Positions 1-39,184 of a stretch of 39,184 nt of DNA are shown here, one piece after another. The DNA is from Dehalococcoidia bacterium. GTDB lineage: Bacteria > Chloroflexota > Dehalococcoidia > Lucifugimonadales > GCA-2717565. A model generated the notes under the pieces. The model made no database searches and was not told the DNA's origin. It saw nothing but the letters and a program-made list of their open reading frames with translations. Where the stretch lies: NCBI GenBank assembly GCA_009692865.1, contig SHYH01000010.1, positions 1 to 39,184 of the forward strand, in the 5' to 3' direction. The position numbers were made by a program, and so were the translations under genes. Each line of letters begins with the position of its first letter. Position 1 is the first letter of the stretch.

Positions 1-380
1 GGAGTTCGCCATCTTCGAGGGCATTGAACACTCCCTCCAGCTTGGCAACGATGAGAGGAAAGGATTGCTCTGTCGCACGGGAACCTTATCATGAAAGGAG
101 GCCATTGGGAAGCTGATCCTTCCTGTTGGTCGGGGGCCGTGGGTGCTTGTAACACCTGCGGCTCCATTTGTTTATGGAACAAGTGTACTACTCCTATCTG
201 GGAAAGTCAAGGGAAAATGACGAAAGAAGACTACTAATTAGCTAGGAGTTTCAACGAGAGGGAACTAGGCAGGTGCGAAGTGGCGGCGGTAGTCATTTCA
301 AAGAACTGAGTAGAGATGACTTACGTAATGGCTTATGTGCAAGAGTCTATTTTAGGGAGAGGGCATAGGGTGAGGGTCAA

Positions 381-410
381 CGTAGGGGCAATTCATGAAT
401 TGCCCCTACG
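381..410. repeat. 30-bp perfect palindrome CGTAGGGGCAATTCATGAATTGCCCCTACG
   Basis: Read directly; left arm is the exact reverse complement of the right arm; 10 bp beyond the MFS stop. Confidence 0.9.
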
Positions 411-420
411 TCTTGAAACT

Positions 421-1752
421 CTAGCGAGCTTGCACCACCGGGGCCTGAGACCCCCCAACTGGGCTGGGGGTGGGCGCCTCAAGCTCGGCGGTGAGACGGC
501 GCAGCGCGGGAAATGCCACCACTACCCCAACGAGCAGGACCACGCCGAGAACCCCCGAAGCGGCCAGGGCGCGGGTAGGCCCGATCACCTCAGCCAACCA
601 CCCCAGGAGGAACATCCCCAGGGTTCCAGTGCCCATCACGATGAATCGAATTCCCATCACCCTTCCCCGGAGATGGGGTGGTGGCGCTATGTTGACCAGG
701 GTGAAGTTGGTCGTCGCGAAGATCTGCTGGAGGAACCCCAGGGCAAGGGAGAGGGTCAGGGAGAGAGCGAAGAGGGTCGAGTAGGCGAAGGCTATGACCC
801 CCAGCCCGAACCCAAGGCCTCCCGCTATCATGAGCCACTGAAGCTGTCGGGGCTTGCTGTACACGGCCACCACCAGGGAGCCGGCGATGGCTCCAGCTCC
901 GCCCACGCCTGCCAGCTGGCCCAGACCCTCGGGCCCGGCGTGCAGAATGTCTCGGGCAAAGACTGGCATGAGCGTCATGTAGGGCATGCCGAAGAGGGCG
1001 AACACCAGGCCCACCATGAACAGCCCTATCAATAGGCGGCTTGCCTTCACGTAGGCCATGCCCTCCGCCAGGCTTTTCACCACTGAGGCCTGGGGCATGC
1101 CATTACTCCTCTGCAGAGGAAGGCGCAAGCGGGCCAGCAGCCCCAGGGCCGGCGCCGCCAAGACAGTAGCCGCCAGGAAGGCCCACCCCATCTGATCGGG
1201 GTTGATTTTCAGTGCGTAGCCCGCCACAAAGGGGCCCACCAGTGAAGCCGTGCTGAAGATGGTGGTGAACAGGGCCACCGCACTGGGTGCTTCGGCGACG
1301 CCCACCAGGTCCGGCACCGTGGCGGCTCGGGTGGGCATGGCCAGGGCGAAGGTGGCGCCGGAAAGGACCGAGAGAGCGAACAGGTGCCACACCGCAAGGA
1401 GGTCTGCAAAGAGGAGGGCAGTAAGGAGGACCAGGGCGAAAAGGTTCACCGCTTCACCCACCATCAGAATCATCTTGCGGTTGAGCCTGTCGGCGATGAC
1501 ACCCCCAAAGGGCGGCAGGACCGCCATGGGGAGCATGGAGACGCCCTGGACGGCCGTGAGCATGAAGGGCGAGTTGGTCAGTTGAAGAACCAGCCACCCG
1601 CGGGCGATCATCACCATGAAGAAGGACACCATGGAGATGAGGGAGGCCAACCACAGGAGGCGGAACTGGGTGTAGGAGAAGGCCCGCAGAGCGCCGCCAT
1701 TGGCGCCGTTCCTCTGTGGTTTGCCGTTAGCTATGGTAGTCTGTAACCCCAT
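421..1752 (-). CDS. MFS transporter (drug/enterobactin exporter-like)
   Basis: 443-aa ORF, about 12 hydrophobic segments, MFS-like GGVIADRLNRKMILMVGE loop motif. Confidence 0.85.
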   Translation of the reverse strand: MGLQTTIANGKPQRNGANGGALRAFSYTQFRLLWLASLISMVSFFMVMIARGWLVLQLTNSPFMLTAVQGVSMLPMAVLPPFGGVIADRLNRKMILMVGEAVNLFALVLLTALLFADLLAVWHLFALSVLSGATFALAMPTRAATVPDLVGVAEAPSAVALFTTIFSTASLVGPFVAGYALKINPDQMGWAFLAATVLAAPALGLLARLRLPLQRSNGMPQASVVKSLAEGMAYVKASRLLIGLFMVGLVFALFGMPYMTLMPVFARDILHAGPEGLGQLAGVGGAGAIAGSLVVAVYSKPRQLQWLMIAGGLGFGLGVIAFAYSTLFALSLTLSLALGFLQQIFATTNFTLVNIAPPPHLRGRVMGIRFIVMGTGTLGMFLLGWLAEVIGPTRALAASGVLGVVLLVGVVVAFPALRRLTAELEAPTPSPVGGSQAPVVQAR

Positions 1753-2058
1753 ACCGATTTACCTCTCCACCGTCTGCGCGTCGCGTTCCATGAGAACCCT
1801 GCCTGCCAGGCTCTCCACCCTGCTCGAAACTCCCATCCCCCAGGCTGAAGAGGGCCTTGAAATGACCTCTTGGCACCATTTGAACAATTGTATGGGCAAT
1901 GAGAAGAATGCACAAGGCGCTCCCTGCCCATGAGAGTCCCTCTCTATGAATGGACTTGATACGATCTGTATCAACTAACATCGAATATTTCGACGTAGTG
2001 ACTTGACTGATAGCCTGTAAGGAACTATGATAAGAGCTTATTGGGTGGGTTGAAGGAC

Positions 2059-2955
2059 ATGGCAAAAGACTACTACGCCCTTCTGGGAATCAAGAGAGAC
2101 GCCTCGGACAAGGATATCCGGCAGGCCTATCGGCGCATGGCCCGCCAGCACCACCCGGACGTCAACCGGGGTGACCCCTTGGCCTCTGACCGGTTCAAGG
2201 AGATCAACGAGGCGTATCAGGTCATCTCCGACCCCGAGACGCGCCGAAAGTACGACCGGTACGGGGAGAACTGGAAGTTCGCCGATCGCATGGCCAAGGA
2301 CGAGACCGCCTTCCGCCGTGGGCCCTCCGCCGGGACATCCACCAGGGGGCGGCGTAGCCTCTTTGAGGATCTTTCCGATGTCGGCGGCGCTGCGCCCTCG
2401 GACCTGGGGGACGTACTGGGCGACTTCTTTAGCCGGCGTGGCGCACCTCGTTCCCAGGCCATGGAGCACCCTGTGGAGGTGAGCCTGGAGGAGGCCTATC
2501 TCGGCACGGCCCGCGTGGTGACCCTCACCAACCCCGATGGCTCCACGCGTCGGCTTGAGGTGAAGGTGTCCCCCGGGGTGGACACGGGCTCCAAGGTGCG
2601 GGTGGCCCTGGATGGTCGGCGGGGGAGTGAGCTGTACCTGAACATGACAGTCCAGCCCCACCCCACTTTCCAGCGAAAGGGTAATGACCTCTCCACCGAG
2701 GTGACGGTTCCCCTCTACGACGCTCTCTTGGGCGGCCAAGTTCAGGTCCCCACTCTCAAGGGCCGCGTGCTGCTGACCATACCCCCGGAGACTCAGAACG
2801 GCCGGGTCTTTCGCTTGGCGGGCCAGGGGATGCCCGTGTTGGGCCAACCCGATGGCAAGGGTGACCTGCTGGTGACGGTCAAGGTGGATCTTCCCCAGGG
2901 GTTGACCGTAGATGAGGCGGATCTGGTGCGTCGTCTGAAGGCGCTCCGGCCCTAG
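2059..2955 (+). CDS. DnaJ/CbpA-type J-domain co-chaperone
   Basis: N-terminal J domain (DYYALLGIKRDASDKDIRQAYRRMARQHHPDVNRG, HPD motif) and C-terminal substrate-binding domain; no zinc-finger repeats. ATG at 2059 preferred over upstream TTG. Confidence 0.9.
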   Translation: MAKDYYALLGIKRDASDKDIRQAYRRMARQHHPDVNRGDPLASDRFKEINEAYQVISDPETRRKYDRYGENWKFADRMAKDETAFRRGPSAGTSTRGRRSLFEDLSDVGGAAPSDLGDVLGDFFSRRGAPRSQAMEHPVEVSLEEAYLGTARVVTLTNPDGSTRRLEVKVSPGVDTGSKVRVALDGRRGSELYLNMTVQPHPTFQRKGNDLSTEVTVPLYDALLGGQVQVPTLKGRVLLTIPPETQNGRVFRLAGQGMPVLGQPDGKGDLLVTVKVDLPQGLTVDEADLVRRLKALRP

Positions 2956-2960
2956 CGAGG

Positions 2961-3326
2961 GTGAACGGCATGGTGGGGAACGAGCTGGACGACGAACCTT
3001 GCTACGTCATCAGCGTGGCGGCCAAGCTGGTGGGGGTCCACACCCAGACCCTGCGCTACTACGAACGGGCAGGCCTCGTCGGGCCCTCACGCTCCAAGGG
3101 TAACCTGCGCCTCTATTCGCCCCGGGACGTCAGGCGCATACGCCTCATCAAAAGCCTAACCAACGATCTGGGGGTGAACCTGGCAGGGGTGGAGGTCATC
3201 CTTCGCCTCTTGGGCCGGATGGACGAGATGGAATCCAAGCTGCAAGGGCTGGTGCAGGAGCTGGAGCTTCGCCCCCGTGCCCTTCCCGCCCGGAGATCCC
3301 GGCACCCCGCGACGCCTACCTCCTGA
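2961..3326 (+). CDS. MerR-family regulator, HspR-like
   Basis: MerR HTH (ISVAAKLVGVHTQTLRYYERAGLVGPSRSKGNLRLYSPRDVRRI) directly after a DnaJ gene. Confidence 0.8.
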   Translation: MNGMVGNELDDEPCYVISVAAKLVGVHTQTLRYYERAGLVGPSRSKGNLRLYSPRDVRRIRLIKSLTNDLGVNLAGVEVILRLLGRMDEMESKLQGLVQELELRPRALPARRSRHPATPTS

Positions 3327-3609
3327 TAGGATGCTGAAAAGGGGAGGGGGCTCGCCCACACCCACGCTGACGATAGCCAGCACCGGGAAGCGTCGGTGCA
3401 GGCCGTAGGCTCCGTATCCCCGCATCGAGGTCGAAGACACTCGACTTGTGCCATATTCGGCATCACGGATTGGTGGCACGCCCTGCTGATATGGGTATGG
3501 GGGTGTCCCCCATGTCTAAAACACCCCCCCGACATGTCGGGGAAGAGGGTGAGGGGGCAGCTGATGCCCCGCCGCGCCATAATCGAAATAATTGGATGCC
3601 GTCCTTATT

Positions 3610-3639
3610 TTGACACTCGGCGACGGAATATGGTATCTT
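3610..3639 (+). promoter_or_regulatory. Candidate sigma70-type promoter TTGACA-N18-TATCTT
   Basis: Perfect -35 and 4/6 -10, upstream of the PIN-TRAM/ispD/ispF/cysS run. Confidence 0.4.
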
Positions 3640-3755
3640 CATAGGAAGGGGTACTGTCCATCAAGGGGTGAGCGTGCGGTGTGACTGGTTGGAAGCAGCA
3701 AAAGCTAACGCACTCCTCAACTCTTGGGGCTGGTTAACGAGAGTGAGGTAAAGCG

Positions 3756-4826
3756 GTGGTGGGGAATGACGTAAGAGTCGATTGGGCCTCTCGGGTAGTG
3801 GGCGGCTTGGTGTTGGCTGTGGGGGGCTGGCTGGCCAGCACCCTGGTGAAACCCGAAGCCTTCCCTGGACCTTGGCTGAGCATCGGGCTGGCTGGCGTCG
3901 GCCTCTTCCTGGGGTTCCTGGTGGCTCCCTACGTCTCGGTCCGCCCTTTGTGGAGGGGCTGGCAGTATCTGGTAAGCCTTCCCCTTCCCTCCCTGCTGGT
4001 GCTCATTGGCGGGCTTCTGCTCGGCCTCCTGGCAGGAGCGCTGGTGTCCATTCCCCTGGCGCGGCTGCCAGGCCTCTATGGGACCCTGGTCCCCCTCGCC
4101 ATCACCATACTGCTTGCGGTGTTCGGCGCTGCCCTGGGCGTGTCCAAGGAGGAGGAGATTCGGGGGCTTTTCCCTGAGACCCGCTTGCCTGCTCCCGATG
4201 CGGGATCGGGCCGGGATCAGATGATCGTGCTCGATACCAGCGCCATCATAGATGGCAGGATTGCCGACATTAGCCAGACAGGGTTCCTGCGGGGCACCAT
4301 GATCATCCCGCGCTTCGTTTTGGACGAGCTTCGCCACGTCGCTGACTCCAACGATGCTCTCCGGCGCAATCGTGGCCGCAGGGGCCTGGAGATGCTCAAC
4401 AAGCTTCGGAAGGAGAGCCTCGTCCCCATCCAGGTGTTGGACGTGGACATGCGGGATGGGATGGAGGTGGACAGCAAGCTGGTGAGCCTCGCCAAGTCCC
4501 TCAACGCCCCCATCGTCACCACGGACTTCAACCTGAACCGGGTGGCCGAGCTGCAGGGCGTCAAGGCCCTGAACATCAACGAGCTGGCTAACTCCCTCAA
4601 ACCCGTGGTGATCCCCGGTGAGGGCATGATGGTGCAGGTCATCCAGGAGGGCCGAGAGCCCGGTCAGGGCGTGGGCTTTCTGGACGACGGGACCATGGTG
4701 GTGGTGGAGGGCGGCAAGCGGTACCTCAATAGCCATGTGGACGTGAACATCACCCGCGTGCTTCAGACGGCCGCGGGGCGCATCATCTTTGCCCAGCCCA
4801 AGGAGGGGACGAGGAACGGGCGGTGA
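3756..4826 (+). CDS. YacL-like membrane protein with PIN and TRAM domains
   Basis: Four N-terminal TM segments, PIN domain (VLDTSAIIDGRIADI), C-terminal TRAM (GEGMMVQVIQEGREPGQGVGFLDDGTMVVVEGG). Confidence 0.9.
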   Translation: MVGNDVRVDWASRVVGGLVLAVGGWLASTLVKPEAFPGPWLSIGLAGVGLFLGFLVAPYVSVRPLWRGWQYLVSLPLPSLLVLIGGLLLGLLAGALVSIPLARLPGLYGTLVPLAITILLAVFGAALGVSKEEEIRGLFPETRLPAPDAGSGRDQMIVLDTSAIIDGRIADISQTGFLRGTMIIPRFVLDELRHVADSNDALRRNRGRRGLEMLNKLRKESLVPIQVLDVDMRDGMEVDSKLVSLAKSLNAPIVTTDFNLNRVAELQGVKALNINELANSLKPVVIPGEGMMVQVIQEGREPGQGVGFLDDGTMVVVEGGKRYLNSHVDVNITRVLQTAAGRIIFAQPKEGTRNGR

Positions 4827-5554
4827 CCCCTCCGTCGGCCCAGGAGCAGGTGGGCGCCATCCTTCTGGCGGCGGGCCAAGGCCGCCGGATGGAGGGCCTC
4901 GATAAGCTCTTCACCCCCCTGTTGGGCAAGCCTCTTCTCTTTCATTCCCTGCACGTCCTCCAGACTTCGCCCCTCGTTCACGCCATCGTCTTGGTGCTCA
5001 GCGATGATCACCTGGCCCAAGGCCACGCCCTCCTGGACCAGTATGGATGGGGCAAGGTGCGAACCGTGTGTGTCGGAGGCGACCGCCGCCAGGATTCCGT
5101 CAGGATCGGCCTGGAGCACCTGCTCCCTGTGGAGTGGGTTGTCGTCCACGACGGCGCCCGCCCCTGCCTGAACGAGGACCTCTTGTGGCAGGGCCTGGAG
5201 GCATCCCGGGAGACGGGCGCCGCGGTCCCTGTGGTTGTGCCCAAAGACACCGTCAAAGAGGTGGACGACCTCGGCTTCGTCACGCGCACCCTACCACGAG
5301 AGCGCCTGGGGCTGGCGCAGACCCCCCAGGTGTTCCGGAGTGAGCTGCTTCTGGCGGCCCATCGGGCCGTCACCGCCACGGTGACCGATGACGCGGCCAT
5401 GGTGGCGATGCTAGGCCACCGTATGAAGGCCTTCCCCGGCTCCTACGCCAACATCAAGGTCACCACTCCCGAGGACATGGCCCTGGCGGAAGCCCTCCTG
5501 GCCCGTGCCGGAGCCCAACCCGAGGCTCGGACTTCCACCCGCAGGCCGTCGTGA
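4823..5554 (+). CDS. ispD: 2-C-methyl-D-erythritol 4-phosphate cytidylyltransferase
   Basis: LLAAGQGRRM, VHDGARPCL, LAQTPQVF motifs; overlaps ispF. Confidence 0.93.
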   Translation: MTPPSAQEQVGAILLAAGQGRRMEGLDKLFTPLLGKPLLFHSLHVLQTSPLVHAIVLVLSDDHLAQGHALLDQYGWGKVRTVCVGGDRRQDSVRIGLEHLLPVEWVVVHDGARPCLNEDLLWQGLEASRETGAAVPVVVPKDTVKEVDDLGFVTRTLPRERLGLAQTPQVFRSELLLAAHRAVTATVTDDAAMVAMLGHRMKAFPGSYANIKVTTPEDMALAEALLARAGAQPEARTSTRRPS

Positions 5555-6042
5555 TGCGCGTTGGCATCGGCTACGACGTCCACCCCCTGGTCCCGGGCCG
5601 TCCCCTGGTCCTGGGTGGTGTGACCGTCCCCTACCCCCAGGGGCTCTTGGGCCACAGCGATGGCGACGCCCTCATCCACGCCATCGTTGACGGCCTCCTG
5701 GGCGCGGCGGCTCTGGGAGACATCGGCCAGCACTTCCCCTCCTCCGACCCTCGCTATCGTGGCATCTCCAGCCTCTGGCTCCTTGACGAAACCCGTGGGC
5801 TCCTGGAGGCCCGTCGTTGGCGGGTCACAGGGGTGGATGCTACAATAGTCGCCGAGCGTCCGCTCCTGAGCCCCTTCATTCCAACGATGCGAGAGCGCCT
5901 GGCGGAGACCCTGCGGCTTCCCCTGGATCGAGTCAGCGTCAAGGCCACCACCACCAACGGGCTGGGCTTTATCGGCAGGGGCGAGGGCATCGCGGCCCAG
6001 GCGGTGGCCACCCTTGAGGAGTTCAACGATGCGGGTTTTTGA
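5554..6042 (+). CDS. ispF: 2-C-methyl-D-erythritol 2,4-cyclodiphosphate synthase
   Basis: GYDVHPL, HSDGDALIHAIVDGLLGAAALGDIGQHFPSSDP, KATTTNGLGFIGRGEGIAAQA. Confidence 0.95.
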   Translation: MRVGIGYDVHPLVPGRPLVLGGVTVPYPQGLLGHSDGDALIHAIVDGLLGAAALGDIGQHFPSSDPRYRGISSLWLLDETRGLLEARRWRVTGVDATIVAERPLLSPFIPTMRERLAETLRLPLDRVSVKATTTNGLGFIGRGEGIAAQAVATLEEFNDAGF

Positions 6043-7396
6043 TACCCTGACGGGCGAGAAGAAGCCCCTTGTGGACTCCGGGGCCGAGCTGAAGATGTAC
6101 GCCTGCGGCATCACCCCCTACGATGCGTCCCACCTGGGCCACGCCTTGAGCGCCATTGTCTTCGACGTCATTCGCCGGTACCTGGAGTTCCGTGGCTTTC
6201 GGGTGCGCTACGTCCAGAACTTCACCGACATTGACGACAAGATCATCCAGCGCGCCCAGCGTGAGGGGGTCTCCACGGGGGAGATCGCCGAGCGTTACAT
6301 CCAGCAGTACCTCCAGGAGATGGAGGAGCTGAACGTGCGGCGCGCCCACGCCTACCCTCGCCCCACCCAGGAGATTCCCCGCATCCTTCAGATCATCCAG
6401 GTGCTCGTGGACAAGGGCTACGCCTACAGCGCCGACGGCGATGTGTACTTTCGGGTGGAGCGGACTGAGGACTACGGCAAGCTGAGCCACCGCTCCCAGG
6501 AGGGCCTCGACACCGTTGCCCGGGTGGAGCGCACCTCCTCCAAGGAGCGCCCTATGGACTTCGCCCTGTGGAAGGGCGCCAAGCCTGGAGAGCCCTTCTG
6601 GGACAGCCCCTGGGGCCCCGGCAGGCCTGGGTGGCACATCGAGTGCAGCGCTATGTGCCTGGGCTACCTTGGCGAGACGGTGGACCTCCACGGCGGCGGG
6701 CGGGACCTCATCTTCCCCCACCACGAGAACGAGATCGCCCAGACCGAGGCCTACACCGGCGTCAAGCCGTCAGCCAGCTTCTGGGTCCACAACGGCCTTC
6801 TCCAAATGGGCGAGGAGAAGATGAGCAAGTCCCTGGGGAACCTCATCACCGTTCGTCAAGCTCTGGATAGCTACTCCGCCGACGCCATTCGCCTCTTCTT
6901 CCTCTCCTCCCACTACCGAAGCCCCCTGGCCTACAGCGAGGGGGGCCTGGCCGCCCAGGAGCGGGCGTTGGAGCGCCTTCGCCGCGCCGCCGAACCCGCG
7001 CCCGCAGCCACGGGCGCCGCCCTGGACCCCCTGCCCTTCCGCGAGCGGTTCCTCACGGCCATGGACGACGACTTCAACACCCCCCAGGCCCTGGGGGTGC
7101 TCTTTGACCTGGCGCGGGAGATCAACCGTGGGAGGGAGGAGGGGCTGGACGTGGAGCCGGCGCGGGGCGCCCTTCTGGATCTGGCCGGTGTGTTGGGCCT
7201 CACCCTTCATGGCGAGGTCGAGGCCCGCGTGACGGCCTCCCGCCCCTTGATTGATCTGCTGGTCCAGGTGCGTGAAGAGCTGCGCGCCGCCCGCCAGTTC
7301 GCCCTGGGTGACCGTATCCGTGACCGCCTCAAAGAGCTGGGCATTGACTTGGAGGACACCCCCGAGGGAACCAAGTGGCGCAGCCGCGTTCCCTGA
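6029..7396 (+). CDS. cysS: Cysteinyl-tRNA synthetase (with MshC-like HIGH region)
   Basis: CGITPYDASHLGHA, GWHIECSAM, DLIFPHHENEIAQTEA, KMSKSLGN; overlaps ispF end. Confidence 0.9.
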   Translation: MRVFDTLTGEKKPLVDSGAELKMYACGITPYDASHLGHALSAIVFDVIRRYLEFRGFRVRYVQNFTDIDDKIIQRAQREGVSTGEIAERYIQQYLQEMEELNVRRAHAYPRPTQEIPRILQIIQVLVDKGYAYSADGDVYFRVERTEDYGKLSHRSQEGLDTVARVERTSSKERPMDFALWKGAKPGEPFWDSPWGPGRPGWHIECSAMCLGYLGETVDLHGGGRDLIFPHHENEIAQTEAYTGVKPSASFWVHNGLLQMGEEKMSKSLGNLITVRQALDSYSADAIRLFFLSSHYRSPLAYSEGGLAAQERALERLRRAAEPAPAATGAALDPLPFRERFLTAMDDDFNTPQALGVLFDLAREINRGREEGLDVEPARGALLDLAGVLGLTLHGEVEARVTASRPLIDLLVQVREELRAARQFALGDRIRDRLKELGIDLEDTPEGTKWRSRVP

Positions 7397-7490
7397 TTCG
7401 TATGGCCCCCTCCCCGAACCCTCACCCTTCCTGTTCTTCGGCCACAAGGGTTGGTGGCTGGTGACTCGTCAGGCTATTAGGGCGTCATTT

Positions 7491-7592
7491 GGGGGTGCAG
7501 GGGGCGAAGCCCCCGCCGGGGGTATGGGGGTGTCCCCCATAGCTAAAACCTCCCCCTTCCTGGAAGGAAGGGGGCAAGGGGGATGGTTGAAG
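7491..7592. repeat. Intergenic MITE-like palindromic repeat, copy A
   Basis: Consecutive hairpins GGGGGCGAAGCCCCC, TATGGGGGTGTCCCCCATA, CCCCCTTCCTGGAAGGAAGGGGG, then GGGGGATGGTTGAA; resembles 14661-14804 and 25301-25430. Confidence 0.75.
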
Positions 7593-7607
7593 TTGAAAGG
7601 GGCTTGG

Positions 7608-8132
7608 ATGGGAAGATCCCGCTGGCTGGTGATGTTGTTCCTCGTTCTGGCTATCTCAGCCTGTGGTGGCTCACGCGGGGCCGTGGAGCATAACAACACG
7701 GGGTTCCAACTTGAGGGCCAGGGGCTCTTCGGAGAGGCAATAGCTGAATATGACGAGGCCATCCGCCTGAAGCCAGACTACGCTGAAGCCTATAGCAACC
7801 GAGGCGAAGCCTATCGTAACCTGGCGCAGTACGAGCGGGCCATCCAAGACCTCGACAAGGCCATAGGCCTGGACCCGAAGTATGCTGTAGCCTATAGCAA
7901 TCGGGGCGCAGCCTATGATAGCCAGGGCCAGTTCGAGCGGGCCATCCAAGACTACGACAAGGCCCTAAGCCTCGACCTGAAGTATGCTCTAGCCTATGGC
8001 AACCGGGCCGTGGCCTACGCCTTTGTGGGCAAGGTTGCAGAGGCCCGGCAAGACATCGAGCGAGCGGTAGGACTGGGGTATGATCGGGCACGTCTGGAGC
8101 AAGCGGTGGAGGTGGCAAAGCAGAAGCGCTAG
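7608..8132 (+). CDS. TPR-repeat lipoprotein
   Basis: Signal peptide with lipobox (LAISAC) and three 34-aa TPR units (AYSNRGxAYxxxxxxERAIQDxDKAxxLDxKYAxAY). Confidence 0.85.
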   Translation: MGRSRWLVMLFLVLAISACGGSRGAVEHNNTGFQLEGQGLFGEAIAEYDEAIRLKPDYAEAYSNRGEAYRNLAQYERAIQDLDKAIGLDPKYAVAYSNRGAAYDSQGQFERAIQDYDKALSLDLKYALAYGNRAVAYAFVGKVAEARQDIERAVGLGYDRARLEQAVEVAKQKR

Positions 8133-8177
8133 GTTTTGCCCCAAGCTTCTCCGAGCACCCTCCCAAGACATACCGCA

Positions 8178-9593
8178 ATGCAGCCAAGGAAACCGTCTAT
8201 GGACAAGGGCCTCATCGCCGAGTTGATCCGCCTTCTGGGCAAAGCCAAGGTCAGCACTGCGCCTGAGGAGCGCCAACGGTTCTCCCTGGACGCCCTGGGG
8301 AACTACCGCGCCTTCCATGCTGCTCGCCTCCTGGAGAGCACCGCCGACGCGGTGGTGCACGCGGAGTCGGTGGAGGAGGTGGCCCAGGTCGTGCGCCTCG
8401 CCAATGAAGCGGGAGTTCCCGTGGTGCCCTTCGGCGGGGGCACGGGGGTCATGGGCGGCGTGGTGCCCGTGCGCGGCGGCATCACCCTGGACCTGCGGGG
8501 CCTCAACCGCGTCTGGGAGATAGACGCCGCCAGTAGGACGGCCACCGTGGGCGCGGGCCTGCTGCTGGGCGACCTGGACCAAGCCCTGGGCCGTGAGGGG
8601 CTCATGCTAGGCCACGACCCCTGGAGCCAGCCCATCGCCACCGTGGGTGGGGCCATCTCCACCAACGGCGTGGGCTACCTGGCGGGCCGCTACGGCCCCA
8701 TGGGCGAGCAGGTGTTGGGCCTCCAGGTGGTGCTGCCCCAGGGGGACGTCCTGGAGACCAAGGGCGTCTCGAAACCCTCCCCGGGCCCCGGCTTGAGCCA
8801 CCTGTTCATCGGCGCCGAGGGTATCTTTGGCGTCATCACCCGGGCCACCCTTCGGGTCTTCCCCCAGCCCGAGCGGCGTGCCCTTCACGCCCTGGCCTTC
8901 GACTCCTTTGAGGCTGGCTTCACCGCCGTCATGGAGATGTACGCCCTGGACCTGCGCCCCTCGATGGTGGACTTCGACGAGGACCTGCCCGCCGAGGGCG
9001 AACGGGAGGTCGTCCTCTACCTCGGTTTCGATGGGTTCCGGGAGGAGGTGGAGGCCGCAGAGCATCGGGGGCTGGACATCTGTCGTCGCCACGGCGCGCG
9101 AGACCTGGGGCAGGAGAAAGCCCAGGAGTTCTGGCAGACGCGGCACGCCTCGGCGGAGCGGTATCAGCGAGAGGTGCTAGGCCGGCCATCGGCAGCGCGG
9201 GCGTGGCGGCGCTGGCCCATGGAGTACCTCCACGTGGCCCTGCCGCCCTCCAAGGTCCTGGAGTACCGCCGCAGGTGCTCGCAGCTTCTCGACCGGTATA
9301 GCGTGCCCGTGCGCGAGTGGGCCATCTGGGGCCGCCCCGAGCTCTTCTCCCTCCTCATCGCCGAGCCGTCGGGCTCAGCCGACGCCTCCTGGGAGGTGAT
9401 GGCCCGGGTGGTGGACGAGGTCCTGTCGCTGGCCCAGGACATGGGGGGCACCCTGGAGTACTGCCACGGTGTGGGGCTGAAGCTGGGGCACCTGATGGAG
9501 CGGGAGCTTGGCGTGGGGATGAAGGCGGTGCGTGAGATCAAGGCCGCTCTGGACCCCCACAACATCATGAACCCCGGCAAGCTGGGCGTGTGA
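8178..9593 (+). CDS. FAD-binding oxidase (GlcD/AGPS-like)
   Basis: PFGGGTGVMGGVVPVRGGITLDLRGLNRV FAD-binding motif, ATVGGAISTNGVG, C-terminal ALDPHNIMNPGKLG. Confidence 0.9.
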   Translation: MQPRKPSMDKGLIAELIRLLGKAKVSTAPEERQRFSLDALGNYRAFHAARLLESTADAVVHAESVEEVAQVVRLANEAGVPVVPFGGGTGVMGGVVPVRGGITLDLRGLNRVWEIDAASRTATVGAGLLLGDLDQALGREGLMLGHDPWSQPIATVGGAISTNGVGYLAGRYGPMGEQVLGLQVVLPQGDVLETKGVSKPSPGPGLSHLFIGAEGIFGVITRATLRVFPQPERRALHALAFDSFEAGFTAVMEMYALDLRPSMVDFDEDLPAEGEREVVLYLGFDGFREEVEAAEHRGLDICRRHGARDLGQEKAQEFWQTRHASAERYQREVLGRPSAARAWRRWPMEYLHVALPPSKVLEYRRRCSQLLDRYSVPVREWAIWGRPELFSLLIAEPSGSADASWEVMARVVDEVLSLAQDMGGTLEYCHGVGLKLGHLMERELGVGMKAVREIKAALDPHNIMNPGKLGV

Positions 9594-9765
9594 AGGGAGG
9601 GCGTGCCCTGCACCCACCAGGGCTCAGCCCTGGACCCACGCTACGGTGGGTGGTCTAGGGCCAACGCTTAGGTAAAGGGCAAAGCAAGGTGTGCCCGGCA
9701 CCCACAACAAGGGGGCCGTTCAGTGCAGACCCCCTCTCCTTCGACGGGAGCGGGCTAGGGTGTAC

Positions 9766-10599
9766 TCACTTTCCCTCCACCTCCACCCCCTCCCCCACCC
9801 CTACCCCCAGCGCCTTTGCCGCGCTCCCACCCACCAGGGCGATCTCCAGGTAGCCGTGGCTGCCCACCAGGGCCACCAGCCCCCTACCCTCGCCGTAGGT
9901 AGCGCTCAGGCCCTCGATGGTGGCCTTGTCGATCTGCACACGAAGGGACTGCCCCTGCACCGTCTCGCCCGGAATGTTCGTCGCCAGGTTGCCGAATCGG
10001 TCCACGTGCAGCACGATGCCCTTCAGTGTCTCCCCTACCCCCCTCACAGGCTGGGGTACGTTCAGCACCGTCAGCGTCGTCGCTGGCTCTCCAATCTCCT
10101 CTAGCGGCACGCCTTGGGCTAGGTGGGCGGCCACCGGCGCAAACACGTCCCTCCCGTGAAAGGTGGCGCTCACCGGCTGCCGCCAGTACGCCGAGCGGTT
10201 CAGGGCCACGGCCTTCCACCCTGGAGGCAGCGGAACCTGGTGCGGCGCGAAGAGCTTTGTTTGTGAGGCCTCGTGGGGAAGGTGCTCGCGGGCCAGGTAG
10301 GTCAGCAGCCCGTTGTCGGGTGCGACAAAGCGGTGATCACGAGCCTGCATTGCCAGCGCCCGCCGCTGGGTGCCTACCCCAGGGTCAACCACACCCACGA
10401 AGATGGTGTCCTTGGGGAAGTAGCGGTACGCCGTGTGCAGGACAAAGGCGGCCTGGGGCACGTTCTGGGGGGCAATCTCATGGGTGACGTCTACGATGGC
10501 GGCGTCAGGGCAGATGCCCAGGATGACCCCCTTCATGGAGGCCACGTAGGCGTCGGCCGTGCCGAAGTCCGTCAGGAGGGCGATGACAGGCGCTGGCAT
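9766..10599 (-). CDS. S-adenosyl-L-methionine hydroxide adenosyltransferase family (DUF62)
   Basis: ALLTDFGTADAYVASMKG, DVTHEIAPQN, VVDPGVGTQRR, APDNGLLT motifs. Confidence 0.9.
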   Translation of the reverse strand: MPAPVIALLTDFGTADAYVASMKGVILGICPDAAIVDVTHEIAPQNVPQAAFVLHTAYRYFPKDTIFVGVVDPGVGTQRRALAMQARDHRFVAPDNGLLTYLAREHLPHEASQTKLFAPHQVPLPPGWKAVALNRSAYWRQPVSATFHGRDVFAPVAAHLAQGVPLEEIGEPATTLTVLNVPQPVRGVGETLKGIVLHVDRFGNLATNIPGETVQGQSLRVQIDKATIEGLSATYGEGRGLVALVGSHGYLEIALVGGSAAKALGVGVGEGVEVEGK

Positions 10600-10605
10600 G
10601 GAGCC

Positions 10606-10833
10606 TCAGACGGACACCCTCGTGACCCACACGCTGGCAAGAGAGATGAGGATGAAGACCACCGCCAGGACGATGGTGAACTGGAAAAGGGTTTGCTCCA
10701 GGCCTCGTCGGACGCGGAAAGTGCTCTGCGCGCTGCCAAAGAGGCCCGACCCTTGGCCCTTCACTTGGAGGAGGATGGCCGCGACCAACAGAACGGACAC
10801 CAGGATTTGGGAAATGTTGAGGAAAACCGCCAT
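10606..10833 (-). CDS. secG: Preprotein translocase subunit SecG
   Basis: 75 aa, two TMs, LLQVKGQGSGLFG signature. Confidence 0.88.
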   Translation of the reverse strand: MAVFLNISQILVSVLLVAAILLQVKGQGSGLFGSAQSTFRVRRGLEQTLFQFTIVLAVVFILISLASVWVTRVSV

Positions 10834-10844
10834 GGGCTCTTTGT

Positions 10845-12320
10845 CTACTCCTTCATAGTCTTGAGTCGGGCCGACAGAAGCTCCTGGGTGAGGCTGGGGT
10901 TGGCTTTGCCCTGGCTGCGCTTCATCACCTGGCCCAACAGGAACTTGACGGCCGTCTCCTTGCCCCTCTGGTAGTCCTTAACGGCCTGAGGGTTGCCAGC
11001 CAGCACCTCCTCCACCAGGGGCCCCAGGGTGTCGGCGTCGCTCACCTGGACGAGCCCGCGCTCATGGACGATGGCCTCGGGGGCCTTGCCCGTGAGGAAC
11101 ATCTCTTCAAAGGCGGCCTTGGCCATGGAGATGCTTAGGCTTCCCTTGTCCACCATGTCCTGCAGATCGGCCAGGGCCTGGGGGGTCAAAGACACGTCGG
11201 AGATCTCCCGGTCCTCCGCGTGGAGGAGGCGGGCCATCTCTCCCAGCATCCAGTTGCTCATGGCCTTGGCCCGAGCGCCCAGGGTCTCCCCCTTGAGAGG
11301 GCGCGCGTGGACTGCCTGCTCAAAGAAGTCCGCCGTGCCCTTGGAGGCGGTGAGGAGGCTCGCGTCGTAAAGCGGGAGGCCGTACTCCCCTACCAGGCGG
11401 TTCTGTCGCGCCTCGGCCAGCTCCGGCAGTCGAGATCGGATCTCCTCCACCCATGCGGGCGCGATGAGAAGCGGCGGCAGGTCCGGCTCGGGGAAGTACC
11501 GGTAGTCGTGGGCGTGCTCCTTGCTCCGCTGGCTCACCGTCACCCCCCGCTCCTCCACCCACCCCCGTGTCTCCTGGGGGATGGCGCCTCCCTGGGAGAC
11601 CACCTCCACCTGTCGCACGAACTCGTACTCCAGGGCCCGGTAGACGGCGCGGAAGCTGTTCATGTTCTTCACCTCCACCTTGGGGCCCAGGCGCGTCTCT
11701 CCCTGGGGGCGGACGCTGATGTTGGCGTCGCAGCGGAAGCTGCCGTCCTGCATGTTCCCTGTGGAGACCCCCAGGTACTGGAGGATGCTGCGCAGGCGCG
11801 TCAGGTACTGGCGGGCCTCCTCCGGTGAGCGCAGGTCGGGCTCACCAACCACCTCCATGAGGGGCACCCCCGCCCGGTTCACGTCGAGGAGGGAGTAGCT
11901 CTCCTCATCGGAAGGATGGTGGTGGGACAGCTTGGCCACGTCCTCCTCCAGGTGCACACGGGTGATGCCGGCGCGCTTTTCGACGCCGTTCGCCTGAATG
12001 CTCAGCCATCCGTTGCTGGAGATGGGCTGGTCGAACTGGGAGATCTGGTACCCCTTCATCAGGTCCGGGTAGGGGTAGTTCTTGCGGTCGAACTTGGTCT
12101 CACGGGCGATGGTGCAGTGGAGGGCCAGCCCCGTCATGATGGTGAACTCCACGGCCCTTCGGTTGATGACGGGCAGCACGCCTGGCATACCCAGGCAGAC
12201 GGGGCACACCAGGGTGTTGGGGGGCGCGTCGAAGTAGTTGGCGCTGCAAGAGCAGAACATCTTGCTCCTGGTGAGGAGCTGGGCGTGCACCTCCAGGCCA
12301 ATGACCTGTTCGTACTGCAT
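10845..12320 (-). CDS. gatB: Aspartyl/glutamyl-tRNA amidotransferase subunit B
   Basis: [33 protein letters not shown]-terminal Yqey-like domain. Confidence 0.97.
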
Positions 12321-12461
12321 TATGACTCGCTAGACCCCCTAGGTTCAGGCCCAGTATATCAAGGCGATAGGTGAGGAACAAGGGCAGGGCGTGCCCTGGT
12401 TTGCGTTGACAGTCATATATAGGTATGGTACTCTGCCAGCAAGCCTTCAAGGGAAGAGACT

Positions 12462-12479
12462 TCTACAGATTTATGTAGA
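12462..12479. promoter_or_regulatory. Operator-like dyad TCTACA-N6-TGTAGA
   Basis: Perfect 6-6-6 dyad ending 2 nt before the proposed start of the MerR/BldC-like gene; TTGACA at 12406-12411. Confidence 0.4.
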
Positions 12480-12481
12480 TT

Positions 12482-13186
12482 ATGACCAGTACGGCAATGC
12501 ATCCCTATAGTGATAACGGAGCCGCTACGTCGGCGACGCCAGTAGAAGCAAAAGAGAACGGCCAGTGGGTCTCCCTGGGCGCAGCCAGTCTTCTGCTTGG
12601 GATGAACAAGGCCACCCTTCGCCAGTGGGGGGACCGAGGGCTCATTCGCTCCTTCCGGACCCCGGGTGGGCACCGGCGCTTCTCCCGAGATGACCTGGCC
12701 CGGTTGGTGGAGGGGCCAGCCTTCCCTCGTCGGGACGGCAACCTCCAAGCAGGGAGCAGCAGCGCTCTGCAGAAGATCCGCCGCCGTCTTCACCGTTCAG
12801 GTCCCGAGGCCTTCCCCTGGCAGGCCAAGCTGGACGAGGAGGGAAGGGAGCGCCTACGGCTCTTCGGTCGGCGTCTGCTTGAGTTGGGTACACGCCGCGC
12901 CGCGCAGCCTCGTTCCAGGCCGGAGCTCATGGCTGAGGTCCGTTCGCTGGGTGAAGAGTACGGCAGGGAGTTGGCCCAACGCGGGGTGCCCCTGGAAGAG
13001 GCCATCCAGGGCTACCTCTTCTTCCGTAACTCCTACCTGGATGCCGTGGCGCAGGACCGGGACCATCAGGGGCGCCCTCCCTGGGAGGGGACACGCCTTT
13101 GGAGGCAGGCCTCGACGCTCTTGGACGCCGTGCTGGTGGCCATGATCACCGGCTACAAGGAGAATGCCGAGGCTGTGACGCCGTGA
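12482..13186 (+). CDS. MerR/BldC-like HTH regulator with a C-terminal helical domain resembling RsbRD-N
   Basis: HTH VSLGAASLLLGMNKATLRQWGDRGLIRSFRTPGGHRRFSRDDLARLV; C-terminus EEYGRELAQRGVPLEEAIQGYLFFRNSYLDAV. Confidence 0.75.
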   Translation: MTSTAMHPYSDNGAATSATPVEAKENGQWVSLGAASLLLGMNKATLRQWGDRGLIRSFRTPGGHRRFSRDDLARLVEGPAFPRRDGNLQAGSSSALQKIRRRLHRSGPEAFPWQAKLDEEGRERLRLFGRRLLELGTRRAAQPRSRPELMAEVRSLGEEYGRELAQRGVPLEEAIQGYLFFRNSYLDAVAQDRDHQGRPPWEGTRLWRQASTLLDAVLVAMITGYKENAEAVTP

Positions 13187-13214
13187 AGTTCCATTAAGAA
13201 AGAGGGGGTTTTAC

Positions 13215-13424
13215 TTGCCACTTTACCTTGCCCTAGCGGCCGTCTTCTTACTGAGCCTCTCGTGGTATCGTATCTTTGAAAAGGCCGGGTATGGGGGATG
13301 GATAGGGCTCCTGGCCTTAATCCCGGGGGTAAATCTTCTCATGATGACTATCCTGGCCTTCTCCGACTGGCCTGTGCTGGTCGAGCTCCGCCAGCTTCGA
13401 CAGCGGCTTGGGGGAGAGTCGTAG
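13215..13424 (+). CDS. Small membrane protein, 69 aa
   Basis: TTG start, two hydrophobic segments, WYRIFEKAGYGGWIGLLALIPGVNL. Confidence 0.65.
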   Translation: MPLYLALAAVFLLSLSWYRIFEKAGYGGWIGLLALIPGVNLLMMTILAFSDWPVLVELRQLRQRLGGES

Positions 13425-13596
13425 CGGGCCGCCTAACTTAGGGCTTAGTCACGTTGTTAGCCATACAAAGCCTACAAGGTGCCCTGCTCGTCCTTCGACA
13501 AGCTCAGGATGAGCGGACGGTAGGGAGCTGTTTAGTCGTTTCTGTGACGAAGTGCTGAGTTACCAAGGTTACATGACATTGCGTGAAGGAGGGGCT

Positions 13597-14628
13597 GTGG
13601 CAACGACCACGCGGAAGATGGACCTCCTGGACCGGACGTTGCTCAACCTGGTGCAATCGTCCTTTCCCCTGGCGCCCCTACCCTATCAGGCCCTTGGGGA
13701 GGAGTTGGGCATCCCCGAGACGGAGGTCATGGAACGCCTGGCCCGCTTGAGGAAGCGCAACGTGGTGCGACAGATCAGCGCCATCTTTGACACTCGCCGC
13801 CTGGGGTATAAGACCACTCTGGCGGCCTTTGCCTACGCGAGGGGAAAGCTCCAGAAAGGTGCGCTCCACATCAACCAGCACCCTGGGGTCAGCCACAACT
13901 ATGCGCGGGAGGGCTCCTACTACAACCTGTGGTTCACCCTGGCGGTACCACCGGAGGAGAGTCTGGAGGAGACGGTGCAGCGGATGGCCCAGGAGACCCA
14001 GGCCGAGGCCTACCGCCTGATGCCTACCATCCGCTTCTTCAAGATCGGCGTCAACTTTGACATGATAGCCGAGGAGGGCGCCTCCTACGACTACTTCCGG
14101 CCGGACGCCCCCGTCCCCTCCGCCAACGGACAGGACACTGATGCGTGGAAGCGAACCGTTCCTCTCAGCGAGTTTGACAAGGTGGTGATTCGCGAGCTCC
14201 AGGAGGACCTGCCCCTGGAGCCTCGCCCCTTCCTGCCCATAGCCCAGCGTCTGGGCCTAGTTGAGGAGGACCTTTTCCGCCTGGTCGGGGAGTTCCAACA
14301 GCGGGGCATCATGCGCCGCTACAGCGCCATCCTCTACCACCGCAGCGCCGGCTTTATGGCCAACGCCATGGTGGTTTGGCGGGTCCCTGAGGAGCGGGCC
14401 CAGGAGGTGGGTGATCTCATGGCCACCTCGCCGTGGGTCACCCACTGTTACCAGCGCCCCACCTTCCCCGACTGGCCCTACACCCACTTCACCATGATCC
14501 ACGCTACCACCAAGGAGAAGTGCGAGGAGGTGGCCGAGGACATTTCCCGACTGACGGGCATCACCGACCACCGCGTCCTCTACAGCACTCGCGAGTACAA
14601 GAAGACGCGCGTCCGGTATTTCGTGTAA
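13597..14628 (+). CDS. Fused siroheme decarboxylase (AhbA-AhbB / NirDL-type), two Lrp/AsnC-like domains
   Basis: Domain 1 PGVSHNYAREGSYYNLWFTL; domain 2 PWVTHCYQRPTFPDWPYTHFTMIHA; each preceded by an AsnC-type HTH. GTG at 13597 follows GGAGG. Confidence 0.88.
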   Translation: MATTTRKMDLLDRTLLNLVQSSFPLAPLPYQALGEELGIPETEVMERLARLRKRNVVRQISAIFDTRRLGYKTTLAAFAYARGKLQKGALHINQHPGVSHNYAREGSYYNLWFTLAVPPEESLEETVQRMAQETQAEAYRLMPTIRFFKIGVNFDMIAEEGASYDYFRPDAPVPSANGQDTDAWKRTVPLSEFDKVVIRELQEDLPLEPRPFLPIAQRLGLVEEDLFRLVGEFQQRGIMRRYSAILYHRSAGFMANAMVVWRVPEERAQEVGDLMATSPWVTHCYQRPTFPDWPYTHFTMIHATTKEKCEEVAEDISRLTGITDHRVLYSTREYKKTRVRYFV

Positions 14629-14660
14629 CCCTTAGCAGGGTGCGGGGAAATGCGGTAAAC

Positions 14661-14804
14661 GAGGAGTCCAGAGGGGCGAAGCCCCGGAGCCTGCCCTGAG
14701 CAAGGCCGAAGGGGTGGGGGTCTGGGGGATACCCCAGACATAACTTCCACCCCCTTCCTTCCAGGAAGGGGGCCAGGGGGATGGTCGAAAGGGTTTTTCA
14801 TCAC
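14661..14804. repeat. Intergenic MITE-like palindromic repeat, copy B
   Basis: GAGGGGCGAAGCCCC, TCTGGGGGATACCCCAGA, CCCCCTTCCTTCCAGGAAGGGGGCCAGGGGGATGGTCGAAAGGGTTTTTCATCACC. Confidence 0.75.
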
Positions 14805-14827
14805 CTGGGGAAGCCAACGGGGGCAGC

Positions 14828-16222
14828 GTGCCGAACACCTTCTATCCACTGTTTCTCGACGTGCGAGGCCGCCGGTGCGTGATCCTGGGCGGCGGCCATG
14901 AGGAGGAGACCAAGGCTGAGGCCCTACTGGAGCGGGGCGCCCAGGTCACCGTCATCAACTCTGGCGTGACTGTGGCGATCCTGGACATGGCCCGAGGGGG
15001 CGCCCTCCTTTGGGAGCGGCGTCCCTATAGAGTTGGCGACTTGAAGGGGGCCTTCCTCGCCGTCGTCGAGACCGGTGACACGCCCCTCAAGGTCCGGCTT
15101 CTCCAGGAGGCCCTCGATAACAACGTCCTCCTCAACGTGGTGGACACGACGCATCTGTGCATCTGGATCGCCGCGGCCATCGTGCGACGGGGTGAGGTCA
15201 CCCTGGCCATCTCCACCGGGGGCGCAAGCCCGGCCCTGGCCCGCAAGCTTAGAGAGGGCCTGACCCGGTCCCGGGCCCTCCAGTGGGCCGACCTTGCGCT
15301 GCCGATGGCCCAGGCCCGTCTGGAGCTCAAGCGCAGAGGGGTCAGGGTGTCTGGGGAGCGGTGGCAGGCCGCCCTGAGCGATGGTCTTCTGGACCTCTAC
15401 CAGCGGGGAGAGCGGCAACAGGCGTGGGAAAGCCTGATGGCCTCCCTCGTGAACGGGGGGATGCCGATACCCCCGTCAGAAGGGGTGGCCGATGCAGAGC
15501 CCTTGGAAGATGGCGTGCTCGCTTCGGAGGACAGTGGAAATGGAAGCCACGATGGGCCCGCTGACACCCGGTACTACCCGGTCTACCTGCGCCTCCTGGG
15601 CCGCCTCTGTGTGGTCATAGGCGGGGGTGAGGTCGCCGAGCGCAAGGTGGGCCTGCTGTTGGAAAGCCAGGCCAAGGTGAAGGTCGTCAGCCCCGAGATC
15701 ACGGCAGGCCTCCAGCGCCTGGCTGGCGAAGGCGCTCTTGTCTGGGAGGCGCGCCCCTACCGGGTGGGCGACTTGAGGGGGGCCTTCCTCGCCATCGCCG
15801 CCATCAGTGACGCCGCTGTGAACCGCCGGGTGGCCCAAGAGGCGCAGTCAGAGAACGTCCTGGTCAACGTGGTGGACAACCCGCAGTTGGGGCGGTTCAT
15901 TGCTCCCTCCGTTGTGCGCCGAGGCGAGGTCATCGTGGCCATATCCACCGGCGGCGCCAGCCCTGCCCTGGCCCGCAAGCTAAAGGAGGAGCTGGCCCAA
16001 TGCCCTGAGATCCAGTGGGCCGACGCTGCTCCCCTCCTCGCCTGGGCCCGCCTGGAGCTCAGGCCCCGTGGGGTCCGCGTGAAGCCGGACCGCTGGCAGG
16101 AGTGCCTCACCGATGACCTTCTGCGCCTCTACCAGGGGGGCCGCCATGCGGAGGCCCAGGAGCGGCTTATGGCCATGCTGTTGGAGAGAGGCGAACCTGT
16201 ACCAGGCGGGAGGCTTCCCTAG
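14828..16222 (+). CDS. Tandemly duplicated precorrin-2 dehydrogenase / siroheme synthase N-terminal-like protein
   Basis: Two homologous halves, each with GGG nucleotide-binding motif, NVVD, VRRGEVxxAISTGGASPALARKL and C-terminal helical domain. Confidence 0.88.
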   Translation: MPNTFYPLFLDVRGRRCVILGGGHEEETKAEALLERGAQVTVINSGVTVAILDMARGGALLWERRPYRVGDLKGAFLAVVETGDTPLKVRLLQEALDNNVLLNVVDTTHLCIWIAAAIVRRGEVTLAISTGGASPALARKLREGLTRSRALQWADLALPMAQARLELKRRGVRVSGERWQAALSDGLLDLYQRGERQQAWESLMASLVNGGMPIPPSEGVADAEPLEDGVLASEDSGNGSHDGPADTRYYPVYLRLLGRLCVVIGGGEVAERKVGLLLESQAKVKVVSPEITAGLQRLAGEGALVWEARPYRVGDLRGAFLAIAAISDAAVNRRVAQEAQSENVLVNVVDNPQLGRFIAPSVVRRGEVIVAISTGGASPALARKLKEELAQCPEIQWADAAPLLAWARLELRPRGVRVKPDRWQECLTDDLLRLYQGGRHAEAQERLMAMLLERGEPVPGGRLP

Positions 16223-17475
16223 TGCACCTGGTGGTCGTTGGTCTCAACCATCGCACCGCTCCTCTGGAGGTCCGAGAGCAGTTTGCCTTTAGCCGCAGCG
16301 AGCTGCCTTGGGCCCTGGATGCGTTGAAGACCGCTGCCAATCAAGGGGTGGTGCTGAGCACCTGCAACCGCATGGAGGTGTACACCCTGGCCTCCTCTGC
16401 TGCTCAGGGTCGGTCCCAGGTGGAGCAGTTCTTCGCGCAGCTGGGCCGTAATCTGGAAGAGGTCTCCTCGCACCTCTATATTCTGGAGCACCTGGAGGCC
16501 GCTCGCCACCTGTTCCGGGTGGTCTGTGGGCTGGACTCCCTGATCCTGGGCGAAACCGAGATCCTGGGGCAGGCGCGAGATGCCTACGGCGCGGCGGTAG
16601 CCCAGAGGGCAGCTCGCGGCGTCATCTCCCACGTCTTCCATCACGCCCTGCGGGTGGGAAAGCGGGCCAGGCGGGAGACGGGCATCAGCCGCAACGCCCT
16701 CTCGGTGAGCGCTGCCTGCGTGGAGCTGGCCCGCCGAGCCCTGGGGGACCTGCGTGGGAAAGATGTTCTGGTCATTGGCCTGGGTGAGGCGGGCCGACTG
16801 GCGGCGCGAGCCCTGACTGCTGCGGGCGCCGGGTCTCTCACCATGACCAATCGCACCTACCAGCGGGCGGTGGAGCTGGCCGCCGAGCTGGGCGGGACCG
16901 CCGTTCCTTTGGAGGAGTTGGAATCCCTCCTGGAGCGGTCCGACGTGGTGGTCAGCACCACCGAGGCGCCTGGGTACATCTTGACGGCGGACACCCTGCG
17001 GCGCATCACGGAGCGTCGCTCGGCGCCCCTCTTCCTTGTGGACATAGCCGTGCCCCGAGACATTGACCCCGCCGTGGCTGACCTGCCCGGGGTGGTGCTT
17101 CGAGACATCGACGACCTCGAGGCGGTGTCCGAGGGGAACCGTCGCCAGCGGGAGGAGGAGGCCCAACGGGTCGAGACCATTGTGGACCAGGAGGTCCAGC
17201 GCTTCTCCCAGTGGTGGGATGGCCGGCAGGCGGTGCCCACGGTGGCGGCCTTGCGGGAGCAGGCGGAGCGGATCCGCCTGCAGGAGCTGCGCAAGACCCT
17301 GAGGCGGCTGAATCACTTTTCAGAGGAGGAGCAGCAGCGCCTGGACGCCATGACCAAAGCCATTGTGAAGAAGCTGCTGCACCCCGCCATTGCGTCGCTC
17401 CGCAACGGGGCCACGGAGGACAACGTCCGCACCCTCAGGGCCCTCTTTCGTCTGGACCAGGAGGAGCAGCGGTGA
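16222..17475 (+). CDS. hemA: Glutamyl-tRNA reductase
   Basis: LSTCNRMEVY, GLDSLILGETEILGQ, KRARRETGIS, GLGEAGRLAARAL. Confidence 0.97.
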   Translation: MHLVVVGLNHRTAPLEVREQFAFSRSELPWALDALKTAANQGVVLSTCNRMEVYTLASSAAQGRSQVEQFFAQLGRNLEEVSSHLYILEHLEAARHLFRVVCGLDSLILGETEILGQARDAYGAAVAQRAARGVISHVFHHALRVGKRARRETGISRNALSVSAACVELARRALGDLRGKDVLVIGLGEAGRLAARALTAAGAGSLTMTNRTYQRAVELAAELGGTAVPLEELESLLERSDVVVSTTEAPGYILTADTLRRITERRSAPLFLVDIAVPRDIDPAVADLPGVVLRDIDDLEAVSEGNRRQREEEAQRVETIVDQEVQRFSQWWDGRQAVPTVAALREQAERIRLQELRKTLRRLNHFSEEEQQRLDAMTKAIVKKLLHPAIASLRNGATEDNVRTLRALFRLDQEEQR

Positions 17476-18389
17476 AACGGCGCAACCGCTTGGTGGTGGG
17501 GACCAGAGGCAGCGCCCTCGCCCTCGTCCAGACCGAGGAGGTGTTCAAGGAGCTGCGCGCCGCTCACCCGGACCTGGAGTTCCAGGTCGTCACCATTAGA
17601 ACCAGTCCTGACGTCCGCCGCGAAGACCCCCTCAGCTCCTTTGACCGAGGCATGTTTGTTAAAGAGCTGGAGTATGCCCTCCTGGATAAGAAGGTGGACA
17701 TGGTGGTCCATAGCCTCAAGGATCTTCCTTCCGAGACACCCCCCCAGTTCAGCATCGCCGCCATAGGAAAAAGGCTGGATCCTCGGGACGTCCTGGTGAG
17801 TCGGGCCGGCCTCCCCCTTGCGCGGTTGCCTTCGGGGGCGCGTATTGGCACCAGCAGCCCCCGTCGGGCGTGCCAGGTTAAAGCCCTCCGGCGAGACGTG
17901 GAGATCGTCCTGATTCGCGGCAACGTGGACACCCGCCTACGCAAGGTGAGCGAGGGCCAGTACGATGCAGCCGTGGTGGCGGCGGCGGGGGTGGCTCGCC
18001 TGGGTCTGCTGGACCAGGTGAGCCAGTTCTTCTCGCCTCGGGAGATCATTCCGCCGCCTGGCCAGGGGGCCTTGGCGGTGGAGACGCGCGCCGCCGACGA
18101 GTGGGCCCAGTGGGTGGTGGGGCCCGTAAACCACCAGCCCACGGCAGTGGCCGTCACGGCGGAACGGGCCTTTATGGCCCGCCTGGGGGCTGGATGTCGC
18201 GTGCCCTTTGCCGCCTACGGCGAGGTGACCGCCGAGGGGCTCAAGCTTGTCGGACTCATCTCGGACACCGATGGAGAGCGCTGCTTCACTACCGACATCC
18301 AGGGAGATCCTGCGCGCGCCGAGGAGCTGGGCGTAGAGCTGGCCGAGCGGCTCCTCTCCGCGGGCGCTCGCGACCTGGTGGAGACGTAG
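17472..18389 (+). CDS. hemC: Porphobilinogen deaminase (hydroxymethylbilane synthase)
   Basis: VVGTRGSALALVQTEEV, HSLKDLPSE, RIGTSSPRRACQ, LGAGCRVPFAAY; GTG start overlaps hemA stop by 4 nt. Confidence 0.96.
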   Translation: MKRRNRLVVGTRGSALALVQTEEVFKELRAAHPDLEFQVVTIRTSPDVRREDPLSSFDRGMFVKELEYALLDKKVDMVVHSLKDLPSETPPQFSIAAIGKRLDPRDVLVSRAGLPLARLPSGARIGTSSPRRACQVKALRRDVEIVLIRGNVDTRLRKVSEGQYDAAVVAAAGVARLGLLDQVSQFFSPREIIPPPGQGALAVETRAADEWAQWVVGPVNHQPTAVAVTAERAFMARLGAGCRVPFAAYGEVTAEGLKLVGLISDTDGERCFTTDIQGDPARAEELGVELAERLLSAGARDLVET

Positions 18390-18391
18390 GC

Positions 18392-19921
18392 ATGGCAGGA
18401 AAGGTGTACCTGGTGGGCGCCGGGCCTGGCGACCCCGAGCTCCTGACCCTCAAAGGGCTGCGGTGCCTTCAAGGGGCCGACGTCGTTGTCTACGATCGCC
18501 TGGTGGACCCCCGCATCCTGCGGCACGCCGTTGAAGGCGCCCAGCTCATCGACGTGGGCAAGGCCCGAGGGGAGCGCCGCATGTCCCAGGAGGATATCAA
18601 CGCCCTCCTGGTGGAGCTGGCCGCCCAGGGCAAGCAGGTGGTGCGTCTGAAGGGGGGCGACCCCTTTGTCTTTGGGCGCGGAGGCGAGGAGGCCATGGTC
18701 TTGGCCCGGGCGGGCGTCCCCTTCGAGGTGGTGCCCGGCGTTACGTCGGCCATCGCCGTGCCGGCCTATGCGGGCATTCCCCTGACGTACCGGCAGGTTG
18801 CCTCCTCGTTTATTGTCGTGAGCGGCTCGGAGGACCCTGGCAAGGAGGAGACCTTCGTGGACTGGGAGCACCTGGCCTCCAGTCGCGGCACCCTGGTCGT
18901 CCTCATGGGGTGGGAGGCCTTGCCCGGCATCGTGGAGGTTCTCCTAGCCAAGGGGCGCAGCCCTGGAACGCCTGTGGCCCTCATCCGCTGGGGGACCGAG
19001 CCCTACCAGCAGACGGTCACCGGCACCCTGGCGACCATCCTGGAGCAGGGGCGCGACGTAGGCCTCGCTCCCCCGGTGATCGCGGTCATTGGAGAGGTGG
19101 TCTCCCTGCGGGATCACCTCCGCTGGTTTGACAACCGCCCCCTCTTCGGCAAGCGGGTCCTGGTGACACGCTCACGCGTCCAGGCCAGCGCCTTGTCTCG
19201 CCTGCTGGAGCAGGAGGGGGCCCTGCCGGTAGAGCTTCCCACCATCGAGGCCCTGTCTTCGGAGAGCTTCACCGCCCTGGATGGAGCCCTGGAGCGTCTG
19301 GCTGACTACCAGTGGGTGGTGTTCACCAGCGTCAACGGCGTGCGGTTCTTCTTTGAGCGTCTCCGACACCTGGGAAAGGACGCCCATGCGCTGGCATCGG
19401 TGCAGGTGGCGGCCATCGGCCCTGCCACGGCCCATGCGCTGGAGGCCGAGACGGTCCGGCCGGACCTGGCGCCCAAGGAGTACCTCTCGTCGAAGATCGT
19501 GGAGGCCTTCCAGGGCATCGACCTGCAAGGTCGCCGTGTGCTTCTGTCCCGGGCCGACCTGGCCGGTCGTGACTTGCCCCAGGGGTTGCGCGATAGAGGG
19601 GCGTTGGTGGACGATATACCCGTCTACCGCACCCTCACGCCCGAGGAGAGCCGGCAGGCCGTGCACACTCTCTCTGATGGGCCCAAGGTGGACATCGTCA
19701 CCTTCACCAGCTCCTCCACGGTCCGCAACCTGCTTGCCCTTCTGGACGGAGACAAGCGTCTCTTGGAGGGCGCCTGCATCGCCTGCATCGGGCCCGTCAC
19801 CGCCGAGACTGCCCAAGAGCTTGGGCTCCGGGTGGACGTGGTAGCCCGGGAGCACACCATCCCAGGGTTGGTTGCTGCGTTGAAGGAGCACTTCGCCCGC
19901 TCCTCTGACGCTGTCCTTTAG
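18392..19921 (+). CDS. Uroporphyrinogen-III C-methyltransferase / uroporphyrinogen-III synthase fusion (CobA-HemD)
   Basis: SUMT motifs VYLVGAGPGDPELLTLKG, RLKGGDPFVFGRGGEE, VPGVTSA followed by HemD domain (VFTSVNGVRFFF, TFTSSSTVRNLL). Confidence 0.95.
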   Translation: MAGKVYLVGAGPGDPELLTLKGLRCLQGADVVVYDRLVDPRILRHAVEGAQLIDVGKARGERRMSQEDINALLVELAAQGKQVVRLKGGDPFVFGRGGEEAMVLARAGVPFEVVPGVTSAIAVPAYAGIPLTYRQVASSFIVVSGSEDPGKEETFVDWEHLASSRGTLVVLMGWEALPGIVEVLLAKGRSPGTPVALIRWGTEPYQQTVTGTLATILEQGRDVGLAPPVIAVIGEVVSLRDHLRWFDNRPLFGKRVLVTRSRVQASALSRLLEQEGALPVELPTIEALSSESFTALDGALERLADYQWVVFTSVNGVRFFFERLRHLGKDAHALASVQVAAIGPATAHALEAETVRPDLAPKEYLSSKIVEAFQGIDLQGRRVLLSRADLAGRDLPQGLRDRGALVDDIPVYRTLTPEESRQAVHTLSDGPKVDIVTFTSSSTVRNLLALLDGDKRLLEGACIACIGPVTAETAQELGLRVDVVAREHTIPGLVAALKEHFARSSDAVL

Positions 19922-19981
19922 CCCCAACACACCGGAGCAGGTTGAGCAAAGCATTGAGTTCTGTAGATTCTTTCGGAGAGG

Positions 19982-20019
19982 TATGGGGAACCCTTTCTTG
20001 CAAGAAAGGGTTCCCCATA
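19982..20019. repeat. 38-bp perfect palindrome TATGGGGAACCCTTTCTTG/CAAGAAAGGGTTCCCCATA
   Basis: Arms are exact reverse complements without loop; between cobA-hemD and hemB. Confidence 0.92.
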
Positions 20020-20076
20020 AGCCCTTCCCTAAGAACTCTCACCCCTTGCTTAGACTGCGCTTAGAGGAGAGCCATC

Positions 20077-21063
20077 ATGTCCGTGTTCCCTGACCTCCGC
20101 CTGCGCCGCCTGCGGAAGACCGAGCCCCTGCGCCGCTTGGTGCAGGAGACCTACCTGTCGGTGGGCGACTTCATCTGTCCCGTCTTTGTCACCCACGGGA
20201 GGAATGTGCGACAGGAGATTCCCCCCATGCCCGGCTTCGAGCAGCTCTCCCTGGACCATCTGGCCCGAGAGGTGACGGAGATCGCAGGGCTGGGCATCCC
20301 TGCCGTCCTCCTCTTTGGCCTCCCGGAGGCCAAAGACCCTCAGGGTTCCGGCGCCTACGCTGGCAAGGGCATCGTCCAGGAGGCCGTCCGCCTCATCAAG
20401 CGTGAGACGCCCCACCTGGTGGTCATCACCGATGTCTGCCTCTGCGAGTACACCGACCACGCCCACTGTGGGGTGCTCTTAGACAACGGGGTGGTGGACA
20501 ACGACCGCAGCGTGGAGCTTCTGGCCCGCACGGCTCTCTCCCACGCGGAGGCGGGCGCCGATGTGGTGGCTCCTTCGGCCATGATGGACGGCCAGGTGGC
20601 CGCCGTCCGTGAGGCCCTGGACGAGGCTGGCCTGGATGACACGCCCATCCTGGCCTACGCCGCCAAGTACGCCTCTGGGTTCTACGGCCCCTTCCGCGTG
20701 GCGGCCGAGTCGTCCCCCCAGACGGGCGACCGCCGGGGCTACCAGATGGACCCCGCCAACGTGCGGGAGGCCCTGCGGGAGATCGAGCTGGACATCCAGG
20801 AGGGGGCCGACATGGTGATGGTCAAGCCCGCCCTGGCCTACCTGGACGTCATCGCCCGCGCCCGCCAGGAGTTCGACGAGCCCCTGGCCGCCTACAACGT
20901 TAGCGGCGAGTATGCTATGGTGAAGGCTGCCGAGCGCCTGGGGTGGCTGGACGGACGTCGTGCCACCCTGGAGATCCTCACGGCCATCAAACGCGCGGGC
21001 GCCGACCTGATCATCACCTACCACGCCAAAGAGGCGGCGCGATGGCTACGGGGAGAGGGGTAG
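20077..21063 (+). CDS. hemB: Delta-aminolevulinic acid dehydratase (porphobilinogen synthase)
   Basis: [14 protein letters not shown] zinc-ligand region, [18 protein letters not shown]. Confidence 0.97.
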
Positions 21064-21066
21064 AGA

Positions 21067-21444
21067 TTGGGGGTCTTTCGATACCCTCTGGAGGTTCTCA
21101 ATAGCGATGGGACCCGGGTGGAGCGCCTGGAGGCCTGGGTGGATTCAGGTGCGTCGTACACGTGGGTCCCCGGGTCACTCTTCCACCGCTTGGGCCACGT
21201 CTCGGTTGTACGAAGGCAATTCAAGTTGGCCGACGGATGCGTTGTGGAACGTGACATGGCGCAGGCGCCCGTGCGCTTCGAAGGTCAGCAACTGATGACC
21301 TTGTGTGTGTTTGGGGACGAGGGGTCCGAGCCCCTTTTGGGGGTGGTCACTGTGGAGGAGTTTGCCCTGGGTATAGACCCCGTGAACCGCAGGCTGGTCC
21401 CAATGATCTCCATGATGTTGATGACTTCTCACGTACACTCTTGA
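21067..21444 (+). CDS. Retropepsin-like (clan AA) aspartic protease, single domain
   Basis: VDSGASYTWVPGSLFHRLG active-site motif and LLGVVTVEEFALGIDPVNRRLVP; starts 3 nt after hemB stop. Confidence 0.75.
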   Translation: MGVFRYPLEVLNSDGTRVERLEAWVDSGASYTWVPGSLFHRLGHVSVVRRQFKLADGCVVERDMAQAPVRFEGQQLMTLCVFGDEGSEPLLGVVTVEEFALGIDPVNRRLVPMISMMLMTSHVHS

Positions 21445-21459
21445 AAAGAGGAGGCACCC

Positions 21460-21642
21460 ATGACTCAACGTGTGACCGGCATCGCCATCCAGCAGACCGT
21501 GGTCCGCGCCATCGAGCAGGCCACGGTCAATAGCGGCGGCCCGCGCCTTGTCCCCTTCACTGCCGCCGAGCTCCGGTTCATCCAGGAGGTGGTGACTCAG
21601 ACCCTCCAGGAGGTCCTGGGGCCGCGACGCTTTCGGCCCTAG
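21460..21642 (+). CDS. Small conserved-looking protein of unknown function, 60 aa
   Basis: ATG with GAGGAGG 5' of it, 15 bp after the preceding gene, same strand. Confidence 0.6.
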   Translation: MTQRVTGIAIQQTVVRAIEQATVNSGGPRLVPFTAAELRFIQEVVTQTLQEVLGPRRFRP

Positions 21643-21681
21643 GCAGCCGGTGGAGGGGTGTTGCACGCTGCGCCCTTTGTT

Positions 21682-21732
21682 CACCCCCGCCTGAAGGAGG
21701 GGGCATCGTGCCGCCCCCTTCAGGCGGGGGTG
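21682..21732. repeat. Inverted repeat CACCCCCGCCTGAAGG ... CCTTCAGGCGGGGGTG
   Basis: 16-bp perfect arms, 19-nt loop, 36 bp upstream of hemL. Confidence 0.85.
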
Positions 21733-21768
21733 GTGGAGCCAATTCTGGGATAGATACATAGATATCGC

Positions 21769-23073
21769 ATGAACACCGCCAAATCGGCGCGTCTCTACCA
21801 GGAGGCGCAAGCCCAAATCCCGGGTGGGGTCAACAGCCCGGCCCGCTCCTTCAAGGGCGTGGGCATGGACTACCCCCTTTTCATTCGCCGGGGCCAGGGC
21901 GCCCATATCTGGGACGCCGACGGCAACGAGTATGTGGACTTCGTGGGCTCCTGGGGACCCCTCATCCTGGGCCACGCCCACCCTCGGGTGGTGGAGGCCC
22001 TCCAAAAGGCCATTCGGGACGGCACCAGCTTCGGTGCCCCCACGGAGCTGGAGGTGGAGCTGGCCCACCTCGTCCGCCAGGCCTTCCCTTCCATGGAGAT
22101 GGTGCGCCTGGTGAGCTCAGGGACCGAAGCCACCATGAGCGCCGTCCGCCTGGCCCGGGCCTTCACGGGCCGCACCAAGCTCGTCAAGTTCGCGGGGTGC
22201 TACCACGGCCACGCCGACGCCCTGCTGGTGCGGGCGGGATCGGGCCTGGCCACCCACGGCATTCCCACCAGCGCCGGAGTGCCCGACGCCTACGTTCAGG
22301 AGACCCTGGTGGCCGAGTACAACGACCTGGCGTCGGTGGAGCGCCTGTTTGAGTCCTATCCGAAGGCCATCGCGGGGGTCATCGTGGAGCCCGTGGCGGG
22401 CAACATGGGTGTGGTCCCTCCCAAGCCAGGCTTTCTTGAGGGGCTGCACCGCCTCACCCAGGAGCACGGCGCCCTCCTGGTCCTGGACGAGGTGATCACC
22501 GGCTTTCGCATCGCCTATGGAGGCGCCCAGGAGCGGTACGGCGTCCACGCGGATATCACCTGTCTTGGCAAGGTTATCGGCGGCGGGCTGCCTGTGGGCG
22601 CCTACGGCGGCTCCCGCGAAATCATGGCCCAGGTGGCTCCCCTGGGGCCGATGTACCAGGCGGGAACCCTTTCGGGCAACCCCCTGGCCGTCACGGCGGG
22701 CATTGAGACCCTCAAGGCCCTCCAGGCGCCCGGCGTGTACGATGCCCTGGAGGAGAAGGGGGCGCGGGTAGAGGTGGGCCTGACTGCCGCCGCCCGGGAG
22801 GCGGCAGTGCCCCTCATCGTCAACCGCGTGGGCTCCATGCTCACCGCCTTCTTCCACCCGGGCCCTGTGCAGACCTGGGAGGAGGTCAACACATCGGACA
22901 GGGAGCAGTACGCTCGCTTTTTCCGGAGCATGCTGAGGCAGGGAATGTACCTGGCGCCTTCCCAGTTTGAGGCTGCCTTCCTCTCCCTGGCCCACTCCCC
23001 GGAGGATCTCGAGAGGGCAATCCAAGCAGCCAAGCTTGCCCTACGCGACGTCGCGCAAAGGGCCCAGTCGTAA
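21769..23073 (+). CDS. hemL: Glutamate-1-semialdehyde 2,1-aminomutase
   Basis: [52 protein letters not shown]. Confidence 0.97.
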
Positions 23074-23105
23074 AAGGCTTCCCAAAACCACCTTAGGACA
23101 ACAAC

Positions 23106-23669
23106 ATGAACGATGTCTGGTTCGCGATTCTGTGGAGCCTGGGTGCGTATCTAGTGGGCTCCCTTTCCTTCGGCGACCTGGTGGCTCGTGTTGCGGGCGT
23201 GAAGATTCGCACGGTGGGCACGGGCAATCCGGGCGCCGCCAATGTCTGGCGTGAAATCGGCCCGCGCTACGGCATCGCTGTCATGGTCCTGGACGTCGTC
23301 AAGGGGGCTCTCGTCACCCTGCCCCTCTACTTCCTGGACGTGCCCTTGTGGACCAAGGGGCTGGCAACGGGGGCGGCGCTCCTGGGCCACTTCTTCCCGG
23401 TCTTTTGGCGATTCCGTGGTGGCACGGGGATGGCCGCCGGGATGGGGGCCGCTACGGGGTTCCTGCCCCTGGGCTCCCTGGTGGGGCTTGTTAGTGGGGT
23501 CGCCATCCTGGGGATCACCCGGAACACCGGCTACTCGGGAGGAGCGTACTTTGTGGCCATGGTTGTCGCTGGGGCCCTGCTCGACCGCTCTCTCCCTGGC
23601 GCCATCGCCGTGATGCTGATTGGTGTGGCTATTCGGCTCCGCTCCTTGGTCCAGTACCGTCGTCGCTAG
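23106..23669 (+). CDS. plsY: Glycerol-3-phosphate acyltransferase
   Basis: GSLSFGDLVARVAGVKIRTVGTGNPGAANVWR, GHFFPVFWRFRGGTGMA. Confidence 0.9.
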   Translation: MNDVWFAILWSLGAYLVGSLSFGDLVARVAGVKIRTVGTGNPGAANVWREIGPRYGIAVMVLDVVKGALVTLPLYFLDVPLWTKGLATGAALLGHFFPVFWRFRGGTGMAAGMGAATGFLPLGSLVGLVSGVAILGITRNTGYSGGAYFVAMVVAGALLDRSLPGAIAVMLIGVAIRLRSLVQYRRR

Positions 23670-23674
23670 AGGGC

Positions 23675-25096
23675 TTATCCCGCCAGGCGGGACGCCCTTT
23701 GCGCCAGGGTCTCCCGGACCCGCGCGATGTCCCTCGGAATTTTCCGGCTGGCTATGTAGTAGCACAGACCTGTGGGAATGAAGAACAGCTGGAAAAGGGC
23801 CAGCCCCCAGGCGTAGTTCCAGGGCGGCGTTACCGAGGAACTCAGGGTCGCGAAGGTCACGCCCGCCAGCCCGTTGCCCACTGCCCTTCCCATTCCCAGG
23901 ACCATCGTCCCCATGCCGAAGACCGACCCACGGTGTTCGGGCAGATTCACGTCGTTGATCAGGGCGAACCAGTTGGGGGAGGCTAGCGAGGTGAAGGCCA
24001 GGGCGGTGAGGGCAACTACAAAGGACAGGACCACCCACGGGTTGGTGAACAGGCTCATCAACACGCCGCCTACGACTCCTGGGGCGCCCTTCTCCTCGAC
24101 AAAGGCCAGCCCGGAGAGTGGCAGAAAGAATAGGGCCAAATAAAACGGAATACCCCCCCAGATCCCGATGGCGCTGATCAGGGCGCGTCCGCGGAGGTCA
24201 CGGCTCTGCCAACGGTCTCCCAGGTAGCCCCCGAGGATGGAGAAGCCGCCGCCGATGCTGAAAACAATGGCAAACAGACTTCCCACCACGGTCGCCGTCT
24301 CCAGGCTGTACCCCTCGCCTTGGGTCTTGGCGGCGAAGAGCCTGGGCAGCCAGATCAATGACCCATAGGCCAGTTGTGCGGTGAAGGTCTGGGCGATGAG
24401 CCACAGGTTGGCCCCTCTCGTGGCCAGGCGGACCACATCGCCCAATCGGACCTTGTAGTCGTAGTGTGCGCCTCCCTCAATGGCCTTCCGCAGTTCCGGC
24501 TCCATCCGACCCCGCTCGGGCTCGTAGGAGGGCAGGTACAACACGGAGAACAGGAACCCTGCCCCTGCCACCAGGAAGAAGGGCAGACGCCAGTTGTTTG
24601 CGCCCAGGAGCCCCGCCAGCAACACCCCTACTCCCAACCCGATCCCCTGGGTGAGGCCCCACAGGCTCATGATCAGCCCTCGCCTCGTCGGTGATATGAA
24701 GTCTCCCACGAGGCTGAACCCCAACGAGGCGACGCAGCCTAGGCCCACGGCAGACAACACCTGAAAGAGCAGAAACTGGGCGTAGTTCTGCGATAGACCG
24801 GTCAGGAGGGTCATCGTGCTCCACAGGACGGAGCCATAGAGGAGCAGCCGCTTCCGCCCGTTCCGATCGCCCCAGTACCCCCATCCCGCCGACGCAAGCC
24901 CAACGATCAGGATGGTCAGGGCCGTGACGAACCCGATGGAAAGCTCCTGTACGGAGAGCCCACGAGCGATGACCGGGTAGAGCGGGGGCAGCAGGCCGAT
25001 GGCGGCGTTGTCCAGGGACGTCAGAACGATAAAAACGGCGACGGTGCAGAGGATGTGGTTGCGCCTACCCCACCAGGTTGGCCTAGACCTAAGCAT
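23675..25096 (-). CDS. MFS transporter
   Basis: 12-TM MFS; GYWGDRNGRKRLLLYGSVLWS; GGYLGDRW. Confidence 0.88.
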   Translation of the reverse strand: MLRSRPTWWGRRNHILCTVAVFIVLTSLDNAAIGLLPPLYPVIARGLSVQELSIGFVTALTILIVGLASAGWGYWGDRNGRKRLLLYGSVLWSTMTLLTGLSQNYAQFLLFQVLSAVGLGCVASLGFSLVGDFISPTRRGLIMSLWGLTQGIGLGVGVLLAGLLGANNWRLPFFLVAGAGFLFSVLYLPSYEPERGRMEPELRKAIEGGAHYDYKVRLGDVVRLATRGANLWLIAQTFTAQLAYGSLIWLPRLFAAKTQGEGYSLETATVVGSLFAIVFSIGGGFSILGGYLGDRWQSRDLRGRALISAIGIWGGIPFYLALFFLPLSGLAFVEEKGAPGVVGGVLMSLFTNPWVVLSFVVALTALAFTSLASPNWFALINDVNLPEHRGSVFGMGTMVLGMGRAVGNGLAGVTFATLSSSVTPPWNYAWGLALFQLFFIPTGLCYYIASRKIPRDIARVRETLAQRASRLAG

Positions 25097-25122
25097 GGCT
25101 CTGGGGCACCTCAAGAGGCAAT

Positions 25123-25150
25123 GTGGGAGCAGGGCGTGCCCTGCTCCCAC
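25123..25150. repeat. 28-bp inverted repeat GTGGGAGCAGGGC-GT-GCCCTGCTCCCAC
   Basis: Perfect 13-bp arms; core GCAGGGCGTGCCCTGC recurs at 26444-26459 and partly at 12385 and 9600. Confidence 0.88.
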
Positions 25151-25224
25151 CCTACGGTACGTAGATGTAGGCCTGCGGCGATTTTTGGGTGCGAAGGGTT
25201 TTCTTCTAGCGACCTGCAGTCAAC

Positions 25225-25252
25225 GTAGGGCCGAAGCATGCTTCGGCCCTAC
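25225..25252. repeat. 28-bp perfect palindrome GTAGGGCCGAAGCATGCTTCGGCCCTAC
   Basis: Exact self-complementarity; preceded by GTCAACGTAGGG, also found at 376-387. Confidence 0.9.
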
Positions 25253-25300
25253 TGCTCTTGGCGTAAAGCTGGCGTGGGCAAGAGGAGCTCCTGGTAGGCC

Positions 25301-25430
25301 GCTGAAAAGGGGAGTGCAGAGGGGCGCCGCCCCTCTGCCGGGGGTCTGGGGGTGCCCCCCAGATATAACTTCCACCCTCTTCCTGGCAGGCAGGGGGAAA
25401 GGGGGATGGTTGAAACGGTTTTTCATCAGC
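25301..25430. repeat. Intergenic MITE-like palindromic repeat, copy C (most complete)
   Basis: Begins GCTGAAAA, ends TTTTTCATCAGC (imperfect terminal inverted repeat); internal hairpins CAGAGGGGCGCCGCCCCTCTG and TCTGGGGGTGCCCCCCAGA. Confidence 0.8.
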
Positions 25431-25433
25431 CCC

Positions 25434-26438
25434 CTAGGCGATGAGTTGCCTCACCCACACGTCCGCTACCAGCCCCAGGAAGGTAAGCCCTAGGAAAGGA
25501 TAGGCCGAGACCCGGAACAGCTTGAAAGATGCGGCGGCGTTGTTCTCTCGCAAAATCCGGTAGCAGCCGTACACCATCAAGGGGCCTACCGCGTTGGCCA
25601 CCAGAAAGTAGACCCAGCCGAAGCCACCTAAGGCCCATAGAGCCAGGGAGGCCGCATACATGAATGCCGAGAGGCCAAGAGAGATCTGGGAGGTGAGGCG
25701 AACGCTCTTGTCCAGGGGGAAGATGTTCACCCCAGCCTGAAGATAGTCCTCCCGGTAGGCGATCATCAGGTTCCACACGTGGACTGGGACCCAGACCAGG
25801 ATAATGACGGTGATGAGCACAACGGTGGCGTCCACTCTTGGGGTCATGGCGAACCAGCCCACTAGAATGGGGCCGGTGCTGGAGACGGAGCCCAGGAAGT
25901 GGGTCACCCAGGTCTTGCGACCCACCACGGCAGCCGTCACTCCTACCAGGCCCGCCGCAAAGGCATAGGGATGGAGGGCCAAGGCGATAGCCAGGGCCGC
26001 GATCACCAGCAGAAGGGACCAGGCCAGGGCCTGGGGGGGTGTGATCAACCCGGACGGCAGCACCCGTCGGCGGGTCCGCTTCATCTGGATGTCTATATGA
26101 CGGTCCAGGTAGTTGGTCAGGCCGTTGGCGCCACCGCTGCCAATCAGGATGGTGGTGAGGGCCAGCAGGAACCGTCCCCAGGGTGGCGCCCCCTGGCTCG
26201 CCACCAGGATGGTGCAGCCGCCGATGAGGGTGAGAAGCGCTGTCTCGCGGGGCTTCAGGACCCTGATGTAGCACACCAGGGGGTGCTCCTTCCAGGTGGG
26301 ACGGGACACAACGGAAGGCGCCTGTGTTAGAGCAGGGTTGCTGCGGGTCGCGCCACTGGAAGAGATTCCTGCCACCTGTTGAATCCTCCGGTACGAGTCT
26401 ACTCTTTGGGCCTGGACGCCAACAATGCTCTTGCCCAA
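25434..26438 (-). CDS. ctaB: Protoheme IX farnesyltransferase (heme O synthase, CtaB/COX10)
   Basis: UbiA-family NGLTNYLDRHIDIQMKRTRRRVLPSG and about 9 TMs. Confidence 0.95.
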   Translation of the reverse strand: MGKSIVGVQAQRVDSYRRIQQVAGISSSGATRSNPALTQAPSVVSRPTWKEHPLVCYIRVLKPRETALLTLIGGCTILVASQGAPPWGRFLLALTTILIGSGGANGLTNYLDRHIDIQMKRTRRRVLPSGLITPPQALAWSLLLVIAALAIALALHPYAFAAGLVGVTAAVVGRKTWVTHFLGSVSSTGPILVGWFAMTPRVDATVVLITVIILVWVPVHVWNLMIAYREDYLQAGVNIFPLDKSVRLTSQISLGLSAFMYAASLALWALGGFGWVYFLVANAVGPLMVYGCYRILRENNAAASFKLFRVSAYPFLGLTFLGLVADVWVRQLIA

Positions 26439-26488
26439 CGCGGGCAGGGCGTGCCCTGCTCTCTACCTCAGGCTGGGGCAGCGCACCC

Positions 26489-26590
26489 TTAGTAGGCGGA
26501 CTTTAGGGCCAAGACGGCGAGGATCATGACCCCCAGCAGCACGAACCCCGATATGATGGACCACATGATGGAGTTCAGCGGGTTCTTCAT
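26489..26590 (-). CDS. Single-TM microprotein, 33 aa: MKNPLNSIMWSIISGFVLLGVMILAVLALKSAY
   Basis: Translated by hand from the minus strand (below ORF-track cutoff); GAGGAG 8-9 nt 5' of the ATG; same strand between Urate_ox_N-like gene and ctaB. Confidence 0.65.
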   Translation of the reverse strand: MKNPLNSIMWSIISGFVLLGVMILAVLALKSAY

Positions 26591-26702
26591 TCAGACGTCT
26601 CCTCGTGAAAAGGTGGCAATGGCTATGGCTGCGCCAGCTGTGCCTCGTTCCCCGGCGCAGCCTTCAAAGGCCTCGCGGGGGATGCTCTACGTCCTGGAAA
26701 CA

Positions 26703-27224
26703 CTAAGATGCCCAGAGGCTGGGGAGGTGGGCAGAGGCCACCATGAAGAACAGCATGGGTACGGAGAGCATCACATTGGTCCTGGAGGCCAGCAGGGCCT
26801 TCCTGGCCCATCGCGCCTGCTCCGGCGGTGCGGGGACCTGCCGTGTCACGGTGGCGGTGGTGGCCGCAATGATCTTCCTCTGGTTGGGCCAGATGAACAT
26901 CCAGACGTTTATCATCATGATGGCGCCTAGGGTGCCGCCCACCACAATGGCCTTGAAGCCAGCGGTCCTCATGTACACATCCCAGCCCTGGTTGAACCCT
27001 GACGAGAGGAACCACACCAACCCCAGGGCCACCGTCGCCCAGGCCGTGTGGCGGAAGAACAGGAGGGCCCTGGAAACAATGGTCATGACGACCTGTGGCC
27101 GAGCGGGCGCCTCCATTTTGGCCATGGAAGGGATATGGACGAGGTTGAAGTAGTAAAGGAGGCCGATCCAGATAATCCCGGACCCAATGTGAAGGAACCT
27201 CAGGATGGCGAAATAGATCTCCAT
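26703..27224 (-). CDS. Urate_ox_N / PuuD N-terminal-like integral membrane protein
   Basis: FLHIGSGIIWIGLLYYFNLVHIP, NVWMFIWPNQRKII, four or more TMs; no cytochrome c domain (no CxxCH). GGAGG 6 nt 5' of ATG 27224. Confidence 0.7.
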   Translation of the reverse strand: MEIYFAILRFLHIGSGIIWIGLLYYFNLVHIPSMAKMEAPARPQVVMTIVSRALLFFRHTAWATVALGLVWFLSSGFNQGWDVYMRTAGFKAIVVGGTLGAIMMINVWMFIWPNQRKIIAATTATVTRQVPAPPEQARWARKALLASRTNVMLSVPMLFFMVASAHLPSLWAS

Positions 27225-27383
27225 TGCTTTCCTCCCTGCGTTGGCTTCAGATGGCGTCCCTCTAGGGGTGCGGTGGCCCGGTGGCACTATGTTCCTATTG
27301 TTGTTAAGTTAAGTCCTGATGTCAAGATTATCAGCGGCCATCCTTGGCGCCTTACCCGTTCGGCCTTCGTTGGCGGTGGTACA

Positions 27384-28184
27384 ATGGCGCGGAGTAGGGA
27401 GGAAGGCGTGGTCTTCCGCGAGGAGTTCCGGTTGGAGAGCGACGGCATCCTGCTGGCGGCGGCCCTGTTCGTCCCAGAGGACGCTAGCCTCCACCCCGGC
27501 CTCATTCTCTGCCACGGGATGCCCGCCGGGCCCAGGCTCTCGGGAGAGCAGGTGGGGAGTGGTGAGGAAGACCCTGGCTACCCCGAGCTGGCGGAGCGGT
27601 GCGCCAGGGCGGGTTTCGTCACTCTAATCTTCAACTTCCGCGGCACGGGGCAGAGCGGCGGCAACTACCACCCTCTCGGTTGGGCCCGGGACCTGGAGGC
27701 GGTGCTGGACTGGATGGGCCAGCTCCCCCAGGTGGACGCGAAGCGCATCGCGTTGCTGGGCTCCAGCATGGGGGCTGCCGTAGCAATGTACGTCGCAGCC
27801 CACCGCCCGGAGGTGGCCGCCGTCGTGTCGTACGCTGGGCCTGCGGCGATGGGGCCCCGGCCCAACCCCGCCGACGCCGTGGAGCGCCTGCGCGAGTCGG
27901 GGCTCATCAGGGACACCGACTTCCCGCCTGACCTCGATGCTTGGAGCCGGGAGTCGGTTGAGATCAGCCCTGTCGAGTGGATTGGCAAGATCTCCCCCCG
28001 GCCCTTGCTGCTTCTGCATGGGGACGCCGACGACCTGGTCCCGGTCGAGAACGCCTTCACTCTCTACCAGCAGGCCGGAGAGCCCAAGGAGCTACGCCTT
28101 CTGCCCGGGGCCGGCCACCGGTTCCGCAGCGAGCCCGCGGCCCTGGAGACAGCCCTCGAATGGCTGCTGCGGTCCCTCGTCTAG
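27384..28184 (+). CDS. Alpha/beta hydrolase
   Basis: ILCHGMP, NFRGTGQSGG, GSSMGAA nucleophile elbow, LLLHGDADDLVP, GAGHRF. Confidence 0.9.
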   Translation: MARSREEGVVFREEFRLESDGILLAAALFVPEDASLHPGLILCHGMPAGPRLSGEQVGSGEEDPGYPELAERCARAGFVTLIFNFRGTGQSGGNYHPLGWARDLEAVLDWMGQLPQVDAKRIALLGSSMGAAVAMYVAAHRPEVAAVVSYAGPAAMGPRPNPADAVERLRESGLIRDTDFPPDLDAWSRESVEISPVEWIGKISPRPLLLLHGDADDLVPVENAFTLYQQAGEPKELRLLPGAGHRFRSEPAALETALEWLLRSLV

Positions 28185-28215
28185 TTCCGGCTTTGCACAA
28201 CAAGCCATGCTGTTC

Positions 28216-28926
28216 TCAGGCCGCTGCTCTGGGGTGTTCGTCGCCGATGACACCATCTCGCATCAAAAGCACTCGGGAGCAGGTGGCGCCAACTTCACGG
28301 TCGTGGGTTACAAGGACAATAGTCTGTTGGTGCTCGCGGTTGAACTTTCGTAGCACCTCCAGCACCTCAGCTGTATTGGCCGAGTCCAGGTTTCCCGTGG
28401 GCTCATCAGCCAGAATAAGTGCGGGCCGATTCGCCAAGGCGCGAGCGATGGCCACTCGCTGCTGCTCACCACCCGAAAGCTCTGTCGGTCGGTGGTGGGC
28501 GCGGTCGCCTAAGTTGACCCACTCCAATGCCTCTCTGGCAGTGGCCGCAGCCGTTGAACGTGACTGCCCGGCGTATTCAGATGCGAGAGCAACGTTCTCA
28601 AGAGCGGTCAGCGTTGGCACCAGGTTGAAGGACTGAAATACAAATCCCATTGTCCTGGCTCGCATCTGGGTCCGCCGGCTGTCTGAGAGGTTGGTGACAT
28701 CCACACCGCTTATGAGGATTCGGGGGGGTGGGTTAGCGGCGCGATCCGGAGGTTGCAAAAGGCCCAGGATATGCATAAGGGTGCTCTTCCCACAGCCTGA
28801 AGGCCCCATAATGGCAACCATTTCGCCCGCTTCAATCGAGATGTCAACACCACGCAGGGCGTGGAGGGTGTTGTTGCGGCCCATCCTGTAGGTCTTGTGG
28901 AGATTGTAGGCTTCAACAAACGCCAT
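28216..28926 (-). CDS. ABC transporter ATP-binding protein (MacB/LolD type)
   Basis: GPSGCGKST Walker A, LSGGEQQRVAIARAL, LILADEPTG Walker B. Confidence 0.95.
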   Translation of the reverse strand: MAFVEAYNLHKTYRMGRNNTLHALRGVDISIEAGEMVAIMGPSGCGKSTLMHILGLLQPPDRAANPPPRILISGVDVTNLSDSRRTQMRARTMGFVFQSFNLVPTLTALENVALASEYAGQSRSTAAATAREALEWVNLGDRAHHRPTELSGGEQQRVAIARALANRPALILADEPTGNLDSANTAEVLEVLRKFNREHQQTIVLVTHDREVGATCSRVLLMRDGVIGDEHPRAAA

Positions 28927-28939
28927 AGTTCGCAACCTC

Positions 28940-30139
28940 TTATTCGTATCTGAGGGCCTCGACCGGGTCAAGGCGTGCAGCGGTCCAAGCGGGAGCGATG
29001 CCGGCTACCATGCCCAGCACCGTCGAAAAGGCCAAGGCGAAGGCCGCTGTATTGGGTGTGAGGAGGAACAGAATTATCCCAGAATCCCGTCCCGCCTCGT
29101 TGGCAATCACGACGACAACAGCTCCCAGGACGATCCCTATGGTTCCTCCAATGAGGCCAATGAGGCCTGCCTCAAGGACGATCTCTCGCATGATCCTGCC
29201 CCGCGATGCCCCAATAGCCCGCTTAATGCCAATCTCGCGGGTTCGCTCTACAACACTCATTGCCATGGTATTGATCACGGACAGGCCGCCCACAATAAGG
29301 CTGATGAGCGCAACGCCGAGAATAATGGCGTTAAAGATGGCGACCGAGGACCCGATCTGTTCATCAAAGTCTTTCCCAGTAAGCGTTTGCACATGATCGA
29401 CCTGATTCTCAATGGCCGTGGCAAGCACGGCTATATCGACACCCTCTTCAGGGTAGACGATGATCTGCGAGACCAACTGGGCTGCTACCATGCCTTGCCG
29501 GATCGCCAACGGTGCGGAGTCTGCCAGCAGCCGCTGAGCTGCCTCCAGCGGCAACAGGGCAGTGGTGTCGGGCGCTGTGAGAGTGGGTTCAAGCACTCCT
29601 GCGACGGTGAACTCGCGGCCCCGTATGGTGATGGCATCGCCCGGTTGCTTGCCGAACTTGCGTGCCAGGTCTGATCCGAGCACCACATTGCTGCTGCCCT
29701 CGTCCCCTGCGGTAAGGAGACGGCCCCGTGCAGCCCTCACTTGGAACTGCTCCCTCCCTTGGTCGGCGCCTGCCACCGTCCCGGAGATCAGGTCGGGTAG
29801 ACCAAAACCAGCGGCGGCGGCCTCCGAATCGAACAGCATCTGGACTTCCGGCCAGGTCACTGCGACACCTGGAACAGCTCGGATCTGGTCAGCGATTGCC
29901 AGAGGGAGCGGGGTGGACCCAAACCCGAAACCCAGGGTCGTGGCGTCGATCACAATGATCTTGTCCTTGTAGTAGATGCTGCCACCCTCCACGAGAGCGC
30001 CGATCTTGTTTGCCATGGAGCTCATGACGACCAACGCCCAGATACCGACGCTGATGCCTACGATGGTCAGCGTGGTGCGTAGCTTGCGGCGCGTTAGGCT
30101 GCGGACTAACCTCATGAAGCCCCCAATCACCAAACCCAT
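28940..30139 (-). CDS. ABC transporter permease (MacB/FtsX-like)
   Basis: N-terminal RRKLRTTLTIVGISVGIWALV, MacB periplasmic core, C-terminal FtsX TMs (ERTREIGIKRAIGASRGRI). Confidence 0.92.
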   Translation of the reverse strand: MGLVIGGFMRLVRSLTRRKLRTTLTIVGISVGIWALVVMSSMANKIGALVEGGSIYYKDKIIVIDATTLGFGFGSTPLPLAIADQIRAVPGVAVTWPEVQMLFDSEAAAAGFGLPDLISGTVAGADQGREQFQVRAARGRLLTAGDEGSSNVVLGSDLARKFGKQPGDAITIRGREFTVAGVLEPTLTAPDTTALLPLEAAQRLLADSAPLAIRQGMVAAQLVSQIIVYPEEGVDIAVLATAIENQVDHVQTLTGKDFDEQIGSSVAIFNAIILGVALISLIVGGLSVINTMAMSVVERTREIGIKRAIGASRGRIMREIVLEAGLIGLIGGTIGIVLGAVVVVIANEAGRDSGIILFLLTPNTAAFALAFSTVLGMVAGIAPAWTAARLDPVEALRYE

Positions 30140-30360
30140 GTTGACGAGTGCGGTCGTCTCACCAGGCGATGCCTGTCATACTACATGGTTGTACTGGGTA
30201 TGGTCTAGCCGCTTGGTGGGAACAGCTCTCGTCAGGGCCTCTCTCCCTATTGACGAAAAGACTAGGCCCCAGGTATGATTACCGCTTGTGAAGGCCCTGC
30301 GGTGCCCTCTACTCCCCTGGAGGGGGGAATGCCGCCAGGGGCGAGAGGGAACTAAGATCG

Positions 30361-31113
30361 TTGATGAATAGCAGGAAGACCCCGGAGAGGGCGATCCGGC
30401 TCCTCCACACGTCGGACGTCCATCTCCAAACCCCCGAGTCGTGTACCGGCCTGGACGCCGTGGTGGCTGCGGCCAACCACTTGGGTGTTGACCTGTTCCT
30501 CGTTGCCGGAGACCTCTTCGATAACAGCCGCGTCTCCCAGGAGACCATCGAGCGGGCCCTGGAGAGCCTTAGCCGCCTCACCATGCCAGGCGTGATTCTC
30601 CCCGGCAACCACGATGCCCTGGACCAGTTCTCCGTCTACCACCGTATGGACCTGAAGCGGTCCGCCCCTATGGTGCATCTGCTTGCCAACGTCCAGGGGG
30701 AGGAGTTGGTCATCCCTGACCTGGACGTAGCTATCTGGGGGCGTGCCGTGGAGGAGCATACCCCTCATTTCCACCCTCTGGAGGGTGCTCCCACCCGGAA
30801 TGGCGTCGGTTGGTACATAGGCATGGCCCACGGCTACCACTTTCCCACGGGGGAGAAGCCCGATCGCTCCGCGCCCATCGTCGCCGAGGAGATCGCCGAC
30901 ACCGGCTACGACTATTGGGCTCTGGGCCACGTCCACGTCTTCCGCGACGTATCGGCGGGGCCCGTTACCGCCTTTTACTCAGGGGCGCCTGACGACCATG
31001 CTATCTCCCAACGGCCGGGCCATGTGGCGCTGGTGCAAATGGACCCCGAGCAAGGCGTCCAGGTGCAGCGTGTCCTGTTGCAGACCTACTACAACTTGAC
31101 CGACCGGACCTAA
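30361..31113 (+). CDS. Metallophosphoesterase (SbcD/Mre11-like DNA repair exonuclease family)
   Basis: HTSDVHL, GDLFDNS, LPGNHDAL, GHVHVF. Confidence 0.88.
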   Translation: MMNSRKTPERAIRLLHTSDVHLQTPESCTGLDAVVAAANHLGVDLFLVAGDLFDNSRVSQETIERALESLSRLTMPGVILPGNHDALDQFSVYHRMDLKRSAPMVHLLANVQGEELVIPDLDVAIWGRAVEEHTPHFHPLEGAPTRNGVGWYIGMAHGYHFPTGEKPDRSAPIVAEEIADTGYDYWALGHVHVFRDVSAGPVTAFYSGAPDDHAISQRPGHVALVQMDPEQGVQVQRVLLQTYYNLTDRT

Positions 31114-31131
31114 GCCCGGGTCTCCGGCAGG

Positions 31132-31864
31132 TTACCCCTCCTGTTGTCTTTCCACCGCTCTGCTCCTGCTGCCTGCCAGGGTGCGGGCGAAAAAGGCCAG
31201 CACGTGGCCCCAGGCCTCCCTCGCCGCTGCCTCCCGATAGTATCCAGGCAGGACCTGGTTGAAGAAGGAGTGGCCGTCCCCCTCGTAGACCCGGATCTCG
31301 TGGTCCACGCCGTGGTCCTGGAGAGAGTGCTCCAGTTCCTGGATACGCTCCAGAGGGATGCCCTGGTCCTCGATCCCATAGGCGCCGAAGATGGAGGACC
31401 GGATACGTGGAAGGCCCTCGGGCACGGGGCCTCCCCCGTAGAACACGGCTGCGGCGGCCAGGTTGGGATTCCTGATAGTGGTCTGAAGGCACAGGCTCCC
31501 GCCCATGCAGAAGCCGATGGCCCCTACGGGGCCGCCCGCCACGGTTCCCAGGGACTTGAGGTAGCGCACGGCGCTTGTCCAGGTCTTTTTCTGCCCGGTC
31601 CATCGCCATGGCCATGCGCCGCTTTCGGGCCTCCTCTAGGTCCAGGGCCTCGGGGCCATGGTACAGGTTAGGCGCCAGGGCGGCGTACCCCTCGCGGGCG
31701 AACCGCCGGGCGATATCCCGAATGTCCTCGTTGAGGCCAAACACCTCCTGGATCACCACGATGCCCGGCACCGGGTGGTCCACTTGCGGCAGGGCTAGAT
31801 ACCCTGGGGTCATCTCGCCGTTTATGGGGAAGGTGATGTCCTCGGCTACGCGCAGCTCTGGCAT
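31132..31864 (-). pseudogene. Dienelactone hydrolase family protein, apparent frameshift
   Basis: N-terminal half (MPELRVAEDITF...VIQEVFGLNEDIRDIARRFAREGY) and C-terminal half (GAIGFCMGG...GDGHSFFNQ) lie in different frames; break near 31570-31590. Confidence 0.8.
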
Positions 31865-31959
31865 GGGTGCTCCGTTAGCTAGGGCTGAAAGGCTGGGCTT
31901 GCGGGATCTGGAGGTAAGGTCGGCGCCGTGGTGGTGTAGGAGCCTGAGGCTTCCTGCCC

Positions 31960-32328
31960 TCAGGTGAGGAACTCCACCTCCACCAGGGGGCTGCCCTCTA
32001 CCCACTCCTCCACGTCTATTGGGCGACGGGCGCGTAGGCGCTCCCCAATCTTGGCCATGACAGCCCGCTTGGCGGTCTTGCCCTGGATGGGCTTGGCCCT
32101 CACGTGCAGGTCTCGCTGGACGCTCTGCTTGAGGTGCACCGTGAAGTCCGGGTTGGCGATCATGTTGGCGTACCAGCTCCTGGGGCCCGGTGTCCCTGAC
32201 AGGTAGAGCCGCCCATCGATCAAGTGAAAGCCGATCTCCTTGCGCCAGGACTGTCCCGTCTTTCGTCCCGTGGTGGTGATGTCAATCAACCGGTCCTTCT
32301 CCAACGCTTGCTGCACTTCAGGTTCCAT
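31960..32328 (-). CDS. Nitroreductase/quinone reductase family (DUF385, Ddn-like flavin/F420-binding fold)
   Basis: TTTGRKTGQSWRKEIGFHLIDGRLYLSGTPGPRSWYANMIANPDFTVHLK. Confidence 0.75.
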   Translation of the reverse strand: MEPEVQQALEKDRLIDITTTGRKTGQSWRKEIGFHLIDGRLYLSGTPGPRSWYANMIANPDFTVHLKQSVQRDLHVRAKPIQGKTAKRAVMAKIGERLRARRPIDVEEWVEGSPLVEVEFLT

Positions 32329-32367
32329 GGTGCCTCCTCCCAGGTGTTCAGGGGCCGGCCTGCTACC

Positions 32368-32799
32368 CTACCCGGCAAAGGGGTAGGCGTCCAGCAGAAT
32401 CTCGGCCTCGCCCACCAACACCTGCTCGCCTGTCTGGTTGGTGCAGGTGGTGCTGACCGTGGCCCGACGTCGCTCCTGGTCGACGGCCGTCACCTCGGCC
32501 GTGGTGGTGATGGTGTCGCCGAAGAACACCGGCCTTCGGAAGCGAAGGCTCTGGCTGAGGAAGATCACGGTGACTGCGGGGTCGGGCAGCTTGACCAGTG
32601 CTGCCGAGATGTAGGCCGCCGAGAGGATGCCGTGGGCCAACCTCTGCTTAAACCGCGTCTTGGACGCATAAGCGGCATCTGAGTGGATGGGGTTGTGGTC
32701 GCCGGAGACCTTGGCGAAGGCAGCCACGTCTGCTTCCGTGACGGTGTTGGTGACGGATACCTTCCGTCCCAGTGTTACCCCCAGGGAGGGTGTTGTCAT
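32368..32799 (-). CDS. MaoC family dehydratase
   Basis: Hot-dog motif FAKVSGDHNPIHSDAAYAS, AHGILSAAYISAAL. Confidence 0.88.
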   Translation of the reverse strand: MTTPSLGVTLGRKVSVTNTVTEADVAAFAKVSGDHNPIHSDAAYASKTRFKQRLAHGILSAAYISAALVKLPDPAVTVIFLSQSLRFRRPVFFGDTITTTAEVTAVDQERRRATVSTTCTNQTGEQVLVGEAEILLDAYPFAG

Positions 32800-32961
32800 G
32801 GTGCAACTCCTTGTAAGAGATGGGGGCGGGATTCCAAGCCCCGCGATGGGAAGAGGATAGCACGAGCCAGTCCCTCTGGGAACCCCGATGCCTTGTCCGC
32901 CCCTTCACCCCGTGCTACTGTAAGGAGGCTAACCCCACTTGAGACCTCTAGGAGGTGTGCT

Positions 32962-33378
32962 ATGTACCAGAAGACCGTGTTGGGAATGGCCGAGACCCTG
33001 GCGGCTATCCATGCCATGCTGGAGGAGGTTATGAAGGCCCCGGACAGGCCTGTTGCCATAGCGGTCACGGACGACGATGGCAACCTGGTGGCCTACGCTC
33101 GCATGGACCAGTGCCGGCGGCTGCCTCAGCAGGTAGCGGTTAAAAAGGCCTACACTGCCGCCACCTTCCGCAGTGACACAGGGGTACTGGCGGTGCGGAT
33201 GAAGGAGACGGGGCGCACCGCCGCCGAGTTTGGCGATCCCAACCTGATGTTCCTCCAGGGAGGGGTGGTGATCCAGCGGCCTGATGGCACGGTCCTTGGC
33301 GGTATTGGGGTGAGTGGCCTGGCAGCTGCGGAGGACGAGGCCATTGCCCGCATCGGCCTCAAGACCATGAAGCTCTAA
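32962..33378 (+). CDS. GlcG/HbpS-like (heme-degrading/heme-binding family) protein
   Basis: VAIAVTDDDGNLVAYARMD, KKAYTAATFR, QGGVVIQRPDGTVLGGIGVSG; AGGAGG upstream. Confidence 0.85.
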   Translation: MYQKTVLGMAETLAAIHAMLEEVMKAPDRPVAIAVTDDDGNLVAYARMDQCRRLPQQVAVKKAYTAATFRSDTGVLAVRMKETGRTAAEFGDPNLMFLQGGVVIQRPDGTVLGGIGVSGLAAAEDEAIARIGLKTMKL

Positions 33379-33440
33379 TCGGGCTGACCCCACGCCGCCA
33401 TCAGGGTCCGGATGGGCTTGCCACCAGGCCGGGACGGTAA

Positions 33441-33493
33441 TGTCAAGGAAGGCGAAGGGGGCTAGGGGGATGGTCGAAGGGTTTTTCATCACC
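33441..33493. repeat. Partial MITE-like repeat, copy E (3' end)
   Basis: GGGGGCTAGGGGGATGGTCGAAGGGTTTTTCATCACC matches the 3' ends of copies B and C. Confidence 0.65.
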
Positions 33494-33516
33494 TTTCTAG
33501 TAGGAGGACGTAACCC

Positions 33517-34308
33517 GTGGACCTGGGGATTCGCGGCAGAGTCGCCATTGTGGGCGGCGCAAGCCGGGGGCTGGGCCGCGCCTCGGCTGAGGCCCTGGCC
33601 CAGGAGGGCGTGAGCCTGATGCTCTGCGCCCGCACACCCGAGTCCCTGGAGCAGGCCGCAAAGGAGTTTCACCAGGCCACCGGAGTAGAGGTACGCACCT
33701 ACGCCGGCGACCTCTCGCAGCCCGACGTCATTAACGGCCTCGTGCAGGCCACCATGGACCACTACGGCAGGCTGGACATCCTGGTCAGCAACATCGGCGG
33801 GCCGCCCCCCGGCAGCGCCGAGTCGGTAGAGGAGGAGGCCCTGGACATCGCCATCCAGCGGACCTATCTCTTCTTCATCCGCATGGCTCGGGCCTCCCTG
33901 CCGCCCATGAAAGCACAGCGTTGGGGGCGCATCATCAGTATCCTCTCCGCCTCTATCAAGGAGCCCGCGGAGAACCTGGTCCTCTCCACTTCGGCCCGAC
34001 TGGGGGCGGCGGGCTTCCTCAAGGCCCTGGCCCTGGAGGTGGCCCCCCACAACGTCACCGTGAATAACGTGCTCCCCGGCGCCATCCTCACCCAGCGCCA
34101 GCACGAGCTGGCCGAGGCCCAGCGGGAGCGCACGGGCCTTGGGGTGGAAGAGATACTGGAGAGCAGGGCCCGGGCCGTCCCCATGAAGCGCATCGGTACG
34201 CCCGAGGAGTTGGGTGCCCTGGTCGCCTTCCTGGCCTCCGAGCAGGCCAGCTACATCACCGGCGCCAGCGTCCTCGTGGACGGCGGCAGCACCCGCGCGA
34301 TTCTCTAA
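33517..34308 (+). CDS. Short-chain dehydrogenase/reductase, divergent active site
   Basis: GGASRGLGRA Rossmann motif, LDILVSNIGGPPPG, VTVNNVLPG; no canonical YxxxK. Confidence 0.88.
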   Translation: MDLGIRGRVAIVGGASRGLGRASAEALAQEGVSLMLCARTPESLEQAAKEFHQATGVEVRTYAGDLSQPDVINGLVQATMDHYGRLDILVSNIGGPPPGSAESVEEEALDIAIQRTYLFFIRMARASLPPMKAQRWGRIISILSASIKEPAENLVLSTSARLGAAGFLKALALEVAPHNVTVNNVLPGAILTQRQHELAEAQRERTGLGVEEILESRARAVPMKRIGTPEELGALVAFLASEQASYITGASVLVDGGSTRAIL

Positions 34309-35495
34309 TGCCCTCCCCCATTGCCGACGCTCAAGCATATTTGCAGACCTCTGGCGAAGCCGACGCCTGGCTCCTCTACGACTATCGGGGCATGAACCCC
34401 GTCTTCTGGGACCTGGTGGGCGCCCTCAACAGGGAGGTGCGCCCGGGCATGGTGACCCGCCCTGTCTTCCTCCTTATTCCCACTCGAGGCGAGCCCATCC
34501 TCCTGGCCCACGCCGTGGACGCGGGGAAGTTCGCGGTCCTGGCTGTGCAGATGGGGGTCTTCGCCAGCCGGGAGGAGATGGTGGCCCGCCTGAGTCGGCT
34601 CCTCAGGGGCCGCCAGCGAGTGGTGATGGAGTACTCTCCCGCGGCTGCTCTGCCTAGAGTCTCGCGTGTGGACGCAGGCACCGTGGAGTTGGTTCGCTCC
34701 CTGGGGGTGGAGGTCGTCTCCTCCTCTGACCTCCTGCAGTACGCCACTCAGCGATGGAGCCCTGCCCACCTGGCCTCCCACCGCTCGGCTGCCCAGAAGC
34801 TGGGGGCCATCGTCCAAGAGGCCTTTGGCTGGATTGGCCAGCACCTCGGCGAGCGGCCCACCGAGCACCAGGCGGCCGAGCTCATCCGCACTCTGTACCG
34901 CCAGAAGGGTCTGGATGCTGACGAGGGCCCCATCGTGGCGGTGAACGCCCACGCCGGAGACCCCCATTTCGAGCCTTCCGAGATCAGTAGCAGCCCTATC
35001 GTCCCCGGCGACTGGGTGCTCCTCGACCTGTGGGCCAGAGAAAGGGGCGAGGACACCATGCAGGCCGATATCACCTGGTGTGGCTACGTGGGCAGCCAGC
35101 CGCCGCCTCGCCACCTCGCGGTGTTCCGCGTGGTCCTGGAGGCCCGCGACGCTGCCGTGAATGCCTTGCAGCAAGCCCACCAGGAGGGGCGCACCCTCCA
35201 GGGGTGGGAGGTGGACCGGGTGGCCCGAGAGCTTATCACCCAGCGCGGATACGGCGAGCAGTTCACCCACCGTCTGGGCCACAGCCTGGGGCGTGAGGTC
35301 CACGCCAACGCCGTGAACCTGGACGACTGGGAGACCCACGACACCCGCCGCATCATCCCGGGCATCGCTTTCACCATCGAGCCCGGCATCTACCTTCCCG
35401 ACTTTGGCGTCCGCTCCGAGATCGATCTATTCATGAGCGAGGAGGGGCCCATCGTCACCAGCCCCGTCCAGCGTGAGGTGGTGCTGATCGGTTAG
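34308..35495 (+). CDS. M24 family peptidase (Xaa-Pro aminopeptidase-like)
   Basis: WVLLDLWARERGEDTMQADIT, HRLGHSLGREVH, FTIEPGIYLPDFGVRSEID; TAATG overlap with SDR gene. Confidence 0.88.
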   Translation: MPSPIADAQAYLQTSGEADAWLLYDYRGMNPVFWDLVGALNREVRPGMVTRPVFLLIPTRGEPILLAHAVDAGKFAVLAVQMGVFASREEMVARLSRLLRGRQRVVMEYSPAAALPRVSRVDAGTVELVRSLGVEVVSSSDLLQYATQRWSPAHLASHRSAAQKLGAIVQEAFGWIGQHLGERPTEHQAAELIRTLYRQKGLDADEGPIVAVNAHAGDPHFEPSEISSSPIVPGDWVLLDLWARERGEDTMQADITWCGYVGSQPPPRHLAVFRVVLEARDAAVNALQQAHQEGRTLQGWEVDRVARELITQRGYGEQFTHRLGHSLGREVHANAVNLDDWETHDTRRIIPGIAFTIEPGIYLPDFGVRSEIDLFMSEEGPIVTSPVQREVVLIG

Positions 35496-35655
35496 GGCCA
35501 GCCCTTCGCCGGTCCGGTCCAGTAGCAGATCGCGGCGCAGGTCCTTACCCCAACCCTCTCCCAGAAGGAGAGGGTGCTTGCCTCCCACCTGAGCGCTTGC
35601 CGTGAAGTACGTACCATAGCCTGGGTCCATCCCGATGTATCGGGACTGATGGCTC

Positions 35656-35684
35656 TTGCGTCCCGGGCGTTCTCATGGTATAGT
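35656..35684 (+). promoter_or_regulatory. Candidate promoter TTGCGT-N17-TATAGT
   Basis: 5/6 -10 match with 17-nt spacing, about 115 nt upstream of the RRM gene. Confidence 0.4.
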
Positions 35685-35799
35685 ACGAGTGCTCTGCCGC
35701 TTGCGAGCCCGCTGCTTCCGCGTCTTTCCACTGGTGGTCAAGGGCGCTTCGCAGACGATCGTTAAGCCAAGGGTGAAACTTAAGCACCAAGGAGTGCCT

Positions 35800-36261
35800 G
35801 TGAACATCTATGTCGGAAACCTCTCGTATAACTCCACTGAGTCAGACCTGGAGACCGCCTTTACCGCGTTCGGCTCGGTTGCATCCGCTAGGATTGCGAC
35901 CGACCGCTTCTCTGGCCGCTCTCGCGGGTTTGGCTTTGTTGAGATGCCTTCAGACAGTGAAGCCCAAGCCGCTATCCAGGGCCTCAACGGCAAGGACCTT
36001 GGTGGACGCACCCTCACCGTGAACGAGTCGAGGCCTAGGACCGCCGATGCCGGCGGCCAGCGCCGCTCTCCCGGTGGGTCCGGTGGCGGGTATGGCGGGG
36101 ACCGTGGTGGGTCCGGTGGCGGGTATGGCGGAGACCGTGGCGGGTCCGGTGGCGGGTATGGCGGAGACCGTGGCGGGTCCGGTGGAGACCGTGGCGGGTC
36201 CGGTGGCGGGTATGGCGGAGACCGTGGCTCCAGTGGGTCCGGCCAGCCCTGGCGCAACTAG
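35800..36261 (+). CDS. Glycine-rich RRM RNA-binding protein
   Basis: RNP2 IYVGNL, RNP1 RGFGFVEM; tail with GGSGGGYGGDR repeats; GTG start after AAGGAG. Confidence 0.92.
   Translation: MNIYVGNLSYNSTESDLETAFTAFGSVASARIATDRFSGRSRGFGFVEMPSDSEAQAAIQGLNGKDLGGRTLTVNESRPRTADAGGQRRSPGGSGGGYGGDRGGSGGGYGGDRGGSGGGYGGDRGGSGGDRGGSGGGYGGDRGSSGSGQPWRN
36076..36225. repeat. 33-bp coding tandem repeat (GGSGGGYGGDR), four full and one shortened unit
   Basis: Repeated ggtgggtccggtggcgggtatggcgg(g/a)gaccgt read directly. Confidence 0.85.
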
Positions 36262-36327
36262 GGCCTTAGCCCGGCGACGGTAAACCGGGCGCCTTGCGGC
36301 GGGACCACCAGAACCAGTCGCTAAGAG

Positions 36328-36365
36328 AAAGAAGAAGCCACCCATGCAGGGGTGGCTTCTTCTTT
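36328..36365. terminator. Bidirectional intrinsic-terminator-like hairpin, 16-bp perfect stem
   Basis: AAAGAAGAAGCCACCC-ATGCAG-GGGTGGCTTCTTCTTT between convergent RRM and msrA genes. Confidence 0.8.
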
Positions 36366-36393
36366 GCGCGTCGCGAGAACCTTGAGCAAGCAG

Positions 36394-36939
36394 CTATTTC
36401 TTGAGCTTGGTTAGATATTCCTTGCGTAGCTTCGCCACCTTGGGCGCAATAATGAACTGGCAGTAGCCCTGATATGGGTTCCGACTGAAGTAGTGCTGGT
36501 GGTACTCCTCGGCGGTGTAAAAGGTTGGGGAGGACGTGACCTCAGTCACAATGGGCCGCTTCCAAACACCAGCACCGTGCACTTCGGCGATCACCTGCTC
36601 CGCCGTAGCCTTTTGCTCTGGGCTGTGGTAGTAGATGGCTGAGCGGTACTGGGTCCCTTCGTCTGGGCCCTGGCGATTCAGAGTGGTTGGGTCGTGAAGG
36701 GCAAAGAACACCTCGATCAACTCCCGGTAGGATATGACCTGAGGATCAAAGGTGACCTGGACCGCCTCGGCGTGGCCTGTGGCCCCGGTGCACACCTGCT
36801 CGTAGGTTGGCCTGGCTACGTGTCCCCCAGAATAACCGGAGACCACGCTCTCCACTCCCTGTAGCTGCTCGAAGACCGCCTCCAGGCACCAGAAGCAGCC
36901 CCCTGCCAACGTTGCCAGCTCTCTTTGGGTGCGCTCCAT
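36394..36939 (-). CDS. msrA: Peptide methionine sulfoxide reductase A
   Basis: GGCFWCLEAVFEQLQGV, VSGYSGG, FFALHDPTTLNRQGPDEGTQYRS. Confidence 0.97.
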   Translation of the reverse strand: MERTQRELATLAGGCFWCLEAVFEQLQGVESVVSGYSGGHVARPTYEQVCTGATGHAEAVQVTFDPQVISYRELIEVFFALHDPTTLNRQGPDEGTQYRSAIYYHSPEQKATAEQVIAEVHGAGVWKRPIVTEVTSSPTFYTAEEYHQHYFSRNPYQGYCQFIIAPKVAKLRKEYLTKLKK

Positions 36940-36990
36940 AACGCCACCTTCCTCTTCGCTCAGTATAGTCGAAAGCTTTGTAGATCACCC

Positions 36991-37045
36991 TTCGACAAGC
37001 TCAGGATGAGCGGGTTTGAATACCGCTCATCCTGAGCTTGTCGAA
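36991..37045. repeat. Inverted repeat, 23-bp arms TTCGACAAGCTCAGGATGAGCGG / CCGCTCATCCTGAGCTTGTCGAA
   Basis: Perfect arms, 9-nt loop; the same 23-mer occurs at 13494-13516. Confidence 0.92.
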
Positions 37046-37103
37046 CCATGAGCCCCATAGTCCCCGCTCCTTTGATGGGAGAGGGCTAGGCTGAGGGTGC
37101 CCC

Positions 37104-37670
37104 TCAGCCTCCCGCCCTGAAGCAGTCGTCCACATGGTCGTTCACCATGCCCGTGGCCTGCATGAAGGCGTAGCAGGTAGTGGTCCCCACAAAGCGGAAA
37201 CCCCGCCGCTTGAGGTCCTTGGTCATGGCGTCCGACTCCGGCGATGAAGTCGGGATGGTGGCGTCGGTGACCCCCTGGGGGTTGCGCAGCGTGCGATGGC
37301 CCGTGAACTGCCAGATGTACCTATCGAAGCTGCCGTGCTCCTGCTGCACCTCCAGGAACCGCTGGGCGTTGGTGATGGCCGCCTCTATTTTGAGGCGATT
37401 GCGCACAATACCCGCGTCGCCCAGCAGCCGCTGGCGCTCGTAGTCGGTGTAGCGGGCGATGAGGTGCGGCTCGAAGTTGTGGAAGGCGCGGCGAAAGTGC
37501 TCTCGCTTGCGCAGGATGGTCATCCACGAGAGGCCCGCCTGGAACCCGTCCAACAGCAGGAACTCGAAGAGCTTGTGGTCGTCGTGCATGGGCACGCCCC
37601 ACTCTTCGTCGTGGTAGGCGATCAGGAGGGGGTCCCCCGTGGCCCAGAAGCAGCGGGTGGGTTCTGCCAT
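37104..37670 (-). CDS. tag: DNA-3-methyladenine glycosylase I
   Basis: RCFWATGDPLLIAYHDEEWGVPMHDDHKLFEFLLLDGFQAGLSWMTILRKREHFRRAFHNFEP. Confidence 0.95.
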   Translation of the reverse strand: MAEPTRCFWATGDPLLIAYHDEEWGVPMHDDHKLFEFLLLDGFQAGLSWMTILRKREHFRRAFHNFEPHLIARYTDYERQRLLGDAGIVRNRLKIEAAITNAQRFLEVQQEHGSFDRYIWQFTGHRTLRNPQGVTDATIPTSSPESDAMTKDLKRRGFRFVGTTTCYAFMQATGMVNDHVDDCFRAGG

Positions 37671-37672
37671 GA

Positions 37673-38257
37673 TCATTCCACAGGATAGACTAGCCAATAC
37701 CAGTATCGCCACTCTTCATCGCCTGATGGCCTTACGTGCCGAAGGAGGCCCCCTACGTAGATTTCGAGAAAGGGGGGCCTTTCTGGCACGTTGATTTGCG
37801 GAACCACGGTGGTTTCGAACTCCTCCTCCGAGGTGAGGCGGGGTTGGAGGACATCCACAACTAGGATGACTGGATAGTTTACCTCGTACCTTTTGTTGCA
37901 CTTTTTGATTAGCTGCTGATTAACAGACTTGGCAAGTTGTTGGTCGGGGTTTTTAAACACACCATCCAGACGTGTTGACTCGCCACGTGCCTGGCTCCAC
38001 GCTGCCTCAGCAGCCTGTTGGTTGTAGGGGGGGCTGGTGATCTCAACGCCAACGACGTTTTCTGCTTCATCGACGCATTCAAAATCAGGGGCTTCGCGCT
38101 TGGCACGCACGGACAAACGGCGACCTTTGGTTGGTTCGAGCCATGCGAAGAAACCATCAAGGGCCCCCATTTCGTGTCTGTCTTTCAACATCGCGTTCTC
38201 CCTGGCCTGCTGCCGGCCCAACTGCACCGCTTGGTCCCGCTGTAGGCTGATGACCAA
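37673..38257 (-). CDS. Hypothetical, possible PD-(D/E)xK-like fold; probably C-terminal part of a frame-split gene
   Basis: FDGFFAWLEP-type region then APDFECVDEAENVVGVEITSPPY; weak nuclease-like pattern. Confidence 0.55.
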   Translation of the reverse strand: MVISLQRDQAVQLGRQQARENAMLKDRHEMGALDGFFAWLEPTKGRRLSVRAKREAPDFECVDEAENVVGVEITSPPYNQQAAEAAWSQARGESTRLDGVFKNPDQQLAKSVNQQLIKKCNKRYEVNYPVILVVDVLQPRLTSEEEFETTVVPQINVPERPPFLEIYVGGLLRHVRPSGDEEWRYWYWLVYPVE

Positions 38258-38508
38258 ACGCTCGATCTCAGGGTGCGTGTGTTCTGGACATCATCGCGCC
38301 ATCGCTCCACGCTGGTAGTAGCGGCCCCGGCGACTTTCGTGGCATCGGCTGTACTTCTGGCGGCGAGTCTAGCGAGGAGGTACTGTTGCTGGCCCTGGGT
38401 ACAATCTGGGATGCGGGCCATAACAGTAGCAAGGTTGTGGTGTGCCTCCGGGAGGAGGTGCTTGGCCAGCTGAGGGAGATTAGCAGGAATCTTCGGGAGG
38501 AAAGTCAT
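38185..38508 (-). CDS. Hypothetical; probably N-terminal part of the same frame-split gene
   Basis: MTFLPKIPANLPQLAKHLLPEAHHN...SVERWRDDVQNT; ATGA overlap with upstream gene. Confidence 0.55.
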   Translation of the reverse strand: MTFLPKIPANLPQLAKHLLPEAHHNLATVMARIPDCTQGQQQYLLARLAARSTADATKVAGAATTSVERWRDDVQNTRTLRSSVWSSAYSGTKRCSWAGSRPGRTRC

Positions 38509-38903
38509 CGTTCGAGGGCCTCTCGGATGACCTCTTGGAGCCTCCCCTGGTCGGCCCTTTTCTGGAGCACGGCTTCTATGGCTTGGAGGGCCCCCTCCTG
38601 GTAAGCCTTTTCCTGGAAGATGTCCAGGAACCTCTCCCGGTCGGCCTTCGGGAGGAGCTGCAGGAACCTCTCCAGGAGCTCCGCCTCTACTAGAGGGAGG
38701 CACTGGCGGGAGTAATGTTCGACGACGAGCTCTCGCTGGTCGAAGACATCCCTAGCGGAGCAAGAGATACGGGGAGCAGCGAAGGTCCAGGCGGAGTGAA
38801 GGGTGTCCCGTAGGGCAGGAGCGAGGCTCAAGGCAAGGAGGAGGACAACGAAGAGCACGGCGCCTTGGAGGAGCATTGTCCTGATGTGACGGGAGGGAAA
38901 CAT
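38505..38903 (-). CDS. Hypothetical membrane-anchored protein with C-terminal helical region
   Basis: One TM (MLLQGAVLFVVLLLALSLAPAL) then charged helices; stop overlaps next start (ATGA). Confidence 0.6.
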   Translation of the reverse strand: MFPSRHIRTMLLQGAVLFVVLLLALSLAPALRDTLHSAWTFAAPRISCSARDVFDQRELVVEHYSRQCLPLVEAELLERFLQLLPKADRERFLDIFQEKAYQEGALQAIEAVLQKRADQGRLQEVIREALER

Positions 38904-38968
38904 AGCACGACCATTGTACGGTAGAGACCTGGCTACTGGCACTCCCTGTTTGATGGGACGCTGGGTAC

Positions 38969-39184
38969 TCACAGCCCCTCCATGTACCCTGCGATCTCGT
39001 TCACCGTCACGTTGGCCACCGCCATCTCCGGCGCGTAGATGATCTGATCCGCCGCCCACACGATGGTCCCCTTGCGCTCCCGCGTCACCCCCAGCACGCT
39101 GTTCAGCACGTTGTGAATGCTGTCGTTGATGCGTAGTGTGTTGGGCTTGATGGGCGCCGCCAGCCGCCCGTCCTTGATCAGGTA
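38969..39184 (-). CDS. C-terminal fragment of probable TldD/PmbA family metalloprotease (runs off window)
   Basis: Open frame YLIKDGRLAAPIKPNTLRINDSIHNVLNSVLGV...EMAVANVTVNEIAGYMEGL* translated by hand. Confidence 0.55.
   Translation of the reverse strand, partial: YLIKDGRLAAPIKPNTLRINDSIHNVLNSVLGVTRERKGTIVWAADQIIYAPEMAVANVTVNEIAGYMEGL

Follow-up and report, generated by a model that had tools for sequence, protein, structure and literature searches.

The reaction of the siroheme decarboxylase AhbA/AhbB has been assigned for the enzyme of Desulfovibrio desulfuricans (PDB 4czd, 4un1), in which the two proteins are separate subunits; HXYXR is the catalytic motif, and Arg102 of AhbB is essential (PMC4145669). 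Non-methanogenic archaea as a rule have AhbAB in fused form (PMC3942049, PMC3004389, PMC11237513), and in Hydrogenobacter thermophilus the one-chain protein NirDL (PDB 4ch7) took its name from the heme d1/nir context. The heme route of Haloferax volcanii uses AhbAB and ChdC and lacks UroD, CgoX and CpfC (PMC5746218); this archaeon also has AhbC and AhbD. For Sulfolobus acidocaldarius, Haloquadratum walsbyi and Nitrosopumilus maritimus, Storbeck et al. (2010) described siroheme-decarboxylase genes without NirJ-like (AhbC/AhbD) genes, and raised the question whether these three archaea synthesize heme (PMC3004389). The Haloferax authors later left room for an unidentified route to coproheme (2017; PMC5746218).

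A fused AhbAB heads a tetrapyrrole gene cluster

The stretch of DNA analyzed here (the window; 39,184 nucleotides) is contig C56 of the genome of a SAR202/Dehalococcoidia bacterium (G000; 1.41 Mb, 75 contigs, 82.7% complete). An open reading frame extends over 13552-14628 and has a GTG start at 13597. This GTG is directly preceded by a Shine-Dalgarno sequence, AAGGAGGGG, and we therefore regard 13597-14628 (343 amino acids) as good coordinates for the gene. As the initial annotation had proposed, the gene heads a tetrapyrrole cluster, with sirC, hemA, hemC, cobA-hemD, hemB and hemL downstream on the same strand:

12482-13186, plus strand: HTH protein of MerR type (Pfam MerR_1, residues 31-75) whose C-terminal domain is conserved and un-named
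13597-14628, plus strand: ahbAB, predicted single-chain siroheme decarboxylase (NF040708, NF040707, PF17805 twice, PDB 4ch7, AlphaFold model); in the 343-residue protein, AhbA half at about residues 12-156 and AhbB half at about 197-341
14828-16222, plus strand: sirC/Met8p-type precorrin-2 dehydrogenase, tandemly duplicated in one chain (TIGR01470, 269 bits, two stretches)
16222-17475, plus strand: hemA, glutamyl-tRNA reductase (TIGR01035, 414.8 bits)
17472-18389, plus strand: hemC, hydroxymethylbilane synthase, with an approximate start (TIGR00212, 324 bits, the match beginning at residue 94 of ORF 17211-18389)
18386-19921, plus strand: cobA-hemD fusion, uroporphyrinogen-III methyltransferase/synthase, start approximate (NF004790, 317 bits; PF02602, 222 bits)
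20077-21063, plus strand: hemB, porphobilinogen synthase (NF006762, 491 bits)
21769-23073, plus strand: hemL, glutamate-1-semialdehyde aminomutase (NF000818, 652 bits)
25434-26438, minus strand: heme o synthase of the UbiA family, ctaB/cyoE-like (PF01040, 136 bits; TIGR01473, 164 bits, short of its curated cut-off, 210)

The ctaB-like gene at 25434-26438 suggests that heme b may be put to downstream use in a terminal oxidase.

Three further features of the window deserve mention. The SirC/Met8p protein (14828-16222) is a chain of 464 amino acids with halves that are 53% identical, and is the sole duplicated copy among 69 homologues. Its dinucleotide-binding loop reads GGGHEEETKAEAL in the first half vs GGGEVAERKVGLL in the second, and because of this difference one half may be non-catalytic. 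The MerR-type protein (12482-13186) has a conserved C-terminal domain of ~150 amino acids without any Pfam match; a homologue adjoins ahbAB in many related loci (a cluster of 39 loci), and the protein may be a tetrapyrrole-responsive regulator of the cluster. Lastly, an intergenic repeat, CCTTCGACAAGCTCAGGATGAGCGG, is found at 13492-13516, 36989-37013 (plus strand) and 37023-37047 (minus strand), recurs in other loci (L001, L065, L096, L218), and looks like a REP-type element.

Both halves of the protein resemble a siroheme decarboxylase

The two halves of the protein were recognized by separate NCBIfam equivalogs, AhbA by NF040708 (257.6 bits, cut-off 140; residues 27-171 of the longer ORF) and AhbB by NF040707 (250.4 bits, cut-off 125; residues 212-356). 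The initial annotation had described AhbA-like and AhbB-like domains within one ORF, and indeed both halves score far above the curated cut-offs. In Pfam terms, the protein contains PF17805 (AsnC_trans_reg2) and NirdL-like_HTH, each twice. Its best solved relative is the Hydrogenobacter NirDL chain (PDB 4ch7), to which it aligns co-linearly over the full length at 251 bits, followed by the Desulfovibrio AhbA and AhbB chains. The AlphaFold model (pLDDT 92.5) gave the same picture, with 4ch7/4czc as the top fold matches and 4czd AhbA/AhbB next. The protein shares length, domain order and fold with the Hydrogenobacter protein at 36% identity, while in the fold comparison its halves are 39% and 35% identical to the Desulfovibrio proteins, which differ in being two subunits rather than a single chain. 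An HXYXR motif is present in each half, as HNYAR in the AhbA half and HCYQR in the AhbB half, and both motifs are kept across the 31 homologue sequences of our alignment.

Both halves have an HTH fold and are matched by Lrp-type models at E 1e-8, features that would fit a regulator of the AsnC/Lrp type instead of an enzyme. These matches, however, reach only ~30 bits compared with 250 for AhbA/AhbB, and the catalytic motifs of both halves are conserved in all 31 sequences, so that a regulator is scarcely credible. The sequence shows the enzyme family, the motifs and the siroheme-precursor gene cluster, and we strongly infer that AhbAB acts on siroheme by decarboxylating C12 and C18.

A fused AhbAB has been described before and does not distinguish the SAR202/Dehalococcoidia lineage. 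Separate AhbA and AhbB proteins had initially been taken as the usual arrangement; this view had to be abandoned, as fusion is standard in non-methanogen archaea and was the only form among the relatives that we searched, with AhbAB in 24 of 59 genomes and a single-frame fusion in all 24. The archaeal proteins (Ahb-NirDH) have the same order of AhbA and AhbB halves, both HXYXR motifs and siroheme-precursor genes. They differ from the window protein, which is bacterial and has Gly in place of His two residues after the HXYXR motif of the AhbA half. This His of HNYxRxH is Gly in most Dehalococcoidia AhbAB proteins and is kept in archaea and other phyla. We considered and rejected a functional meaning for the change, which tracks lineage and is also found in a relative that has AhbC (G013). 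An AhbAB-like fusion also adjoins two radical SAM genes on a Paenibacillus polymyxa plasmid (pSb31l; L325, 3777-6984).

Heme b is the likely product

The resemblance to NirDL raises the question of heme b or heme d1. The initial annotation had favored heme b, pointing to the siroheme-precursor genes around AhbAB and the lack of a visible nir gene, and both observations hold within the window. In the whole genome (83% complete), a search for NirJ/AhbC/AhbD-like radical SAM proteins returned nothing better than a MoaA-like match of 56 bits, and neither HemE nor HemH was found. The genome search proposed at the outset thus bore out the absence of NirJ; it did not find AhbC, AhbD or ChdC. A complete HemE/F/G/H pathway with no AhbC had been named as evidence against heme b: AhbC was indeed absent, and so were HemE and HemH.

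In phylogenetic trees of each half, the AhbA and AhbB halves of the window protein group with AhbAB homologues of Dehalococcoidia/SAR202, in agreement with its nearest named homologues, which come from MAGs of the SAR202 cluster/Dehalococcoidia. Proteobacterial NirDL, NirG and NirH fall on separate branches, the Nir sequences here being from Ruegeria and Azospirillum (annotated nir operons) and Cupriavidus (an unannotated record), and Hydrogenobacter NirDL has a long branch that lies closer to the AhbAB side. Among the relatives, HemH was found in 15 genomes, none of them with AhbAB (one AhbAB genome, G030, has a HemH match of 32 bits), and HemE in only five, all without AhbAB. This mutual exclusion of HemH and AhbAB is the expected outcome if AhbAB replaces the classical heme b route.

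If the protein were of NirDL type and supplied heme d1 to a cytochrome cd1 nitrite reductase, its co-linear, full-length match to the Hydrogenobacter protein at 36% identity would be explained. We nevertheless consider this very improbable: NirJ is absent from the genome and from most relatives carrying AhbAB, no NirG/NirH partner genes adjoin ahbAB in the window, the cluster makes siroheme precursors only, and NirDL/G/H from annotated proteobacterial nir operons branch separately. Hydrogenobacter NirDL differs from the window protein in this genomic context, the latter being without nirJ. The initial preference for heme b thus gains from the absence of NirJ, from the position of both halves in the trees and from the exclusion of HemH by AhbAB. 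Given that NirJ, HemE and HemH were not found in the genome, and that HemH and AhbAB are exclusive among relatives, heme b is the likely product, and the window protein is very probably a single-chain AhbA-AhbB siroheme decarboxylase serving heme b in this SAR202/Dehalococcoidia bacterium.

Ten relatives (G001, G003, G012, G016, G027, G028, G032, G034, G053, G057) have HemH without HemE over the cut-off, AhbAB or ChdC, a pattern suggestive of salvage of porphyrins or of a route yet unseen.

AhbC is missing from most of the fused-AhbAB genomes examined

We then compared the later steps of the pathway across genomes, most of which are MAGs. In profile searches, AhbC was present in 7 of the 24 AhbAB relatives and absent from 17, including the genome of the window, while ChdC was present in 21. 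A second set of 50 further fused-AhbAB genomes of several phyla, reached through named loci, gave a similar result: 11 with AhbC and 39 without, 46 with ChdC and none with HemH. Among the AhbC-less genomes are Nitrososphaera, Nitrosocaldus and other Nitrososphaerota (ammonia-oxidizing archaea), as well as records titled as chromosomes (OY282456, OX638345, OX638292, OX638325). Sulfolobus acidocaldarius and Deinobacterium chartae, members of the control panels, match PF17805 and PF06778; HemH and HemE were not detected in them, nor was AhbC at E 1e-25. In the examined stretches of AhbC-less relatives, no AhbC was found near ahbAB or chdC. ChdC was not found in the window's own genome (82.7% complete), and we assume that it is missing from the assembly rather than from the organism.

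The combination met most often in the fused-AhbAB genomes that we searched is therefore AhbAB with ChdC and with neither AhbC nor ferrochelatase. Most of them differ from Haloferax volcanii in having neither AhbC nor AhbD. In most of these organisms, there is thus no known enzyme for the step from didecarboxysiroheme to coproheme, the compound on which ChdC depends. Another explanation would be a canonical Ahb pathway whose genes for AhbC and AhbD (or ChdC) fall within the 17% of the genome missing from the assembly, and nothing else needed. The genome is indeed incomplete (82.7%, 75 contigs), ChdC is missing too, and 7 of 24 AhbAB relatives do have AhbC. Yet 17 of 24 relatives and 39 of 50 further genomes have no AhbC, records titled as chromosomes among them, and the lack of both NirJ-like genes in S. 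acidocaldarius and N. maritimus was reported as early as 2010 (PMC3004389). We thus find this explanation unlikely.

HemY-type oxidases were also considered and rejected, AhbAB genomes holding generic FAD proteins only. What is new here is the AhbC-less pathway and its candidate, a protein of the aldo/keto reductase (AKR) family described below; the window enzyme is a bacterial representative of an enzyme type already known.

An AKR accompanies AhbAB where AhbC is missing

A profile was built from ten ahb/chdC-linked AKRs, and matches over 420 bits were counted as orthologues. The window's own genome has one (448.6 bits; C46:34116-35084, outside the window). An orthologue was present in 23 of the 24 AhbAB relatives (22 of 23 without G024, which supplied one profile row and has the AKR by construction) compared with 2 of the 35 remaining relatives, both of which have ChdC and one of which has a partial copy. 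This corresponds to a Fisher p of 4.7e-13 over the 59 relatives, in a test that ignores kinship within one order. All 17 AhbC-less AhbAB relatives have the AKR, the window's own genome included, as do all 23 ChdC genomes without HemE/HemH, compared with 0 of the 5 genomes of the coproporphyrin-pathway kind (HemE/HemH with ChdC). The only AhbAB relative without the AKR, G013, has AhbC and AhbD and no ChdC. In the second set, the AKR was found in 47 of 50 genomes (40 of 43 without the seven that supplied profile rows, where its presence is by construction) and in 38 of the 39 AhbC-less ones; of the three genomes without it, two are exactly the two that have AhbC and no ChdC.

The AKR gene also lies less than 900 bases from chdC in Nitrososphaerota, two Actinomycetota, one Pseudomonadota MAG and one Chloroflexota MAG. 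In several ammonia-oxidizing archaea the order is ahbAB, AKR-family gene, DUF1802 gene, chdC, and in the Chloroflexota MAG it is AKR-chdC-ahbAB.

The association could be a by-product of lifestyle or shared ancestry, with aerobic lineages keeping both genes; members of an order share ancestry, for which the Fisher test makes no correction. However, families f1, f11 and f14 each include one genome with both AhbAB and the AKR and one with neither, and in family f13 AhbC and the AKR are swapped, which makes shared ancestry alone a poor explanation. The exceptions with AhbC and no ChdC also occur in unrelated lineages (G013 and G071, Chloroflexota; G098, a Bacillota MAG), the AhbAB-AKR pairing recurs in Nitrososphaerota, Actinomycetota, Armatimonadota and Omnitrophota, and the AKR shows operon-like adjacency. 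A mere by-product thus seems improbable to us.

Other neighbors were examined and rejected as candidates. DUF1802 is much weaker (12 of 24 AhbAB genomes vs 7 of 35 others, p = 0.02) and absent from the genome of the window. Protein-isoaspartate methyltransferase, MFS transporter, ferredoxin, Lrp regulator, aconitase and siroheme-dependent reductase genes reflect local synteny and are not pathway-specific. Plasmids as a route of the AKR to haloarchaea were likewise dismissed, as they carry only distant AKRs (identity ≤34%). DUF1802-AKR pairs occur in archaea, a Pseudomonadota MAG and SAR202 (L155, L164, L167, L170, L172; L205-L212; L286-L303), DUF1802 also adjoins AKR paralogues in G006 and G031, and a small PRK00809-like (EVE-type) gene adjoins the AKR in 12 of 20 loci (for example L285).

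The AKR orthologues match PF00248 over their full length (174-192 bits). The catalytic tetrad is kept in the protein from the window's genome (Asp52/Tyr57/Lys82/His130), and some archaeal copies have Glu in place of the tetrad Asp. Compared with five lower-scoring AKRs, the subfamily has as invariants W27-W28-G29 and D235-H236-R237-x-x-R240 with W244; WWG and DHRxxR occur together in 53 of 54 orthologues and 0 of 5 paralogues. Weaker paralogues (261-324 bits) nest within the AKR tree on long branches, as diverged paralogues would, and the border of the subfamily is for this reason drawn by score and motifs. The model (pLDDT 77.8, built from seven sequences) is nearest in fold to AKR11 enzymes (IolS, 1pyf; AKR11B4, 3n2t), which share the fold and the tetrad at ~30% identity, whereas the WWG and DHRxxR signatures belong to the ahb-linked subfamily. 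We found no curated NCBIfam family and no solved member for this subfamily.

A candidate aerobic route from siroheme to heme b

Co-occurrence and gene neighborhood lead us to lean, with moderate confidence, towards the AKR being an O2-tolerant, non-radical-SAM didecarboxysiroheme deacetylase that replaces AhbC and defines an aerobic siroheme route to heme b. CobA and SirC, both present as genes, would make siroheme, a function taken from knowledge of their families. AhbAB would convert siroheme to 12,18-didecarboxysiroheme. The AKR, working with no radical SAM Fe-S cluster, would then strip this compound of its two acetates on rings A and B to give coproheme. ChdC, not found in the window's own genome, would then convert coproheme to heme b. 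The end of the route would thus be a hybrid in SAR202 and other lineages, consisting of AhbAB, a replacement for AhbC, and ChdC. By formula, didecarboxysiroheme and coproheme differ by C4H8O4, that is, by two acetic acids. Their loss is redox-neutral, and the step therefore needs catalysis and no net oxidant; conceivably, NADP(H) could serve as a catalytic hydride relay with no Fe-S cluster. AKRs reduce carbonyl groups with NAD(P)H, and we know of none that cleaves a tetrapyrrole C-C bond; nor did we find a literature report of an AKR in the step from didecarboxysiroheme to coproheme.

The occurrence of the AKR also in genomes with AhbC speaks against such a role. By analogy with AhbD and ChdC in Haloferax (PMC5746218), we read genomes with both sets as possibly having an anaerobic branch (AhbC/AhbD) and an aerobic branch (AKR/ChdC). 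Another explanation would be if the AKR aided ChdC or another step of the aerobic route, for example by redox supply, with AhbC being replaced by a third, unseen protein or by ChdC itself. Consistent with this, the AKR gene adjoins chdC in four phyla, and the AKR follows not only AhbAB but also ChdC, being present in each of the 23 ChdC genomes without HemE/HemH. Its absence from the five genomes with HemE/HemH and ChdC, however, implies that ChdC as such needs no AKR, and DUF1802, the other conserved neighbor, tracks AhbAB far less (12 of 24 vs 7 of 35). We regard a helper role as possible and rather doubtful.

Together with the deacetylase assignment, and with the same moderate confidence, we propose that the series CobA/SirC, AhbAB, AKR and ChdC is used by SAR202/Dehalococcoidia, ammonia-oxidizing archaea, scattered Actinomycetota, Armatimonadota, Omnitrophota and others. 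If this is true, the AKR fills the AhbC gap that has been noted since 2010, and would complete heme synthesis for ammonia-oxidizing archaea and SAR202. It would also represent new chemistry for the AKR family, which is known for carbonyl reduction.
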